Assembly: GCF_000215995.1 (NCBI RefSeq)
Contig: NC_015680.1
Coordinates: 1,501,160 to 1,565,159 of the forward strand
Length of the DNA stretch: 64,000 nt
Direction of reading: 5' to 3'
Source: Pyrococcus yayanosii CH1
GTDB taxonomy: Archaea > Methanobacteriota_B > Thermococci > Thermococcales > Thermococcaceae
How positions within the stretch are numbered: position 1 is the stretch's first letter; each line of letters starts with the position of its first letter. Below, piece after piece: positions 1-64,000 of the stretch. The notes under the pieces were generated by a model that was not told the DNA's origin, did not search any database, and worked only from the letters and a program-made list of their open reading frames with translations. The translations under genes were made by a program, and so were the position numbers.

Positions 1-24
1 AAAACATTTCAGGGGGAACTTGGC

Positions 25-1902
25 ATGGAGTTCAAACCCTATGTGCCGCCTGAAAAATCCCTGCCCGAATTCACAATTAAGGCTCTGGTACTGGGCCTCC
101 TGTTGTCAGTGATCATGGGCGCAGCAAACGCCTATCTCGGTATGTACGCCGGTATGACCGTCAGCGCCAGTATCCCTGCGGCGGTTATCTCGATGGCAAT
201 TCTCCTCGCCTTCAAGGACAGGAACATCCTTGAAAACAACATGGTTCAGACTGCAGCGTCGGCCGGTGAGGCCCTTGCGGCGGGCGTGATATTCACCCTG
301 CCTGCACTGATAGTTCTTGAGGTCTACACGGAGTTTCCCTACTATCTCGTGACGATAATTGCGGCCCTTGGTGGTTCCCTCGGTGCGCTGTTCACGGTAG
401 TTCTGAGGAGGGCCTTCATAGTCGAGGAGAAGCTCCCCTATCCTGAAGGAACGGCCTGTGCGGAAGTTCTTATAGCAGGTGACAGGGGAGGGGCTCATGC
501 TAAGCCGATATTCATCGGTGGCATAATAGGTGCCGCCTACAAGTTTCTTGGAAGCACAGGTCTCTGGGCTGGCACCATTGAGGCTGCAAAGATGGTTGGC
601 AGGAGGGTCCTCTACATAGGAAGCGACCTCTCGGCGGCCCTCGTTAGCGTCGGCTACATCGTTGGTCTTAACATAGCCTTTCTGGTCTTCCTCGGCGGTG
701 CCATAGCGTGGTTTATAGCGATTCCGATATACGCTGCCAAGATGACAGGTCTCGAGGGTAGTGCCCTCGATATCGCATGGACAATATGGAGCACGAAGAT
801 AAGGTATATGGGCGTCGGTGCGATGATCGTCGGTGGTCTGTGGAGCTTGGTCAAGCTTAGGAGCCAGATAGCGAGGGGAATAAGGTCGGGCCTTGAGGCG
901 GCGAGGAGGAGGCAGGCTGGCGAAAGCGTTCTCAGGACAGAGGAGGACTTACCGCTGAACTACGTGCTCATGCTGATAGGCGCCTTCGTTATCCCGCTGT
1001 TCCTCTTATACCTGCACATCCTTGATTCCATCGGCATGGCGTTCGTGATGGCAATCCTGATGCTCATCCTTGGCTTCTTCGGCAGCGCGATAGCCGGCTA
1101 CTTGGCCGGTATCGTCGGCTCATCCAACAACCCGGTGTCGGGAATCACAATCATGAGCCTCCTCTTCACGGCCCTCATACTTAAGGGGCTCGGCCTCAGC
1201 GGGACGGAGGGAATGGTCGCTACAATACTCGTGGCTGCCGTGGTCTGTACGGCCGCGGCCATAGCGGGCGACACCATGCAAGACCTCGCCACGGGTTATC
1301 TCGTAGGCGCAACGCCCAGGCGGCAGCAGATATTTGAGGTCCTTGGAACCTTCGCGGCTGCCCTTATCATGGCCCCTGTGCTCAACCTCCTAATCAAGGC
1401 CTACGGAATAGCGGGCACACCAACGGCCAAGGAGAATCCGCTCCCGGCTCCACAGGCGTTCCTCATGGCTAAGGTCACGGAGGGTGTCTTTATGGGAACA
1501 CTTGAGTGGGCAATGGTCTACATTGGAGCAGGTATAGCAATCGTCCTCATAATACTTGACGAGTTCCTCAGGCTGAAGGGCTCGAAGTTCAGAACACCCG
1601 TCATGCCTGTCGCCGTCGGAATATATCTGCCCCTCAGCCTCGGCGTTCCGATATTCATCGGTGGCATACTTAGGTGGCTCGTGGATAGGGCCAGGGGCGG
1701 CGGCGAGAAGCCTACCGACGCCGGTGTCCTTGGAGCGGCGGGAATAATCGCCGGTGAAGCAATAATGGGCATAATCTTCGCCGCTCTGATTGTGGGCAAC
1801 ATGGCGCCCTCCGTCGGCTTCAGCAGCAACATCCTCGGTCTCCTCCTCCTGGCAGCCATAGCCGGCTGGCTCTATTACACGGGCAGGAAGGGCGTTGAGT
1901 GA
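25..1902 (+). CDS. OPT-family oligopeptide transporter
   Basis: This 625-residue protein is almost entirely hydrophobic, with many predicted membrane helices, and fits the OPT family of proton-coupled oligopeptide transporters. The family-type SNNPVSG stretch lies near residues 366-372. A cytoplasmic loop near residues 270-310 is rich in Arg and Lys. The ATG follows a purine-rich ribosome binding site (GGGGGA). The next genes on the strand are a PqqD-like protein and an M20 peptidase, so peptide import coupled to peptide breakdown is a reasonable inference. The substrate cannot be told from sequence; metal-chelate transport is the alternative in this family. Confidence 0.9.
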   Translation: MEFKPYVPPEKSLPEFTIKALVLGLLLSVIMGAANAYLGMYAGMTVSASIPAAVISMAILLAFKDRNILENNMVQTAASAGEALAAGVIFTLPALIVLEVYTEFPYYLVTIIAALGGSLGALFTVVLRRAFIVEEKLPYPEGTACAEVLIAGDRGGAHAKPIFIGGIIGAAYKFLGSTGLWAGTIEAAKMVGRRVLYIGSDLSAALVSVGYIVGLNIAFLVFLGGAIAWFIAIPIYAAKMTGLEGSALDIAWTIWSTKIRYMGVGAMIVGGLWSLVKLRSQIARGIRSGLEAARRRQAGESVLRTEEDLPLNYVLMLIGAFVIPLFLLYLHILDSIGMAFVMAILMLILGFFGSAIAGYLAGIVGSSNNPVSGITIMSLLFTALILKGLGLSGTEGMVATILVAAVVCTAAAIAGDTMQDLATGYLVGATPRRQQIFEVLGTFAAALIMAPVLNLLIKAYGIAGTPTAKENPLPAPQAFLMAKVTEGVFMGTLEWAMVYIGAGIAIVLIILDEFLRLKGSKFRTPVMPVAVGIYLPLSLGVPIFIGGILRWLVDRARGGGEKPTDAGVLGAAGIIAGEAIMGIIFAALIVGNMAPSVGFSSNILGLLLLAAIAGWLYYTGRKGVE

Positions 1903-1934
1903 GCTTTTTCCTCTCTTTTCTTTTGGTGATGCAG

Positions 1935-2261
1935 ATGAAAGACTATCTGCCCTTGATCCCGGTCAGGAATCCGAAGGTCGAACTGAAGAGGGTTGAGGGG
2001 AAGTTTTGCCTCATGATTCCCATGGACTCTCCCTTCGACTTCCTCGCGAGGATGCTCCATGGAGACTACCGCCGCCTAGAGCTCGATGAGGTCGGCGCCT
2101 ACGTCTGGCAGCTCTGCGACGGGAGGAGGAACGTCGAGGAGATTGGGAGGAAGCTCAGGGAGAAGTTTGGAGATGAAGTAGAGCCCCTCTACGAGAGGCT
2201 TGTAACCTTCCTCCTCCAGCTGGCCAAGAGGGGGCTGATTACATTTAAGGAACCTGAGTAA
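1935..2261 (+). CDS. Stand-alone PqqD-like protein
   Basis: This 108-residue protein has the PqqD winged-helix pattern: a beta-rich start (PLIPVRNP), then LDEVGAYVWQLCDGRRN, and a helical C-terminus with ERLVTFLLQLAKRGLI. PqqD domains bind leader peptides of ribosomally made, modified peptides. I chose the ATG at 1935 because GGTGAT lies four bases upstream; an in-frame ATG at 1929 and a longer frame from 1899 are less likely. No radical SAM enzyme or precursor peptide is visible nearby, so its partner is unknown. It sits 32 bases after the OPT transporter and just before an M20 peptidase. Confidence 0.75.
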   Translation: MKDYLPLIPVRNPKVELKRVEGKFCLMIPMDSPFDFLARMLHGDYRRLELDEVGAYVWQLCDGRRNVEEIGRKLREKFGDEVEPLYERLVTFLLQLAKRGLITFKEPE

Positions 2262-2283
2262 TGAAGTTATGGGGGTGGGCCTC

Positions 2284-3543
2284 GTGGAAATTCTTGATAA
2301 GGTTGTCCGGGAGATAGAGAACCTCAAGGGGGATATGGTCAGAACACTCGTTGAGCTGATAAAGATCCCAGCCATAAGCCCGGATTACGGCTACGAGGGC
2401 GAGTACGACAAGGCTCAGAAGCTTTTGGAGATAATCAAGGACTGGCCCTTCGATAAGGTTGAAGTCTATAACGCCCCCGACGAGCGGGCAAAGAATGGCG
2501 TAAGGCCTAACATCCTGGCATACTACTACGGCGAAAACCCCGAAGGGCCGAGACTCTGGATTCTAACTCATCTAGATGTCGTTCCTCCAGGAGATATCGG
2601 CAAGTGGGAAAGTGATCCTTTCAAGCCCGTTATCAAGGATGGGAAGGTGTACGGAAGGGGGAGCGAGGATAACGGGCAGAGCATCGTCGCTTCGCTCTAC
2701 GCCGTAAAGGCCATGATGAACCTCGGGATAAGGCCGAAGAGAACAGTTATCCTGGCTTTCGTTAGTGACGAGGAAACCGGGAGTAAATACGGCATTGATT
2801 GGCTAATGAAAGAGCATCCAGAGCTCTTCAAGAAGGACGACCTAGTCCTCGTTCCGGACGGCGGGAACGGGGATGGAACATTCATAGAGGTCGCGGAGAA
2901 GAGCATTCTGTGGTTCCGTGTTAAGGTAAGGGGCAAACAGGTCCATGCGAGCATGCCCAACAAAGGTTTAAACGCCCACCGCGTTGCCCTCGACTACGCC
3001 TACCACCTTGACAAGCTCCTCCACGAAAAATACGGGGACAGAGACGAGCTCTTTGAGCCAGCAGAGAGCACCTTCGAGCCGACGATGGTTAAGGGTCCTG
3101 CGGATTCCCCTAACATCGCTCCGGGTGAGCACGAGGTTGTCTTTGACTGCCGCGTCCTTCCCAAATATAGGTTATATGATATTCTAGCCGATGCCAAGAA
3201 GCTTGCCAAAGAAGTCGAGGCGAGGTACAGAAAGGAACTCGATGGAGAACTTCTACCAAAGATAGAAATCGAGGTCCTTCAGAGGCTCGATGCCCCAGCG
3301 CCAACCGATCCAGACAGCGAAATCGTAAGGCTCCTCCAGGAGGTCCTGAGGAGGCTCCGCGGAAAGGAAGCTAAGGTCGGTGGAATCGGGGGCGGAACTT
3401 TTGCGGCTTTCTTCAGAAAGCTCGGCATACCGGCAGTCGTATGGGCGACGCTCGATGAGACGGCCCATCAGCCCAACGAGTACGCCAAGATAGACAACAT
3501 GGTCGAGGATGCGAAGGTTATGGCGGCCTTGGCGTTGCTTTGA
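2284..3543 (+). CDS. M20 family metallopeptidase (ArgE/DapE-like)
   Basis: The protein (419 residues from this start) is a cytosolic di-zinc amidohydrolase of the M20 family. Visible metal or catalytic residues are His96 (THLDVVPPG), Asp129 (RGSEDNGQ), the Glu-Glu pair 163-164 (SDEETGS) and His395 (TAHQPNEY). The central lid domain lies at about residues 190-310. The family includes carboxypeptidases, dipeptidases and succinyl-diaminopimelate desuccinylase, and the exact substrate is not readable. The GTG at 2284 is preferred because GGGGGTG lies six bases upstream; the ATG at 2269 has no such site. Linkage to an OPT transporter suggests peptide degradation. Confidence 0.85.
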   Translation: MEILDKVVREIENLKGDMVRTLVELIKIPAISPDYGYEGEYDKAQKLLEIIKDWPFDKVEVYNAPDERAKNGVRPNILAYYYGENPEGPRLWILTHLDVVPPGDIGKWESDPFKPVIKDGKVYGRGSEDNGQSIVASLYAVKAMMNLGIRPKRTVILAFVSDEETGSKYGIDWLMKEHPELFKKDDLVLVPDGGNGDGTFIEVAEKSILWFRVKVRGKQVHASMPNKGLNAHRVALDYAYHLDKLLHEKYGDRDELFEPAESTFEPTMVKGPADSPNIAPGEHEVVFDCRVLPKYRLYDILADAKKLAKEVEARYRKELDGELLPKIEIEVLQRLDAPAPTDPDSEIVRLLQEVLRRLRGKEAKVGGIGGGTFAAFFRKLGIPAVVWATLDETAHQPNEYAKIDNMVEDAKVMAALALL

Positions 3544-3580
3544 GCGAAACCCTTTTCTTCCCCTCTTCCCTAATTCAACC

Positions 3581-4384
3581 ATGCGGTCCCCCCGATGGAA
3601 GGACGGAAGACTTGGCCTGCCCATAATGGAAGCCGTTAGGCTATTTCCTGAGCTTGGTAGATACCTCGACGAGAGAGGAAGGCTTGATTTCTCAAATCGG
3701 GAGGCGCGCATCCTTTATAACAAAGCGGTGGCTAAGGCCCTCTTCGGCCTCGACATCGAGTATCATCCCCGGGGCCTTGTGACCCCTCCAATCTCGCGCT
3801 ACATCTTCCTGAAGATATTCCTACGGGGTGGCGAGAAGGTTCTGGAAATCGGCACTGGCCACACGGCGATGATGGCGTTGATGGCAGAGAAGCTCTTCAA
3901 CTGCATCGTTACCGCCACGGAGCTCGACGACGAGTTCTTCGCCTACGCTAAGCTCAACGTGGAAAGGAACAACGCGAAGGTGAGACTCATAAAGAGCAAC
4001 GGCGGGATAATCAGGGGCGTCGTGCCTCCAGAAACCTTTGACGTAATATTCTCTGCCCCTCCCTACTATGAGAGACATGTAAGGGGCGTCCTCACGGAGA
4101 GGGAAGCCGTTGGTGGCGGGAGGTTCGGGGAAGCATTCTCCATTAAACTCTTGGAGGAAGCTGTGGACTACCTGAGGCCGGGAGGTAAGGTGGCCCTATT
4201 TCTCCCAGATAAGGGCCCGCTAATAGAGGCGGTGAAAGAGAAGGGAAAGGAGTTGGGCTATGAGATAAGGGATATCAGATTTAAGGTAGGAACGAGGTGG
4301 AGGCATGCCCTCATAGGGACTCGGGCCGTGGGCGTTTCCTCACCGCTCGGTGGAGGTGCTCTCTCTTCATCGTCCCTCGATTAG
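3581..4384 (+). CDS. Class I SAM-dependent methyltransferase, N6-adenine type
   Basis: This 267-residue protein has a Rossmann methyltransferase core. Motif I is VLEIGTGHTA, followed by an acidic TATELDD loop, and motif IV is SAPPYYE, the (N/D/S)PP(Y/F) form typical of N6-adenine or related amino methyltransferases. It resembles RlmF/METTL16-type RNA methyltransferases, but the RNA target is unknown. The start at 3581 lies 38 bases after the M20 gene; the open frame extends upstream without a good start. The last 18 bases overlap the 3' end of the convergent CBS gene, so the Ser-rich C-terminus may be loosely constrained. Confidence 0.75.
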   Translation: MRSPRWKDGRLGLPIMEAVRLFPELGRYLDERGRLDFSNREARILYNKAVAKALFGLDIEYHPRGLVTPPISRYIFLKIFLRGGEKVLEIGTGHTAMMALMAEKLFNCIVTATELDDEFFAYAKLNVERNNAKVRLIKSNGGIIRGVVPPETFDVIFSAPPYYERHVRGVLTEREAVGGGRFGEAFSIKLLEEAVDYLRPGGKVALFLPDKGPLIEAVKEKGKELGYEIRDIRFKVGTRWRHALIGTRAVGVSSPLGGGALSSSSLD

Positions 4385-4900
4385 GTCCTTACAGCTCTCG
4401 CAGACCCACATCTCCCTGCCTTCATATATGACCTTAAAGAGGGCCCCGTACTGACCGCAGAACTCGCACATTCCGTAAACTTCGGTGTCCGGTGTGTACT
4501 CTTCTTCCTCATTGTTCTGAGATGCAATTGCCGAGAGGAGGTCTGTAGCGGTAACGAACCCTATGGGCTTTCCAAACTTCGTAACGAGGATCCTCCTGAC
4601 GCCCTTTTCTATCATGACCTCTATGGCTTCTTGAACATCATAGTCATACTCTATCTTAACGGGGGTCTTTGTCATTATCTCCTCTACCTTGATGGCCTTC
4701 GGATCTTTGCCCTTCGCGACGACCTTGTCTAGAATGTCCCTCTCCGTAACTATCCCGAGTATCTCATCCCCCTTCATGACAACGGCGCTGCCGACTTTGT
4801 TTCTCGAGAGAACCCTCGCAACCTTGTGGACCGTGTCGTCTGGACGAACGACCACAGCTTTCCTCTTGACGATCTGCTCCACTAGTATCTTTGTCGCCAT
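4367..4900 (-). CDS. CBS-domain pair protein with C-terminal zinc ribbon
   Basis: This 177-residue protein starts MATKILVEQIVKRKAVVV and holds two CBS domains (about residues 7-65 and 75-135). Each ends in the usual G-(I/F)-VT-x-x-D pattern (GIVTERDIL, GFVTATDLL). A C-terminal treble-clef or ribbon follows, with CEFCGQYG and CESCKDLI supplying four cysteines. Such proteins sense adenine nucleotides or SAM in the cytoplasm. The longer open frame upstream of 4900 covers the divergent promoter and is not part of the gene. Its neighbour on the other side is the PAPS-reductase-like gene, transcribed divergently. Confidence 0.85.
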   Translation of the reverse strand: MATKILVEQIVKRKAVVVRPDDTVHKVARVLSRNKVGSAVVMKGDEILGIVTERDILDKVVAKGKDPKAIKVEEIMTKTPVKIEYDYDVQEAIEVMIEKGVRRILVTKFGKPIGFVTATDLLSAIASQNNEEEEYTPDTEVYGMCEFCGQYGALFKVIYEGREMWVCESCKDLIEGR

Positions 4901-5002
4901 GCCTATCCCTCCGCTCAGAACGTGATGGGAGGAGTAATTTAAAAACATTTTGGGACGGCAAAGTTTAATAGCACCTCTTCTAAAGCTCCTCCCGGTGATG
5001 AT

Positions 5003-6901
5003 GTGAGGAGAGGTCCCGTTTTCCTTGGAAGGTCCTACGTTTACTGGTGCGAGAGGTGCAACGTCCCGCTCATCCAGGAAAGATGCGACGTTCACGGGGA
5101 GGAGGGTGTCTTCAGGATAGAGGTCACACCCCCGGGGGATTTGAGGTTCGCCTTTGAGAGAGACCTAGCGTTGATTCGGAGGGTCTTCTTGGAGCACTAT
5201 GGGGTCGATGTTGGGGAGCTATTTGAGGGGAAGATCGTTCTCCTGAACAAGATTCCGGGGGAAGATGATGCCTATGAAATAATCTTCGACGGCTTCATAT
5301 TTGGTATCATAAAGTTCGATCCAAAGGAGCTGAGATGGAAGCCGGGACTCAAGCTTGAAGGTGCTAAGCTGCTTTGGGAGCGCTTCGGGAAGGAAATGAG
5401 AAAGTGGGTGATAATCGATGAGGGTGCTATAGAGCCCGTCAGGAACGGAGCCAACGTCCTTCCCATTGGCATCCTCGAGGCCGAGGAGAGCATAAAGGTG
5501 GGGGATGAGGTTATAATAGTTGGGGGCAACGAGGTCGTAGGTGTTGGGATAGCCAAGAAGGATTACGCCCAGCTAATGGCCGGCGAGAAGGGGACCGGAA
5601 TAAAGGTTAAGAGGAAGGTCGGCGGGGGCGGGAGGTGTCTCAGCGGCAGAAGAGCTTCCATCGAAGACGTTATCAAGGCGAACCTCTCTGGAATAGAGGA
5701 GAAGGTAAAGGAAGCCAGGGAGTTCATGCGTAGGATCGCCGAGAGGTTCGGGCTTCCGGTGGCGGTGGCCTTCTCGGGCGGGAAGGATAGCCTTGCCGTT
5801 CTAGGTCTCGCTCTCGAGGAGTTTGGAAAAGGCTTCGCCGTTTTCTTCAACAACACGGGCATAGAGTTTCCAGAAACCATCGAGTACGTTGATGAGATCC
5901 GGAGGGAGCTGGAGCCGAGAGGAATAAGGTTTGTCGTGGCGGACGCGGGTGACGCCTTCTGGAGGGCACTGCACGTCTTCTCGCCGCCGGGTATGGACTA
6001 CAGGTGGTGCTGCAAGGTAACGAAGCTTGGTCCCATAACGCTTGCCATAAAGGAGCACTTTCCCCAGGGCGTCCTCATGTTCGTGGGCCAGAGGAAGTAC
6101 GAAAGTTTCAAGAGGTTTAAGCAGGGTCGCGTCTGGAGGAACAAATGGGTTCCCAACGAAATCGGGGCGTCACCGATATTCCACTGGAACGCCCTTGAGG
6201 TATGGCTCTACATCTTCAGCCGAGGCCTCAAGTTCAACCAGCTCTACAAGAAGGGCCTCGACAGGATAGGATGCTTCCTCTGCCCGAGCCAGTCCTTGGC
6301 CGAGATGCACAGGCTGAGGGAGGAGAAGCCCGAGCTATGGGCGAAATGGGAACGGGAACTGGAGAGGTGGAGGAGGCGCTTTAACCTTCCGAGGGAGTGG
6401 ATAACCTACGGCTTCTGGAGATGGAGGAGACTTGGTGGGAGGGAGAAAAAGCTTGCTGAAGCACTTGGTCTTGACATCCCGGCGGAACGCTTCTGGGAGC
6501 CCGTGAGGGCCGAGATACGGGAGGAGGAAGGAAGATTCGTCGTCAGGTTCAACACCGTGATAAACGAGGGGCGGATACTAGAGGTCGCGCCAATCTTGGG
6601 GGAGGTCTTCGAGGGAGGGAGGCTCATAAGGGCCGGTTCCGTCGAGCTCTATCCCGGAACGAACGTTGCAATTGCCCCGACACACGAGGAGGCCGTCCGG
6701 ACATATTATCTTGTGAAAAGGGCCTACGAGTGCGTTGGGTGTGGTGTGTGCGTCGGGAAGTGCCCTACAGGGGCCATAGGGATAGATCCTAGGCGTAAAA
6801 AGATACTCGTGGATCCGGGGCTTTGCACCCACTGCGGGGAGTGTATGGAGGTTTGCCCGCTCCTCAAGATAAAGAACCCTGAGGAGGGGAGCCAACTCTA
6901 A
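5003..6901 (+). CDS. PAPS reductase-like PP-loop protein with PUA and 4Fe-4S domains
   Basis: This 632-residue fusion has four parts: an N-terminal zinc ribbon (CERCNVP...CDVHG), a PUA-like domain around residues 145-205, a PP-loop ATP pyrophosphatase with AFSGGKDSLAVLGLA near residue 250, and a C-terminal two-cluster ferredoxin (CVGCGVCVGKCP and CTHCGECMEVCP). A Cys pair (RWCCK) and CFLCPSQ in the middle resemble the adenylyl-sulfate or thiolation active-site region. The family is annotated as phosphoadenosine phosphosulfate reductase, but the PUA domain argues for an RNA-linked sulfur or redox reaction. It starts with GTG behind GGTGAT. Confidence 0.8.
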   Translation: MRRGPVFLGRSYVYWCERCNVPLIQERCDVHGEEGVFRIEVTPPGDLRFAFERDLALIRRVFLEHYGVDVGELFEGKIVLLNKIPGEDDAYEIIFDGFIFGIIKFDPKELRWKPGLKLEGAKLLWERFGKEMRKWVIIDEGAIEPVRNGANVLPIGILEAEESIKVGDEVIIVGGNEVVGVGIAKKDYAQLMAGEKGTGIKVKRKVGGGGRCLSGRRASIEDVIKANLSGIEEKVKEAREFMRRIAERFGLPVAVAFSGGKDSLAVLGLALEEFGKGFAVFFNNTGIEFPETIEYVDEIRRELEPRGIRFVVADAGDAFWRALHVFSPPGMDYRWCCKVTKLGPITLAIKEHFPQGVLMFVGQRKYESFKRFKQGRVWRNKWVPNEIGASPIFHWNALEVWLYIFSRGLKFNQLYKKGLDRIGCFLCPSQSLAEMHRLREEKPELWAKWERELERWRRRFNLPREWITYGFWRWRRLGGREKKLAEALGLDIPAERFWEPVRAEIREEEGRFVVRFNTVINEGRILEVAPILGEVFEGGRLIRAGSVELYPGTNVAIAPTHEEAVRTYYLVKRAYECVGCGVCVGKCPTGAIGIDPRRKKILVDPGLCTHCGECMEVCPLLKIKNPEEGSQL

Positions 6902-7035
6902 GCTTCCAAAAAATCTACCTATTTTTTGTCAAATTGTTAAAATAATGCCAATTCTAATGTCTAAATTTGACCAAAAATCAAAATTTTTTGCACAAATGGC
7001 ATAAACATCTTCCGCGTAAGGGAAATTCGGTGATC
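6902..7035. promoter_or_regulatory. AT-rich leader with opposed GTCAAATT / AAATTTGAC words
   Basis: This spacer is far richer in A and T than the flanking genes. GTCAAATT at 6928-6935 and AAATTTGAC at 6963-6971 are inverted copies of one word and could be a split operator. The asparagine synthetase start at 7036 is preceded by GGTGATC. The same word recurs ahead of the asparaginase gene near 47770. Confidence 0.35.
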
Positions 7036-7923
7036 ATGGTGAACGCAGTCCGGTTGATATCCAGGGATGTGGCCCAACCAATAGACATCCAGACGAGGGT
7101 GCTCCATTACATGACGGCCTTTTTCCTTGAGCGGGGTTTCAGATGGCTCCTCCCAGTCATGCTGAGCCCCATAACGGACCCCCTGTGGCCTGACCCTGCG
7201 GGGGAGGGAATAGAGCCCCTCGAGGTCACCGTTTACGGGGTAAGGATGCGCCTGATGCATAGCATGATACTTCACAAGCAGCTTGCTATCGCCATGGGCC
7301 TCAAGAGGTTCTTCGTCCTCTCTCCAAACGTGAGAATAGAGGGTCGCTCGAAGGACGATGGGAGACACGCCTATGAGTTCACTCAGCTCGACTTCGAGAT
7401 TGAGGGGGCGAGCATGAAGGACATCATGCGGCTTGTCGAAGAGCTCGTATCAGGTCTCTTCAGGGAGGCTGAGGAATGGACTGGCAGGGAGCTACCGAGG
7501 GCGAAGCGGTTTGAGATATTTGAATACGAGGAGATCCTCGAGGAGTTTGGAAGCGAAGAGGAGGCCAGCAAAGCTATGGAGGAACCCTTCTGGATCGTGA
7601 ACATACCGAGGGAGTTCTACGACAGGGAAGTAAATGGATACTGGAGGAACTATGACCTATACCTTCCCGGCGGCTACGGGGAGGTGATGAGCGGCGGTGA
7701 GAGGGAGTGGGAGTACGGGAAGATCATCAGGAAGATTAGGGATGCTGGGCTCAGCGAGGAGGCCTTTAGGCCGTACCTAGAGATAGCGAGGGCTGGAAAG
7801 CTGAGACCGAGTGCAGGAGCCGGTATAGGCGTTGAGAGGCTCGTCCGCTTTATAGTCGGGGCGAAGCACATCGCCGAAGTTCAACCCTTCCCTCGAGTGC
7901 CTGGAATACCAGCCGTCATTTGA
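7036..7923 (+). CDS. Archaeal asparagine synthetase related to AspRS/AsnRS
   Basis: This 295-residue protein has only the class II aminoacyl-tRNA synthetase catalytic core and no N-terminal anticodon-binding domain. Motif 2 is visible as FFVLSPNVRIEG followed by YEFTQLDFEIEGA, and motif 3 as GAGIGVERLVRFIVG at the C-terminus. This matches the archaeal AS-AR enzyme described from Pyrococcus abyssi, which makes asparagine from aspartate, ammonia and ATP. The ATG at 7036 follows GGTGATC; the frame open upstream is the AT-rich leader. The gene may be co-regulated with the asparaginase gene at 47.9 kb, a speculation based on a shared upstream word. Confidence 0.85.
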   Translation: MVNAVRLISRDVAQPIDIQTRVLHYMTAFFLERGFRWLLPVMLSPITDPLWPDPAGEGIEPLEVTVYGVRMRLMHSMILHKQLAIAMGLKRFFVLSPNVRIEGRSKDDGRHAYEFTQLDFEIEGASMKDIMRLVEELVSGLFREAEEWTGRELPRAKRFEIFEYEEILEEFGSEEEASKAMEEPFWIVNIPREFYDREVNGYWRNYDLYLPGGYGEVMSGGEREWEYGKIIRKIRDAGLSEEAFRPYLEIARAGKLRPSAGAGIGVERLVRFIVGAKHIAEVQPFPRVPGIPAVI

Positions 7924-7969
7924 GGAAAGGCTTAAAAGGACTTTTTCTCAACCTTTCGGAAGGGAAGTC

Positions 7970-8617
7970 ATGAGGGCGTTCCCGGCTTATCTTGCAAGCT
8001 GGCAGGACATAGAGGAATGGGCCAAGGCTGGAGCCTGGAAGGTTCTCGAAAGCGGTTGGATGCCGGACGTTATAGTGGGCCTCGCGAGGGGCGGCTGGAT
8101 TGCAGCAAGGCTCTACTGCGACTATCTCGGCGTCAAGGACCTCGTGAGCATAAAGGTCGAGCACTGGGGAGTAACGGCCACGCCGGACGGCAGAGCGAGG
8201 CTTAAATACGGTGCCCAGTACGACTTCGAGGGGAAAAGGGTCCTCGTCGTCGATGACATCACGGACACGGGCGAGAGCTTGAGCCTCGCGTACGAATATG
8301 TAAAAACCAGAAATCCGGGGGAGATAAGAACGGCGACGCTCCTTAACATAAAGGGCTCCAAGTTTGTCCCCGACTACTACGCGAAGGACATTGAATGGGC
8401 CTGGATAATCTTCCCATGGAACTTCGTCGAGGACATGATAAATCTCACCAGTAATCTCTTTGAGGAGAAGGAGAAGCTCACCACCGACGAGATAATAGCT
8501 CTCTTCAAGGAGCTCCATGGTATCGAGGTTCCGAGGGAGAGGCTCGAGGAAGCCCTCAAGATGGCAGAGAAGAGGAACATTTTTAAGTTCAAGGACGGTT
8601 TCTGGGTCAAGGTGTAG
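7970..8617 (+). CDS. Phosphoribosyltransferase (purine PRT-like)
   Basis: This 215-residue protein is a type I phosphoribosyltransferase. The PRPP-binding signature is VLVVDDITDTGES near residues 88-100, and the pyrophosphate loop region is VGLARGGWIAARL near residue 40. A C-terminal extension of about 60 residues (ELHGIEVPRERLEEALKMA) looks like a small helical or winged-helix domain. It probably salvages guanine, xanthine or hypoxanthine, but the base cannot be fixed from sequence. The gene lies 46 bases after asparagine synthetase, with a TATA-like CTTAAAAGG between them. Confidence 0.85.
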   Translation: MRAFPAYLASWQDIEEWAKAGAWKVLESGWMPDVIVGLARGGWIAARLYCDYLGVKDLVSIKVEHWGVTATPDGRARLKYGAQYDFEGKRVLVVDDITDTGESLSLAYEYVKTRNPGEIRTATLLNIKGSKFVPDYYAKDIEWAWIIFPWNFVEDMINLTSNLFEEKEKLTTDEIIALFKELHGIEVPRERLEEALKMAEKRNIFKFKDGFWVKV

Positions 8618-8620
8618 CTC

Positions 8621-8899
8621 GTGGACAAGAAGAAAGCCGTCGAGGAAATAAAGTCTCATAGCAACTATTCCCGCACAATCTATGAGATGCACGAAGATGC
8701 CATAAACGAGACCCTCGACAGCTATGAGGCCCTTAAGGAGAGCTACCTCGACGACCATCCGAGGGCTCGTTTAATTAGAATAGTCTTTAGCGATGACAAC
8801 GGCCTGCCCCTTGCAATGGAGTTCAATAGGAAAGATGACAGCTTCAAGGGCTTCACGATAGCCATTGGCAAGCCTTACGTTAGGCGGGATGATATCTAA
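8621..8899 (+). CDS. Conserved hypothetical protein, small
   Basis: This 92-residue acidic protein starts with GTG three bases after the phosphoribosyltransferase stop, so the two are probably translated together. It begins with an amphipathic helix (KKAVEEIKSHSNYSRTIYEM) and ends in an alternating beta pattern (RLIRIVFSDDNGLPLAMEF). I do not recognise a family or any catalytic motif. An internal ATG at about 8687 is an alternative start. Confidence 0.65.
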   Translation: MDKKKAVEEIKSHSNYSRTIYEMHEDAINETLDSYEALKESYLDDHPRARLIRIVFSDDNGLPLAMEFNRKDDSFKGFTIAIGKPYVRRDDI

Positions 8900-8939
8900 A
8901 AAGGCCAAAAATTGGGAATCATGTGAAGAATTGGAAAAA

Positions 8940-9341
8940 TTATTCAGACCTCTCACAGAGCTCGAGGAGAACTCCCGTAACGCTCTTCGGGTGCACGAAG
9001 GCTATCTTGGCGCCCCCTGCCCCTATCCTTGGTTTTTCATCTATGAGTCTGTACCCCTTCCTCTTCAGCTCCTCAAGCTTAGCCTCTATGTCCTCGACCC
9101 CGATGGCTAAGTGGTGGATACCCTCACCACGCTTCTCTATGAACTTTGCTATGGGGGAGTCCTCGCTCGTTGCCTCAAGGAGCTCTATTCTGCTCTCTCC
9201 AACCCTTATGACGGCCACCCTGACCTTCTGGTCGGGGACTTCCTCGACTTCCTCAACCTTGAAACCAAGACCCTCCCAAACCTTTATGGATTCATCCAAA
9301 TTCTTGACGGCTATACCAACGTGGTCAATCTTCTTGAACAT
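8940..9341 (-). CDS. mce: Methylmalonyl-CoA epimerase
   Basis: This 133-residue protein of the vicinal-oxygen-chelate fold has the epimerase start [15 protein letters not shown] (metal ligand His), the mid-protein [10 protein letters not shown] (second ligand region) and a C-terminal [18 protein letters not shown] with the ligand Glu. It interconverts the R and S forms of methylmalonyl-CoA. Its ATG directly abuts the MeaB stop, and the B12-binding mutase subunit lies upstream, so the three form one operon read leftward. The large catalytic mutase subunit is not in the window. Confidence 0.92.
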
Positions 9342-10298
9342 TCATACCACCTCCAAAAGGGTTCTCGTGATAAGATCCGCTGCCGAGTAAGGATCGGTTT
9401 CCCTCCTAACGACACTCTCAACGACCTTGGAGAGTTCTCCCCTCTTAATTGCGTCCTCAACCCTTCTCGCGATCCACCCCGAGACTATAGTCTTTATCTC
9501 CTCCTCGGCTCTGAGTCTCCTTTTCTCCTCTATTTTCCCGGACGTCTTCATGAACTCCATATGCCTTTTAATGGCCTCCCAGAGCTCTCCTATACCCTTC
9601 CCTGTCGTCGCTACCGTCTCGACGATGGGGGGCCTCCAGCCTCTTTCCCTCCATTTGTCGGCCTCCAGGTCGAGAGTTAGCTCGAGCTCAAAAATTGTTG
9701 CTTCAGTCCCCTCCCTGTCGGCCTTGTTGACGACGAATATGTCTGCTATCTCCATGAGGCCGGCTTTTATGGCCTGCACATCATCGCCAAGACCCGGAAC
9801 GGTTACGAGGACAACGGTGTCGGCCGTCTTGACGATATCGACCTCGATCTGGCCAACACCAACGGTCTCCACGAATATGACATCGCATCCGTAGGCGTCA
9901 AGCACCTTTATGGCGTCTCCCGTGGCCTTGGCTAGGCCCCCTAGGGAGCCGCGAGTGGCCATGCTCCTTATGAAGACTCCTGGATCGGTGGAGTGCCTCT
10001 GCATCCTTATCCTGTCCCCGAGCAGGGCCCCGCCCGTAAAGGGGGATGTCGGATCAACGGCTATGACCCCGACGACTAGGCCTTCCTTTCTGGCCTCCTT
10101 GATGAGCTTGTCGAGAAGCGTTGACTTTCCGGCGCCCGGAGGGCCCGTCACGCCCACTATGTAGGCATTGCCGGTCATCGGGTATATCTTCCTGATTATC
10201 TCCTTCGCCTTCTCCTCGTCGTTCTCGACAAGGGTTATAAGCCGGGCAACGGCTCTTTTGTCCCCTTTCTTCATCCGCTCTATGAGGTCGTCTATCAT
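9342..10298 (-). CDS. meaB: Methylmalonyl-CoA mutase-associated GTPase MeaB
   Basis: This 318-residue G3E-type P-loop GTPase has Walker A GPPGAGKSTLLDKL near residue 54, the TSPFTGGALLGDRIRM segment, the FVETVGVGQ switch region, and NKAD for guanine recognition. MeaB gates cofactor B12 loading onto methylmalonyl-CoA mutase and protects the enzyme from inactivation. It lies between the mutase small subunit and the epimerase in the same orientation, which supports this role over the older ArgK kinase name. Confidence 0.92.
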   Translation of the reverse strand: MIDDLIERMKKGDKRAVARLITLVENDEEKAKEIIRKIYPMTGNAYIVGVTGPPGAGKSTLLDKLIKEARKEGLVVGVIAVDPTSPFTGGALLGDRIRMQRHSTDPGVFIRSMATRGSLGGLAKATGDAIKVLDAYGCDVIFVETVGVGQIEVDIVKTADTVVLVTVPGLGDDVQAIKAGLMEIADIFVVNKADREGTEATIFELELTLDLEADKWRERGWRPPIVETVATTGKGIGELWEAIKRHMEFMKTSGKIEEKRRLRAEEEIKTIVSGWIARRVEDAIKRGELSKVVESVVRRETDPYSAADLITRTLLEVV

Positions 10299-10338
10299 GC
10301 CGAACCCCTGGAGGAATTATCCAGACCTAATATAAAGG

Positions 10339-10770
10339 TTAGGCTCCTCTAAACTTCTTGAGCTTCGGGACGTTTTCGTCTATGAAGCTGATTATCTTTT
10401 CAAGCGGGGTTCCCGGGCCGAAGACCTCGGCGACTCCCATCTTCTTAAGCTCTTCAGCATCATCAGGCGGGATTATACCTCCGGCCACAACTAGAATGTC
10501 TTTGTTGGGCTTCAAGCCCTTTTCCTCCAGGAGCTTCAGTATCTTCGGGATGAGAACCATGTGGGCCCCTGAGAGTATGCTTATGCCGAGGACGTCTGCG
10601 TCCTCTTGTACTACGGCCTCCGCTATCTGCTCGGGCGTCTGCCGTATTCCCGTGTATATAACTTCAAAACCCGCATCGCGTAAGGCCCTCGCCACGACCT
10701 TTGCTCCCCTGTCGTGACCGTCAAGCCCGGGCTTGGCGATGAGAACCCTAACATTCGACCTCTCGACCAT
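10339..10770 (-). CDS. Methylmalonyl-CoA mutase, B12-binding subunit
   Basis: This 143-residue stand-alone B12-binding domain has the DxHxxG motif as LDGHDRGAK, with the lower-ligand His, followed by [10 protein letters not shown] and [11 protein letters not shown], the typical dimethylbenzimidazole-pocket segments. In Thermococcales the mutase is split into a large catalytic and this small corrinoid subunit. The start at 10770 follows GGTGGTGCTC; a longer frame reaches 10794. The TATA-like GTTTAAATAC on the minus strand lies near 10803-10812. It heads the mutase-meaB-mce operon. Confidence 0.92.
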
Positions 10771-10833
10771 GAGCACCACCAAAATTTTGTTCACTAAAAA
10801 TAGTATTTAAACGTTGCCAAACGTCAAGAATTT

Positions 10834-10846
10834 GGATAATTTATCC
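10834..10846. promoter_or_regulatory. Perfect 13-bp palindrome GGATAATTTATCC
   Basis: Six-base arms around a central T lie in the divergent spacer between the mutase subunit gene (minus) and the PP-loop gene (plus), just upstream of the likely TATA boxes of both. A copy with one mismatch lies before nrdD at 55687-55699. A regulator-binding site is a reasonable inference; the regulator is unknown. Confidence 0.4.
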
Positions 10847-10886
10847 TTGGAAAAGGGCTAAAAGGCAGCCCCTTGAATCGGCCTTC

Positions 10887-11480
10887 ATGAAGGTCTATCA
10901 CCTTTTCAGCGGAGGCAAGGATTCGTCGCTGGCAGCTTGGATACTAAGTCGGCTTGGCTACGAAGTTAAGCTTGTGACCGTGACCTTCGGTGTTCTTGAT
11001 GCGTGGAAGTATGCGAGAGAGACCGCGGAGAGTCTCGGCTTTGATCATGAGGTCATGGAACTCCCCAGAGGAATGCTCGAAAGGGCCGCCGCCATGTGCA
11101 TCGAGGATGGCAGGCCGGGAAGAGCAATCCAGTTCCTCCATGAAAGGGCTCTAGAAACTCTGGCCGCCAGAAGGGGTGTAGAGAGAATCAGCGACGGCAC
11201 GAGAAGAGATGATAGAGTTCCCTTCCTCGATCTGCCGAAAGCCCGCTCCCTCGAAGATAGATTCAACGTCGCCTACATAAGGCCCCTCCTCGGTCTCGGC
11301 CACAGGACGATAAGGGAGCTCGTTGAGAAATTATTCCTCGTTGAGATCCGGGAAAGCGAAGAGATTAAAAAGTCGGACTACGAGGTCGAACTCAGACACA
11401 TCCTCAGGGAGCTTGGTCATGATCCAGCCCGGATATTTCCCAAGCGGCACTTGCAGTCGAGGGTGCTGGGATGGAGATGA
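10887..11480 (+). CDS. PP-loop ATP pyrophosphatase-like protein
   Basis: This 197-residue protein opens with MKVYHLFSGGKDSSLAAW, the SGGxDS PP-loop of the adenine nucleotide alpha-hydrolase superfamily. Further parts include ISDGTRRDDRVPFLDLPKA, which resembles the substrate-adenylating region of ExsB or tRNA-thiolation relatives. The partner substrate is not recognisable. The ATG is probably leaderless, with CTAAAAGG about 25 bases upstream. Its stop codon is shared with the C box of a C/D sRNA candidate immediately downstream. Confidence 0.75.
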   Translation: MKVYHLFSGGKDSSLAAWILSRLGYEVKLVTVTFGVLDAWKYARETAESLGFDHEVMELPRGMLERAAAMCIEDGRPGRAIQFLHERALETLAARRGVERISDGTRRDDRVPFLDLPKARSLEDRFNVAYIRPLLGLGHRTIRELVEKLFLVEIRESEEIKKSDYEVELRHILRELGHDPARIFPKRHLQSRVLGWR

Positions 11481-11528
11481 TGACCTCGGCAGGTTGCTGA
11501 GCGGTGATGACGATCTTGAGTGCTGATT
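11475..11528 (+). ncRNA. C/D box sRNA candidate overlapping a stop codon
   Basis: All four boxes are present in order: C box ATGATGA (11477-11483), D' box CTGA (11497-11500), C' box GTGATGA (11504-11510) and D box CTGA (11523-11526). The guide before D' is 13 nt and the guide before D is 12 nt, with a 3-nt gap between D' and C', as in archaeal box C/D RNAs that guide 2'-O-methylation. The C box includes the TGA stop of the PP-loop gene, and the D box ends against the 3' end of the convergent gene. No target was assigned. Confidence 0.85.
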
Positions 11529-13209
11529 AACGCACGAAGATTGCCAGCCTCCTTATCTTTATCTGAACGTTGTACTCCCTTGAAACTTCCCTTATGAGCC
11601 TTGTGATGATGTCCGTAGCATTCCTCTTTACTTCTTCACCCGAGACTCCTGAGAACACACCGAACAGCCCCTCCTCCTCAAGCTTCGCGAGGCTGACCTC
11701 TATCGAGACCTCCACAGCTGAGCCCTGTACATCCCACTTAAGCTTGACCCATCTGAGGGTTGCCCTAGGAATAGCTCTCAGGGCGTCCTGCATCTTTCTC
11801 CTAAGGACCTCTATGGCGGGTTCAACACGGCTCTTAAGCAGAATTTCCTCGCTTTCCTTTTTCTTGTCCTCCATCAGATAGGCGAGCTCATCTACTCCGG
11901 CCTCTTTCAGCAATTTTTCCACTTCCCTCTCAAGCTCCGCTTTCTTCTTGAGAACCTCTGAAACTTTGGAGGATACCTCTTCCTCTGCTGGTTTTTCGGC
12001 TCTCACGACTACCTTATTAACCCAGACGTACTTGTTGAGAATCTTGCTGAGCTCAGAGGCGTGCTTCTTTGCCAGAGAGGTTACGTAGGACTTAAGTTTG
12101 GCTTCGTCCATGTTAGGAGCTGTTCCCTCCAGGTAAACGTTTATCTCGTGCTCCCTGACACCCCCATAGACCTCTATTTCAAGCCTCTTCACCCGTATTC
12201 CGCTGTTTTCTATGTCCTTAAGAAGAGTCCTCGCAAACCCTGTAAAGTACGTCTTGAACTCGGGATCAACTGTCAGGAAGAGGTTGGGCCCCAGCTGTGT
12301 CGTCGGCGGCTTCTTGAGCCTCCATAGTTCCATGTCCTCCCTCTCTCTAGTTTCCATGGCCTCCACGCGCTCCCCAGCTATTACCTCGACCTTAAGGCTC
12401 TTCACGAGAGGCTTTAAGCCGGAAATCCTGCCTATCTTGGGCACGTGCTTGTTGAGTATGAACATGGCCTTTCTCTTTGTTATCTCAGCCTTCTTCTCAT
12501 CCTCAATTATAATGCCAAAGGTTCCCGTTATATTCACGATACCCGTCCCTATCTCGCCCCTCATCTCGACTCGCTCAACTTTAGCTTCAAGGTCCTCTAT
12601 CTCCCCCTTTGTGAGCCTGATGTATTCCTTGAAGGCTTCCTCAATCTTGGGTTTCAGGGATTCATCTCCCGTAACCTCTATTATGACCTCGCCCCGTGGA
12701 ACCGGCTTGGGTTTAGGTTTTGTGGCTTTTCTCTGCCTCTCCTGCTTCCTTCTCTCTTCCTCTTCCGCAGCCCTCTCAGCTTCCGCCCTCTCTATGGCGG
12801 TATTTATCTTCTCCTTGGCTTCCCCGCCGAAGAGGTCCTGAAGAGGTACAGCGTGCGTCTTAGAGTATAGGCTCAAGTTCTCGGCGAGGGTTAGCTTGAA
12901 GGACAGGTCGTCGAGAGGGTAAACGTCTATAATGAGTGGGTTGTTTACAACCTCCGCGAGCTTTCTGAGAGCTTCGTCTCCCTCAATCCGTCTATTTTCA
13001 TCTACGAGCTCACACTCGGTGGCGAGAGCTCTCGATGAGTCTATGAGAAGCTCGAAGTAATATCTGCCTTTTTCATCCTTGGCGAAAACCCTCACGTAGG
13101 CTCCTCTGGCCTCAGAACTCTTCAGTACATCAAGAATTGCTTTCAACGCTTCCACTCCCGAGAGGCATACGAAATTCTCAAGCACTGGTTTAGCGTTCGT
13201 TAACTTCAT
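11527..13209 (-). CDS. Large charged protein of unknown function with coiled-coil segments
   Basis: This 560-residue protein has an N-terminal alpha/beta region (about 1-130) that loosely resembles DUF2226-type proteins. A Glu/Lys/Arg-rich linker (AERAAEEEERRKQERQRKA near residue 150) follows, then two or more similar alpha/beta repeats ending in positions such as GIVNITGTFGI and EINVYLEGTAPN, and a coiled coil around residues 425-460. I see no catalytic motif, signal peptide or membrane helix. The ATG at 13209 follows GGTGATGG; the frame opens at 13221. It faces the RCK-DHH gene across a divergent promoter containing CTATATATAG. Confidence 0.65.
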   Translation of the reverse strand: MKLTNAKPVLENFVCLSGVEALKAILDVLKSSEARGAYVRVFAKDEKGRYYFELLIDSSRALATECELVDENRRIEGDEALRKLAEVVNNPLIIDVYPLDDLSFKLTLAENLSLYSKTHAVPLQDLFGGEAKEKINTAIERAEAERAAEEEERRKQERQRKATKPKPKPVPRGEVIIEVTGDESLKPKIEEAFKEYIRLTKGEIEDLEAKVERVEMRGEIGTGIVNITGTFGIIIEDEKKAEITKRKAMFILNKHVPKIGRISGLKPLVKSLKVEVIAGERVEAMETREREDMELWRLKKPPTTQLGPNLFLTVDPEFKTYFTGFARTLLKDIENSGIRVKRLEIEVYGGVREHEINVYLEGTAPNMDEAKLKSYVTSLAKKHASELSKILNKYVWVNKVVVRAEKPAEEEVSSKVSEVLKKKAELEREVEKLLKEAGVDELAYLMEDKKKESEEILLKSRVEPAIEVLRRKMQDALRAIPRATLRWVKLKWDVQGSAVEVSIEVSLAKLEEEGLFGVFSGVSGEEVKRNATDIITRLIREVSREYNVQIKIRRLAIFVR

Positions 13210-13323
13210 TACCATCACCATTACCTATATATAGCTGACAAGTTACATTCGGAGAGGAGCGATGTTAAGCCACAGATAGATACATGTGGGCCAATATTTA
13301 AACATTATTGATGGGTGAAGGGC

Positions 13324-14790
13324 ATGAGGGTGCTCGTACTCGGTGGCGGAGTGCTAGGAAGGGCAATTGCCGAGGCCCTTACGGGAGAGTTCGACGTCAC
13401 TGTAATCGAAAGGGATGAGATAAGGGCCCAGGCACTCGCCGAGAGTGGTCTCCAGGTTGTTCAGGGCGATTTCTCATACACGGCAACCCTCCTAAAGGCT
13501 CACGTGGAGAGGGCAGATCTCGTGATAATCACGACGATGGATGTCAAAACAATAGCTAAAACCGTGCACGTGGTCAGGACAAACAACAAAAGTGTTCCGA
13601 TCCTCGTGATACTGCCTGAGGACATCTCCGCCGAGGACGTGGAGAACATTCTCAGGGAGGAGTATGAGAGCGACTCCAAGATTGATTACGTGATAAACCC
13701 GCGGAGTGCTATAGTTAGATCTGTCCTTGAGACCGTGGAAAAGGTTGGGGAGAGAAAGAACTCCTTCAAGCTACTTGAGAAGCTCAATGAGATAAAGGAG
13801 AGGGGCGACACCCTCCTGATAGTCATGCATGACAATCCCGACCCGGACAGCATGGCGAGCGCTTCCGCCCTCGCAACAATAGCCCAGACGGTTGGTCTGA
13901 GGCCTATGATAGTTTACGGCGGGGAGATAACCCATCATCAGAACAGGGCTATGGTTAACGTCCTCGGCATGGATTTCAGGAAAGTTTCGAGGGGAAGCTA
14001 CGAGATAAAGAGGCACCCGGCGATAGCCATTGTGGATGCTCAACCCAATGGTAACATAACGATTCTGGATGAGGATGACCTGAGGAAGGTCCAAATAATT
14101 ATAGACCATCACCAGATGCTCCAGAATCTCAGGGAGAGGCTTCCCGAGGGTTGCCTGATTGACATAAGACCCGACGTGAACGCAACCTCATCCATAATGG
14201 TGGAGTACCTGAGATCCCTCGAGATACCCGTGACCGAAAACCTCGCGACCGCCCTCTTCTATGGCATGTATGTGGACACAAAGAAGTTCTCGAAGCTGAG
14301 TCGTGTGGACCTTAAGGCGATTGAGTTTCTGGCCGGAAATGTTGACTACGACCTCCTCAACAAGATCGAATTCCCCGACATCTCCACCGAAACAGCGGAG
14401 ATACTGGCGAGGGCTATAATGAACAGGAGGATATACAAGAACGTCGTCATAAGCAATGTGGGCTTCATAACCAACAGAGATGCGATAGCAGAGGCTGCAG
14501 ACTTCTTGCTCCGCCTCGAGGGTATAACGACCGTCCTAGTCTTCGGCATAGTTGACGACAGGATAGAGATATCGGCGAGAACGAGGGACGTGAGGGTTAA
14601 CATAGGAAAGGTTCTCAAGGAGGCCTTTGGCGACATAGGGAGCGGGGGAGGGCATGCTCAGGCTGGTGGGGCCCGCATAAATCTTGGTATATTCAAGTTA
14701 GCTAAGGACAAGGTCTCCTTGCTGAGGCTTGTGGAGGAGGCCATAACGGAGAAGTTTCTTGAAGCCCTCGGGATGAGGGAGGGCGCCTGA
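13324..14790 (+). CDS. RCK (TrkA-N) and DHH phosphoesterase fusion protein
   Basis: This protein of about 488 residues joins an N-terminal NAD-binding RCK domain (VLVLGGGVLGRAIAEAL, acidic VIERDE, about residues 1-140) to a DHH-DHHA1 phosphoesterase. The DHH motifs are DNPDPDSMAS and IIDHHQ, and the DHHA1 end carries GSGGGHAQAGGARI. DHH-DHHA1 proteins hydrolyse cyclic dinucleotides, linear dinucleotides or nanoRNA; the RCK part may bind NAD(H) or a cyclic nucleotide. The ATG at 13324 follows GGTGA; a GTG at 13315 is in frame. TATTTAAA at about 13294 is the likely TATA box. It is followed without a gap by the DHPS-like gene. Confidence 0.88.
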   Translation: MRVLVLGGGVLGRAIAEALTGEFDVTVIERDEIRAQALAESGLQVVQGDFSYTATLLKAHVERADLVIITTMDVKTIAKTVHVVRTNNKSVPILVILPEDISAEDVENILREEYESDSKIDYVINPRSAIVRSVLETVEKVGERKNSFKLLEKLNEIKERGDTLLIVMHDNPDPDSMASASALATIAQTVGLRPMIVYGGEITHHQNRAMVNVLGMDFRKVSRGSYEIKRHPAIAIVDAQPNGNITILDEDDLRKVQIIIDHHQMLQNLRERLPEGCLIDIRPDVNATSSIMVEYLRSLEIPVTENLATALFYGMYVDTKKFSKLSRVDLKAIEFLAGNVDYDLLNKIEFPDISTETAEILARAIMNRRIYKNVVISNVGFITNRDAIAEAADFLLRLEGITTVLVFGIVDDRIEISARTRDVRVNIGKVLKEAFGDIGSGGGHAQAGGARINLGIFKLAKDKVSLLRLVEEAITEKFLEALGMREGA

Positions 14791-16317
14791 GTGAGGATAC
14801 TCCTTGTTACGGGGAGGCTGGCCGAGCCGCTCGTTAGGAAGTATGGAAAGGGATGCGACGTTTTCGTAACACCTGTTAGCGTTGCAGCCTTCTTGACTCC
14901 TCGCATGATAGCGGACTATCTTGAGAGGGCGGGAATCAGGGACTACGACATGATACTCATTCCTGGCCTCGTCAGGGGTTCTGCGGAAGAAGTCGAGGAG
15001 CGGATAGGAGTTCCGACCTTCAAGGGACCGAGGAACGCCGTTGACTTGCCTGCCGTTTTAAATGCAGTCCGAAAGGGCTTCAAGCTTAGCAAGACTGTCC
15101 CCGCTGACGACCTCTTTTCCTTTGACGCCCTCAGGCGGGTTGAGGACATAAGGAACAGGACGAGAAACAGGAAATACATCGAGGAGGCCCTCAAGAGGCC
15201 CGGGAACTTTCTCGTGGGAGGCCTTCCCGTGGGTCTCGACTTCCCCCAGAGGATTCTCGCTGAGATCGTTGACGCCCCCAGGCTAGGCGTTGAAGGTGCC
15301 GTGGAGAGAGCCATCTACTATCTCAGGGAGGGAGCTGACATCATAGATGTCGGCATGGTGGCAGGCGAGGAGAACGTTGACTTCGTTGAAGAGGTCCCTG
15401 AGATAAGGGAGGCCCTTAGGGAGAGGGGTTATAAGCCGCCCATAAGCGTCGATTCCCTGAACGAAAGGGAGCTTGAAGTTGCGATCGACGTAGCTGATTT
15501 GCTCCTTAGCATAGACTACGGGAACGTTGAGACCCTCGTTACGGAGAAGCCGGTCGTTCTCATACCAACGAACCAGAGGGAGGGCCTGTTCCCGGAGGGG
15601 CCCGAGGAGAGGGTGAGGCTTCTGGAGGGTCTGAAGAAGAAGGCCCTCGACCTCGGTTATAAGCGGGTCATCGCCGACCCAATCCTTGAACATCACCCGC
15701 ACTTAGCCCGCTCCATCGCCACCTTCCACCTTTACAGGGCCCGTAACCCAAGGGACATCATGCTGGCCGGCGTCGGCAACGTCACGGAGATGACGGACGC
15801 GGACAGTCCGGGTATAAACGCCCTTCTCGCGGGAATAGCCTCTGAGCTCGGAATATCTCTCCTCCTCACAACAGAGGTCAGCCCAAAATGTAGGGGAAGC
15901 GTAAGGGAGCTGAAGAGGGCCATTGACATGACGCTTTTAGGTTCCCTGAAGGACGTGGGTCTGAACCTCCTGATACTTAAGGACAAGCGGTCCGTCAACC
16001 TTACGTTCGATCCAGCAGAGAATATCGTGGAGGCGGAGAAGAGAGAGGTTGAGCTAGAGCCGGTGTACTTCCGGATATACATTAGGGAGGGTAAGATTTG
16101 GGTAAACGCCTACCGAGGCACGTCCTTAATTCTAACGGTAGTTGGCAACGACCCTGCCGCCATAATGGATACCCTGCTCGACAACTTCAACATCTCTCCC
16201 CGTCATGCCTTCTATCTGGGCAGGGAGCTTGAGAAAGCCTACACCGCCCTTAGGCTCGGAAAGGATTACGTCCAGGAGGCCGAGATCTTTCCCGACTTTT
16301 ACACGCCGGAACTGTGA
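14791..16317 (+). CDS. Dihydropteroate synthase-like protein
   Basis: This 508-residue archaeal protein has an N-terminal domain of about 150 residues (family-specific, with FKGPRNAVDLP) and a TIM-barrel pterin-binding domain with GADIIDVGMVAGEE and PISVDSLNERELEVA, which match the DHPS core motifs. The family is annotated as dihydropteroate synthase-like, though Thermococcales do not make ordinary folate, so a modified pterin pathway is likely. Translation starts with GTG right after the TGA of the RCK-DHH gene, implying coupled translation. Confidence 0.8.
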   Translation: MRILLVTGRLAEPLVRKYGKGCDVFVTPVSVAAFLTPRMIADYLERAGIRDYDMILIPGLVRGSAEEVEERIGVPTFKGPRNAVDLPAVLNAVRKGFKLSKTVPADDLFSFDALRRVEDIRNRTRNRKYIEEALKRPGNFLVGGLPVGLDFPQRILAEIVDAPRLGVEGAVERAIYYLREGADIIDVGMVAGEENVDFVEEVPEIREALRERGYKPPISVDSLNERELEVAIDVADLLLSIDYGNVETLVTEKPVVLIPTNQREGLFPEGPEERVRLLEGLKKKALDLGYKRVIADPILEHHPHLARSIATFHLYRARNPRDIMLAGVGNVTEMTDADSPGINALLAGIASELGISLLLTTEVSPKCRGSVRELKRAIDMTLLGSLKDVGLNLLILKDKRSVNLTFDPAENIVEAEKREVELEPVYFRIYIREGKIWVNAYRGTSLILTVVGNDPAAIMDTLLDNFNISPRHAFYLGRELEKAYTALRLGKDYVQEAEIFPDFYTPEL

Positions 16318-16411
16318 GGTCCCTCCTTTCTCCTAAGTAAGCCCTTTCGGGCGTTCTTTCCTTCGAAACGTTTATAACCCCTTCCGAGAAGATGGCCTGA
16401 GGGTGAGGATT

Positions 16412-16579
16412 ATGCAGCCTAGGCGTAAGAAGAAAATGGAGGAGTTCGAGGAGGAGCCCCTCGTCGAGGAGGAAGAGGAGTGGCTTGAGGAGGATTGGGA
16501 AGAGGAGGAGTGGTACGAGGAGGAGTTTGAGGAGGGCTGGGAAGAGGAGGAAGAGTGGGAGGAAGAGGATGAGTGGTGA
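16412..16579 (+). CDS. Small Glu/Trp-rich acidic protein
   Basis: This 55-residue frame begins [16 protein letters not shown] and continues as repeats of Glu-rich blocks separated by Trp ([18 protein letters not shown]) to a final EDEW. More than half of the residues are acidic, and the first eight include four Lys/Arg. TATA-like GTTTATAA lies near 16370, with GGTGAGGATT just before the ATG. Its stop lies inside the start of the Nip7-like gene, an 11-base overlap in another frame. A role as an acidic tail or chaperone-like partner is only a guess; it could also be low-complexity sequence, but the start signals argue for a gene. Confidence 0.6.
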
Positions 16580-17081
16580 GCTAAGAGTTAGGAGGCTCTC
16601 CGCCTGGGAGTTTGACTTACTTTTGAAGGAGGCCGAAAAGCACGGGGAGCTTGTCCATGATTTCTTTGCTCTCGTCGAAGGAAGGTTTCGGGACGTTTAT
16701 GCCGTCAATGAGGAGGTCTGGAGAAGAGTCGAGGCTCTTGGAATGAGGCCCTACGCTTTTGGAACCTTCGTCGGAACGATAAAGGTTGATGAGAGTCTCG
16801 TCGAAAAGTTTTATCCTAACATTGAGTTCTTCTACTTTGTTGATGTGCAGAAGAACTATGCCGTTCTTGGTCCGAAGGCTGCCTTTCTCTTCACGACGGG
16901 AAAGGACGTTCCAAGGAGGGGTGTCAGAAAGCTCGTATGGAGGGGAAGCAAGCGACTCGTGATCTTTGACGGGCAGGGTAACATAATAGGCCTTGGCCTC
17001 GTGGATCCTAAGGACGAGGAGAGGTTCATAAAAAACATGGGGGACGTGGGTGAGTTCCTAAGAAGAAAAAGGAGAGAATAA
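16569..17081 (+). CDS. Nip7-like PUA domain protein (ribosome biogenesis)
   Basis: This 170-residue protein matches the layout of Nip7/UPF0113: an alpha/beta pre-PUA domain ([19 protein letters not shown], then [11 protein letters not shown] near residue 58) and a C-terminal PUA domain ([24 protein letters not shown]) ending in [10 protein letters not shown]. Nip7 proteins bind RNA and aid large-subunit assembly. The ATG at 16569 lies inside the acidic protein's last codons; the upstream open frame is just another frame of that gene. It runs up to the convergent protease gene. Confidence 0.8.
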
Positions 17082-17082
17082 G

Positions 17083-17925
17083 TTACTTGTTTCCCTCTTG
17101 CTTGACGGGATAGGGTATGAACTCCACGGTTCCCCTCTGCTTCACTGGCTGCTTGTAAAGCTCCATCAGAGCGTAGACCTCCTCGGGGACATCTGTCTCG
17201 ACATGGAGGCCGAGCTTTTTGGCTTCCTCCACTGTTATTGGATAATCGTGGGTCCAACGACCCTCTGTGAGTATCTGGGCGAGCTCCCTGGCTTTCTCGT
17301 CTCCATATTTGTCCTTCAGGAGCTCATATACAAAGTCTCTGACCTGCCTGACGGCCTTCTCCGCGACATCTGCCAGTATGAGTGTCTCATCGTCTACCTT
17401 GTCAACGCCCTTCTTCTCGACAGCCCTTAGTATGCTCGGCGCTGGGTACTGGCCCAGCTGAGGGTCAACGGGACCGAGAACGGCGTGGGGATCCATTATT
17501 ATCTTGTCTGCCGCGAGTGCAATCAGCGTGCCACCGCTCATGGCGTAATGGGGTATTATCACCCTCGTCTCAGCCGGATGGTCCTTCAGAGCTTTGGCTA
17601 TCTGGGCCGCCGCAAGGACCAGGCCGCCGGGTGTGTGGATAATAAGGTCTATTGGTTTGTCCTTTGGTGCCATCCTTATAGCCCTCAAAACCTCCTCGCT
17701 GTCCTCTATGCTTATGAACCTGTAAACGGGGATGCCAAAGAGACCTATGCTCTCCTGTCTGTGGATGAGGGTTATCACGGTGGAGTTCCTCTTCCTTGCA
17801 AGCCTTTCAAGTATCTTGGCTCTCGCGAACTGCAGTTGGCGATACTGCATCTGGGGCCAGAGGAGGAGGTATAGGAAGAGGAACCACCAGATGAGTGACC
17901 CTAAAAAGCCGCCGAGGGTGTCCAT
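17083..17925 (-). CDS. Membrane-anchored Clp-fold serine protease (SDH family)
   Basis: This 280-residue protein has one N-terminal membrane helix (about residues 5-25, LIWWFLFLYLLLWPQ) and then a ClpP/SppA-type domain. Candidate active-site parts are IIHTPGGLVLAA, the nucleophile segment HYAMSGGTLIALAADKI, and DPHAVLGPVDPQLGQ. Archaeal members with this SDH (Ser-Asp-His) signature are thought to process membrane or secreted proteins. The ATG at 17925 follows GGTGCC; the frame runs on to 17982 but that stretch holds the promoter. Confidence 0.85.
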   Translation of the reverse strand: MDTLGGFLGSLIWWFLFLYLLLWPQMQYRQLQFARAKILERLARKRNSTVITLIHRQESIGLFGIPVYRFISIEDSEEVLRAIRMAPKDKPIDLIIHTPGGLVLAAAQIAKALKDHPAETRVIIPHYAMSGGTLIALAADKIIMDPHAVLGPVDPQLGQYPAPSILRAVEKKGVDKVDDETLILADVAEKAVRQVRDFVYELLKDKYGDEKARELAQILTEGRWTHDYPITVEEAKKLGLHVETDVPEEVYALMELYKQPVKQRGTVEFIPYPVKQEGNK

Positions 17926-18002
17926 CGTAGGCACCGGATTTAAGCTTGAGGTGGAAGCCTTAATAACGTTTCGTTTTACCAAATGGGAGGGGGAGGCTTG
18001 TC

Positions 18003-19973
18003 ATGTATAAAATCCTCGAATTCGGCCATAACGAGTATTTCGGTCGTGTCGCGAAGGTCGAATTCTCTTTTCCTAAGAGGGGGGGCTACGCATATTTAGT
18101 GGGGAGCTTCAATGCCTTCAACGAGGGCAGCTTTCGGATGAGGGAGAAGGGGGACCGGTGGCACATTGTTATAGACCTACCTGAGGCCATCTGGTATTAC
18201 GGCTTTTCCCTCGACGGGAAATACACGCCGGATATCGAGAACCCCGAAAGAACCCTTTACCGCCGGCTTTCATACAAGTTCGAGAGAGAGGTTAGCATCG
18301 CGAGGATATGGGCTGGGGATGAGTTCTACCACGAGCCTTCTCTACTCTACATCTACTCTTTTGCCGACAGAACCCACGTTCTGTTTAGGGCCGTCAGGGG
18401 AAGGGCCCTCCGCGTCATCTTGGTTACGGATGAGAGCGTAGGGATGAGAAAGAAGGCGAGCGACGAACTCTTCGACTACTTTGAGGCCATTCTTCCGAGG
18501 GTAAAGGAGCTGAGCTACACCTTTGAGATAGAAACTGAGGAAGGGAGTGTCGAATACGGCGACTTTACGGCCACGCCGAAGGAGCTTTCAACCCCGAAAT
18601 GGATATTCAGCAGGGTCTTCTACCAGATAATGCCCGACAGGTTCGAACGAGAAAGCAATGAGGAGAAGGTTGGAGGCGATCCAAAGATTTACGGCGGGAA
18701 CTTGCCGGGAATTTTGAAAAGGCTCGACTATATCGAAGGGCTCCGGGTGAACGCCCTCTACTTGACACCCATCTTCGAGTCTATAACCTACCACGGCTAC
18801 GACGTCATCGACTACTTCAACGTCGCCAAGAGGTTGGGGGGCAATGCCGCGTTTGAGAAGCTTGTAAGGGAGCTGAAGAGGAGGGACATCAAGCTAATTC
18901 TCGATGGCGTCTTCCACCATACAAGCTTTTTCCATCCCCACTTCCAGGACGTCGTGAGAAAAGGTGTGGAAAGTGTATATCGGGATTTCTATCGCATAAC
19001 AGGCTTCCCCGTCGTATCGCAGGAGTTTTTGGAGATACTAAACTCGGAAGAGCCCTGGGAAGAGAAGTTCAAGAGGTTGAAGAATCTTGACTGGAACTAC
19101 GAGAGCTTCTTTTCGGTTTGGCTTATGCCTCGCTTGAACCACGATGACCCTAGGGTCAGGAAGTTCATAGCTAAGGTCATGAATTATTGGCTTGAGAAGG
19201 GTATCGACGGCTGGCGTTTGGACGTTGCCCACGGCATTCCACCCGACTTATGGCGAGAAATTAGGAAGGAGATGCCGGAAGATGCCTATCTCGTTGGGGA
19301 GGTTATGGACGACGCCAGGATGTGGCTTTTCGATAAGTTCCATGGGACGATGAATTATCCACTCTACGAGGCAATTCTACGGTTCTTTGTTACGGGTGAA
19401 ATAACCGCCGAAGAGTTCCTTAACTATCTCGAGCTCCTCAGCACATATTACGGGCCCGCGGAATACATGATGTACAACTTCCTGGACAACCACGACGTGG
19501 AGCGCTTCCTAGACCTCGTCGGAGACAGGAAGAGGTATCTCTGCGCGCTGGCCTTCCTCATGACATACAAGGGGATTCCATCTATTTTCTATGGTGACGA
19601 GATAGGATTGAGTGGTATGGAAGGGAAAGGATTGGAGGTCTCAAGAACACCCATGAGGTGGGAGGGGAATCAATGGGACACCGAGATACTGAAAGTCACG
19701 AAGGCATTGATACGGCTGAGGAGGAATAGCAGGGCCCTCCAACTGGGCTTTTTTAGACCGTTGAAGTTCAAGGGGAGGCTCCTTGTTTACGAAAGAATTT
19801 ATGAGAAGGAGCATGTCCTGGTAGCCATTAACTGCTCGTCGAGAGTCGAGAGTGTTTTAATACCGGAAAAGTACCGCCCCATAGTTGGAAAGACATCCAT
19901 CGAGCTGGCTCCTTGGTCGTTTATCGTAGTTTTCTCCAGGTTCAACGACGTCCAACTCTTGTCATGGCCTTGA
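18003..19973 (+). CDS. Cyclomaltodextrinase/neopullulanase (GH13)
   Basis: This 656-residue protein has no signal peptide, so it acts in the cytoplasm. An N-terminal beta-sandwich pair (about residues 1-190, including YLVGSFNAFNEG) precedes the (beta/alpha)8 barrel. The GH13 triad is readable: Asp407 in GWRLDVAH, Glu433 in LVGEVMDD and Asp498 in LDNHD. A short beta C-domain ends the protein. It would open cyclodextrins or cut maltodextrins and pullulan fragments after uptake. It sits directly upstream of the mdx operon, as in Pyrococcus furiosus, but is separated from it by 109 bases with their own promoter. Confidence 0.92.
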   Translation: MYKILEFGHNEYFGRVAKVEFSFPKRGGYAYLVGSFNAFNEGSFRMREKGDRWHIVIDLPEAIWYYGFSLDGKYTPDIENPERTLYRRLSYKFEREVSIARIWAGDEFYHEPSLLYIYSFADRTHVLFRAVRGRALRVILVTDESVGMRKKASDELFDYFEAILPRVKELSYTFEIETEEGSVEYGDFTATPKELSTPKWIFSRVFYQIMPDRFERESNEEKVGGDPKIYGGNLPGILKRLDYIEGLRVNALYLTPIFESITYHGYDVIDYFNVAKRLGGNAAFEKLVRELKRRDIKLILDGVFHHTSFFHPHFQDVVRKGVESVYRDFYRITGFPVVSQEFLEILNSEEPWEEKFKRLKNLDWNYESFFSVWLMPRLNHDDPRVRKFIAKVMNYWLEKGIDGWRLDVAHGIPPDLWREIRKEMPEDAYLVGEVMDDARMWLFDKFHGTMNYPLYEAILRFFVTGEITAEEFLNYLELLSTYYGPAEYMMYNFLDNHDVERFLDLVGDRKRYLCALAFLMTYKGIPSIFYGDEIGLSGMEGKGLEVSRTPMRWEGNQWDTEILKVTKALIRLRRNSRALQLGFFRPLKFKGRLLVYERIYEKEHVLVAINCSSRVESVLIPEKYRPIVGKTSIELAPWSFIVVFSRFNDVQLLSWP

Positions 19974-20016
19974 GATTCTCGTCCATTCATGCAACCCCGT
20001 ACAGGGGAGCACAAGG

Positions 20017-20052
20017 TATATATACCCTAGGCATATATCACCCTCGATGATA
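20017..20052 (+). promoter_or_regulatory. mdx operon promoter: TATA box plus Thermococcales glycolytic motif
   Basis: A TATATATA box lies at 20017-20024. The sequence TATCAC-CCTCG-ATGATA at 20036-20052 matches the Thermococcales glycolytic motif TATCAC-N5-GTGATA at 11 of 12 fixed bases. TrmBL1/Tgr binds this motif; sites downstream of the TATA box repress sugar-uptake genes when maltodextrin is absent. The motif here lies 12 bases after the TATA box, close to the expected transcription start, so it should repress. Confidence 0.85.
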
Positions 20053-20061
20053 TTTCACTGA

Positions 20062-21369
<1,308 letters not shown>

Positions 21370-21373
21370 CGGC

Positions 21374-21392
21374 TTTACTTTTTTCTTTTCCT
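21374..21392 (+). terminator. T-rich stretch after mdxE
   Basis: A run of mostly T (with a stretch of six T) follows the mdxE stop directly. Archaeal RNA polymerase pauses or stops on such tracts. Partial termination here would give more binding protein than permease; this is inference. Confidence 0.3.
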
Positions 21393-21407
21393 TGGAGGGA
21401 GAGGGGA

Positions 21408-22307
21408 ATGAAAAAGACCACTATCGCGGCCCTCGTCCTTATATTCCCCGGGATTGCAGCGTTCCTCTTCTTCAACCTATGGCCGATAATTTACTCTATA
21501 TACCTGGCCTTTACTAACGCTCAGTTGGGCAACTTTCCCGTTCAGGCGCCAACCGCTGAGCCTCTTAAGTTCGTCGGCCTTGAGAACTTCAAGTGGATAC
21601 TAAGCGATGAGAAGTTCCGGAATGCCTTCAAGTGGACGTGGATATTCGTGGTTACGAGCGTGACGCTCAAGGTTCTCGTCGGCATACTGCTAAGTCTGCT
21701 TTACAATAGCAGATACGTGAAGGGTAGAATGATCTACAGGTCGCTCCTGATAATACCTTGGGCTTTACCGCTCCTCTTCTCGATAACCGTGTGGAGATTC
21801 ATGTTCGATCCCGTGTTCGGGCCTGTGAACCAAGTGCTCAAATCGCTTGGCGTGAGCAACCTTCCCAACTGGACGAACGATCCCTTCTGGGGCTTTATAG
21901 CCCTTAACATAATCGAAGTCTGGCTGGCCTATCCATTCATGATGACGGTCATCACTGCGGCGCTTCAGTCCGTTCCAGACACGCTAATAGAGGCCGCCAT
22001 AATAGATGGAGCCAACTACTGGCAGAGGTTTAGGCACGTGGTCCTACCGGTGGTGGGCAAGCCCATAGCCTTCGCAACTATACTGACGAGCGCGGCCAGC
22101 TTCCAGTACTTCATGGTACCCTATATCTACAACGCGGGTCTCTTTGAGGACAAGTTCATCCTGCTCTATGGGTTCAGAAAAGCTTTCGGCGCGGTTCCGC
22201 ATTATGGGAGGGCGACGGCGGTCATGGTGATAGCCACGCTCGTGCTCGCCATCTACATGTACATCAACGTTAAGATAACTCGGCTACAGGAGGGTGCTAA
22301 GGAATGA
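21408..22307 (+). CDS. mdxF: Maltodextrin ABC transporter permease, MalF type
   Basis: This 299-residue inner-membrane permease has six or so helices and the cytoplasmic EAA loop (EAAIIDGANYWQRFRHVVLP) that contacts the ATPase. The start at 21408 (MKKTTIAALVL) follows GAGAGGGGA; the frame opens at 21366 but that stretch contains the intergenic T-run. Its stop overlaps the mdxG ATG by four bases, so the two permeases are translated together. Confidence 0.92.
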   Translation: MKKTTIAALVLIFPGIAAFLFFNLWPIIYSIYLAFTNAQLGNFPVQAPTAEPLKFVGLENFKWILSDEKFRNAFKWTWIFVVTSVTLKVLVGILLSLLYNSRYVKGRMIYRSLLIIPWALPLLFSITVWRFMFDPVFGPVNQVLKSLGVSNLPNWTNDPFWGFIALNIIEVWLAYPFMMTVITAALQSVPDTLIEAAIIDGANYWQRFRHVVLPVVGKPIAFATILTSAASFQYFMVPYIYNAGLFEDKFILLYGFRKAFGAVPHYGRATAVMVIATLVLAIYMYINVKITRLQEGAKE

Positions 22308-23545
22308 GGAGGAGTGAGCTTCTTAAAAGCGCCTTGATGACGCTCGTCGCAATGCTCGTAATGTTTATGATACTCTTTCCAGTCTACTACATCTTCACCG
22401 TCTCTATAAAGCCCGTTTCGACGCTGGCCACGACGGAAATAGAACTCATTCCGAGCAACGTCACCTTAGACGCCTACAGGGAAGTTCTCTTCGGCTTCAA
22501 AGGGGGCAAGATAGAGGGGAACTTCACAGGAACGATAGAGGGGCAGGCGAGGCTGGAGAACGGCAGACTCTATCTGGAGGAAGGCACGCTTAAAGGGGTC
22601 GTTAAATACGGGCCATTCACGGGGATAAAGTTTGAGGTGCCCCTGTCCGGCGTAGTCTTCACAGTTTCCGGGGGGAAGAGCGTTCAGGGAGCGCTGACCG
22701 GTAAAGTGAAAGGGCTGTTCGTCCTGACGAAGGTCAATGAGGATGGAAGCATAGGCTTTTCAGTGATAAAGAACGTTGAACTAACGAAGGGAGAGGTAAG
22801 CGGCGTTTCGGTCTCGGGCTCTATGGAAAAATACATAATCATAAGGAACGCGGGCAGCGTCGAGTTCACGACCCTTGGCAAGTTCATCAACTCAAAGTTC
22901 TTCGGCTACCTCAAGAACAGCCTCATACTGGCCACACTGACCGTGTTGCTAACGCTGATCTTCGTCGTCCCGGCGGCATATGCCTTCTCACGCCTGAAGT
23001 TCTTCGGCAGGGATCACATCCTGTACTTCTACTTGATGTTCACTCAGGTTGCCGGAGGTCTTGGCATAGCTGGGCTAATAGCCCTCTATGGAATACTCGT
23101 GAAGCTTGGCCTTTACAACAAGTTGCCTGCCTTGGCCTTTGTCTATGCCACAGGTAGTGTACCCTTCAACACCTGGCTACTCAAGGGATACATAGATTCC
23201 ATAAACCCGGACTTCGATGAGGCGGCCCTCGTTGATGGCGCCAGTTACTTCCAAATAATTCGCCACGTCCTCCTACCAATGGCTTTACCGGGAATAGCGA
23301 CCGTGGCTATATTCGCCTTCATCGGCGGATGGACGGAATTCATCCTGGCGAGTCTGCTCTTAACTGAGGAGAACCAGCCAATGTCCGTGTGGATCTACAC
23401 CCTTATGGGTGGCATCGGCAGAGGGATAGACTGGAACTACTTCGCGGCGGCCGCCTTGCTCTTCGCCCTGCCTGTCTTCGTCATGTTCATGCTCGCCCAG
23501 AACTACATAAGGAGTGGCCTAACAATTGGAGGTCTAAAGGAGTGA
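22304..23545 (+). CDS. mdxG: Maltodextrin ABC transporter permease, MalG type, with large insert
   Basis: This 413-residue permease has its first helix at about residues 12-35, then an insertion of roughly 120 residues (about 66-190) before the core helices, and the EAA loop EAALVDGASYFQIIRHVLLP. Ordinary MalG proteins are near 280-300 residues. The insert is Gly/Val-rich with alternating beta patterns (GNFTGTIEGQARLENG, GALTGKVKGLFVL) and should lie on the outer face. It could meet the binding protein or the substrate. The gene is in the operon between mdxF and the amylopullulanase. Confidence 0.9.
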   Translation: MRRSELLKSALMTLVAMLVMFMILFPVYYIFTVSIKPVSTLATTEIELIPSNVTLDAYREVLFGFKGGKIEGNFTGTIEGQARLENGRLYLEEGTLKGVVKYGPFTGIKFEVPLSGVVFTVSGGKSVQGALTGKVKGLFVLTKVNEDGSIGFSVIKNVELTKGEVSGVSVSGSMEKYIIIRNAGSVEFTTLGKFINSKFFGYLKNSLILATLTVLLTLIFVVPAAYAFSRLKFFGRDHILYFYLMFTQVAGGLGIAGLIALYGILVKLGLYNKLPALAFVYATGSVPFNTWLLKGYIDSINPDFDEAALVDGASYFQIIRHVLLPMALPGIATVAIFAFIGGWTEFILASLLLTEENQPMSVWIYTLMGGIGRGIDWNYFAAAALLFALPVFVMFMLAQNYIRSGLTIGGLKE

Positions 23546-23555
23546 GGTGGTGAAG

Positions 23556-26500
23556 ATGAGGAGGGTCCTTTCTCTCTTTGTGGTTTTCGTGGTTCTCGGA
23601 AGCTTGCTGGCCCTCCAGCCAGAAGTAAAGGCTGGGGAGCCCAAACCGCTCAATGTTATAATAGTCTGGCACCAGCACCAGCCATACTACTACGACCCAG
23701 TTCAGGGCATCTACACGAGGCCTTGGGTCAGACTCCACGCGGCCAACAACTACTGGAAGATGGCCTACTATCTCAGCAAGTATCCGGATGTTCACGCCAC
23801 CATCGATTTATCAGGCTCCCTCATAGCCCAGCTTGCAGATTACATGAACGGGGCCAAGGATATTTATCAGATAATCACGGAGAAGATAGCCAAAGGCGAA
23901 CCCCTTACGGTTGAGGAGAAGTGGCTTATGCTCCAGGCACCTGGAGGGTTCTTCGACCACACGATTCCTTGGAACGGAGAGCCCGTCACCGATAAAAACG
24001 GCAACCCGATAAGGGACTTCTGGAACCGCTACACAGAGCTGAAGAACAAGATGCTTCAAGCGAAGGCCAAGTACGCCAATCTGCCACTTGAGGAGCAGAA
24101 GGTTGCGGTAACCAATGAGTTCACCGAGCAGGACTACATTGACCTGGCAGTCCTCTTCAACCTTGCCTGGATTGATTACAACTACATAATGAACACCCCC
24201 GAGCTCAAGGCCCTTTACGAGAAAGTTGACGAGGGCGGCTACACGAGGGAGGACGTCAGGACCGTCTTGAAGCATCAGATGTGGCTTCTCAACCACACCT
24301 TCGAGGAGCACGAGAAGATAAACCTCCTTCTCGGCAACGGCAACGTCGAGGTTACCGTTGTTCCGTACGCGCACCCGATAGGGCCGATACTCAATGACTT
24401 CGGCTGGGAGGAAGACTTCGATGCCCACGTTAAGAAGGCCCACGAGCTCTACAAGAAGTACCTCGGCGCCGGTAAGGTTACACCCAAGGGTGGATGGGCC
24501 GCTGAAAGTGCCCTTAACGACAAGACTCTGGAGATACTGGCTGAGAACGGCTGGCAATGGGTCATGACCGATCAGCTCGTTCTTCAAAAGCTGGGCATTC
24601 CATACACCGTCGAGAACTACTACAAGCCATGGGTGGCTGAGTTTAACGGGAGGAAGATATACCTCTTCCCGCGTGACCACGCGCTGAGCGACAGGGTTGG
24701 CTTCACATACAGCGGAATGAACCAGTACCAGGCGGTTGAAGACTTCATAAATGAGCTCCTCAGGATTCAGAAGCAGAATTATGATGGTTCTCTCGTTTAC
24801 GTCATAACCCTCGACGGAGAGAATCCGTGGGAGCACTATCCCTACGACGGCAAGCTCTTCCTTGAGACCCTCTACAAGCGCCTCACCGAACTCCAGAGGC
24901 AGGGCCTCATAAGGACGCTTACCCCGAGCGAGTACATCAAGCTCTACGGCGATAAGGCTAATAAGCTCACTCCCCAGATGATGGAGCGCCTTGATTTGAC
25001 GGGCGATAATGTTGAAGCCCTGCTGAAGGCCCAGAGCCTTGGCGAGCTTTACGACATGATTGGCGTTAAGGAGGAGATGCAGTGGCCCGAGAGCAGCTGG
25101 ATTGATGGGACGCTCTCAACGTGGATAGGCGAGCCCCAGGAGAACTACGGCTGGTACTGGCTCTACCTGGCGAGAAAGGCTCTAATGGCTCAGAAAGATA
25201 AGATGAGCCAAGAAAATTGGGAGAAGGCCTACGAGTACCTGCTGAGAGCCGAGGCAAGCGATTGGTTCTGGTGGTACGGAAGTGACCAGAGCAGTGGGCA
25301 GGACTACACCTTCGACCGCTACTTTAAGACGTACCTCTACGAGATTTACAGGCTGGCCGGCCTCGAACCGCCGAGCTACCTTTACGGCAATTACTTCCCC
25401 GATGGAGAGCCATATACCATAAGGGCACTTGAGGGTCTTGGGGAGGGTCAGGTGAAGGAATACTCAAGCATGTCTCCCCTGGCCGAGGGGGTAAGCGTCT
25501 ACTTCGACGGTGAGGGAGTGCACTTCGTCGTTAAGGGCAACCTTGAGAAGTTTGAGATAAGCATCTACGAGAAGGGCGAGAGGGTTGGAAACACATTTAC
25601 CCTCCTTCAAGAGAGGCCCGGCGAGCTGAAATACTCGCTCTTCCCGTTCTCAAGGGACAGCGTTGGTCTGCTGATAACTAAGCACGTAGTTTATAGGGAT
25701 GGAAAGGCAGAAATCTACGCAGCCACGGATTACGAGAACACCGAGAAGGTTGGAGAAGCTTCCGTGAAGCAGGTAGACGGCGGTGTTGAAATCGTAGTTC
25801 CCTTCGACTACATCAAAACGCCCGAGGACTTCTACTTCGCCGTCTCAACCGTGAAGGACGGTGAGCTTGAGATCATAACGACCCCGATAGAGCTTAAGCT
25901 CCCGATGGAGGTCAAGGGCGTTCCGATAGTGGATGTAGTCGATCCTGAGGGAGATGATTACGGGCCTGGCACTTATACCTACCCGACCGATCCGGTCTTC
26001 GTCCCCCATCACCTCGACCTCCTTCGCTTCAGGATACTCGAGCAGACTGATGCATACGTCATGGAGTTCTACTTCAAGGAGCTTGGCGGCAACGTGTGGA
26101 ACGCTCCAAATGGCTTCAGCCTCCAAATAATCGAGGTCTACCTTGACTTCAGGGAAGGCGGTAACACCTCGGCGATAAAGATGTTCCCGGACGGGCCGGG
26201 TGCGAACGTTAACCTCGATCCCGAGCATCCATGGGATTTGGCGTTAAGAATAGCCGGCTGGGACTACGGCAACCTTATAGTCCTCCCGAACGGAACGGTT
26301 TATCAGGGTGAGCTTCAGATCTCAGCGGACCCGGTTAACAACAAGATCATCGTCAAGGTTCCTAAGAAGTACATCCAGATAGACGAGGACTACGGACTCT
26401 GGGGAGTCGTCCTCGTCGGGAGTCAGGATGGTTATGGTCCTGATAAGTGGAGGCCTGTTGCCGTTGAAGCGGAGCAGTGGAGGCTCGGTGGCGCCGACCA

Positions 26501-26852
26501 ACAGGCTGTCATCGACAACCTCGCTCCAAGGGTGGTTGACCTGCTGGTTCCAGAAGGTTTCAAGCCAACGCAGGAAGAGCAGCTGAGCAGCTACGACCTC
26601 GAGAAGAAGATCCTCGCTACCGTGCTCATGATACCGCTCATAGAGGGGAGCGGTGGCGAGGAGCCTGCCGAGACCCCGAGGGAAACGGCGATTCCCGCGG
26701 AGAGTCCCACGACTACAGAAGCTCCCACCGAAACCCAGAGCACGACTACCTCACAGGGTCCCACTGAGACCCAGACAGGCGGTGGCATCTGTGGGCCTGT
26801 GGCTCTCCTCGGACTTGTCATGACACCACTGCTCCTCAGGAGGAGGCGCTGA
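23556..26852 (+). CDS. apu: Amylopullulanase, GH57, secreted
   Basis: This 1098-residue preprotein has a signal peptide (about residues 1-26, ending EVKA) and a GH57 domain opening with IVWHQHQPYYY. The nucleophile is Glu317 (GWAAESAL) and the acid/base Asp420 (LDGENPWEHY). Their spacing of 103 equals that of the E291/D394 pair in P. furiosus amylopullulanase. A glucodextranase-like beta domain follows near residues 780-990, then a Thr/Pro/Glu linker and a CGP-CTERM tail (GGICGPVALLGLVMTPLLL plus four Arg). It cuts alpha-1,4 and alpha-1,6 links outside the cell, probably anchored at the surface. The ATG at 23556 follows GGTGGTGA. Confidence 0.95.
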   Translation: MRRVLSLFVVFVVLGSLLALQPEVKAGEPKPLNVIIVWHQHQPYYYDPVQGIYTRPWVRLHAANNYWKMAYYLSKYPDVHATIDLSGSLIAQLADYMNGAKDIYQIITEKIAKGEPLTVEEKWLMLQAPGGFFDHTIPWNGEPVTDKNGNPIRDFWNRYTELKNKMLQAKAKYANLPLEEQKVAVTNEFTEQDYIDLAVLFNLAWIDYNYIMNTPELKALYEKVDEGGYTREDVRTVLKHQMWLLNHTFEEHEKINLLLGNGNVEVTVVPYAHPIGPILNDFGWEEDFDAHVKKAHELYKKYLGAGKVTPKGGWAAESALNDKTLEILAENGWQWVMTDQLVLQKLGIPYTVENYYKPWVAEFNGRKIYLFPRDHALSDRVGFTYSGMNQYQAVEDFINELLRIQKQNYDGSLVYVITLDGENPWEHYPYDGKLFLETLYKRLTELQRQGLIRTLTPSEYIKLYGDKANKLTPQMMERLDLTGDNVEALLKAQSLGELYDMIGVKEEMQWPESSWIDGTLSTWIGEPQENYGWYWLYLARKALMAQKDKMSQENWEKAYEYLLRAEASDWFWWYGSDQSSGQDYTFDRYFKTYLYEIYRLAGLEPPSYLYGNYFPDGEPYTIRALEGLGEGQVKEYSSMSPLAEGVSVYFDGEGVHFVVKGNLEKFEISIYEKGERVGNTFTLLQERPGELKYSLFPFSRDSVGLLITKHVVYRDGKAEIYAATDYENTEKVGEASVKQVDGGVEIVVPFDYIKTPEDFYFAVSTVKDGELEIITTPIELKLPMEVKGVPIVDVVDPEGDDYGPGTYTYPTDPVFVPHHLDLLRFRILEQTDAYVMEFYFKELGGNVWNAPNGFSLQIIEVYLDFREGGNTSAIKMFPDGPGANVNLDPEHPWDLALRIAGWDYGNLIVLPNGTVYQGELQISADPVNNKIIVKVPKKYIQIDEDYGLWGVVLVGSQDGYGPDKWRPVAVEAEQWRLGGADQQAVIDNLAPRVVDLLVPEGFKPTQEEQLSSYDLEKKILATVLMIPLIEGSGGEEPAETPRETAIPAESPTTTEAPTETQSTTTSQGPTETQTGGGICGPVALLGLVMTPLLLRRRR

Positions 26853-26880
26853 CTTTCTTCTTAATTTTGGGGGGGTGTGG

Positions 26881-28008
26881 ATGGCCGAGGTAAGGCTTGT
26901 CAGGGTTTGGAAGCAGTTTGGGGATTTCACGGCGGTCAAGGACCTCACGTTGGAGGTTAAGGATGGGGAGTTCCTTGTTCTGCTCGGGCCAAGCGGTTGC
27001 GGTAAAACCACGACCCTGAGAATGATAGCAGGCCTGGAGGAGCCCACGAAGGGGCAGATATACATCGATGATAAGCTAGTCGCTGATCCCGGGAAGGGCA
27101 TCTTCGTTCCTCCGAAGGAGAGGGACGTGGCCATGGTCTTCCAGAGCTACGCTCTATACCCTCACATGACCGTTTACGATAACATAGCCTTTCCCCTTAA
27201 ACTCAGGAAGGTCCCCAAGCAGGAGATCGATAAGCGCGTCAGGGAAGTTGCCGAGATGCTTGGCCTCACCGAGTTCCTCCACAGGAAGCCCAGAGAACTC
27301 TCGGGCGGACAGAGGCAGCGCGTCGCCCTCGGGAGGGCCATCGTTAGGAGACCCAAGGTCTTTCTCATGGATGAGCCGCTGAGCAACCTCGATGCCAAGC
27401 TGAGGGTGAAGATGCGCGCCGAGCTAAAAAAGCTTCAGAGGCAGCTGGGGGTAACGACAATCTACGTTACCCACGACCAAGTTGAGGCCATGACTATGGG
27501 CGACAGAATTGCAGTGATGAACGCCGGTGAGCTTCAGCAGATTGGAACCCCGGAGGATGTTTATGAGAGACCTGCCAACACCTTCGTGGCAGGATTCATC
27601 GGCTCACCGCCAACGAACTTCATGGACTCATCGGTGGTGGAGGACGAGAATGGAGTATGGGCAGACTTCGGTGAGTTCAGACTCAAGTTCCTCGATGACC
27701 AGGCTGAAGTCCTTAGAGAGAAGAACCTGGTCGGCAAGGAGGTCATTTTCGGAATAAGGCCGGAGGATATCTACGATGCTCTATTCGCCCAAGTCAAGAT
27801 TCCGGGGGAGAACATGGCCAGGGCGTTCGTTGAAATCGTCGAGAACCTCGGTGGTGAAAAGATCGTGCACTTAAGCGCTGGTGATATTAACTTTACGGCA
27901 AAGTTCCCTGCGGAGTCTAGGGTAGTTGAGGGCCAGGAAATTGACGTTGTATTCGACATGAAGAAGGCGCACGTCTTCGAGAAGGGAAGCGGGAAGGCCG
28001 TCTTCTGA
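26881..28008 (+). CDS. mdxK: Maltodextrin ABC transporter ATPase (MalK/UgpC type)
   Basis: This 375-residue ABC ATPase has Walker A GPSGCGKTT, signature LSGGQRQRVALGRA and Walker B VFLMDEPLSNLDA, then a regulatory OB-type (TOBE) domain from about residue 240. It is the last gene of the mdx operon, 28 bases after apu. ATG 26881 is preferred over the in-frame GTG at 26875. Short T-rich sequence (GGCTTTTTCTCC) after the stop may end the operon. Confidence 0.93.
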   Translation: MAEVRLVRVWKQFGDFTAVKDLTLEVKDGEFLVLLGPSGCGKTTTLRMIAGLEEPTKGQIYIDDKLVADPGKGIFVPPKERDVAMVFQSYALYPHMTVYDNIAFPLKLRKVPKQEIDKRVREVAEMLGLTEFLHRKPRELSGGQRQRVALGRAIVRRPKVFLMDEPLSNLDAKLRVKMRAELKKLQRQLGVTTIYVTHDQVEAMTMGDRIAVMNAGELQQIGTPEDVYERPANTFVAGFIGSPPTNFMDSSVVEDENGVWADFGEFRLKFLDDQAEVLREKNLVGKEVIFGIRPEDIYDALFAQVKIPGENMARAFVEIVENLGGEKIVHLSAGDINFTAKFPAESRVVEGQEIDVVFDMKKAHVFEKGSGKAVF

Positions 28009-28047
28009 GGCTTTTTCTCCTTCACTTGAAAATTATAACGGTAGGAA

Positions 28048-28803
28048 TCAGAGAAGGTTCTCCAGCTCTTCCTTAACCTTCCGGATGGTTTCTTTGATCT
28101 CTTCGAGCTTCTTTTCGAGAGCTTCCTTCTCTTCCCTGAGCCTCTTAGCTTCCTCCTCTAGTTCCTTGGCTCTCTCCTCCCATGCTTCGGCTTCCATGAG
28201 CCTGGTCTTAAGTTCTGCTAGCTCCTTTTCGAGTTCCTTCTTGTCCTTCTTGGTCTTTTCAAGCTCTACCTTTGCCTCCTCAAGCTCCTTCTTGAGCCTC
28301 TCTATCTCTTCTCTTGCCTTCTCGAGGCTCTCGAGCTCGATGGTCTGCCTCATTCTCTCGAGCTCCTCTTTGATCCTTTCGTATTCAGTCCTGAGCTTTT
28401 CGTACTCCTGCACCAGCTTCTCGTACTCCTCCTTCGCGACGACTTCCTTCAGGCCGCCCTTCTCTATCATCTCGATAGTCTTTATCAGCTCGTTGAGCTT
28501 GCCCTGCTTTATGAGCTCATATGTCTCCCTGACGAGTTGGCCGGCCTTGCTTTCCCCCTTGAGGTGCTTTCTTATCGTCTGTTCCGTTCTGCCGAGCTCT
28601 CTAGCTATCTCGCTGACCGTCATTCCAGCCTTCTCCCTAGCTATCGCCCCCGCAGCTACCGCGAGGCTGTCGACCCAGGTGAGCCTCTCGGCGGGATCCT
28701 TGATGAGTTCTATGACCTCCGGCCTGAAGAGCGTCGCGAACAGCAGGAGGCTCTCGAGCTGGTGTATCTCGCTCCTCGTTATCGGGTTTAGTGGAACTTC
28801 CAT
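28048..28803 (-). CDS. HTH protein with long coiled coil
   Basis: This 251-residue protein has an N-terminal helical domain containing a helix-turn-helix (MTVSEIARELGRTEQTIRKH, near residues 60-80). A continuous Glu/Lys/Leu coiled coil then runs from about residue 115 to the end. It looks like an archaeal DNA-binding protein that dimerises through the coil. It starts after GGGGTGAGAGC, 12 bases downstream of the KaiC-like gene, so they are one operon. The opposite strand holds a long Ser-rich frame that is only its shadow. Confidence 0.75.
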   Translation of the reverse strand: MEVPLNPITRSEIHQLESLLLFATLFRPEVIELIKDPAERLTWVDSLAVAAGAIAREKAGMTVSEIARELGRTEQTIRKHLKGESKAGQLVRETYELIKQGKLNELIKTIEMIEKGGLKEVVAKEEYEKLVQEYEKLRTEYERIKEELERMRQTIELESLEKAREEIERLKKELEEAKVELEKTKKDKKELEKELAELKTRLMEAEAWEERAKELEEEAKRLREEKEALEKKLEEIKETIRKVKEELENLL

Positions 28804-28815
28804 GCTCTCACCCCC

Positions 28816-29565
28816 TTAAACTTCCACAATTGTTCTCCTCTTCAGAACTTTGTCCGGATAAACGACTATTCCTTTGTCGGTTATGTCGAAGGGGTGCCTC
28901 CTCATGCTGTGGCTCGTTCCACGCATCTTCCAGACCATTAGCGAGCGCTTCAGTTCGCCGTCTATCTCGTCAAGGTCGAGCCTTATTATTCCGTCAACTC
29001 CGTGCTCAACACCGGGCCCACCGAATCCCCTCTCTCCAACGCTTATCTGGCTGACGAATATGCTAGTGCACCCCGTTCCCGCGAGGACACGCTTGAGCTG
29101 GAGTATTATGCTTCTTGCCATGGCGGGCTTATTGATGTAGAGGGTTGTGACGGAATCTATAACAACGCGCTTCGCGTTGATATCCCTTATCGCGGTTTTG
29201 AGGACCTCGATGAATTCCCTGAGATCCGTGAGGTCGTGGACTATGTACTTCTCATACTCCTTGCTCTTGCCGATTCCAGCAGTGAAGGCGTCTACCATGG
29301 CGAACATGCCTTCATCTTCGTATTTCCTAACGTCCCAACCGAACTGGGCCATGTTTTGCCTGACCTGGACAGGGTGCTCTTCAAGGGCAACGTAAATACC
29401 TGGTTCTCCCATCTGGAGTCCGTTCCAAAGGAACTGCTGGCTGAATATTGTCTTACCCGTCCCGGGTCCCCCACTTAGCAGGACGACGTTCCTCTCGGGT
29501 ATTCCTCCATGCAGTATCTCATCCATTCCCGGGATTCCAGTCTTGACTCTCCTAATCACTTCCAT
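28816..29565 (-). CDS. KaiC-like RecA-fold ATPase
   Basis: This 249-residue single-domain KaiC/RecA ATPase has Walker [16 protein letters not shown] near residue 33 and Walker B region [12 protein letters not shown]. It also has the KaiC-type [15 protein letters not shown] segment and the C-terminal [18 protein letters not shown]. It resembles the P. horikoshii KaiC homologue whose structure is known; no clock role is implied in archaea. ATG 29565 is preferred to the GTG at 29568. It leads an operon with the HTH coiled-coil protein. Confidence 0.85.
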
Positions 29566-29718
29566 CACCCCCTAAGTTATCGAGAACTGATTTAAGCTGG
29601 GTAGAACCTAAGCGGGTTTTTAGTCACCTATTGGAATTATAGTTTTCTGGAGTTTATAAAATTTACCAGTGTGGAGAAGCGTCACTCACAGAAGAGCCGA
29701 AAATTAAGAAAAGGGAAG

Positions 29719-30141
29719 TCAGGCCTTCTTGCCGTTCCTCCTATCGAGCTTCTCCTCCCAGGTAAGGATGGTGTGCGTGAAGGTGCTGTCATCCTCCTCT
29801 ATGCCCCTCTTGAGCTCGGAGACGTGGGCGTACTGGGCTTTGAACTTCTCGAGGATATAGTCAACGGCCTTCTCTGGATCGGCCTTCTCACCGCAGGTGT
29901 ATACATCAAGGGCGGCGTATCCCTTCTCGGGCCAGGTGTGCACGGATATATGGCTCTCGGCAACTATGACGACCCCGCTCACGCCTGTCGGTGAGAACTT
30001 GAAGAAGTAGCTAGCTTTGACTTCCATGTTGCTTATCTTCGCGGCCTCGAGGAATATCTCCCTTATCTTGTCAGCGTTACCGATGATCTCAGGATCGCAA
30101 CCCGCAGCCTCGACGACATAGTGATGCCCTATCGTGTCCAT
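29719..30141 (-). CDS. speD: S-adenosylmethionine decarboxylase proenzyme
   Basis: This 140-residue class 1B AdoMetDC has the self-cleavage site AESHIS, where Ser63 becomes the pyruvoyl group. Nearby are His68 (SVHTWPE) and Cys83 (YTCGEKA), which act in processing and catalysis. It supplies decarboxylated AdoMet for polyamine synthesis, important in hyperthermophiles. The ATG at 30141 follows GGGGGTGAGAG. The likely TATA box on the minus strand is CTTTTAAAG-like, near 30193-30201. Confidence 0.95.
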   Translation of the reverse strand: MDTIGHHYVVEAAGCDPEIIGNADKIREIFLEAAKISNMEVKASYFFKFSPTGVSGVVIVAESHISVHTWPEKGYAALDVYTCGEKADPEKAVDYILEKFKAQYAHVSELKRGIEEDDSTFTHTILTWEEKLDRRNGKKA

Positions 30142-30471
30142 TCCTCTCACCCCCACTAGGTTCTATTACATTTCTGGGATGGTTTGGAGATGCTTTTAAA
30201 GTTTTTTGGTTCAATGGAAAGAAATCAGCGGGATTTCGTGGATTTATAGCGAAATCGCCTGGTCGTTTTCGATTTAAACTGGCATTTAATGACTTTTTTG
30301 GGAAAGTTGCGTTGAGCCCCGGTCTACTTGAATTTAAAGCTAAAAAATGTTTATTAAACAGTCTAGACCCGTCCGCAATTCGTCATCCCGACGCGAGGAG
30401 TAGAGTAAATCCTAAAAACCTCAAAGTCCTGAAATGGGCCAGTAGTAATCCTCAGGCTTTAGGTGGCGGAC
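30142..30471. other. Intergenic spacer between speD and DUF92 gene
   Basis: This AT-rich stretch of 330 bases holds the speD promoter near 30193-30201 and, close to the DUF92 start, AGGTGG. An inverted repeat GATTTCG/CGAAATC (30232-30238 and 30250-30256, 11-base spacer) surrounds an ATTTATAG word. I see no convincing small gene in either strand. Confidence 0.5.
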
Positions 30472-31170
30472 ATGGAGTACACGATACCGCTGCTCGCAGC
30501 CCTTGGCTACATCAGCTACAGAATGGGGGCCCTAAACCTCTGGGGTTCCCTTACGGCCGTCCTTCTCGGCTATGCAGTTTTGACACTTGGCGGTTTCTTA
30601 GTCTTCGGAGCCATGCTTGCCTTCCTAGTAATGGGAACTGCGGCCACTCGCTTTCGGGCTCGCGAGAAAATGGCTCGCGGCCTGCTCGATGAGGTTCAGG
30701 GGAGGGGAATGGGCAACGTCCTTGGCAACGGCCTTGGTCCTGTTCTCTTCCTGCTCCTTGAGCACGCCACTAGCGCCGACTATGGGTGGGCTGCCGTGTT
30801 CTCCGCCATAGCCACGGCAAACGCCGATACCCTCGCGAGCGAGATAGGTAAGGTGTTCGGGAGGAAGCCGAGGCTGATAACGAACCTTAGGCCCGCGAGG
30901 CCGGGGGAGGAGGGGGCCATCTCGCCCGAGGGAGAGCTCGCGGCTCTCCTGGGGGCACTCTCCATAGGTCTGTTCGCCCTTCCCCTGACGTCCCATGACG
31001 CCAGCATGCTGGTAGCCGTGACCCTTGGTGGGTTTGCCGGTGCGAACGTTGACAGTCTCATCGGGGCGGCCCTTGAGAAAAAGGGTTATATAGGGAATAA
31101 CGGGACGAACTTCCTCGCAACACTTGCAGGCGGCCTTGTTGGAATGGCTACATTCCTCCTCCTGGCGTGA
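30472..31170 (+). CDS. DUF92 integral membrane protein (VTE6-like)
   Basis: This 232-residue membrane protein has about six helices and the DUF92 signatures GRGMGNVLGNG, ANADTLASEIGKVFG and FAGANVDSLIGA. Plant VTE6 of this family is a phytyl-phosphate kinase; the archaeal role, perhaps with isoprenoid phosphates, is unproven. ATG 30472 follows AGGTGG with five bases between; a GTG at 30463 is in frame. Its TGA stop lies inside the C box of a C/D sRNA candidate. Confidence 0.85.
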   Translation: MEYTIPLLAALGYISYRMGALNLWGSLTAVLLGYAVLTLGGFLVFGAMLAFLVMGTAATRFRAREKMARGLLDEVQGRGMGNVLGNGLGPVLFLLLEHATSADYGWAAVFSAIATANADTLASEIGKVFGRKPRLITNLRPARPGEEGAISPEGELAALLGALSIGLFALPLTSHDASMLVAVTLGGFAGANVDSLIGAALEKKGYIGNNGTNFLATLAGGLVGMATFLLLA

Positions 31171-31216
31171 TGAAAAGGCGGATTGCCGAGCGGTGAGGAG
31201 GACCTTAGGGGCTGAC
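31167..31216 (+). ncRNA. C/D box sRNA candidate with possible 23S rRNA target
   Basis: Boxes in order are C GTGATGA (31167-31173), D' CCGA (31186-31189, one change from CTGA), C' GTGAGGA (31193-31199, one change) and D CTGA (31212-31215). Both guides are 12 nt. The guide before D, GGACCTTAGGGG, is complementary to CCCCUAAGGUCC, which resembles the conserved CUAAGGUCCC segment of 23S rRNA; the fifth-base rule would place the methyl on the U. The C box shares the DUF92 stop codon, and the D box ends just before the next gene's ribosome binding site. Confidence 0.75.
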
Positions 31217-31229
31217 CGGGGTGATATGA

Positions 31230-31856
31230 ATGGGTGACTATTTCACATGTCCAGAGTGTGGTGGCGAGGACGTCGAAGTCCTCAGGGAGAGGGGTAGGGA
31301 GGTAACGCTCAGGTGCAACGAGTGCGGCCACGTGTGGGTAATGACACTGCCAAAGCTTCTAAAGGTTCCGGTTATCGTCAGCAAGCACGAAAGGAGCTTC
31401 AGGAAGTATGCGGAGCTTCCCGAGGACGAAGTCGTGAAGGTTGGCGACGTGGTCGAGCTCAAAGATGATGAGGTCAGGATAACGGGAATAGAGCTTCCTG
31501 AGGGTAAGCGGGTCAGGAAGGCCAAGGCAAGTGAAATCGGAGCCCTCTGGGGCGAGAGCCTTCGCTATCCGAAGGTCTTCGGAGTCTCCATATACCTACC
31601 GGGGGGTATAACCCAATCCTTCAAGGTCATGGCCGACAGGGACGAGGAATTCGTAATCGGGGAGGTCATCGAGGTGGGGGGATATACATTCAGGGTCGAG
31701 ATGATAAAGACCGAGAGGAAGCTCATGAGGAGTGGCAAAGCCAAGGCTGATAAAATAGTCAGGCTCATGGGCCATGCAATTAGGGGAAGGGCCCGTAGGA
31801 AGCTGAAGATTTACGAGGGGTACGAAAGCGTTGGGGGGAGGGGGAATGAGGGTTGA
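31230..31856 (+). CDS. HVO_0476 family zinc finger protein
   Basis: This 208-residue protein has an N-terminal zinc ribbon (CPECGG...CNECGH, residues 7-33) followed by basic and beta-rich regions ([15 protein letters not shown]). It ends in a Lys/Arg-rich helix ([16 protein letters not shown]). The family is conserved in Euryarchaeota but of unknown function; RNA or DNA binding is suggested by the ribbon and the basic tail. Its last 11 bases overlap the pxpA start in another frame, so it is probably co-transcribed with pxpABC. Confidence 0.8.
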
Positions 31857-32610
31857 TCTGAATGCCGACCTCGGCGAGAGTTTTGGTCGCTACAGGCTGG
31901 GCCTTGACGAGGAGGTCATGAACTACATCACGAGCGCCAACGTCGCCGCTGGATGGCACGCGGGGGACCCCTTGGTTATGAGGAGGACCGTGAGGCTTGC
32001 TAAGGAGAAGGGCGTCGCCGTTGGCGTTCACCCCGGCTATCCCGACCTAATGGGCTTTGGACGGAGGTACATGAGGCTCACCCCCGAGGAGGCAAGGAAC
32101 TACATACTCTACCAGGTGGGGGCGCTTTATGCATTCGTGAGGGCTGAAGGGCTGGAGCTCCAGCATGTGAAGCCCCACGGAGCCCTCTACAACGCCCTCG
32201 TGAGAGAGGAGGAACTCGCCAGGGCTGTCATTGAGGGAATAGCGGATTTCGACCGGAAGCTAATCTTCGTGACCCTCGCCAACTCCCCGCCGGCAGAGCT
32301 CGCGGAGGAGATGGGTGTTAGGGTTGCCCATGAAGCCTTCGCCGACAGGGCCTACAATCCCGACGGAACCCTCGTGCCGAGGGGGAAACCCGGGGCAGTC
32401 ATCGAGGATCCTACCGAGGTCGTGCAGAGGGCCGTTTCGATGGTCAAGGACGGCGGCGTTAGGGCGATAAACGGCGAGTGGATAGACCTGAGGGTCGATA
32501 CGATATGCCTCCACGGGGATAATCCGCACGCCGTTGAAATCGCAAGGGCCGTGAGGAGGGCCCTTGAAGAGGAGGGTGTCAGGGTAGTCCCCATGGGTGA
32601 ATTCCTATGA
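31846..32610 (+). CDS. pxpA: 5-oxoprolinase subunit A (LamB/YcsF)
   Basis: This 254-residue protein starts [18 protein letters not shown], the hallmark of the LamB/YcsF family, with [24 protein letters not shown] and the C-terminal [10 protein letters not shown]. With PxpB and PxpC it makes the ATP-dependent prokaryotic 5-oxoprolinase that converts pyroglutamate to glutamate. Pyroglutamate forms from glutamine at high temperature, so the complex is a repair or salvage enzyme. All three genes are adjacent and overlapping here. Confidence 0.94.
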
Positions 32611-33257
32611 TTATCAGGCCCCTTGGAGACTCTGCCGTTCTCGTTGTCTTCGGTGAGGAGATAAGGGAGGACCTCAACGCCCTGGTAAGGGGCCTCGCTC
32701 GGGCAATCGAAGGAGCTGGCTTTGAATGGCTCGCCGAGGTCGTGCCGGCATACTCTAGCCTTGCCGTCTTCTACGACCCATCCCTCATCGGCTACGACGA
32801 TGTTAGGCGGATTATAGAGGGAATTCCTTTTGAGCCCGAGGATGCCGGGGGCAGGCTCGTTGAAGTACCTGTGAAGTATGGGGGCGAATTCGGTCCAGAT
32901 CTTGGCTTCGTGGCCGAACACAACGGCCTAAGCGAGGAAGAAGTCGTCGAAATCCACAGCTCCCGAATCTATAAGGTCTACTTCATAGGGTTCCTTCCGG
33001 GCTTTCCCTATCTCAGCGAGGTCGATGAGAGGATAGCGGCTCCGAGACTCGAGAGGCCGAGGCTCAGGGTTCCGGCGGGTAGCGTGGGAATAGCGGGTAG
33101 GCAGACGGGCATATATCCTGTGGAGAGTCCGGGCGGGTGGAGGATAATCGGGAGGACGCCTCTGAAGCTCTTCGATCCCTCTAGGGAGCCGCCCGTTCTC
33201 CTGCGTTCTGGCGATAGGGTAAAGTTCATTCCAGTGGAGGAGTGGCCCCATGATTGA
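32607..33257 (+). CDS. pxpB: 5-oxoprolinase subunit B
   Basis: This 216-residue member of the KipI/allophanate hydrolase subunit 1 family has [12 protein letters not shown] at the start and [18 protein letters not shown] with [16 protein letters not shown] in the middle. It pairs with PxpC. Its ATG overlaps the pxpA stop by four bases, and its stop overlaps the pxpC start by eight. Confidence 0.94.
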
Positions 33258-34209
33258 GATCCTTAAGGTTCCCTCCATCTTAACGGTTCAGGATAACGGG
33301 AGGAGGATGAGGAGGTTCGGCGTTCCGGTAGGGGGTTTCGCGGACGATGTCTCGGCAAGGCTGGCCAACTTCCTCGTAGGAAATCCGGGGGATGCTCCCC
33401 TCCTGGAATTCATCCTCGCGGGACCCACCATCAGGTTCCTTCGTTCCTCGGTGTTCGCCGTCGTTGGGGATGTGGACGTGCGGCTGAATGGCGTTCCTAT
33501 CGAGCCCTACACAAGTTACTGGGCCAAGCCAGCGGATATCCTTGAGGTTGGCGTCCTCAAGAGGGGTGTTTACGGCTACATCGCCTTCGCCGGTGGGATA
33601 AGCTGCGCCAAGCTTCTCGGGAGCTGCTCCACCTACGCGAGGGCTGGCCTCGGAAGGCCCCTCAGGGCAGGGGACGTCCTCCCCTTTGAGTCCGTGCTTC
33701 TCATGGGAAGGGCCGGTCGCCACCTGCCCGAGGAGCTAAGGCCGAGGTTTGACGGACCCGTTAGGGTCGTTTTAGGGCCAGAAGAATTCGGAGAAGAAGA
33801 CATCGAGAAGTTTCTTGGGGCTGAATACAGGGTGACGTCCGAGAGCGACAGGATGGGGATTCGGCTTGAAGGCCCCGAACTCCATGGCAGGGGAATAGTA
33901 ACTTCTCCCCTGACGCCCGGAACAGTTCAGGTCCCTCCGGGCGGTCAGCCAATAGTAATGCTAGCCGATTCCCAGACTACGGGTGGGTACTCTCGAATAG
34001 CCGTTGTCATAAGGGCAGATTTGTATAAGGTTGCCCAGAGGAGGCCCGGAGAAACCGTAAGGTTCGAGGCCGTGGACGTAAGAGAGGCCAGGGAGGCGTT
34101 CCTGAGGAAGGAGAGGTGGTTGAAAGCCCTCAGCATGTTCCTTGAAGGTAAGATGAGGGCCTTCAAGGTGAGGGTTGGAGGGAGAGATTTCCTGGCGTTC
34201 GTCGAGTGA
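33250..34209 (+). CDS. pxpC: 5-oxoprolinase subunit C
   Basis: This 319-residue member of the KipA/allophanate hydrolase subunit 2 family has SILTVQDNGRRMRRFGVPVG and the C-terminal GTVQVPPGGQPIVMLADSQTT (split over residues 220-245). It completes the PxpABC complex. Its last 47 bases overlap the convergent DUF296 gene, so mutations there would touch both proteins. Confidence 0.94.
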   Translation: MIEILKVPSILTVQDNGRRMRRFGVPVGGFADDVSARLANFLVGNPGDAPLLEFILAGPTIRFLRSSVFAVVGDVDVRLNGVPIEPYTSYWAKPADILEVGVLKRGVYGYIAFAGGISCAKLLGSCSTYARAGLGRPLRAGDVLPFESVLLMGRAGRHLPEELRPRFDGPVRVVLGPEEFGEEDIEKFLGAEYRVTSESDRMGIRLEGPELHGRGIVTSPLTPGTVQVPPGGQPIVMLADSQTTGGYSRIAVVIRADLYKVAQRRPGETVRFEAVDVREAREAFLRKERWLKALSMFLEGKMRAFKVRVGGRDFLAFVE

Positions 34210-34621
34210 TGGCGTCCCACAAGGAGAGGCCGTTTTTCCGGGGCTTCCTTTCAAGGGGCTCGCCGATGAGCTCCTGGACGAAGACCTCCGCCACAAAGAC
34301 CTCGCCCTCGAAGAGGTGGCCTCCGTAGAGCCTCCCCTCGGAATCCCCCAGCGCGGCGTGGAGGTGGGCGAAGGGTCCGCCCTCTTTCAGGCTTATGTTT
34401 CCCATCAGGGAGACCAGCTCGTAGGTGCCTTCGAGCTTAATAATCTTATACTCGCCCCTCTCCTCGTCGAAGTAGCCAATTCTCGGACTTTTAAGGCTAC
34501 CAATGGCACTTACAACGGCTGCCTTTATTCCCTTCTCCTCGGCGAACTTAGTTATGAATGTTACGAGCTCCTCTCCCTCCGGAACCCTGAACAGGAAGAC
34601 CCTGCCTGAGTTGAACTCCAT
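34163..34621 (-). CDS. PPC/DUF296 domain protein
   Basis: This 152-residue protein is a PPC (plants and prokaryotes conserved, DUF296) trimeric fold with EEGKGIKAA-type features: ITKFAEEKGIKAAVVSAIGS, LMGNISLKEGGPFAHLHAAL and GGHLFEGEVF, the last two with the conserved His/Gly. A C-terminal tail of about 20 residues extends into the convergent pxpC gene. It may bind DNA or a metal. ATG 34621 follows GGTGGTGCCG, with a TATA-like GATTAAATATC near 34652, giving a very short leader. Confidence 0.85.
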   Translation of the reverse strand: MEFNSGRVFLFRVPEGEELVTFITKFAEEKGIKAAVVSAIGSLKSPRIGYFDEERGEYKIIKLEGTYELVSLMGNISLKEGGPFAHLHAALGDSEGRLYGGHLFEGEVFVAEVFVQELIGEPLERKPRKNGLSLWDAITRRTPGNLSLQPSP

Positions 34622-34682
34622 CGGCACCACCTTGATAGGTTGGCAGTTGATATTTAATCTCTTTGCTGCCATCCTGTTTGTA

Positions 34683-34701
34683 GGGGGGCATATAGCCCCC
34701 C
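34683..34701. promoter_or_regulatory. GGGGGGC-ATATA-GCCCCCC inverted repeat
   Basis: Seven perfect base pairs with a five-base loop lie in the spacer between the DUF296 gene (minus) and the K+ channel gene (plus), about 30 bases upstream of the DUF296 TATA box. It could be an operator or a hairpin. Its function is not known. Confidence 0.45.
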
Positions 34702-34821
34702 ATCAGTATAGTGCTCATTATTTCCCGTTGGTGGACATAACACCCTTGGCTACCTGACCCTTGCCTTCATGAACTTCATAATGCCCAAATCTTTTAATAT
34801 CCTCCCCCTTTACCTCCTTCG

Positions 34822-35823
34822 ATGTTGCCCGTCCCCCTCCTCCGGAGGCTCATGAAGCTGGGCATAAGGCTCAAGCGGAGCCGTCTCCTATGGTTAGGTG
34901 TGGCCGTTGTTGGGCTCGCCGTAACCTTTTCTCTGCTCTTCATGGTCTTTGAAGGCCTCGACTTCTTCACGGCTCTCTACTGGGCCGTTATAACGATGTC
35001 TACAATAGGCTACGGTGACATCACGCCGGGCACGGAGGCCGGAAGGATAGTGGCGATGGTAGCGGCGATAGCGGGCATATCCAGCTTCACGGCTCTCGTA
35101 TCCCTTATAGCGGAATACTTCCTCACCTCGTCGCTTAGGAGGATGATGGGAATGCACTCGGTGAAGTTTAGGGATCATTACGTCGTCATAGGGCAGGGGG
35201 CCAGCGTGAAGGCCTTCGTTGAGGAGTTGCTCCCGGCGATGGAACGTGGTGAAGTCAAGAGGAGGCCTCTTGTAGTAATACTGCCAGACGAGGAAGAGAG
35301 GAGAAAGCTGGAGCTCCCCGAGGAAGTGGATGTGATAATCGGAGATCCCACGAACAGGGAGACCCTGAGAAGGGCGAGGGTAGAGGATGCGGGACACGTT
35401 GTCCTGACCTTGGAAGATGATAGCAAGGCCGTCTTCGTTACGCTTATGGTCAAGGGTATGTCGGGGGCGAAAGTTTACGTGGAGGCCCTCAAGGAGGAGA
35501 GCCTCGAGCTACTGAAAAATGCGGGGGCCGATAGGGTAATCCTCAGCAGGGGAATAGCGGGCCGTCTGCTTGCCAGCTCCATCTTCGAGCCAGAGGTCGT
35601 CGACGTCTTGGAGGATCTCATGAGGTCAAGTAGGGGCTATGACCTCGTGATAATCGAGGAAAAAGAGTTCTGGGGTCTTGAGTTTGGGGAGGTTTTGAGA
35701 AGGCTGTCCGGTAAGTGCCTCCCCGTTGGCTACGCTAAAGGTTCCCTGAGACTTGCTCCATCCCTCGACGAGAGGATTCCGGAAGGTGCCAAGATCGTGT
35801 GCATAAGGCCTTCTGGGGATTAG
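34822..35823 (+). CDS. Potassium channel with RCK domain (MthK-like)
   Basis: This 333-residue protein has two membrane helices flanking the pore loop with selectivity filter TIGYGD (about residues 61-66). An RCK/TrkA-N domain (HYVVIGQGASVKAFVEELL) and a TrkA-C-like end (EFWGLEFGEVLRRL) follow. The layout is that of a calcium- or ligand-gated K+ channel of the MthK class. A TATA-like TTTTAATATCC about 25 bases before the ATG suggests a leaderless mRNA. Confidence 0.9.
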   Translation: MLPVPLLRRLMKLGIRLKRSRLLWLGVAVVGLAVTFSLLFMVFEGLDFFTALYWAVITMSTIGYGDITPGTEAGRIVAMVAAIAGISSFTALVSLIAEYFLTSSLRRMMGMHSVKFRDHYVVIGQGASVKAFVEELLPAMERGEVKRRPLVVILPDEEERRKLELPEEVDVIIGDPTNRETLRRARVEDAGHVVLTLEDDSKAVFVTLMVKGMSGAKVYVEALKEESLELLKNAGADRVILSRGIAGRLLASSIFEPEVVDVLEDLMRSSRGYDLVIIEEKEFWGLEFGEVLRRLSGKCLPVGYAKGSLRLAPSLDERIPEGAKIVCIRPSGD

Positions 35824-35960
35824 ACCTCTGCCGAGAATTGGACTTACTAAGCTTTGTTTTCGAAATTCCAGCTTTTTTTGGCAGATTTCTGGGAAAGGGA
35901 AAAGTATATAACCCGGGGCCGGCAACCATCCCCGAAAAATCATGCTAATGGGTGATGCTT

Positions 35961-38315
35961 GTGGCGAGAAAGAAAGTCGAGGATGAGGTGAAGGAGCTGG
36001 AGGAGTTCGAGGAGATGGAGCTGGATGTGATGGAAGAAGAGGAGGAGCCTAAGAAGAAAAAGAAGGGGAGGGAGATAAGGACCATAGAGGACCTGCCCGG
36101 CGTTGGCCCTGCCACTGCCGAGAAGCTCAGGGAGGCTGGCTACGACACCCTTGAAGCTATAGCGGTTGCATCTCCCATAGAGCTCAAGGAGGTGGCTGGG
36201 ATAAGCGAGGGTGCTGCCCTCAGGATAATCCAAGCCGCGAGGAAGGCCGCCAACATCGGGACCTTCATGAGAGCCGACGAGTACCTGAGGAAGAGGCAGA
36301 GCATAGGGAGAATATCCACGGGAAGCAAGAGCCTCGACAAGCTCCTTGGTGGCGGGATAGAGACACAGGCCATAACGGAGGTCTTTGGAGAGTTCGGAAG
36401 CGGCAAGTGCTTCGCCAAAGACACAAAGATCTACTACGAGAACGATACACTGGTTCACTTTGAGTCAATCGAGGAGATGTATCAGAAATATGCATCAATA
36501 AACGGCGAGATGCCTTTTGACACCGGCTTTGCTGTCCCCCTTGACACGGTCAGCGTCTATACCTTTGACGTAAGGACGGGTGAAGTCAGGCGCACCAAGG
36601 CCTCTTACCTTTACCGGGAGAGAGTTAGGAAGATTCTTGAGGTTCGTCTCTCTAAAGGTAGGGTGCTAAAGATAACCAAGCGGCACCCTGTTCTCGTCTT
36701 CCGCGATGGCCTCCAGTGGGTTCCTGCTGGAGAGCTTAGGCCGGGTGATATCGTCGTTGGCATGAGACAAATTCCTGCGAACTCTATTGAGATGGACGCT
36801 TCGAAGGCCTACTTCCTTGGTCTCTTCGTTGCCGGGGGCACCTCTAACCCGTTATCCATTACTATCCCTTCAGAGGAGCTCGTTAAGAGCGTGGTCAAGT
36901 TCATTGAGAGCCATGACGGCTACAAGCCAAAAGTTGAGAAACGTCGCGGTCTCTACAGGGTTCTACTCCGTAAGAAAACCGCTGAATGGCTTGGAAAGCT
37001 TTTGGTGTCCAACCCGGAGACCAAGGTTATTCCGGGGGAAGTGCTTAACGCCGACCCCGAATCAATTGCCGCCTTCATAGCCGGCTATATTGACGGGGAT
37101 GGACATGTTACTGAGTCTACACTCGAAATGGTTACGAAGAGCCGCGAGCTGGCTGATGGGCTAATCTTCCTCTTCAAGCGCCTCGGTATTTCCCCAACGC
37201 TATCTGAGAAGCTTTTGGACGGTGCTGTTTACTACCGCATCTTTATCACTGGCGAGGACAGAGAGAGGCTTTCAGAAATCCTTAAGAGGGCCAAGCTCAA
37301 AGCAGTAAGGCTTCATGGCGAGAGAGTTGGTAGGTATCCTCCAGCTTTGGCCAAATATTTATCGAGACTCTATTCCGAGCTCCGCCTCCTAAAGGGAGAC
37401 GATGAGTTACCATGGCGGGAAGATGTTTGGTTCACCGAAAAAACTCTGGCTCGCATTGAGGACTACTTCAAGGAGGCCCTCCAGCTTCTCGATCGAGCCG
37501 AGAAAGCCTCGCCCGAGGAAATAAAACACCGCAGAGAAGTCGCCAAGAAGGCCATTGAGATGATAAACCTCGCAAGAAAGCTTGAGTTCCACGAGGTTCT
37601 CTCGGTTGAGCTCGTTGACTACAACGACTGGGTTTACGACCTTGTCGTACCTGAAACCCATAACTTCATAGCCCCTAACGGTCTTGTCCTCCACAACACC
37701 CAGCTCGCTCACACCCTGGCCGTTATGGTCCAGCTACCGCCTGAGGAGGGCGGCCTCAACGGCTCCGTTATCTGGATAGACACCGAGAACACCTTCAGGC
37801 CCGAGAGGATAAGGGAGATTGCTAAGAGCCGCGGCCTCGACCCCGATGATGTTCTCAAGCATATATACGTGGCCAGGGCCTTCAACAGTAACCATCAGAT
37901 GCTCCTCGTCCAGCAGGCTGAAGATAAAATAAAGGAGCTCCTCCACACGGACAAGCCTGTAAAGCTACTAATCGTAGACTCGCTAACGAGCCATTTCCGC
38001 TCCGAGTATGTGGGCAGGGGGGCCCTTGCCGAGAGACAGCAGAAGCTGGCCAAGCACCTCGCCGACCTTCACAGGCTGGCGAACCTCTACGAGATAGCGG
38101 TCTTCGTTACAAATCAGGTGCAGGCGAGGCCTGACGCCTTCTTCGGCGATCCGACGCGGCCTATAGGTGGCCACATACTTGCCCACTCGGCGACGCTCAG
38201 GGTTTACCTGAGGAAGGGCAAGGGAGGAAAGAGGGTTGCAAGGCTAATCGATGCCCCCCACCTTCCGGAGGGTGAGGCGGTCTTCAGGATAACGGAGAAG
38301 GGAATCGAGGATTAG
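35961..38315 (+). CDS. radA: DNA recombinase RadA, interrupted by an intein
   Basis: The precursor is about 784 residues; removing the 430-residue intein leaves about 354, normal for archaeal RadA. The N-terminal HhH domain ([16 protein letters not shown]) follows an acidic/lysine-rich leader. The RecA core is split inside Walker A (GEFGSGK before Cys, THTL-like TQLAHTL after), with Walker [10 protein letters not shown] and the LPPEEGGL loop. RadA carries out strand exchange in recombination and repair. GTG 35961 is favoured because GGTGAT lies four bases upstream; ATG 35955 is an alternative. A TATATAA box lies near 35905. Confidence 0.95.
36408..37697 (+). mobile_element. RadA intein with LAGLIDADG endonuclease domain
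   Basis: The 430-residue intein begins Cys-Phe-Ala-Lys (block A) and ends VLHN with Thr as the first C-extein residue. Block B is [11 protein letters not shown] and block [15 protein letters not shown]. Splicing residues are all present. The homing endonuclease part has a normal second motif ([11 protein letters not shown], intein residue ~222). The first reads FLGLFVAGG (residue ~135), with Gly where the acidic catalytic residue belongs; one base (GAG to GGG) would explain it. Codon choice (CGT, CGC, GCT) is more mixed than in the exteins, fitting horizontal spread. Confidence 0.92.
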
Positions 38316-39382
38316 TCCTCCCCTATCTCCCCTCTCTTCCTCAGCTCTTCTTCGTATATCGTCCAGAGGGCTATTAGGGTTGCTGGAATGCCGTGCTCCG
38401 TCGCAAACGTCATGTAGGGGGCAAGGTCAACAACGTAGTCGGCGAAGCGGAAGAGGCCCCGGGGTATGCCTTCCCTCGAGCCGATGAGAACCACAATCTC
38501 CTTGACGTAGTACATGTCCCTTGCCAGCTTCTCTTTGACCTCGTTCAGCGTTGGCCCCTTTGGGTCCGTGATTATTATGAGCCTTCTGTTTCTCCTCTTG
38601 TCTCTTATGACTTGGTAAAGATCCCAGACGTAGATGGGGACCTTTTCGACCTCCCACGGATAGGCCTCCCTCTGTATTTGATAGCGGCTCTCCTGTCCTT
38701 CCTTGACTCCCCTAATGAATGCCATGAGCTCGTAGGCGTTCATCTTCTCCTTAGGGGCAATTATCAGTTCCTTAACCTCGAAGGCCTGGGCGGCCCTCCC
38801 TATCTTCTCACCGAAGGCTCTAGCGGTTTTGTAGTCCCCCCAGTAGGGCATTTGGACGATGCTGACTTTCTTGAAGAGCTTCCTGCAGTCGGGCTTATCC
38901 GGCGTGTACTTCCTGTACTTCAGGTACTCCTCCCCGGGAATCACGGATATGTAAGCTTTGTCCCCTATTATCTCGACCTGGACGACCTTGTCGGGCCAGC
39001 TTAGGTTCACCTCCGCCCCCGTCAGGTCCTTTATCCTCGCCCCGAGGACGACGTTCACGTCAACGCTTGAGAAGTCCTTCTTCCCCCTCCTTTTCGTCCT
39101 GACGGCAAAACTCTCCCCTTCTTTTATGTGCTTAACTATCTCCTCGGCTGCCTCCTTTATTGCCTCCAGGTCGGCTGGAACCTCTATGAGCACGGGTATG
39201 ACCCTCTCGACCTCGGGAATCTCCAGCAGCTTCTCCAATGCCTTCTCGTCGTCGCTTTCGACTATTATGAGACCGGGATAGCCTTCAGGAGCTATCTGGA
39301 CTTTGGCTTCGGGCAGGGCATCTTTGATGTAGTTCCCCGCGACGGCCTCCATATCCATCTGAGTCTTTACTATGAACTTCAT
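38312..39382 (-). CDS. SPOUT family RNA methylase with THUMP-like region
   Basis: This 356-residue protein has an N-terminal THUMP-like RNA-binding region (about 1-160, with [19 protein letters not shown]) and a C-terminal SPOUT-type knotted domain. The knot shows as [12 protein letters not shown] and [21 protein letters not shown], with [20 protein letters not shown] at the end. The RNA target is not known. Its ATG overlaps the stop of the P1 peptidase gene, and its stop overlaps the radA stop on the other strand. Confidence 0.8.
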
Positions 39383-40464
39383 GGCTCCAGCCTCCCGTAC
39401 TTTTTCATAATCCTCACGAGTTCGTCCTTGGGGAGGGCGTATCTGATTCTGTTGTCCCTTCCTGTCATCGTTCTCGCTTGGAGGAGGGAGTTTATGATGG
39501 CCTCTTCGACGGCCTCAGCGGCGGCCTTAAAGAGGGGCGAGATAACCGAGTCGGGAATTGCCTTAATCTCGATGGGCTCCTTCTCGTAGTGCTTTATCTT
39601 GTTGGTTGTGGAAAATGCTAAGGCTATGTCGCCGCTACCATTGTAGGCGTAACCGCCCGTCCTTGCGAGCCCCACCGCGGCCCTCTTCGCGAGCCTGTTC
39701 AGCTGCCTTGCCGTTAGGGGGGCGTCCGTTGCGACAACCATAATGATGCTTCCCTTTCCGCTCTCGCCTCTGCCCGGATACCCCCTGAGCTCGAGGCCGA
39801 CGGGAACGCCCGCTATCGTGAGATCCTCCCTCTTTCCAAAGTTCGTCAGAACGAGGGCTCCCACCGTGTATTTCCTTCCCTCGACCTCTACAATCCTCGA
39901 GGCCGACCCTATGCCGCCTTTGAACTCGAAGGCGCTCATCCCTGTCCCGGCTCCAACGGCCCCCTCCTCGAAGTCCTCTGAGGCATTCCTTATGGCCTCG
40001 ACAACGTGCTCCCTCCTCACGTGCCTTCCCCTTATGTCGTTCAGGTATGAGTCGTTGCACTCGAGAACTATGGGGTTTACGGAGCCCGTTGTAACACCTA
40101 TGTCCTCGTTTTCCTCAAGAACGTAGTCTAAGAGGCCTTCAACGGCCGTTCCGATGCTCAGCGTGTTCGTGAGGATTATCGGTGTCTCTATCGTGCCGAG
40201 CTCCCAAACCTGAACGAGACCGACGGGCTTGGAGTAGCCGTTCATGACGAAGGCTCCCGCGAGAAGCTTTTCCTTGTAAATGTTGCCCTCATGGGGGAGA
40301 ATAGCTGTGACCCCAGTTCTCACAGGTCCCTTTCCCGGCACGAGCTTGCCCTCACCCTTAATCAGCGTTACATGGCCCACCTTAACGCCCTTCACGTCGC
40401 TTATGCTGTTTCTCTTTCCCGGCTCCAGCCTCCCTATCCTTATGCCAAGGTCCGGGGCCTTCAT
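39379..40464 (-). CDS. P1 family N-terminal nucleophile peptidase (DmpA-like)
   Basis: This 361-residue protein belongs to the DmpA/beta-peptidyl aminopeptidase family. Self-cleavage should occur at Gly238-Ser239 in ESGKGSIIMVVATDAPL, which frees the Ser nucleophile. Other family marks are RNSISDVKGVKVGH at the start, GATGMSAF-like GAGTGMSAFEFKGG, and GGYAYNGSGDIALAFSTTN near the end. It releases N-terminal residues, perhaps D-amino acids or small amides. It overlaps the genes on both sides by four bases in an operon with DUF835 and SPOUT proteins. Confidence 0.88.
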   Translation of the reverse strand: MKAPDLGIRIGRLEPGKRNSISDVKGVKVGHVTLIKGEGKLVPGKGPVRTGVTAILPHEGNIYKEKLLAGAFVMNGYSKPVGLVQVWELGTIETPIILTNTLSIGTAVEGLLDYVLEENEDIGVTTGSVNPIVLECNDSYLNDIRGRHVRREHVVEAIRNASEDFEEGAVGAGTGMSAFEFKGGIGSASRIVEVEGRKYTVGALVLTNFGKREDLTIAGVPVGLELRGYPGRGESGKGSIIMVVATDAPLTARQLNRLAKRAAVGLARTGGYAYNGSGDIALAFSTTNKIKHYEKEPIEIKAIPDSVISPLFKAAAEAVEEAIINSLLQARTMTGRDNRIRYALPKDELVRIMKKYGRLEP

Positions 40465-41324
40465 GCTTCCCCCTTCGAGCCCTCGGAATAAAAGGCTTCC
40501 GGCTCCTCCACCTTTAGCTCCGATATGGGTCTTAGCTCGTTGGTTAGGAAGGAGAATGCCCTCTCGCTGAGGGTGTCCTTATCTATCGTCACGAGGACTA
40601 TCCCTCTGTTCAGAGCTGCGAGGTCCTTGAGAGTTGTCAGGAACTTGAACACCGCCCTTTCCCCGTTCTCCAGTATGAGGTAGTCGATGCAGTCAATTAA
40701 GACAACCTTATCGAGCTCGGCCTTTGTAAGGAAGTTCTTCAGGTACTCTATTAGGTACTCCAGCCTTGTGGGACTTACGGCCTCTTCGTGTTCCACTTTT
40801 GATATCCAAATCACGGGCGTTATCTTGAGGCCGAGCTTTCTCCTGAAGACCTCGGGTGGGTCTCTGCTCACAGCGATACCGGGGAGCCGGAGTTCAAGGA
40901 GGCGTTTGAATACGCCGTAGCACTTCTCCCTTTCGCCCCAGTAGGCCCCCCATGACTTCTCGAGACTTGGCTCTGTGGCTATCCTCACGACCATGTATTC
41001 GCCCCTGCCGAAGGGTAGGTAGAAAAGGAGGACCGTTACGAAAAGGAGTATGGCGGCGACCGTTAGGAGGATTGAGCGGATTACCTGCCAGTCTTCATAG
41101 CGGTGGAAGAGTATCGTTGTGTTTATGAGTATCCCTATAACCTGAGCGGTGATAATGAGAAGGAAGCTTAGGAGGGCCGTGAGGATGCCGACTTTGAAAG
41201 CCCTGTAGCTGAGCATCTCCTTGGCCTTCCCCATAAGTTTAAGTATCGTTAGCACAACGAGGAGGGCTATCGTCATAATTATAAGGTCTCTTAGGAAGTA
41301 TCCTAGGGATACTATAGCCGGCAT
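40461..41324 (-). CDS. Membrane protein with C-terminal DUF835 domain
   Basis: This 287-residue protein has three or so N-terminal membrane helices (residues 5-130) and a cytoplasmic DUF835 domain (about 150-275). The domain contains PPEVFRRKLGL, DKVVLIDCIDYLILENG and IVLVTIDKDTLSERAF. DUF835 resembles a degenerate RecA/KaiC core and is common in Thermococcales, often fused to membrane or sensor parts. The ATG at 41324 is chosen because the longer frame covers the divergent cobO promoter. It leads the DUF835-P1 peptidase-SPOUT operon. Confidence 0.75.
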   Translation of the reverse strand: MPAIVSLGYFLRDLIIMTIALLVVLTILKLMGKAKEMLSYRAFKVGILTALLSFLLIITAQVIGILINTTILFHRYEDWQVIRSILLTVAAILLFVTVLLFYLPFGRGEYMVVRIATEPSLEKSWGAYWGEREKCYGVFKRLLELRLPGIAVSRDPPEVFRRKLGLKITPVIWISKVEHEEAVSPTRLEYLIEYLKNFLTKAELDKVVLIDCIDYLILENGERAVFKFLTTLKDLAALNRGIVLVTIDKDTLSERAFSFLTNELRPISELKVEEPEAFYSEGSKGEA

Positions 41325-41412
41325 CCTGATTATGATTAAATCGCTTTCAGTTAAATATCTTTTTTGGATAACGTTGATAAGTCCGAGGGAAACGCTTCTG
41401 GTGGTGGTTCCT

Positions 41413-41940
41413 GTGTCTTGGAGAGAGAAGCTTGGTCTCGTCCACATATATACGGGGGATGGGAAGGGGAAGACTACCGCCGCTTTAGGCCTTGCTCTTA
41501 GGATGCTGGGAAGCGGGGGGAGAGTTATTATAATCCAGTTCATGAAGGCCCCGGGAGTTTATGGGGAATATCATATGGCCGAGAGGTGTGGCTTCCGCAT
41601 CGAGTCGTACGGCCCTCCCAAGTTTGTTCATGGCAGGCCGGAACCTGATGACATAGAAGCAGCTAAGAGAGCCCTTGAGAGGGCGAAGGAAGTAGTGGCG
41701 AGTGGTGAGTGGGATTTGGTAATCCTCGACGAGATATGCGTCGCCCTTGGCTTCGGCATGCTTGATGTAGAGGAAGTCGAGGCTCTCATCACGAAAAAGG
41801 CCTCCAATACGGAACTCGTCCTTACGGGTCGCTATTGTCCGGAGGAGCTCTTCGAGCTGGCCGACTATGTGACGGAGATGAGGGAAATCAAGCACCCTTA
41901 CCACCGGGGAATCACTGCCAGGAAGGGCGTCGAGTATTAA
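41413..41940 (+). CDS. cobO: Cob(I)yrinic acid a,c-diamide adenosyltransferase
   Basis: This 175-residue protein is of the CobO/BtuR type, with Walker A-like [18 protein letters not shown] near residue 14, [11 protein letters not shown], and [17 protein letters not shown]. It transfers adenosyl from ATP to reduced corrinoid. The GTG at 41413 follows GGTGGT. The rest of the corrinoid salvage set in this window is at 51-54.6 kb, so this gene stands alone. Confidence 0.92.
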
Positions 41941-42413
41941 GCCTTCTTGGCCTCCATCTTGATTATATAGTCGGCCGCGTTCTGGAGAGCTGCGGAGAAG
42001 CCAGGCTCGACCCCTATGACGACGGTTTCCTTCCCCTTTCTCTTGGCCTCGTTAATGAGGGGCAGAAAGTCGGCATCCCTTGTTGCGAGGGCTATGACAT
42101 CCACGTCCGAATTGTATATGAGCTCCATGGCCTCAATCGCGACGCGTACATCTGTATCTCCTGCCACTATGATTGGCTCAAAGCCCTGATTGACCACGGC
42201 CTCTATCAAACCCTGGGGCGCGTACTGGTTCAGCACGACCTTGGCAACTCTTATCTTGCCCACTTTCTCAAGGGCAGCCTTTATGTCCTCAAGTCTTATC
42301 CCGAACTCCTTCCTGAGGATGTTGGGTCCATCTATTATCAGCCCTATTGTCTTCTCAGCTTCCCTTTCTTCCCTCTCCTCCCTTTTCAGTATCCTCGATA
42401 TGACCCTCTTCAT
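41937..42413 (-). CDS. NYN domain protein (TIGR00288-like), paralogue B
   Basis: This 158-residue NYN/PIN-fold protein has [33 protein letters not shown] and [16 protein letters not shown], the acidic cluster expected of a metal-dependent nuclease. It is about 60% similar by eye to the next gene upstream. The two overlap by 59 bases in different frames. Its stop overlaps that of cobO. Likely an RNase or RNA-binding protein of the LabA-like group. Confidence 0.85.
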
Positions 42414-42906
42414 CGCTTACACCTCTTGCCTTCAGGATTATCACGTAATCGGCCGCGTGCTTCAGGGCCGCACTGAGGCCCGGTTCAACGCCCACTATGG
42501 CGGTTTCTTTGCCCTTCTCTTTTGCCTTGAGGATTATGGGGACGAACTCTGTGTTTCTCGTCGCGAGAGCTATCATGTCGACGTTGGGGTTGTAAACTTC
42601 CCTCATGGCCTCCACGGCTAGCTTAACGCCTGTTTCACCTGCCACGATGACGGGCTCGAACCCTTGGTTCGAAACTGCCTCTATGAGGCTCTGAGGAGCA
42701 TACTGGTTCAGGATGACTTTTGCTACCCTTATACTACCGATTTCGCTTAGAGCGTTGACTATGTCCTCGAGGTGCACCCCCAGCTCTTTCCTCAAGATGT
42801 TTGGGCCATCGACAAGAAGGGCTATCCTCTTTCCCCTCCTTATCTTTGTCTTAATCAGTGCTATGCTCTTGACACCTTCAACTATCTTCTCCCAGCTTGC
42901 CATCAT
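42355..42906 (-). CDS. NYN domain protein (TIGR00288-like), paralogue A
   Basis: This 183-residue copy of the same family has [33 protein letters not shown] and [16 protein letters not shown]. Two acidic positions seen in paralogue B (GDTDVR, TRDADF) are changed here (GETGVK, TRNTEF), so this copy may lack nuclease activity. An extra N-terminal helix and an acidic tail ([15 protein letters not shown]) are unique to it. It lies first in the two-gene unit after GGTGGAAA. Confidence 0.82.
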
Positions 42907-42943
42907 TTTCCACCCATCGATGCAACTGGTAATACGGAGAAAA

Positions 42944-43549
42944 CTACTTGCTCATAATATTTTTACCTTTCGCAAGAAGGCGGAGAGCTCGGAGGTCTTC
43001 GCTTCCCCTTACCCTGAAGAAGCTGAGGTGGACCTTGGTGTTCCTTCGGGAGAGTTCTCCTATATCAACGGTCTCGGCGTCGATGTATTCGATTAGGGCG
43101 GATGGTCTCCTTTCCCTATCTGCCATCATGGCCTCGAGGGCGCTCCTTAGGGCTCTCGCCTTATAAAAGGCGTGGAAAACCTCGGGTTCTCCCTTGGGCC
43201 ACACGGGTATTAGAGCGTCTGCCTCGGAGTCGAGGAAGAGCGTGGAGAGGTAGTTAATAAGGAAGGGCATTACGAGGGGCCTGTTGCCCTCCAGCAGGAA
43301 GACCTCGCCGGAGGGGGGAAGGGCCTTCAGGAGGGCCTCCAGCCTCGTTCTTGCCTTAACTGGCAGGGGGTTGGAGACGTGGAGGGAGAACTTCTTCTCC
43401 TCTCCCTTCCTTACTATCGTCACGATATCGTCTATTCTCTTCGCCATCCTGAGCCTTGCTTCAACTATCCTGATCATTGGCTCGTCATCGATGGGTATGA
43501 GGTAGTTCTCTCCTGGCCTCTCCCTGAAAGCCAGCACGAGTGACAGCAT
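42944..43549 (-). CDS. MobA-like nucleotidyltransferase, divergent
   Basis: This 201-residue protein resembles NTP transferases of the MobA type: a start [20 protein letters not shown], an [14 protein letters not shown] block and [18 protein letters not shown] where the acceptor loop would lie. The usual GGxSxRMG nucleotide loop is missing and reads AFRERPGEN, so catalysis is doubtful. The true start is 43549; the frame upstream belongs to the divergent promoter and the opposite DUF99 gene. A structural or regulatory role is possible. Confidence 0.55.
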
Positions 43550-43610
43550 CGTTGGGGAGGTTGGGACAGAGGTAAAAAACTTTTTCACAACCTTTGGTTT
43601 GGGGTTTCCG

Positions 43611-44192
43611 ATGATAAGGAAGGTCAAGCCCGAGATAAGGGTTGTGGGCTTCGACGACGGGACGTTCTCCTTTAAGGCTACTGGTGATAAAACGATACTG
43701 GTTGGAGTAGTCATGAAGGGGGCGAAGGAAGTTGTTGGTGTCTTAACGAGGTGGATAACAGTCGACGGTCTTGACGCCACTGACGCCATAATAGACGCTG
43801 TCCTCCGCTCCCGCTTCAAGGATCTCAGGGTGATAATGCTCAGAGGTATAACCTACGCGGGCTTCAACGTCGTTGACGTTGAGAGGGTCTTCGAGGAGAC
43901 AGGTCTGCCAGTGGTCATCGTGATAAAGAAGCGACCTGACGTTGGGGCTATGGAGGTTGCCTTGAGAAAGCATTTTCCAGATGCGGCCCTGAGGATTTCC
44001 CTCATAAGAAAGCTTGGACCAATAAGGGAGCTCATTCCGGGTAAGCTCTTCTATCAGGTCTGGGGAATCGAGCCAGAGAAGGCCGTGGAAATCATAAGGG
44101 TAACCCGGAAGGGGGCCCTCGTTCCCGAACCTCTGAGGCTTGCCCATATGATAGCGAGCGCTGTGATGACCGGGGAGAGCACGAAGGACTAG
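43611..44192 (+). CDS. DUF99 family protein (UPF0215)
   Basis: This 193-residue protein has [15 protein letters not shown] at the start, [18 protein letters not shown] and [17 protein letters not shown]99 is an archaeal family with an RNase H/endonuclease V-like fold; GFDDG would carry the first acidic residue. Its biological role is not settled. The ATG at 43611 lies in an overlapping divergent region with the MobA-like gene; its stop overlaps that of the EamA gene. Confidence 0.82.
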
Positions 44193-45016
44193 TGGCGGGC
44201 GAGGAGGGAGCCGAGGATTATCAGAGCCCCTCCAGCAATCTGGCTAGGTCCGAGGCTCTCCCCGAATATCAGGAAAGCGAGTGCCATAGCGATGACGGGC
44301 TCGACGGTGGCTATTATGGAGGCCCTACCCACTTCCACCTCTTTAAGGGCCCTGTTGTAGAGAATGTAACCTAAGAAGGTGGGGAAGAAAGCGAGGGCGA
44401 GGAGATAGGGAAGGGCTCCCATGGGAACCCTTGGGTCTGTGAAGGGAAGGAGGAATGGAAGGCCGAGGAGGAGAGTGTTGAAGAGGACCCTCTCGGGCTC
44501 CTCGTGCCTCACGGCGAATTTTGCGAAGACGCCATAAAGGGCGTAGGTAAGGCCACTGGCCAGCCCGGCGGCAATTGCAATTGGGGAGAACTCTAGGCCA
44601 CCGGCGTTGAGCATGAAGACACCCGAAAGAACCGAGAGGAAGGCGGCTATCTTTCGGGATGTGAGCGGTTCTCCGAAGAGGAGTCTCCCGAGAACTATCG
44701 AGTAGGCAGGGGCTGTATAGAGCATCAGGACGGCGAAGGACACTGAAGATACCTTCACGGTGTAAAAGTATAGGGAGTAAAATAGGAAGACACTAAAGAA
44801 GCCGTATGCGGCGTAGAAGGGGAGCCTGCGTTTTGAAGCTAAGAGAGGTAAGCCTAAGAGTTTCAGATAGATGGCGAGGAGAATTAGGGCGAAGAGAACG
44901 CGGTAGAAGACTATGGTATAGGTATCGAGGTTGAAGGAGTAAAGTAGCCGGGCGAATATCCCGAGGGTTCCCCACATGGCTGCCGCAAGAAAAACGAGAA
45001 TGTAGCCAGACCTCAT
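44189..45016 (-). CDS. EamA/DMT superfamily transporter
   Basis: This 275-residue protein has ten hydrophobic helices in two EamA repeats ([33 protein letters not shown]) and ends in the common family pattern [34 protein letters not shown]. It is a drug/metabolite transporter of unknown substrate. It is divergent from glgA and convergent with the DUF99 gene. Confidence 0.9.
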
Positions 45017-45100
45017 CGTCCCATAGTTCTAAGGCTCCCTTATAAGCCCATCGCCCGGAAGGTTTTAATGGGCTCTTACCCAAACCTATTGGGGGTAATC

Positions 45101-46453
45101 ATGAGGGTTCTGTTGCTTGGCTTCGAGTATTTACCCGTTAAGGTTGGTGGACTGGCAGAGGCCCTTACGAGTCTTGCAAATGCTCTTGCCGAGCTCGGCC
45201 ATGAGGTCTTGGTGTTTACGCCGTCTCATGGGAGGTTTGCGGGACAGTCTCTTGGGGTTAAGGTGAGGGCTTTTGGAGAGATTGTTCCCCTAACGGTGCA
45301 TGAGGAAGGCGATAATCCTCGTGTCTTTAGGCTTGGTGGCGGTCTGCTTGACAGTGGGGACGTTTATGGGCCTGGGTGGGAGGGTCTGCTGAGAAAGGCG
45401 GTTCTCTTTGGAAAGGCGAGCGTGGCTCTGCTTAATGAGCTCTTAAAGGAGGAGGAGCTTCCAAATGTGGTCCATTTCCACGACTGGCATACAGTCTTTG
45501 CAGGGGCTCTGATAAAAAAGCACTTCCGTATTCCAGCTATCTTCACGATTCACAGGCTCAACAAGGCGAAGATTCCGGCCTATTATTTCCATGAGGCTGG
45601 TCTTCCAGAGTTGGCTCCCTATCCTGATATAGACCCGGAGCACGCTGGGGGCTATTTCGCGGACATAGTGACGACGGTGAGCAGGGGCTACCTCCTCGAC
45701 GAGTGGGGCTTCTTCAGGAACTTCGAGGGCAGGGTCACTTACGTATTCAACGGCATTGATTGCTCCTTCTGGAGCGAGGCTTGCCTCGAAGGGTCTAGGT
45801 GCGATAGGAAGCAGAGGATCCTTGAGAAGCTGGGCTTGGAGGATGGTGTAATGTTCATGTTTATAGGCCGCTTCGACAGGGGGCAGAAGGGGGTTGACGT
45901 CCTCCTAAGGGCCATAGAGATGCTTGCCGAGAGGCATCCGAGGGAGTTTCGGCAGATGAAGTTCATAATTATTGGGAAAGGAGACCCTGAGCTAGAGAAG
46001 TGGGCGAAGGTTCTAGCGGAGAGGTTTCCCAACGTGAAGACTATCACGGAAATGTTGTCGAGAGAGTTCGTCAGGGGGCTTTACGGAAGTGTCGATTTTG
46101 TAATTGTTCCCTCTTACTTCGAACCTTTTGGTCTCGTTCAGATGGAGGCCATGTGCCTCGGGGCAATACCCATAGGTTCGGCGGTGGGGGGAATAAGGGA
46201 CACCGTGATAACCCTTGACGATAACCCGGAGAGTGCGACGGGATTCCTTGTTCCACCAGGTAGTGTTGAAGCTTTGGTGGATGCAATCCTCCGGGCATTC
46301 AAGCTTTACGTGGAGAACCCATCTCTCATAGAAAAACTCAGGGAGAACGGGAAGAAGAGAGCGAAGGAGTTCACTTGGGAAAGGGCGGCTCGCCGCTACT
46401 TGAGGGCCTATAAAGGTAGTGTGGACAGGGCCTTTGAATTCATAGTTGAGTAG
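45101..46453 (+). CDS. glgA: Glycogen synthase (GT5)
   Basis: This 450-residue GT-B enzyme has the N-terminal sugar-nucleotide loop KVGGLAEALTSLANALAEL, HFHDWHTVFAGAL and VTTVSRGY, and the C-terminal FIGRFDRGQKGVDVLLRAI and YFEPFGLVQMEAM with the family's catalytic Glu. It lengthens alpha-1,4-glucan using ADP- or UDP-glucose. The ATG at 45101 follows GGGGGTAATC, with TTTTAAT about 35 bases before. It ties in with the alpha-glucan locus at 18-28 kb. Confidence 0.93.
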   Translation: MRVLLLGFEYLPVKVGGLAEALTSLANALAELGHEVLVFTPSHGRFAGQSLGVKVRAFGEIVPLTVHEEGDNPRVFRLGGGLLDSGDVYGPGWEGLLRKAVLFGKASVALLNELLKEEELPNVVHFHDWHTVFAGALIKKHFRIPAIFTIHRLNKAKIPAYYFHEAGLPELAPYPDIDPEHAGGYFADIVTTVSRGYLLDEWGFFRNFEGRVTYVFNGIDCSFWSEACLEGSRCDRKQRILEKLGLEDGVMFMFIGRFDRGQKGVDVLLRAIEMLAERHPREFRQMKFIIIGKGDPELEKWAKVLAERFPNVKTITEMLSREFVRGLYGSVDFVIVPSYFEPFGLVQMEAMCLGAIPIGSAVGGIRDTVITLDDNPESATGFLVPPGSVEALVDAILRAFKLYVENPSLIEKLRENGKKRAKEFTWERAARRYLRAYKGSVDRAFEFIVE

Positions 46454-46512
46454 TCAGCACCGGAGTATCCCCTCACCTCTCGGGAGCGGCCAAGCTCATC
46501 ATCCACTTTGGG

Positions 46513-46968
46513 CTACATTCCTTCCCCCTTAAAAAACTCTTCCAGGTACGTTGAAACAGCCTCGCCTTCTTCCTTTCGCACTCTCCACTTCTCATCTTCT
46601 ATGGTCTCTCTCAGCGTTGAAAATAACCTTTCATCGCCAAAAAGCCTTATGATGACTAGCGCTCTGAACCTCTCGAAGGCTCCGTGGGGTTCTGCTATGA
46701 GGATGCCTTTGGAGATGTGCAATCTTGTTGTCGCAACCTTTATGTAGGCTTCGTGCTCTATTCCACTTTCCCTCCAAAAGGCGTAAAACGTTAGGTGCCC
46801 ATCTTTCGCAAATATTTCAATCTCGGGGGGCAAGTGCTCTGAGTCTATAAGAGGATAGCGCGTATCCCCTATGAGAAGGTATGAAATACCCCTGCAGACG
46901 GCGAGCCTTAGGCCCTTGCAGAGGTCGTCCACGTAAGAGGCCACAACATATTGAGAGATCCCCTCCAT
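46513..46968 (-). CDS. Hypothetical protein
   Basis: This 151-residue protein starts MEGISQYVVASYVDDLCKGL and is an alpha/beta protein without membrane helices or catalytic signature. Its C-terminus is Glu/Lys-rich (RKEEGEAVSTYLEEFFKG). The ATG at 46968 follows AGGTGT. It lies between glgA, with which it is convergent, and an IS200/IS605-like end. I do not recognise the family. Confidence 0.65.
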   Translation of the reverse strand: MEGISQYVVASYVDDLCKGLRLAVCRGISYLLIGDTRYPLIDSEHLPPEIEIFAKDGHLTFYAFWRESGIEHEAYIKVATTRLHISKGILIAEPHGAFERFRALVIIRLFGDERLFSTLRETIEDEKWRVRKEEGEAVSTYLEEFFKGEGM

Positions 46969-47025
46969 ATCCAACACCTGGCCTTTATTAATAGTTCCTA
47001 GGTGGGGCAATTAAGTAATGTCTCG

Positions 47026-47075
47026 TTACATTTTTCTTTTGAAAGCCTCGCCCTTTAGGTCGGGGAGGAGGTCAG
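47026..47075 (+). mobile_element. Solo IS200/IS605-like right-end sequence
   Basis: The stretch with GAAAGCCTCGCCCTTTAGG, then TCGGGGAGGAGGTCAG, can form a hairpin (CCTCGCC around TTTA with GGTCGGGG, one mismatch). It resembles the right end or RNA scaffold seen after tnpB genes in Thermococcales. No transposase gene is present. Its first 34 bases (47026-47059) recur inverted at 61321-61354 with one mismatch. It lies immediately before the DUF4152 start and could supply part of its leader. Confidence 0.5.
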
Positions 47076-47088
47076 CGGGGTGGTTGTG

Positions 47089-47775
47089 ATGAAGATAGTG
47101 GCGGCGGACACTGGTGGGGCCCTGTTGGATGATGCCTACCAGCCGGTCGGCCTCATAGCCACGGTGGCTGTCCTCGTTCGCAAACCCTACAAGACTGCTG
47201 AGGAGAATATAGTCAAGTTCTCAGACCCTTTCAGCTACGACCTAAGTGGCAGACAGGCAATAAGGGACGAAGTTCTGCTGGCGATTGAATTGGCTAAGAA
47301 GGCCAGGCCAGATGTCATTCATCTGGACTCTACCCTCGGCGGAATAGAGTTAAGGAAGCTCGATGAGCCTACCGTCGATGCTCTGCCGATATCAGACAGG
47401 GGAAAGGAAGTCTGGAAGGAGCTGAGTAAGGAGTTACAGCCGCTTGCCAAGAGGTTCTGGGAGGAGACGGGCGTTGAGATACTCGCCATAGGGAAGGATA
47501 GCGTGCCCGTGAGGATAGCCGAGATATATGCCGGCATATACTCGGCCAAGTGGGCCTTGGAATACGCCCGGGAAAATGGTCCCGTGAAGGTTGGCTTGCC
47601 CCGCTATATGCGAGTGGAGATAGGGGCTGGGTGGATAAAGGGGGAGAGCCTTGACCCAAGGGAAGGGGGTCTTTACGGAGAAATTCAGGTGGAAACGGAT
47701 GATGTGAAGTGGGAGCTCTATCCCAATCCGGTGGCCCGGAGGTTCATGGTGCTGGAAGTTAGGCCAAAAATTTGA
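47089..47775 (+). CDS. DUF4152 family protein
   Basis: This 228-residue protein starts KIVAADTGGALLDDAYQPVG and contains VIHLDSTLGGIELRKLDEP and AIGKDSVPVRIAEIYAGIYS. This looks like an RNase H-like fold with conserved acidic residues, found in Thermococcales and labelled DUF4152. No function is established. The ATG at 47089 follows GGTGGTTGTG and lies just after the solo IS-like end. Its stop overlaps an inverted repeat at 47767-47791. Confidence 0.75.
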   Translation: MKIVAADTGGALLDDAYQPVGLIATVAVLVRKPYKTAEENIVKFSDPFSYDLSGRQAIRDEVLLAIELAKKARPDVIHLDSTLGGIELRKLDEPTVDALPISDRGKEVWKELSKELQPLAKRFWEETGVEILAIGKDSVPVRIAEIYAGIYSAKWALEYARENGPVKVGLPRYMRVEIGAGWIKGESLDPREGGLYGEIQVETDDVKWELYPNPVARRFMVLEVRPKI

Positions 47776-47791
47776 CATTTCGACAAATTTT
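47767..47791. promoter_or_regulatory. Inverted repeat AAAATTTG/CAAATTTT upstream of asparaginase
   Basis: Eight-base perfect arms flank nine bases. It covers the DUF4152 stop and lies about 70 bases before the asparaginase ATG. One arm extends to AAATTTGAC, matching the word at 6963-6971 before asparagine synthetase. It could be an operator or a terminator stem. Confidence 0.4.
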
Positions 47792-47861
47792 GTTCCCCTT
47801 TCTGCCATAAAGTTTAGCAAAAAGTCTAAAACCGCTTTTCATATTTACGCGTGGTGGTGGG

Positions 47862-48848
47862 ATGAGACTGCTGATACTGGGGATGGGAGGGACGATAGCC
47901 AGCGTTCCGAGCGAAGAAGGATATGAGAGCTCCCTTTCCGTTGAGGAAATCCTGAGGCTCGCGGGCCTTGAATTAAAGTGGGAGGTAGAAGCTAGAGACC
48001 TTTTGAACATTGACAGCACTCTAATCCAGCCCGAGGATTGGGTTCTGCTAGCTGAGACCGTCTTCGAGGCCTTCGAGGAGTTCGATGGGGTGGTGATTAC
48101 CCATGGAACCGATACGCTGGCTTACACAGCCTCCATGCTGAGCTTCATGGTGAGGAACCCTCCCGTGCCGATAGTCCTGACGGGGGCAATGAGGCCCATC
48201 ACAGAGCCGGGCAGCGATGCGCCAAGGAACTTGTGGACCGCCTTGAGGTTCGCTATAGAAGGTGTTCCGGGGGTTTACGTGGCCTTCATGGATAAAGTCA
48301 TGCTGGGCGTGAGGGTCTCTAAGGTGAGGGCTGTAGGTCTTAACGCCTTTCAGAGCATAAACTATCCAGACATCGCCTACGTAAAGGGCAACAGGATTCA
48401 CTGGAATGCTAAACCTCCCAAACTAGAGGGGGAGCCCGTTCTTGACACGCGTCATGAGCCAAGGGTTCTCGTCCTCAGGCTCGTTCCGGGGATGGAGGGG
48501 GACGTGCTGGAAGCCGCCCTTGAGCTCGGGTACAGGGGGATAGTCCTCGAGGGATACGGGGTTGGTGGAATTCCCTATAGAGGTAGGGACCTCCTTGATG
48601 TGGTGAGAAGAGTGGCAACGGAAATTCCGGTCGTAATGACGACCCAGACTCTCTATGATGGTGTTGACCTGACGAAGTACAAAGTTGGCAGAAAGGCCTT
48701 GGAGGTGGGCGTCATACCCGCGGGAGACATGACGAAGGAAGCCACAATTACTAAGCTCATGTGGATCCTCGGCCACACGAGGGACGTAGGAGAGGTAAGG
48801 AGGCTTATGCTGACTAATATGGTGGGAGAAATAGGAAAATCAGCGTAG
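47862..48848 (+). CDS. L-asparaginase, type I
   Basis: This 328-residue enzyme has the full catalytic set seen in P. horikoshii asparaginase: Thr11 (GMGGTIAS), Thr83 and Asp84 (THGTDTLAY) and Lys154 (RVSKVRAVG). It hydrolyses asparagine to aspartate and ammonia in the cytoplasm. GGTGGTGGG lies directly before the ATG. The last nine bases overlap the small convergent gene. The other enzyme for asparagine balance, asparagine synthetase, is at 7.0 kb. Confidence 0.94.
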
Positions 48849-49052
48849 TTTCTTCAACTCCTCCTCCCCTATAATGAGGGGTCTGTTGGCCTCGTAAACG
48901 TCTGCGAGCTCCCACACGACTTCTCCCCTGTTCATGGCCTCGGCGTACTTCCTCGCTATCTCGACGGCCTTCTCGTAGCTGTCCGCCTCAACGATTCTCC
49001 TCACGTACCACTTCCTACTCCCGAACCTGAGCTTGAACTCGGCCATATACAT
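48840..49052 (-). CDS. Small conserved hypothetical protein
   Basis: This 70-residue basic/acidic protein reads [20 protein letters not shown], then a helix ([20 protein letters not shown]) and an acidic tail. The ATG at 49052 follows GGTGATCCCC; longer frames to 49484 run through the Lsm gene. The beta-then-helix pattern resembles small RNA-binding or ribosome-linked proteins, but I do not recognise it. Confidence 0.6.
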
Positions 49053-49152
49053 GGGGATCACCGCTGGATGATATTTTGCCGGCATAAAAAGGTTTGCGGT
49101 CGAAAAGGTAAAGATAATAAGCCTATGACGAATGGTCTCGGGGGGATGGGAT

Positions 49153-49362
49153 ATGGAGCCGCTCATGGATAGGGTTCTGAGGGAGTGGAGGGGAAAGAGG
49201 GTCGCCATAACGATAGGGAGCGAGCACTCCTTCACAGGAATTTTGGAAGATTTTGACGGGGAGGTGCTGTTGCTTAGAAATGTTGTCGATGTTGTGGGAA
49301 ACAGGGGCAAGGCCATGATAGTAGCCCTGGAGGATGTCAGCTGGATAATGCTCCTGGAGTGA
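49153..49362 (+). CDS. Sm-like (Lsm) protein
   Basis: This 69-residue protein has the Sm1/Sm2 pattern: LREWRGKRVAITIGSEHSF, then GILEDFDGEVLLLRNVVDV and the C-terminal AMIVALEDVSWIMLL, the last strand of the Sm fold. It would form a ring that binds RNA. It is not the usual archaeal Lsm of about 75 residues next to L37e. It overlaps the next start region and is likely co-transcribed with mobB. Confidence 0.8.
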   Translation: MEPLMDRVLREWRGKRVAITIGSEHSFTGILEDFDGEVLLLRNVVDVVGNRGKAMIVALEDVSWIMLLE

Positions 49363-49367
49363 TGCTT

Positions 49368-50102
49368 ATGAAGGCTGTTGCCTTCGTTGGTTACAAGAAG
49401 AGTGGCAAAACGACGACAATTGAGGCTGTTGCGAGGGTTCTCAGGGAGAGGGGCCACCGCATCGCCATAGCCAAGAGCATGCATGTTGACTTCGACAGGG
49501 AAAACAGCGATACCTGGCGCTTCTCACAGATTGCAGAGGCCGTTATCGTCCATGCTCACGACACCGATGCGCTCCTCTTCAAAGCTAAGGACATGAACGC
49601 TCTGTTCTCGATGGTTTCAGCTGACTTCCTGCTGCTGGAGGGCTTCAAGTCGGTCAAGCACGTCCCCAAGATAATATGTGCCAGAGACGCTAAGGAAGTC
49701 GAGGAGCTCAACGACGGCCTGGCAATAGCTGTGAGCGGTGTGGTTGCTGGTACGGGCGTGACGGAGATTGTGGGCCTGCCCGTGATAGACGCCACGCGGG
49801 AGCCGGAGAGGTTGGCTGACCTAATAGAAAAGCGGGCCTTTATGCTTCCTAACATAAACTGCCGCATGTGCGGCTACACATGCTATGAGATGGCCAAGAT
49901 GATAGTGAAGGGTGAAAAAACACCCAAGGACTGCGTCGTTCTAAGCTCAAAGCCAAGGGTGGCCGTGAGGATAGACGACCAGCCTCTCCCGATGAAGGAC
50001 TGGGTGCAGGAGCTCGTGGAGAAGACTATAAAGGGCATGCTCTCGGCAATGAAGGGCTACAGGGAAGGGAGGAAGATAGAGATTGTGATTAGGGATGAGT
50101 GA
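49368..50102 (+). CDS. mobB: MobB-like GTP-binding protein with C-terminal Fe-S-type domain
   Basis: This 244-residue protein opens MKAVAFVGYKKSGKTTTIEA, the Walker A of MobB, with LLEGFKSVKHVPKI and SGVVAGTG in the GTPase body. A C-terminal domain carries CRMCGYTCYEMAKMI and a fourth Cys at TPKDC, a likely 4Fe-4S or zinc site not found in E. coli MobB. It is presumed to act in molybdenum/tungsten cofactor nucleotide attachment. ATG 49368 follows GGAGTGAT; the GTG at 49359 overlaps the Lsm stop. Confidence 0.85.
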   Translation: MKAVAFVGYKKSGKTTTIEAVARVLRERGHRIAIAKSMHVDFDRENSDTWRFSQIAEAVIVHAHDTDALLFKAKDMNALFSMVSADFLLLEGFKSVKHVPKIICARDAKEVEELNDGLAIAVSGVVAGTGVTEIVGLPVIDATREPERLADLIEKRAFMLPNINCRMCGYTCYEMAKMIVKGEKTPKDCVVLSSKPRVAVRIDDQPLPMKDWVQELVEKTIKGMLSAMKGYREGRKIEIVIRDE

Positions 50103-50118
50103 GGTGTCTGGGGCTGAG

Positions 50119-50618
<500 letters not shown>

Positions 50619-50793
50619 AGTAAATCCACTCGATAATAGTTATGCTTTTCTAAATCCAAGGGTGCATCTTCTGTAACTCTCAAACTTCATCAGCTTTATT
50701 CTCCTTGCTCTGTTCCTTGCAGTAAACCCCTCTTATCTGCTCCATCAAGTAGGGGAATTGCTGGGCTAATACTTCTGCCGTAATTTAGATTTT

Positions 50794-50886
50794 TTAGACT
50801 CTCTTTATGCGGACTCCTTTTCTTTTTGCAAGAGTTCTCGCCGGTTTTGGTAGCTTGGCTGATCTGGATTGAAAAGTCAAGTACAA
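50794..50886 (-). pseudogene. C-terminal remnant of a second PIN toxin
   Basis: The minus strand encodes YLTFQSRSAKLPKPARTLAK, then RKGVRIKRV and stop (50794-50796). This matches the last part of VapC proteins (LTFDSRLAKLA..RGV), with Gln in place of the Asp. There is no start and no N-terminal part. Another short open piece (50680-50784, EVLAQQFPYLMEQIRGVYCK) of unknown origin lies beside it. The whole stretch 50619-51001 is otherwise without a gene, apart from the cbiZ promoter near 50975. Confidence 0.55.
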
Positions 50887-51001
50887 ACTAATACACCCAC
50901 ATACAAGATGAAGGCGGTAGGGAGAAACGGTTTAACATGGTGTTCACCCCTCCCCTAATAATGCGCCTGAAATCTTTTAAAAATCCACGGCGGCGGGGAT
51001 A

Positions 51002-51625
51002 ATGAAGGTGTGGAGCATGTTCTCCCACTTTATTAAGCACTTCGAAGAGCCTCTGCTCGCCCTCAGCAACGCCCCCCATAGGGGAGGCCTAGCCACGGCA
51101 AGGGGCTTCTTCTTCATGCAGGTTCACAAGAACTACTCCGGGGATTATAGAAGGGACTGCGCCGAATTTGAGAGGGAACATGGCCTGAGCGGCTTCGTCG
51201 GCTTCATGACGGCCGTGGATGTAACCAAGGTGCTCGCTGTTGCAAAGGAAGGGCCGGTAGAGGCCTACGTGACGGCTGGAATAACAAATCCTGCTATAGC
51301 AGGAGATGAGCCGCCTCCGTGGAAACCTGGCACCATAAATATCGCCCTCGTCATCCAGGAGGGTCTCACGGTTGGTGCAATGGCGAACGCAATAATGACG
51401 GCCACGGAGGCAAAGACATACACCCTGCTGACCCTCGGTTACAATGCAACTGGAACGACGAGCGACGGCATCGGAGTGTTCGCACCCCCCGGAGATGTTG
51501 AGTGGGCCGGCACCGCCACAAGGCTCGGCCTCGCCACCGGTCGGGCTGTCAGGAGGGCCTTGGAGGAGAGTATCGAGAGATGGGAGAGAAGCCGGGGAGA
51601 ATATTCCAGGTTGGTGAGAGCATGA
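51002..51625 (+). CDS. cbiZ: Adenosylcobinamide amidohydrolase CbiZ
   Basis: This 207-residue protein has the CbiZ segments SNAPHRGGLATARGFFFMQV, SGFVGFMTAVDV and TAGITNPAIAGDEP, with GYNATGTTSDGIGVFAP near the end. It removes the aminopropanol side chain from salvaged cobinamide so that cobyric acid can re-enter synthesis. TTTTAAAAA lies about 25 bases before the ATG, suggesting a leaderless message. It overlaps the next gene by four bases. Confidence 0.92.
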   Translation: MKVWSMFSHFIKHFEEPLLALSNAPHRGGLATARGFFFMQVHKNYSGDYRRDCAEFEREHGLSGFVGFMTAVDVTKVLAVAKEGPVEAYVTAGITNPAIAGDEPPPWKPGTINIALVIQEGLTVGAMANAIMTATEAKTYTLLTLGYNATGTTSDGIGVFAPPGDVEWAGTATRLGLATGRAVRRALEESIERWERSRGEYSRLVRA

Positions 51626-52140
51626 GGGGAGAGCTTCTGAAAAGGCTTCAGGAAAAAGGAGTTCCTCTTGACGCGATGCTCGACGCGGCTATGGAACTCT
51701 ACATCGGTGAGAACGCCGAGAATGTCAGGGAGAAACTTAGAAAGGTCATGCTCCGCTATCTCAAGGACATCAACGTTCAGGCCCTTTTGATGGCGGCTCT
51801 TCTGCTTGATGATGGGTTTGGGATTGAAGGAGACCCCGTCAACTTGGTGGCGGACGAGCTGATAGGCATAGCCATAGCGGAGTATATAGGAGGGAAGATG
51901 GCCCTCTTCAACTTCTTCTACTACGACACGCGGAAACCAGGTATTCTCGCCGAGCTTTCCCCTTTCCTCGACGACGCGATAGGTGGCTTTATAGCTGGGT
52001 GCATGACGCGGCTATTTTCTGAGCCCCTCTCTCCATCTGAGGGCGATGAAAAGAGCTATGAAGAACAGCGTGATGTAATAGCTGACATCGAAGGGGAGGA
52101 CACCGGCAAGGCCAAGGGTGTAGAGGAGCGTGAGGATTAA
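51622..52140 (+). CDS. PgpA/CobZ-like phosphatase
   Basis: This 172-residue protein of the phosphatidylglycerophosphatase A fold contains LLDDGFGIEGDPVNLVADEL and FNFFYYDTRKPGI. Between cbiZ and cobS it probably acts as the archaeal alpha-ribazole-5'-phosphate phosphatase (CobZ). ATG 51622 follows GGTGAG. The last 43 residues (SEPLSPSEGDEKSYEEQRDV...) are hydrophilic and lie opposite a small membrane-protein gene, so the tail may be poorly conserved. Confidence 0.75.
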   Translation: MRGELLKRLQEKGVPLDAMLDAAMELYIGENAENVREKLRKVMLRYLKDINVQALLMAALLLDDGFGIEGDPVNLVADELIGIAIAEYIGGKMALFNFFYYDTRKPGILAELSPFLDDAIGGFIAGCMTRLFSEPLSPSEGDEKSYEEQRDVIADIEGEDTGKAKGVEERED

Positions 52141-52182
52141 CACTAAAGCTAATAGCACCCTGTATGCCTTCTTTCTCTCCAT
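52012..52182 (-). CDS. Small two-helix membrane protein antisense to cobZ-like gene
   Basis: This 56-residue frame starts MERKKAYRVLLALVLILTLL and has a second helix (YYITLFFIALFIALRW) with a basic end (REGLRK). The positive-inside pattern and clean two-helix layout favour a real gene. It overlaps the cobZ-like 3' end by 129 bases on the other strand. A TATA-like sequence lies 25 bases upstream of its ATG, shared with cobS. The family is not recognised. Confidence 0.6.
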   Translation of the reverse strand: MERKKAYRVLLALVLILTLLYTLGLAGVLPFDVSYYITLFFIALFIALRWREGLRK

Positions 52183-52201
52183 GGTTAATGGTTAGGGAAA
52201 G

Positions 52202-52213
52202 GGCTTAAAAGCC
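52202..52213. promoter_or_regulatory. Near-symmetric TATA box serving two divergent genes
   Basis: GGCTTAAAAGCC is a palindrome except for its two centre bases. It lies midway between the cobS ATG (52232) and the small membrane-protein ATG (52182), about 25 bases from each. One box could therefore place leaderless starts on both strands. Confidence 0.45.
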
Positions 52214-52231
52214 TGCCGCCCATCTCCTTTC

Positions 52232-52921
52232 ATGCGGCCCCTGCTGGCTTTCTTCACAAGGATACCTGCACGTGGGGAGCTTGAAGAAGCAAGGAAAGAC
52301 ATTTGGATGTTACCTCTTCTGGCACCGATTACGACAGCTCCCGCTGCGGTAATACTTTACTTCCAACCACCGTTCGCGAACGTGTTGGCGGTCTTGGCCC
52401 TTTACCTGACCATTGGCCTGCTTCACCTTGACGGTTTAGCTGACTTCGCTGACGGTGTTATGGTTAAAGGCGACCGCGAAAGGAAGATAAAGGCTATGAA
52501 GGACGTTAATACAGGGATAGCGGGCCTCTTTGCGGCTGTCATGGTATTGCTCATTCAAGCGGAGACGCTCTCCGTTCTGCCCTTCTACGCCCTCTACTTG
52601 GCGGAGCTAAACTCGAAATTCGCAATGCTTCTTGCCCTTGCCACGAGGCGGCCGCTCGGCCAGGGTCTTGGAAGGTTCTTCATGGAAGGAATGGATGGAG
52701 AAAGGCTCCTCTTGGGGACGTTCCTTTACGCGCTTCTCCTTGCTCCCGCCGTGATTTATGATTCCCGAGCCTTGCTGGTAGTTGTTGGGCTTCTGGTAGG
52801 TGCCTACACGATAAAGCTCGCCCTAGATAATTTTGGGGGCCTCAACGGGGACTGCATTGGGGCTGTTGCAGAGGTTACGAGAGCAGGAACGCTATTGACA
52901 TTGGCAGTTGGGCTGTGTTAG
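52232..52921 (+). CDS. cobS: Adenosylcobinamide-GDP ribazoletransferase
   Basis: This 229-residue membrane enzyme starts MRPLLAFFTRIPA and has GLLHLDGLADFADGVMVKGD, the acidic CobS motif, with GGLNGDCIGAVAEVTRA at the C-terminus. It joins the lower-ligand nucleoside to activated cobinamide, the last step of B12 assembly. The stop overlaps that of the convergent GH114-like gene by four bases. Confidence 0.92.
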   Translation: MRPLLAFFTRIPARGELEEARKDIWMLPLLAPITTAPAAVILYFQPPFANVLAVLALYLTIGLLHLDGLADFADGVMVKGDRERKIKAMKDVNTGIAGLFAAVMVLLIQAETLSVLPFYALYLAELNSKFAMLLALATRRPLGQGLGRFFMEGMDGERLLLGTFLYALLLAPAVIYDSRALLVVVGLLVGAYTIKLALDNFGGLNGDCIGAVAEVTRAGTLLTLAVGLC

Positions 52922-53975
52922 GGCTGTATCCCCGGAATCACGTTAAGCTCATCCAGTTCCCTATCCACGATGGCCGCGTAGGGTATGTAGCCGTGCTCCA
53001 GGGCCTTTCTGCGGAAGTCTAAAATTCTCGCCAAATTATCCTCATTTCTCGTTCCATCGTCAACGTAGTCCACCACAAGCACAATCTTTCCGGCATTTAC
53101 CATCTTGTCGAGGCGTGATACCTTTTCATCCTTCCAGGGGCTCGGTTCAAGCCCATTGTAGAAGACGTCTTCGGATGCCCAGCCGGAGACGACCTTTAAG
53201 AGCTTCCCGTCGTCGTAGTCAAGGAGTCTCTCGCCGTTTTGTGGGATTATCATAAAATTGGGTCCCACTTTGGTTCTGGTGTAGTTGGCTATCTCCAGGA
53301 TGAACTCGATCATTCTTTTCGCCGTCCAGTTTTCGTCGTAGCCTTTTTTCGCCCAGTATTCGAACTCGTCAACTCTGTCAAGGTAGACCCCCATAAATCC
53401 CTGGGCTATTATCCTGTCGAGGTACGAGAAGATGATGTTTTTCCACGCTTCATCCCAGTATTTGACCGCATAGCATCCTGACCACTCCGGATTTTCTTCC
53501 CCAAGCCACGCTGGTGGGTTCTCGTTCCACTCCTCCCGCCAGTAGAATCGGTAATCCTCAGCTTCACCGATGCTTATGTAAGCGATGGGGATAATTCCTG
53601 AATTCTTGAGCTTCTCGATGTCCTCCCTGGAATAGGCTCCCTCGTCCGTTCCGTCGCGCGAGTAGTCGATAACCACGAGGTCGAAGCCGCTGTTGGCTAT
53701 CTCGTCTGGGTCCGCGTTCTGGAACTGGTAGGCCCAGCTCTTAATGCTCTCTATTTGTGGAGCCTTGGTTAGTTTCGGTGTGGTGTATATTGTATGGTCT
53801 CTGTGTGGGTTACGGTAGTAGTCATTGTATGGGTAACAGTTTTTGTTACAGTTAAGACCCTTGTAACGGTATTGGGTGCCTCTGCTTTGGGGGAGTGGTG
53901 CTGGGCCGAAATGCACGCCGACACGCCAACCACCAAGACTGTCAGGAGCATGAGAAGCAGCTTTTCGACACTCAT
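52918..53975 (-). pseudogene. GH114/TM1410-like secreted lipoprotein with a frameshift
   Basis: The N-terminal part (53975 leftward) is a lipoprotein signal (LLLMLLTVLVVGVSAC) plus a Thr-rich linker that stops at 53769. The catalytic part (to 52918) is in another frame, from about 53790 on. It has PQIESIKSWAYQFQNADPDE, PIAYISIGEAEDYR and GVYLDRVDEFEYW, a TIM barrel like the endo-alpha-1,4-polygalactosaminidase/MJ1477 group. The apparent start of the 332-residue frame encodes no sensible signal. A one-base loss near 53785-53800 would explain it. It may be a real mutation or a sequencing error. Confidence 0.7.
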
Positions 53976-54092
53976 ATTTGACTTGTCATCTCCCGCATAC
54001 TTTAAATTTCACCTCAACAACATCATGTTTAAATCGCTGGACAAGGCACAAGCAATCTAGGTTACTGGAAAAGAATTAGGGGTTCGACGCCC

Positions 54093-54638
54093 ATGAGAGT
54101 TCCGATAATAATCCTTGCCGGTGGAAAATCGATGCGTATGGGGCGAGAGAAGCCTGTTCTTAGGGTGGGGGATAGACCAATGCTCCTCCGGGTCTACGAG
54201 GCGGCCGAGAAAGTTGGGGAGGTGCTGGTGGCCGTCTCAAAGAACGCTCCAAAAACGCGGGAGCTGTGCCTTAAAGAAAAAATTCCCTTCGTCGAGACGC
54301 CTGGCAGTGGATATGTGACTGATGTTCGCTGGCTCCTACGGGAATTTGGGCCGTTCATAAGCGCTCCTGCCGATGTCCCCTTCGTCAAGTTCTCCGACTT
54401 CTACGCCTTCTTAAAGACCTTCGACGGAAGGACGAGCCTTACAGGTGTCCTACCTCTCCGCCTTGTCCCCCGGGACCTGAATCCCCTCATCTATCGGGGC
54501 TACGCGATCGTTGGCCTAAACGCGGTGGCGGAAGAAGGGGAAGAGTTCTTCGAGCTGAGCAACCCGCTATTGGCGCTGAACGTTAACACTCCCGATGACT
54601 TAGAACTTGCGAGGAAGATTGCCTTTCTTTTGAAGTGA
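54093..54638 (+). CDS. cobY: Adenosylcobinamide-phosphate guanylyltransferase, CobY type
   Basis: This 181-residue nucleotidyltransferase has LAGGKSMRMGREKPVLRVG, then SAPADVPFVKFSDF and NTPDDLELARK. These are MobA-like marks, but the setting with cbiZ, cobZ-like and cobS makes it the archaeal CobY, which adds GMP to adenosylcobinamide phosphate. It lies after the GH114-like gene, which reads the other way, and is not directly joined to cobS. Confidence 0.85.
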   Translation: MRVPIIILAGGKSMRMGREKPVLRVGDRPMLLRVYEAAEKVGEVLVAVSKNAPKTRELCLKEKIPFVETPGSGYVTDVRWLLREFGPFISAPADVPFVKFSDFYAFLKTFDGRTSLTGVLPLRLVPRDLNPLIYRGYAIVGLNAVAEEGEEFFELSNPLLALNVNTPDDLELARKIAFLLK

Positions 54639-55096
54639 TTAGAGGCGACCGCTGGGCTGAGTACTTGAGACAGGATGCTTTTCGCGTGATTCGAATAATA
54701 TTCAATAACAGCTATCTCACCTAAAAATGCTGAGATATTTTTCTTTTGGGCAAATGGTGGGTTGTGGGGGGTTTGGAGGGTTTTAGTAATGTTTTGTTGG
54801 GGGATGAGAGCATTCCTTTCAACCCAAACCCTATTGAAATCGTATCTTTTCCCAATTACTTGGCTAGAAGGTTTTAATTTTTGATTTAATTGGTTGAGAA
54901 ACCGTTGGAAGCCTCATGATCACTTTCGATCATTGAAATTATAGGGTTTTTTAGAAGCTTTTTACCAAAAGTTTTGACTTCTCAAGACTGCATTTCAAGC
55001 CCTCTCAAGGCCTTGTTAAGACCCCCTCGCCAAAAACATTATAAAATCCAAGACTCCTAAGAAGAGTATGGGGGAAGACAAGCAAAAAGCCCGCCT
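54639..55096 (+). promoter_or_regulatory. CRISPR leader-like AT-rich region
   Basis: This stretch of more than 450 bases has no gene. It is AT-rich with G-tracts (54763-54800), as in Thermococcales CRISPR leaders, and carries a TATA-like TTATAAAA at 55039-55046, about 50 bases before a CRISPR-type repeat. The stretch before 54700 is featureless. The leader call rests on position and composition, not on a match I could test. Confidence 0.45.
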
Positions 55097-55132
55097 GTTC
55101 CAATAAGACTCAAAGAGAATAAGAGAATTGAC
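55097..55132 (+). CRISPR. Single degenerate CRISPR repeat
   Basis: The first 14 bases, GTTCCAATAAGACT, equal the Pyrococcus CRISPR repeat, and AAAGAGAAT follows with a few changes. The tail AAGAGAATTGA repeats the 3' half of such a repeat. It looks as if two repeats collapsed into one and the spacers were lost. No second full repeat, spacer or cas gene is visible here. Confidence 0.6.
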
Positions 55133-55174
55133 GAGGCGAGGCCAAAAATATCTTTCATAGCCTTGGCTCGTCTC

Positions 55175-55414
55175 TTAGAGCTCTGAAGGTCTTATCGTAC
55201 TCCTTCCGCCCGCAAATATCTCCATCCTTCTTTCTGCGCGCTCCATTAACTCTATCGCCTTCTCCGGCATGCCGTCTTCACGATTTCCTCGAGCATTCCA
55301 AGCTCTTCCCTTAACTCTTCTTTTGCCTCGATAGGATCTATGTAATCGTCAAAAAGCCCGAGCAGTTTCTCGCAGTTTTTTCCAGAGTTTCTCCCACTCT
55401 TAATTGATGTTCAT
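55175..55414 (-). pseudogene. Remnant of a small helical protein
   Basis: From ATG 55414 (GGTGAT six bases before) the minus strand reads MNIN, then a TAA. It continues as EWEKLWKKLRE in that frame, KLLGLFDDYIDPIEAKEEL in a second, and MPEKAIELMERAERRMEIFA in a third, stopping at 55175. One nonsense codon and two frameshifts break a protein of about 75 charged helical residues. The family is unknown, though the composition and place beside toxin-antitoxin relics suggest an accessory antitoxin-like protein. Confidence 0.6.
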
Positions 55415-55481
55415 TTCATATCACCGCCTTCCGGCTGGCCGAACTCGTTAAAAAGTATGGTAAAAACCAAAAAGTTTGCTA

Positions 55482-55516
55482 AACTTGTCGAGTCAATTTT
55501 GGATATTCGACAAGTT
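55482..55516. repeat. Inverted repeat AACTTGTCGA/TCGACAAGTT
   Basis: Two perfect ten-base arms (55482-55491 and 55507-55516) flank 15 AT-rich bases. They lie in the gene-free stretch 55415-55655. No matching element end was seen elsewhere. It may be an operator, a terminator of something lost or a mobile-element relic. Confidence 0.5.
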
Positions 55517-55654
55517 ACTGTCGCATCTAATTCCTAAACCTGGCTAGGTTGTCATTTCGTTTGTTATTTATCTATTGATTTTTTTAGTTAGTTCATCGTT
55601 TCACCACACTTCTTCCCGAGTAATGGATATTATGTCCAAACATCCAAAGGGAAA

Positions 55655-55699
55655 GTTTATAGGCTGTAGCCACAATTGAAGGATCTGGACAATTTATCC
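55655..55699 (+). promoter_or_regulatory. nrdD promoter with palindrome
   Basis: GTTTATAG at 55655-55662 is the likely TATA box. GGACAATTTATCC at 55687-55699 lies at or just after the expected transcription start, with wider arms CTGGA/TCCAG. It differs at one base from the palindrome at 10834-10846. A site here would suit a repressor. Confidence 0.5.
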
Positions 55700-55710
55700 A
55701 GGTGGTCAAG

Positions 55711-57213
55711 ATGGAGATAGTAAAGAAGGACATCATTCAGGAGTACGCCAGCTGGAGCAACCTCGACGTTCTGGAGAATGCCAACCGCTATCCTGGTCCG
55801 ACGGGCTTCTTCGCCTACGTGATGGAAGAAGCTCTGAAGGAGAGTATCTTGCTAATCCCTAAAGGGGGAAGAGAGGCTCACTTCTCCGGAGACATCTACA
55901 TCCATAAGCTTCCCTACAGCCTTTACATACCTTACTGCACCGGCCACAGCACGGCGAGGCTCCTCGAGAAGGGGCTCAAAACCCCGACGATAGCGTCGAG
56001 GCCGGCCAGGCACTTTGATACCTACGTGGATCATATAGCCAACTACCTCATCACCATGCAACACCACTTCAGCGGCGCCCAGGCTCTAAGCTCGGTCGAG
56101 TGGTACGCGGGGCCGTTCATAAGGAAAGATGGCCTCGACAGGCGTAAAATCAGACAGCAGATTCAAAGGCTGGTCTACAACCTCAACTACCCGAGTAGAG
56201 TTGGAATGCAGACACCCTTCACCAACTTCACCGTAACGCTCGACACCCCGAAGAAGATGCTCGAGGGCGACCACGCGGTTTACGATGGTAAAAAGCTCGA
56301 ACCCCTCGGTGAATACGAGAGGGAAGCGAAGGAATTCTTCATAGCTCTGACCACCGTGAACCTGCCGAGACTCGCCCTGAAGGCCAGAGGGGACGACGAT
56401 AGGTTCTGGGAGGAGTACGAAAGAATCCTCGAAACCGTGAAAATGACTACCGACTGGTTCCGTGAGCGCTACGTGAGGCTGATAACGAACTACCGCCAGA
56501 TGTACCAGATGATCCACCTCTATCTTGAAGAGTTCCCGAGCAGTCACTTCAATACCATTGGAATCCTCGGCCTTCCAGAGGCTGCTGTCATTTACCTTAA
56601 CGAGCCTGAACTCTGGACTGAAGGGAGCAGAAGGGGCTGGCTTAAAGCCGCGGAGGTAATGAAGGAGATGGTAGAATTCGCGACGGCCAAAGCAAGGGAA
56701 TGGATGCGGAAAACCGGGACGCCCTGGAATGTCGAGGAAGTTCCAGGTGAGAGTGCGGCCGCAAAGCTCGCCATAAGGGATCTCCGCGAGTTCCCCGAGC
56801 TCAAAGAGTACCTCAGCGATCCAGAGAACTCCATTTATTCAACCAGCGTAGCGCCCTACTACGGCTCCCTCGAGTTAGCTGATAGGATACGCATAGAGGA
56901 AAAGGTTCAGAGGAGCTTCACCGGCGGGGTTATGATGCACATCTTCCTCGGAGAGGAGCCTGACCCGGAGGCACTTGCAAAGCTCACCAAGAGGCTCATG
57001 AAGACAGACCTCGTCTACTGGAGCTACACTCCCGCTGTAACGGTCTGCAACGATTGTAAATTTTCAACCACAGGCCTTCACACCCACTGTCCGAGATGCG
57101 GAAGCGAGAACGTCGAGATATGGAGCAGGATTATCGGCTATTATCGCCCGCTCAGGAACTGGAACCCCTTCAGGAAGAAGGAGTTCTGGATGAGGAGGCA
57201 CTACTCCTCCTGA
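55711..57213 (+). CDS. nrdD: Anaerobic ribonucleoside-triphosphate reductase
   Basis: This 500-residue class III reductase has the N-terminal FSGDIYIHKLPYSLYIPYCTGHS and the C-terminal zinc site (CNDCKF...CPRCGSE). It ends with the glycyl-radical loop RIIGYYRP. It lacks the N-terminal ATP-cone found in many NrdD proteins, so allosteric control may differ. It makes dNTPs without oxygen. ATG 55711 follows GGTGGTC. The activating enzyme gene follows after 21 bases. Confidence 0.93.
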   Translation: MEIVKKDIIQEYASWSNLDVLENANRYPGPTGFFAYVMEEALKESILLIPKGGREAHFSGDIYIHKLPYSLYIPYCTGHSTARLLEKGLKTPTIASRPARHFDTYVDHIANYLITMQHHFSGAQALSSVEWYAGPFIRKDGLDRRKIRQQIQRLVYNLNYPSRVGMQTPFTNFTVTLDTPKKMLEGDHAVYDGKKLEPLGEYEREAKEFFIALTTVNLPRLALKARGDDDRFWEEYERILETVKMTTDWFRERYVRLITNYRQMYQMIHLYLEEFPSSHFNTIGILGLPEAAVIYLNEPELWTEGSRRGWLKAAEVMKEMVEFATAKAREWMRKTGTPWNVEEVPGESAAAKLAIRDLREFPELKEYLSDPENSIYSTSVAPYYGSLELADRIRIEEKVQRSFTGGVMMHIFLGEEPDPEALAKLTKRLMKTDLVYWSYTPAVTVCNDCKFSTTGLHTHCPRCGSENVEIWSRIIGYYRPLRNWNPFRKKEFWMRRHYSS

Positions 57214-57234
57214 TTTCTTTTTGGAGGTGGTCCA

Positions 57235-58002
57235 ATGCTCACGAGCGGCTGGAAGAGCGTCAGCATGGTTGATGTTCGCGGCAAGGTTACCTTCACCCTC
57301 TGGCTCTGCGGCTGCAATCTGAGGTGCCCCTTCTGCCACAACTGGCGCATCGCTGAAGGCCTTGACTGCTTCCCCCTCGACAGAGAAGCCCTCCTCGGGG
57401 AGCTTGAATCGAGTTCGTTTTTGATAGACTACTTCCACGTCACGGGTGGCGAGCCGCTGATTCAATGGTGGGAGCTGAGCTCGCTCTTCGCCGGGGTGAA
57501 GCTCCTTGATGTCCCAATTAGCCTGAACACCAACCTCACCCTGGTGAAACCCCTCGAAAAGCTCCTTAATGTCGGGCTCGTTGACCACATCGCGACCGAC
57601 CTGAAGGCGCCACCCGAGCTGTACGGTCTCCCTACCGGGGCTACTGAGAGACTCTGGAACCTTTTCTTCAGGGGGCTTGAGGTCGTCTCTGACCACGGAA
57701 TCCCGCTTGAACTAAGAATCCCGGTGGCGAGGGGGCTCAACCAGTGGCCCTACATCGAGGAAGGGCTGAAGATAATAAACACTGACTTCCGCGTCGTCCT
57801 AAACCCTCTCGTCGGAAGACCCCTAACTAACCTGAGGGACGAGAACTGGTGCTCTCGGCACTGCTGGCCTAGGAAAGAAGTTTATGAACTCAAAGAAAAA
57901 CTGGAAGGGCTTTCTGAAAGTTTACGTCAGCAGTCTCTTCAAAAACCCAATGGGATCAAGCGAACACAATGGAGGCAATGTAACCGAAAAATTTATAAAT
58001 AG
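57235..58002 (+). CDS. nrdG: NrdD activating enzyme (radical SAM)
   Basis: This 255-residue protein has CNLRCPFCHNWR for the 4Fe-4S cluster and VTGGEPLIQW for SAM binding; it makes the glycyl radical on NrdD. From about residue 222 the frame reads LSESLRQQSLQKPNGIKRTQ. The +1 frame after an A5 run (57896-57900) reads more protein-like (GFLKVYVSSLFKNPMGSS) and continues to 58039. The C-terminus may therefore be frameshifted. The start after GGAGGTGG is clear. Confidence 0.85.
   Translation: MLTSGWKSVSMVDVRGKVTFTLWLCGCNLRCPFCHNWRIAEGLDCFPLDREALLGELESSSFLIDYFHVTGGEPLIQWWELSSLFAGVKLLDVPISLNTNLTLVKPLEKLLNVGLVDHIATDLKAPPELYGLPTGATERLWNLFFRGLEVVSDHGIPLELRIPVARGLNQWPYIEEGLKIINTDFRVVLNPLVGRPLTNLRDENWCSRHCWPRKEVYELKEKLEGLSESLRQQSLQKPNGIKRTQWRQCNRKIYK
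57992..58000 (+). promoter_or_regulatory. Thermosome gene TATA box
   Basis: TTTATAAAT preceded by purine-rich CCGAAAAA (BRE-like) lies about 90 bases before the thermosome ATG. The box is inside the last codons of nrdG, so it may mark that nrdG ends earlier in related strains. Confidence 0.55.
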
Positions 58003-58088
58003 TCCAAAGGAACCTATGACTGGAAGCAACATCAGGTAACTAAAAGCTTCCGATAGATAAAAAAACTAAAAGAGAGGAGGTGGGGGAA

Positions 58089-59732
58089 ATGGCCCAGCTT
58101 GCAGGCCAGCCCATACTTATACTCCCCGAAGGGACTCAGAGGTATGTCGGTAGAGATGCCCAGAGGATGAACATTCTCGCCGCTAGGATCGTCGCCGAGA
58201 CCATCAGGACTACCCTTGGACCAAAGGGCATGGACAAGATGCTCGTGGACAGCCTTGGTGACATCGTCATCACCAATGACGGTGCCACTATTCTCGACGA
58301 GATGGACATCCAGCACCCTGCTGCCAAGATGATGGTTGAGGTTGCAAAGACCCAGGACAAGGAGGCCGGTGACGGTACCACCACCGCTGTTGTCATCGCC
58401 GGCGAGCTCCTCAGGAAGGCTGAAGAACTGCTCGACCAGAACATCCACCCGAGCATTGTCATCAAGGGTTACACCCTTGCTGCCCAGAAGGCCCAAGAGA
58501 TACTCGACAGCATAGCCAAGGACGTTAAGCCCGACGATGAGGAGATACTTCTCAAGGCCGCAATGACTGCAATCACGGGTAAAGCTGCTGAGGAGGAGAG
58601 GGAGTACCTTGCCAAGCTTGCCGTTGAGGCCGTTAAGCTCGTCGCCGAGGAGAAGGACGGCAAGTTCAAGGTTGACATTGACAACATCAAGCTCGAGAAG
58701 AAGGAGGGCGGTAGCGTTAGGGACACCAAGCTCATAAGGGGTGTCGTCATCGACAAGGAGGTTGTTCACCCCGGCATGCCCAAGAGGATTGAGAAGGCCA
58801 AGATCGCCCTCATCAACGACGCCCTCGAGGTCAAAGAGACTGAAACCGACGCCGAGATAAGAATTACAAGCCCTGAGCAGCTCCAGGCCTTCCTCGAGCA
58901 GGAGGAGAGGATGCTCAAGGAGATGGTCGATAAGATCAAGGAGGTTGGAGCAAACGTAGTCTTCGTCCAGAAGGGCATTGACGACCTCGCGCAGCACTAC
59001 CTCGCCAAGTACGGAATACTGGCAGTGAGGAGGGTCAAGAAGAGCGACATGGAGAAGCTCGCGAAAGCTACTGGAGCAAAGATCGTTACCAACATCAGGG
59101 ACTTAACTCCAGAGGATCTCGGTGAGGCTGAGGTCGTCGAGGAGAGGAAGGTTGCTGGAGAGAACATGATCTTCGTCGAGGGCTGCAAGAACCCGAAGGC
59201 AGTAACGATACTCATCAGAGGTGGAACAGAGCACGTCGTCGATGAGGTCGAGAGGGCCCTTGAGGACGCCATCAAGGTCGTCAAGGACATCCTAGAGGAT
59301 GGAAAGATCGTCGCCGGTGGTGGAGCTAGTGAGCTCGAGCTCGCAATCAGGCTCGACGAGTACGCCAAGGAGGTCGGCGGTAAGGAGCAGTTAGCAATTG
59401 AAGCCTTCGCCGAGGCCCTCAAGGTCATACCGAGGACTTTGGCTGAAAACGCCGGTCTTGACCCAATCGAGACCCTCGTGAAGGCCATCGCCGCCCACAA
59501 GGAGAAGGGCCCGACCATCGGTGTTGACGTCTACGAGGGCGAGCCTGCCGACATGATGGAGAGGGGTGTCATCGAGCCCGTCAGGGTCAAGAAGCAGGCC
59601 ATCAAGAGCGCCAGTGAGGCGGCAATAATGATCCTCAGGATCGATGACGTCATCGCCGCCCAGAAGCTCGAGAAAGAGAAGGAGGGCGAGAAGGGCGGAG
59701 AAAGCAGCACCGACACAGACACTGAGTTCTGA
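58089..59732 (+). CDS. Thermosome subunit (group II chaperonin)
   Basis: This 547-residue subunit has the chaperonin signatures [28 protein letters not shown] and [13 protein letters not shown], with the apical domain around residues 215-365. It ends in a Glu/Gly/Thr-rich tail ([12 protein letters not shown]). It forms the hexadecameric folding ring. ATG 58089 follows GAGGAGGTGGGGGA. Thermococcales have one or two such subunits; which type this is cannot be told here. A heat-shock regulator site was not identified. Confidence 0.96.
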
Positions 59733-59834
59733 AGCCCTCTGACTCTTCTTTCTCCTTCCGATATTTGCCCTTAGTTGCCTGCTTCTGAACCGGAAACCGT
59801 ATAAATTGGTGGTGTCACTTCTTCTTGGGGGAGC

Positions 59835-61238
59835 ATGGTCCGGATTGGAATAATAGGAACGGGGCTGGCTGGTCTCACCGCGGCCATAGCCCTTGCTGAG
59901 AAAGGATTCGAGGTTACCGTAATCGGACCGGGGCCCAGGTATTCGAACTCCTATCTAGCTCAGGCCGGAATAGCCCTGCCAGTGCTGAAAGGCGATTCTC
60001 CAAGGGCTCATGTCCTTGACACGCTGAGGGGTGGGAAGTTTCTCAATGATGAGGCCGTCGTCTGGAACGTCATCTCAAAGGCTTCCGAAGCCTACGACTT
60101 CTTGATATCCCTTGGCGTCCAGTTCACAGAAAACGAGCTCGAGGGCGGCCACTCCTTCCCCCGCGTCTTCACGATAAGGAACGAGACCGGCAGGCATATT
60201 ATGAAGCTCCTCTTCACTCATGCAAAGGAGCTGAACGTTCACTTCGTCAAGGGGATAGCCGAAGAGCTGGCCGTCGTGGGCCGCAAGGCGATCGGAGTCT
60301 TTATGGAGGGAGAGCTCTGGAGGTTCGACGCCGTTGTCATTGCAACGGGAGGTTACTCTGCCCTCTTCAAGTACACGGCTGGCTCCTCCCTAAACCTTGG
60401 AACCCTAATAGGGGACGCGGCCCTCAAGGGGGCACGGCTCAGGGACTTGGAGTTCGTCCAGTTTCATCCGACAGGCTTCGTGGGAAAGCACGGCGTTAAG
60501 CTCATAAGTGAGGCCGTAAGGGGAGCCGGTGCGAAGCTCGTAACCGGGGATGGAGAGCGGTTCGTCAACGAGCTCGAGACGAGAGACGTCGTCGCGAGGG
60601 CGATATACCTGAAAATGCTTGAAGGGAAAGGGGTCTTTCTTGACGCCACGGAGATAAAGGACTTCAAGTCGAGGTTCCCCGGGATATACGCCTTCCTGAG
60701 AAAGGAGGGCATAAACCCGGCCAGAGACCTCATACCTGTGACCCCCGTAGCTCATTACACCATGGGGGGCGTGAACACCGATATATGGTATAGAACGGAC
60801 ATAGAGAACCTCTACGCCATAGGAGAAGCGGCGGCTAACGGCTTCCATGGGGCCAATAGACTTGCCAGCAACTCCCTTCTGGAGTGTGTTGTGAGCGGTC
60901 TTGAGGTTGGAAGAACAATAGCGAGGGACAGGCCAAGGGGGGAGGTCGTAGGAGAGCCGAGGTATGAGGGGTTCGAAGCAGGAGACATCGAAGGGCTAAG
61001 AGAGCTCCTCTGGAATCATGCGGGCATCGTGAGGGATGCAGAAGGGCTCAGAGAGGGTCTCAGGAAGTTGGAGGGCATTGAGGCCGACCCAAGGCTGAAG
61101 CTCCTTGCAAGAGGAATCTTAGAATGCGCCCTGACAAGGGAAGAAAGTAGGGGAGCCCACTATCGCACTGACTTTCCCTTCACGAGGGAGGAGCTCAGGA
61201 AGCCGAGCTTTTTTGACGGGAAGTGCAAGCTTGGGTAA
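59835..61238 (+). CDS. nadB: L-aspartate oxidase
   Basis: This 467-residue flavoprotein has the FAD loop IIGTGLAGLTAAIALAEK, VVIATGGYSALF, EFVQFHPTGF and GEAAANGFHGANRLASNSLL, as in NadB. It makes iminoaspartate for NAD synthesis. The usual partners nadA and nadC are not in the rest of the window. The ATG follows GGGGGAGC. The C-terminus is slightly shorter than in bacteria. Confidence 0.92.
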   Translation: MVRIGIIGTGLAGLTAAIALAEKGFEVTVIGPGPRYSNSYLAQAGIALPVLKGDSPRAHVLDTLRGGKFLNDEAVVWNVISKASEAYDFLISLGVQFTENELEGGHSFPRVFTIRNETGRHIMKLLFTHAKELNVHFVKGIAEELAVVGRKAIGVFMEGELWRFDAVVIATGGYSALFKYTAGSSLNLGTLIGDAALKGARLRDLEFVQFHPTGFVGKHGVKLISEAVRGAGAKLVTGDGERFVNELETRDVVARAIYLKMLEGKGVFLDATEIKDFKSRFPGIYAFLRKEGINPARDLIPVTPVAHYTMGGVNTDIWYRTDIENLYAIGEAAANGFHGANRLASNSLLECVVSGLEVGRTIARDRPRGEVVGEPRYEGFEAGDIEGLRELLWNHAGIVRDAEGLREGLRKLEGIEADPRLKLLARGILECALTREESRGAHYRTDFPFTREELRKPSFFDGKCKLG

Positions 61239-61320
61239 AAAGAAACGGTTTAGTAATGCCTTCTTAAAAAGAGGAAAAGGGAGACCCAAAGAGTAACTCC
61301 AAATTGACTTCCTTTTCGCA

Positions 61321-61354
61321 CCTGAAGGGCGAGGCTTTCAAAAGAAAAATGTAA
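61321..61354 (-). repeat. Second copy of the IS-like end fragment
   Basis: Read on the minus strand this 34-base segment equals 47026-47059 with one change (TTCAGG in place of TTTAGG). The hairpin part that follows in the first copy is absent. It lies between nadB and the S9 peptidase gene, 21 bases from the latter's stop. Confidence 0.55.
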
Positions 61355-61375
61355 AAGAAAGAATTGCGAGCTTGA

Positions 61376-63268
61376 CTACCTCAGCCACTTCTCCATCCAT
61401 CCGACTATTAGCTCAAGCCTCCTGACCCTGTGCTTCGGCTTACCAGAGCGGCTTAAGTCGTGGTTCTCTCCTGGAAATATTGCAAGTTCAACTGTCTTGC
61501 CGAGGTGCCTGAGGGCCGTGAAGAGCTGGAGTGCCTCTGGGAGCCAGCAGCGGTAGTCCTCCATCGAGTGAATTATCAGTAGGGGTGTCTCTATGTTCGG
61601 CGCGTATTTCAGTGGGCTTTTGTCCCAGTAAGCTTGGGTGTTGCTCCAGGGATCACCTCCTATCTGGTCGGGCGCGAAGTAGTAGCCGATGTCCGTTGTG
61701 CCGAAGAAGCTCACCCAGTTGGAGATGGAGCGTTGCGTAACAGCGGCTTTAAAGCGGTTGGTGTGGCCCACTATCCAGTTTGTCATGAAACCGCCGTAAG
61801 AACCGCCGGTGACCCCGATTCTTTCTGCGTCGATGAAGTCGAAGCGCTTTAACGCCTCGTCAACGACCTCCATTAGGTCTTGATAGTCCCTTTCGCCATA
61901 GCGCCCCCTGATGTCCGCAAACTCTTCGCCGTAGCCGTCGCTTCCCCTTGGGTTGGAGAAGATCACGACGAAGCCTTTCGCTGTTAAAACGTGGAATTCA
62001 TGCATGAAGGCATAGCCGTAGGCTGTCTTTGGCCCGCCGTGGATTTCCAGAACGGCCGGATACTTTTTGCCAGGCTTGAAACCAACGGGCTTCATTATCC
62101 AGGCGTCTATCTCTGCGCCATCACTTGCCCTGACTTTGAAGTGCTCGGGCTTTGAAAGGCTGTATTCTCTTATCCAGCCGTTGAAGTTCGTGACCCTCTT
62201 CTCCTTCCCGTCACGCAGGACGTAGAGCTCGAGCGGGGTAACAGCATCCTGGGCGGTGAAAGCTATGTAGTCACCGATGGAGAAGCTTTCAACGCTCTTG
62301 TCTCCTCCAACGATGCGCTCTATCTTTCCTTCGAGGTTAACCCTGAAGAGGTTTGCTCTAGGACCATCGGTGGCCACGTAATAGACCCAGCTATCTTTGA
62401 AGACCAGCTCGGCCCTCTGTGGTCCTCTCACGTCGCTGTTCAGGGAGTTGTAGGCTGTTCTATCCAAGCTATTGGTCAGTTTTCTGAGCTCGCCCGTCTT
62501 AGGATTGTAGTGGTATATATGGGCGTTCGTGGGTATTCCACGCTCGAGGGTGTTCGCTTTGAGGATGAATGTCCCGTCGTCGAGCGGGACGAAGTCGAGG
62601 ATCCTCCATTTGCCTAGTGTTAGTCTCTTGACCTTCCTGCCCTCCAGAACGTAGAGGTCGCTTATCATGGGCCTCTTTTCCCTGTCTTCTTGAGCGGTGA
62701 AGTAAAGCTTTCCGCCGTGGAACCTTATCGTGCTGACGTGGAGGTTCTTGGGTGTTAAGCGCCTCTTCCTCCCGGTTTCAACATCCACTAGGTAAACGAC
62801 GTTCCTCTTCCCATAGACCCAGCCAAGCCCGTTAAACCAGAAGGGAATTTCCTTGATGATGTGAACGTCGTCTTTACCCTTCTTCTCAACGTCGATCGGA
62901 GTTACAACTGCTATGCTCTTCCCGTCCTCGGTGAAGCGGAGGTCCGTTATTCCGTATTTAAACTTGGTCAAAAGCTTAGCCTCACCGCCGTCCGTTGGGA
63001 TGACGTAGAGCTCGGCCTCCTTGCTCTCCTTTTCGCGTTTCGATGTAAATGCCACCAGCTTTCCATCTGGCGAAAAGCGCGGGTTGGCATCTTTTTTTCC
63101 GGCTGTGAAGGGCTTAACTTTCCGACCGTCGTAGAGGTAGAGCTTTGAGAAGTAGTCGTTTTCTTGAAGATTTATTTCTGTAACTTGAAAGACCAGCTTC
63201 TTGCCGTGGGCGTCGAGATTGCCAACGAGCTTGAACTTTTCGAGGTCCTTGATTTCGAGCCCTTTCAT
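61376..63268 (-). CDS. Acylaminoacyl-peptidase-like S9 oligopeptidase
   Basis: This 630-residue protein has an N-terminal seven-bladed beta-propeller (about residues 10-360, with PRFSPDGKLVAFTS) and an alpha/beta-hydrolase domain. The Ser nucleophile is in TGGSYGGFMTNW, the Asp in SMEDYRCWLPEA and the His in PGENHDLSRSG. Such enzymes remove acylated or short N-terminal residues from peptides in the cytoplasm. ATG 63268 follows GGTGGCCCTC; the GTG at 63277 is in frame. Confidence 0.93.
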   Translation of the reverse strand: MKGLEIKDLEKFKLVGNLDAHGKKLVFQVTEINLQENDYFSKLYLYDGRKVKPFTAGKKDANPRFSPDGKLVAFTSKREKESKEAELYVIPTDGGEAKLLTKFKYGITDLRFTEDGKSIAVVTPIDVEKKGKDDVHIIKEIPFWFNGLGWVYGKRNVVYLVDVETGRKRRLTPKNLHVSTIRFHGGKLYFTAQEDREKRPMISDLYVLEGRKVKRLTLGKWRILDFVPLDDGTFILKANTLERGIPTNAHIYHYNPKTGELRKLTNSLDRTAYNSLNSDVRGPQRAELVFKDSWVYYVATDGPRANLFRVNLEGKIERIVGGDKSVESFSIGDYIAFTAQDAVTPLELYVLRDGKEKRVTNFNGWIREYSLSKPEHFKVRASDGAEIDAWIMKPVGFKPGKKYPAVLEIHGGPKTAYGYAFMHEFHVLTAKGFVVIFSNPRGSDGYGEEFADIRGRYGERDYQDLMEVVDEALKRFDFIDAERIGVTGGSYGGFMTNWIVGHTNRFKAAVTQRSISNWVSFFGTTDIGYYFAPDQIGGDPWSNTQAYWDKSPLKYAPNIETPLLIIHSMEDYRCWLPEALQLFTALRHLGKTVELAIFPGENHDLSRSGKPKHRVRRLELIVGWMEKWLR

Positions 63269-63427
63269 GAGGGCCACCGGATGAGATAGGGCCTTTTTCG
63301 TATAAAAAGTTTAGCGTTTCGGTGAATATCTCAATGAGTTCACTGGGGACGGGGAGATTTGGGTTCTTATCCCGAGTGGGGAATACCTTTAAATCCTGAT
63401 CTTCGAGCATTCATAGGGTGATGAAGG

Positions 63428-63649
63428 ATGGCGGAGGAGCTAATCGAGGTTAAGATACCCAAGAGCCTCTATGAGCGCATAAAGGCGAGGATAGAGGGGA
63501 CGGGCTTTGAAAGCGTTGATGAGTACGTAACCTACGTCCTTAGGGAGGTCCTGGCGAGCCTCGAAGAGGAAGAGGAGGAAGAGGTCTTCAGCGAGGAGGA
63601 GGAAGAGAAAGTCAAGGAGAGGCTCAGGGCCCTTGGCTACCTCGACTGA
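63428..63649 (+). CDS. Ribbon-helix-helix (CopG-like) protein with acidic tail
   Basis: This 73-residue protein opens ELIEVKIPKSLYERIKARIE, a beta strand and helix of the RHH fold, then FESVDEYVTYVLREVL, and ends in a Glu-rich stretch and KERLRALGYLD. It could regulate the sulfate adenylyltransferase gene that follows after nine bases. TATA-like TTTAAAT is near 63390. Confidence 0.8.
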   Translation: MAEELIEVKIPKSLYERIKARIEGTGFESVDEYVTYVLREVLASLEEEEEEEVFSEEEEEKVKERLRALGYLD

Positions 63650-63658
63650 GGTGGTGTC

Positions 63659-64000
63659 ATGGTATCAAAGCCCCATGGTGGCAGGCTTATACGCAGGATA
63701 GTCGCAGAGAGAACCCGCGAGAGGATACTTAGTGAGCAGCATGAATATCCGTCCGTTCAGATAGATCATGGCAGGGCCATAGATATTGAAAACATAGCTC
63801 ACGGGGTTTATTCGCCCCTAAAAGGCTTCCTGACGAGCGACGACTTCCAGAGCGTTTTAGATAATATGCGCCTGAGCAACGACCTTCCCTGGACGATTCC
63901 CATAGTCCTCGACATCAAAGAGAAAACCTTCGACGAGGGTGATGCGATACTCCTCTACCATGGGAATCTGCCAATAGCGAGGATGCACGTGGAGGAGATA
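63659..64000 (+). CDS. sat: Sulfate adenylyltransferase, N-terminal part (cut by window end)
   Basis: The first 114 residues begin MVSKPHGGRLIRRIVAERTR and include GVYSPLKGFLTSDDF and WTIPIVLDI, the start of ATP sulfurylase. The start follows GGTGGTG. The catalytic His and nucleotide loops lie beyond the window. It makes adenylyl sulfate, or in reverse ATP. A sulfur-linked PP-loop protein lies at 5.0 kb but is not adjacent. Confidence 0.88.
   Translation, partial: MVSKPHGGRLIRRIVAERTRERILSEQHEYPSVQIDHGRAIDIENIAHGVYSPLKGFLTSDDFQSVLDNMRLSNDLPWTIPIVLDIKEKTFDEGDAILLYHGNLPIARMHVEEI

Follow-up and report, generated by a model that had tools for sequence, protein, structure and literature searches.

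The segment at 11475-11528 of the window (the whole 64,000-nucleotide stretch of Pyrococcus yayanosii CH1 DNA analyzed here) is well supported as a canonical archaeal C/D box sRNA that is orthologous across the Thermococcaceae, given its boxes, its Rfam score, its conservation throughout the family, and a tRNA target paired over 10 bp that has the target base at D+5. On the sequence comparisons assembled here, it is very probable overall that this sRNA carries a guide for C34 of tRNA-Leu(CAA) together with a D' guide that serves as an anchor, and that in its genus it is derived from an mRNA, its own promoter having been replaced by a gene for a PP-loop protein. The layout in which a stop codon lies within the C box has already been documented for archaeal C/D genes and is, as such, ordinary. 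The modest surprises are the possible loss of a promoter and the match of the D' guide to the very tRNA that is targeted by the D guide.

Box layout and conservation

The sRNA and its two neighboring genes are arranged as follows:

10887-11480, plus strand: PP-loop protein gene, 197 aa (Pfam DUF7411; NCBIfam PRK14561), an ORF and the inferred host transcript of the sRNA
11477-11483, plus strand: C box ATGATGA, by direct reading; it holds the PP-loop stop TGA (11478-11480) and is invariant in the eight aligned members of the genus
11484-11496, plus strand: D' guide CCTCGGCAGGTTG, 13 nt; its core CTCGGCA is complementary to nt 9-15 of tRNA-Leu
11497-11500, plus strand: D' box CTGA, by direct reading; invariant in the genus alignment
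11504-11510, plus strand: C' box GTGATGA, by direct reading and a family pattern search
11511-11522, plus strand: D guide CGATCTTGAGTG, 12 nt; pairs over 10 bp with the tRNA-Leu(CAA) anticodon arm, D+5 at C34
11523-11526, plus strand: D box CTGA, by direct reading
11527-13221, minus strand: convergent gene, 564 aa, an ORF that ends directly after the D box

Direct reading bears out the first-pass annotation of this DNA, which had reported four boxes separated by guides of 13 and 12 nt and had assigned the TGA in the C box to the end of the PP-loop gene. The D box also abuts the convergent gene as it had described, although the length that it gave for that protein (560 residues) is close to, and not exactly, the 564 residues of the ORF. 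The boxes fit the archaeal consensus of a RUGAUGA C box and a CUGA D box, with D' and C' boxes between them. Relative to the usual guide length of approximately 10-12 nt, the D guide falls within the norm (12 nt), whereas the D' guide is one nucleotide over; the other members of the genus have a D' guide of 12 nt. The Rfam family RF00095 (snoPyro_CD) is alike in box layout, length, and spacing, and its match at 11473-11529 scores 42.1 bits; the window copy, which has a 13-nt D' guide, falls just short of the curated cut-off of 45 bits. Seven orthologues from the genus lie above this cut-off (46.0-56.8 bits).

The sRNA is found at the identical PP-loop gene junction in all nine genomes of the genus. 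Across the alignment of eight of these, its mean pairwise identity is 90%, as compared with 66% in each 100-nt flank. The C and D' boxes are invariant and the guides are conserved, while the 3-nt spacer (29%) is free to vary. A loss of the boxes in close relatives that keep the coding end, which had been named beforehand as one observation that would speak against an sRNA, is not what this alignment displays, as the boxes are conserved in it. At the level of the family, a pattern search detected the half of the sRNA comprising the C' box, the guide, and the D box in 90 of 94 Thermococcaceae genomes, and the reversed control gave 0 matches. The probability that the boxes arose by chance at the end of a gene and give rise to no RNA is practically negligible: the slightly low Rfam score of the window copy is in favor of this view, but a strict four-box pattern has a single occurrence in the 64-kb window and none in 300 dinucleotide shuffles, the C'-guide-D half recurs in the 90 family genomes, and orthologues pass the Rfam threshold.

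The D guide and C34 of tRNA-Leu(CAA)

tRNA-Leu(CAA) is the leucine tRNA that reads UUG, and C34 is the first base of its anticodon. When searched against the rRNA and tRNA genes of its own genome, the D guide forms 10 of 10 contiguous Watson-Crick pairs with tRNA-Leu(CAA) only, and the D+5 rule places C34 opposite the methylation position. The guide search that had been suggested as a check of the sRNA yields a target for this guide. The next-best tRNAs are Leu(UAA) and a Ser tRNA, each with one G-U pair, and no match longer than 7 nt was found for the D guide in 16S or 23S rRNA. rRNA was rejected as a target of either guide, the best matches being short and at chance level. A dedicated D guide for Leu(UAA) built on the same pattern was likewise rejected as a feature of the genus, being present in only one of its nine members.

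The D guide would bring fibrillarin to the wobble base of tRNA-Leu(CAA), where the 2'-OH of C34 would be methylated; this is the most likely outcome, judging from the boxes, their conservation, the complementarity, and the D+5 position. A Pyrococcus sRNA aimed at C34 of tRNA-Leu(CAA) has previously been predicted (PMC7994747; PMC7668247). The review gives it the same predicted target base, and it is almost surely the orthologue of the sRNA described here (PMC7994747). The P. furiosus list gives C34 of tRNA-Leu(CAA) the status of a prediction; Cm34 has been seen in some tRNAs, though it is not clearly reported there for Leu(CAA) (PMC7668247).

The exact pattern of C' box, D guide, and D box extends beyond the Thermococcaceae. 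It was found in at least 118 stretches, from taxa that include Micrarchaeota, Nitrosopumilus-like Thaumarchaeota, Thermoplasmata, Heimdallarchaeota, and Diapherotrites, and in 15 of the 151 members of an even sample from the phylum to which one Nitrosopumilus genome belongs. Of 30 tested genomes that carry the pattern, 28 have a tRNA-like match that includes the corresponding anticodon arm. The C34 guide for tRNA-Leu(CAA) (loci L211-L290) is, from these matches, a candidate pan-archaeal guide. The wider pattern may be one old RNA, or it may have been invented repeatedly on a tRNA arm that is itself conserved. One record labelled Proteobacteria (L273) probably represents a mis-binned contig, its copy being Nitrosopumilus-like.

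The D' guide and the D arm of tRNA-Leu

The core of the D' guide, CUCGGCA, is complementary to nt 9-15 in the D arm of four Leu tRNAs, among them tRNA-Leu(CAA), and not to Leu(UAA). It is kept in 66 of 70 loci. The other four carry CCAGGC, which is complementary to the adjacent segment of tRNA-Leu(CAA), beginning at nt 14 or 15. A shuffled guide of equal composition gives such a D-arm match at a frequency of about 0.02-0.04 for most guides, and lower for matches of 8-9 nt. Taken as a single case the match is weak, but it is suggestive through its persistence across 31 variants of the D' guide and through the shift to a neighboring site. For this guide, the suggested target search gave no convincing rRNA target and a 7-nt match to the D arm; the D' target put forward by the first-pass annotation, CAACCUGCCGAG, omits the last base of the 13-nt guide. 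A further match of the D' guide, to the tRNA gene L092, was dropped because it lies on the antisense strand of that gene.

Based on these alignments, the D' guide would act mainly as a second anchor on the D arm (nt 9-15) of tRNA-Leu(CAA), since its position relative to the D' box varies from lineage to lineage, whereas its distance from the C box is constant. Nucleotide 10 occupies the D+5 position of the D' guide in 53 of the 70 loci, nt 9 in 12, nt 8 in the window, and nt 14-15 in four, and this variation by lineage favors an anchor over a fixed second methylation site. A trans-acting sRNA could thereby clamp one tRNA at two sites, with the D guide set for methylation of C34 and the D' guide holding the D arm, an arrangement to which we give somewhat less than an even chance; the pairing is only 7 bp, and outside the Thermococcaceae most D' guides of similar sRNAs show no match to the tRNA targeted by the D guide. 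If true, the D' anchor would add selectivity for tRNA-Leu(CAA) over Leu(UAA), and the pairing would be kept by selection despite the shift of the segment.

Alternatively, the D' guide could be a true second methylation guide for U8, U9, or G10 of several tRNA-Leu isoacceptors. The occurrence of UGCCGAG (nt 9-15) in four tRNA-Leu genes of its own genome is consistent with this, as is the prevalence of nt 10 at D+5, but the shifts of D+5 to the other nucleotides count against it and most D' guides are without pairing next to the D' box, so that a second methylation site is rather unlikely. It is unlikely, and slightly more so, that the D' guide is an orphan or directed at rRNA, with the tRNA match a coincidence kept by descent. 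Orphan guides are common (PMC7994747), and 7-nt matches to both 16S and 23S rRNA exist for the D' guide. However, these are no better than chance and change from one guide variant to another, whereas the tRNA match survives through 31 variants and the switch from CTCGGCA to CCAGGC.

An anchoring D' guide has a partial parallel in sR50, the tRNA-Trp intron sRNA, which likewise has C34 of a tRNA as its target and engages a single tRNA through both of its guides; sR50 is the intron of its own target tRNA, whereas the window sRNA acts in trans. The sources consulted on the Pyrococcus C34 sRNA do not mention a D-arm match of its other guide (PMC7994747; PMC7668247). Contact of a tRNA at two sites as a general archaeal rule was rejected, being clear in only about three Thermoplasmata-like cases among 28 genomes from outside the Thermococcaceae. 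In some Thermoplasmata-like genomes, the Leu(CAA) sRNA has the D' guide CGAACCTTT, which pairs with the variable arm of tRNA-Leu(CAA) at 9-11 positions. Close relatives with the D' guide CGAACCCTTT have no such variable-arm pairing.

The PP-loop gene and the origin of the transcript

Downstream of the sRNA, a homologue of the convergent protein, which itself matches no Pfam or NCBIfam family, is found 4-64 nt away in 58 of 70 loci across the family. Upstream, the PP-loop gene accompanies each of the nine copies in the genus and none of the 61 other sRNA loci. A TATA-like box approximately 25-30 nt upstream of the C box was detected in 53 of the 61 copies from other genera (background rate, 2.4%) and in none of the nine genus members, using a loose list of hexamers that was extended after the alignment had been looked at. 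The A+T content upstream of the sRNA has a sharp peak at -29 to -25. The simplest history suggested by these comparisons is that the convergent neighbor is old and that the PP-loop gene replaced the promoter region in this genus. In the common ancestor of its members, the PP-loop gene would have been placed immediately upstream of the sRNA, displacing a TATA-driven promoter, and would have taken the TGA of a box motif as its stop codon. The stop lies in the C box in seven of the nine members; in the other two, the PP-loop frame reads on within the sRNA as far as the D' box or the C' box, where it terminates. Thus, genus-wide, the stop always comes from a box, though not in every case from the C box.

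For members of this genus, the probable source of the sRNA is a read-through PP-loop mRNA, out of which it would be cut or trimmed, with L7Ae, Nop5, and fibrillarin on its k-turns protecting it. The absence of a TATA-like box from the nine genus members, when 53 of 61 copies elsewhere have one, makes processing from the mRNA tail plausible, as the first-pass annotation had proposed. Its further suggestion, that processing would tie the supply of the sRNA to the PP-loop gene, is not supported in any meaningful sense, as this gene is a neighbor in one genus only and the arrangement is common in archaea (PMC7994747). We consider it quite improbable that the two are functionally coupled, either because PP-loop expression sets the supply of the sRNA or because an sRNP on the stop codon regulates PP-loop translation. 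The identical junction in all nine members and their want of an upstream TATA-like box would fit such coupling, but PP-loop adjacency is absent in all other genera, the stop moves to other boxes in two species, and, in the reporter study summarized in the review, 3' overlaps were neutral or slightly negative (PMC7994747).

Processing from a host mRNA also agrees with what the review relates of other archaeal C/D genes. In the data of Tripp 2017 that it cites, only about 20% of the C/D genes of six species have an upstream TATA-like motif, 25% of the sampled genes overlap the 3' end of an ORF and carry its stop, and almost half of such overlaps have the stop in the C box (PMC7994747). Flanking sequences can be altered with maturation left intact (PMC7994747). 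The defining feature of this 3'-overlap class, the stop codon of the upstream gene within the sRNA, is found here at 11478-11480, and the sRNA may also resemble the promoterless C/D genes of the review, no TATA-like box lying upstream in the nine genus members; what differs here is that TATA-bearing relatives allow a switch from promoter to host gene to be inferred (PMC7994747). The comparison of approximately 70 genomes could catch the step from a guide RNA with its own TATA-like promoter to the promoterless tail of a protein gene.

Other C/D RNAs are predicted in the window. In sR43 (4319-4375, minus strand; Rfam 63.7 bits), the C box contains the stop (4367-4369) of the upstream minus-strand ORF 4367-5164, just as the C box of the sRNA at 11475-11528 contains that of the PP-loop gene. 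sR32 (46452-46506, minus strand; Rfam 52 bits) starts about 7 nt after the frame of the minus-strand ORF 46513-47010. A looser string at 31167-31215 on the plus strand (GTGATGA-CCGA-GTGAGGA-CTGA), which has no Rfam match above the cut-off, is a possible further C/D sRNA.

Follow-up and report, generated by a model that had tools for sequence, protein, structure and literature searches.

A predicted double-guide C/D box sRNA whose box C holds the stop codon of a DUF92 gene in Pyrococcus yayanosii CH1

An sRNA at the end of the DUF92 gene

We examined a window of 64,000 nucleotides (the whole stretch of DNA analysed) from the genome of P. yayanosii CH1. Within it, the end of a gene for a DUF92 membrane protein coincides with the start of a short element bearing the boxes of an archaeal C/D box sRNA, and a gene for a zinc finger protein follows on the same strand. 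The features of the locus are as follows.

30472..31170, plus strand: gene for a DUF92 integral membrane protein, TIGR00297-like (PF01940, E 8.9e-53)
31160..31165, plus strand: 5' strand (TCCTGG) of a possible 6-bp terminal stem, within the final DUF92 codons
31167..31215, plus strand: body of the C/D box sRNA, box C to box D, from letters read directly, conservation and pattern counts
31167..31173, plus strand: box C, GTGATGA, holding the DUF92 stop TGA (31168-31170)
31174..31185, plus strand: D' guide, AAAGGCGGATTG, 12 nt, of which GGCGGATT pairs with AAUCCGCC of 23S rRNA (predicted Cm2417)
31186..31189, plus strand: box D', CCGA, one change from CTGA
31193..31199, plus strand: box C', GTGAGGA, one change from RTGATGA
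31200..31211, plus strand: D guide, GGACCTTAGGGG, 12 nt, of which GACCTTAGGG pairs with CCCUAAGGUC of 23S rRNA (predicted Um2390)
31212..31215, plus strand: box D, CTGA, letters read directly
31216..31221, plus strand: 3' strand (CCGGGG) of the possible terminal stem, near a Shine-Dalgarno-like stretch, GGGGTGAT
31230..31856, plus strand: gene for a CPxCG-related zinc finger protein (PF19769, E 1.5e-46)

The order of the sRNA is GTGATGA-AAAGGCGGATTG-CCGA-GCG-GTGAGGA-GGACCTTAGGGG-CTGA, with the 3-nt linker GCG between boxes D' and C'. The first possible start of the DUF92 open reading frame is GTG at 30463, which would give 235 amino acids, and ATG at 30472 would give 232; the protein ends in ...FLLLA, and its stop codon is the first UGA of box C. 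An earlier inspection of the window from its letters (the sequence-only reading) had noticed the shared stop codon and the single-base departures of boxes D' and C', and had placed the sRNA at 31167-31216; these observations hold, the last of them to within one base. The zinc finger gene begins 14 nt past box D, and the candidate terminal stem around the sRNA is not kept in every relative.

Judged by its sequence, the element at 31167-31215 is an archaeal C/D box sRNA of canonical form. It has the terminal boxes RUGAUGA and CUGA, internal D' and C' boxes with a short linker (relatives carry the canonical forms CTGA and GTGATGA), and guides of the usual length of about 12 nt between the boxes, here 12 and 12. 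It resembles the known archaeal C/D box sRNAs, including the Pyrococcus sR families (Gaspin 2000; Omer 2000; Dennis 2015, PMC4644070), in box order, in spacing and in its length of about 50 nt, and it is like them a double guide with two rRNA targets no more than 100 nt apart. It differs in that no Rfam 15 family matched it at gathering score: the nearest, sR9 (RF01312), gave 27.2 bits where 36 are needed, and has different guides. The shortness of C/D motifs and the missing Rfam family might suggest that boxes and complementarity meet here by chance at a locus with no sRNA, a reading that we regard as already refuted by conservation, as dozens of genomes keep the sRNA together with the pairing of each guide to its target, and the C-D'-D pattern has 27 matches in the P. 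yayanosii genome, 24 of them with all four boxes, against 4 for a reversed control.

Predicted targets in 23S rRNA

The P. yayanosii genome is a single contig of 1,716,818 bases, with the 23S gene at G000:C1:1483942-1486981, and both guides find complements in this gene. The D guide forms 10 contiguous Watson-Crick pairs within GCCCUAAGGUCG (nt 2386-2397), both end bases being unpaired; an A:U pair lies at D+5, where the rRNA nucleotide is U2390, so that the predicted modification is Um2390 (near E. coli G2286 by pairwise 23S alignment). The D' guide forms 8 contiguous pairs at AAUCCGCC, 27 nt beyond the D target, with C2417 at D'+5 and a predicted Cm2417 (near E. coli C2313 by the same alignment). 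Both predicted sites lie just 3' of what we take to be the helix 80 P-loop region of 23S. The sequence-only reading had correctly assigned the D guide to 23S with a U as its target; the segment it named, CUAAGGUCCC, was close to the true one without being exact, the pairing runs over 10 contiguous bases where it had given 12, and the second target was missed.

When the letters of the guides were shuffled, 1.0% of trials gave 10 contiguous pairs and 8.1% gave 8; both, no more than 100 nt apart, arose in 123 of 2,000,000 trials. The best evidence that both 23S targets are real comes, we believe, from the extended pairing predicted in relatives. There the D' guide reads CTACGGCGGATTC, a perfect 13/13 complement of the same 23S segment, and across the relatives the D' guide is perfectly complementary over 11-13 nt and the D guide extends to 11-12 nt, at the same two segments. 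Because the relatives' guides pair over longer stretches with these segments, both targets appear to have been kept by selection. The sRNA very probably directs two methylations of 23S, the predicted Um2390 and Cm2417.

A guide-target duplex of at least 9 bp has served as a criterion, relaxed for double guides, and double guides with targets no more than 100 nt apart are normal (262 of 489 sRNAs; PMC4644070). The D duplex exceeds this length, and since the D' duplex of P. yayanosii has only 8 bp and falls under it, relatives give a stronger prediction of Cm2417 than this genome does. A RiboMeth-seq dataset exists for P. furiosus (GSE153501; PMC7758197). We consider it highly improbable that the D guide aims instead, or in addition, at another 23S segment, GCCGUAAGGUCC (nt ~1353): 10 of its 12 positions pair with the guide, but an internal mismatch adjoins the target nucleotide, whereas the match at 2386-2397 is contiguous, has the D' target 27 nt away and is the one that relatives lengthen. 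Other 23S matches of the D guide, 8-of-12 or gapped, were dismissed for their mismatches.

Stop codons in C boxes

Tripp et al. (2017), as summarized in PMC7994747, reported host stop codons inside 25% of archaeal C/D sRNAs, almost half of them in box C. The sRNA at 31167 falls within that class, having a same-strand host stop in one of its boxes, box C, with the host identified as DUF92 by Pfam. Among pattern-selected four-box sRNAs in four genomes, with heuristic ORF calls and one duplicate removed, we counted 24, 16, 26 and 21 sRNAs per genome, of which 5, 1, 6 and 1 had a C-box stop. The total of 13/87 (15%) compares with about 12% implied by the published summary (25% x almost 50%), and all 13 use the first UGA. 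From the class as PMC7994747 describes it we see no essential difference, except that here one sRNA is traced across a family, either overlapping its neighbor or preceded by a spacer with a TATA-like box.

The window itself contains three C-box stops, the one at 31167-31215 and two others, which are listed here with one further Rfam match.

4319-4375, minus strand: sR43 match (Rfam RF01128), ACGATGA C box, with the stop of a CBS-domain gene at 4367-4369
11477-11526, plus strand: C/D sRNA with a C-box stop, host gene DUF7411
46452-46506: sR32 match; a gene may end 13 nt upstream

The first two resemble the sRNA at 31167 in that the C box holds the stop of the upstream gene, and differ from it in guides and host genes; in sR43 the stop is the second UGA of the box, the first reading CGA. 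Elsewhere in the same genome, at 266993-267129, two C/D sRNAs stand in tandem with about 40 nt between them. This pair (L035/L034) is conserved (orthologues L124, L094/L095 and L150/L151), and its first member has a C-box stop only in P. yayanosii.

The sequence-only reading had counted two such sRNAs in the window and seen in them a repeated way of placing sRNAs at gene ends. The recurrence is real, in the window and across the four genomes, but it had already been published and is largely due to the UGA within the C box. That reading had also proposed to judge the rate of overlap against random placement near gene ends. By that measure the excess is plain, as 13 of the 44 sRNAs that have the end of a same-strand gene close by lie precisely at offset +1, where uniform placement expects about 0.3; yet uniform placement is the wrong null, and its rejection says nothing of mechanism, because the C box itself supplies in-frame UGAs. 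When sRNA families with a stop inside were grouped by hand, the stop lay in the C box in 11 of 14, against one third of run-ins at +1 under a random-frame null. This suggests that stops fall in the C box more often than in later boxes, but the excess is not evidence for a mechanism, because open reading frames entering in the other frames would gain many residues.

Conservation beside DUF92 and the state of the overlap

A BLAST search with a 92-nt query found matches in 35 of 61 Thermococcaceae genomes, and these ended at query nt 49-50, the sRNA boundary: the 49-nt sRNA is conserved across genera and its flanks are not. This search under-detects, as it matched none of the genomes of group g6, which carries the sRNA. 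We also surveyed DUF92 loci, found by DNA pattern and Pfam searches, and obtained 64 distinct Thermococcaceae loci. The sRNA lies at DUF92 in 58 of them, in 57 no more than 40 nt away; the remaining one (L076) has it 376 nt downstream, after another gene. The DUF92 stop falls exactly in box C in 25 of the 58 sRNA-bearing loci, comprising all 8 of the window's genus (g1), all 7 sRNA-bearing loci of g6, 5 of g2 and 5 in named contigs, and it lies 9-40 nt upstream of the sRNA in 32. The overlapping and non-overlapping states switch at least 5 times on the DUF92 protein tree. Groups g2, g5 and g6 may correspond to the Thermococcus kodakarensis, T. barophilus/paralvinellae and T. litoralis/sibiricus groups, respectively; the sRNA of T. 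paralvinellae (L072) is identical to the g5 type.

The synteny has exceptions. In g3 (L155/L182, genome G003) the orthologous sRNA follows a different gene, whose stop precedes the C box by about 5 nt, and in g4 (L179 in G009; L184 in G004) it is tens of kilobases from DUF92. Because these orthologues and that of L076 lie elsewhere, the guide RNA appears to outlive its genomic context.

Two loci carry damaged copies. In one g6 genome (L183; G024:C1:1752000-1754700, locus 273-2226) an element is inserted within the sRNA, just past box C at GG, and encodes a TnpB-like protein and a serine recombinase whose N-terminus is MerR-like, an element of IS607 type by our reading of the sequence; the remnant of the C box is still the DUF92 stop codon, in what is a natural interruption of the guide RNA. 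In a g2 genome (G056; L186/L177) the sRNA is truncated: its C box and the core of its D' guide persist at the DUF92 stop (GGCGGATGATGAAACGGCGGATTCCC), and the half that bears the D guide is missing; GACCTTAGGNNCTGA was not found elsewhere in that genome.

The spacer, where there is one, has a recognizable content. All 18 loci with a spacer of 38-40 nt have a TTTTAAAA/TTTAAGAA element right after the stop, about 30 nt before the C box, the position expected of an archaeal TATA box that serves an sRNA start; none of the 25 overlapping loci has TTTWAR at that position. In a slightly wider interval, -38..-20, this TATA-like motif occurs in 24/32 non-overlapping and 0/25 overlapping loci, a contrast of limited phylogenetic independence, the tree supplying only 4-5 separate changes (sign test p 0.25). 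In the four genomes surveyed above, a TATA-like score of at least 7/8 was reached by 2 of the 13 sRNAs with C-box stops and by 37 of the 74 others (Fisher p 0.03). Such matches are not proof of promoters. A TATA-like motif has been noted in 20% of archaeal C/D sRNAs, and flanks are described as dispensable for their maturation (Tripp 2017, as summarized in PMC7994747).

At the P. yayanosii locus there is no TATA-like box at the right distance from the sRNA. The TATA-like TTATATAG about 75 nt upstream, within DUF92, was dismissed, being too far away and encoding the conserved KKGYIGNN motif. Because the sRNA lies between same-strand genes and has no such box at the right distance, it is most likely cut from the DUF92 mRNA in this organism and not transcribed alone. 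According to the account in PMC7994747, most archaeal C/D sRNAs derive from longer transcripts.

Our preferred reading, to which we give a probability of about 0.9, is that this is an ordinary archaeal double-guide C/D box sRNA, likely processed from the DUF92 mRNA, whose C box UGA ends DUF92. L7Ae, Nop5 and fibrillarin would bind the sRNA, and the resulting RNP would 2'-O-methylate U2390 and C2417 of 23S by the D+5 rule; RNP protection and trimming would free the sRNA from the mRNA, and translation of DUF92 would end at the first UGA of the C box. Stop sharing would arise whenever the spacer between gene and sRNA is little or none, and it can do so with no special mechanism, because RTGATGA has two in-frame UGAs that catch an open reading frame in one of three frames. 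Nothing here needs a special mechanism of placement.

Two other accounts of the overlap deserve mention. A proposal by Tripp et al. for overlapping genes, published as related in PMC7994747, has the C box and the sRNA born from a stop codon, the UGA seeding the k-turn. UGA does belong to both boxes C and D, but we judge this origin unlikely for the present sRNA, as its guides and boxes are conserved with or without the stop overlap and it also occurs away from DUF92 in g4 and after another gene in g3. Moreover, in several overlapping g2 genomes the last two glycine codons of DUF92 (...GG*) are the sRNA's own 5' GGCGG stem, an arrangement that looks as if DUF92 had run into a pre-existing sRNA.

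We also think it quite unlikely that stop sharing is itself selected, whether because L7Ae and k-turn assembly at the stop couple termination of DUF92 to release of the sRNA or through mutual regulation. Fixation of the overlap in g1 and in the sRNA-bearing g6 loci, always at offset +1, would fit such a role, as would the frequency of that offset among the 44 sRNAs, but the C box sequence allows no offset other than +1 when an open reading frame enters in that frame. The repeated changes of state on the DUF92 tree and the orthologous sRNAs lying 13-70 nt from the stop in other genomes speak against it, and in reporter tests 3' overlap was neutral or slightly negative (Tripp 2017, as reported in PMC7994747).

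The ordinary sRNA of our preferred reading is, then, a well-supported new example of a described arrangement and not a new kind, and it reveals no new mechanism. The small addition made here is that sharing the stop and having a promoter of its own look like alternatives for the sRNA. We tentatively suggest, as a possibility that may well prove wrong, that one orthologous sRNA can switch between them. Somewhat speculatively, the spacer of 38-40 nt would hold the TATA-like box in one state, and in the other, where the spacer is absent, the C box would become the stop and the sRNA would have to be released from the mRNA. Intermediates, or a third state, would be represented by the two g2 loci whose spacer is -14, by the -21 locus, where the TATA-like box is too near, and by the g5 loci.

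The guide RNA described here is conserved, has two predicted methylation sites in 23S and lacks an Rfam family. Its loci form a clean natural series, the same RNA being either equipped with a putative promoter or fused to the stop codon of its host. Such a series would allow the published idea that C/D sRNA biogenesis is plastic to be tested on orthologues of a single RNA, in species of Pyrococcus and Thermococcus that can be cultured.
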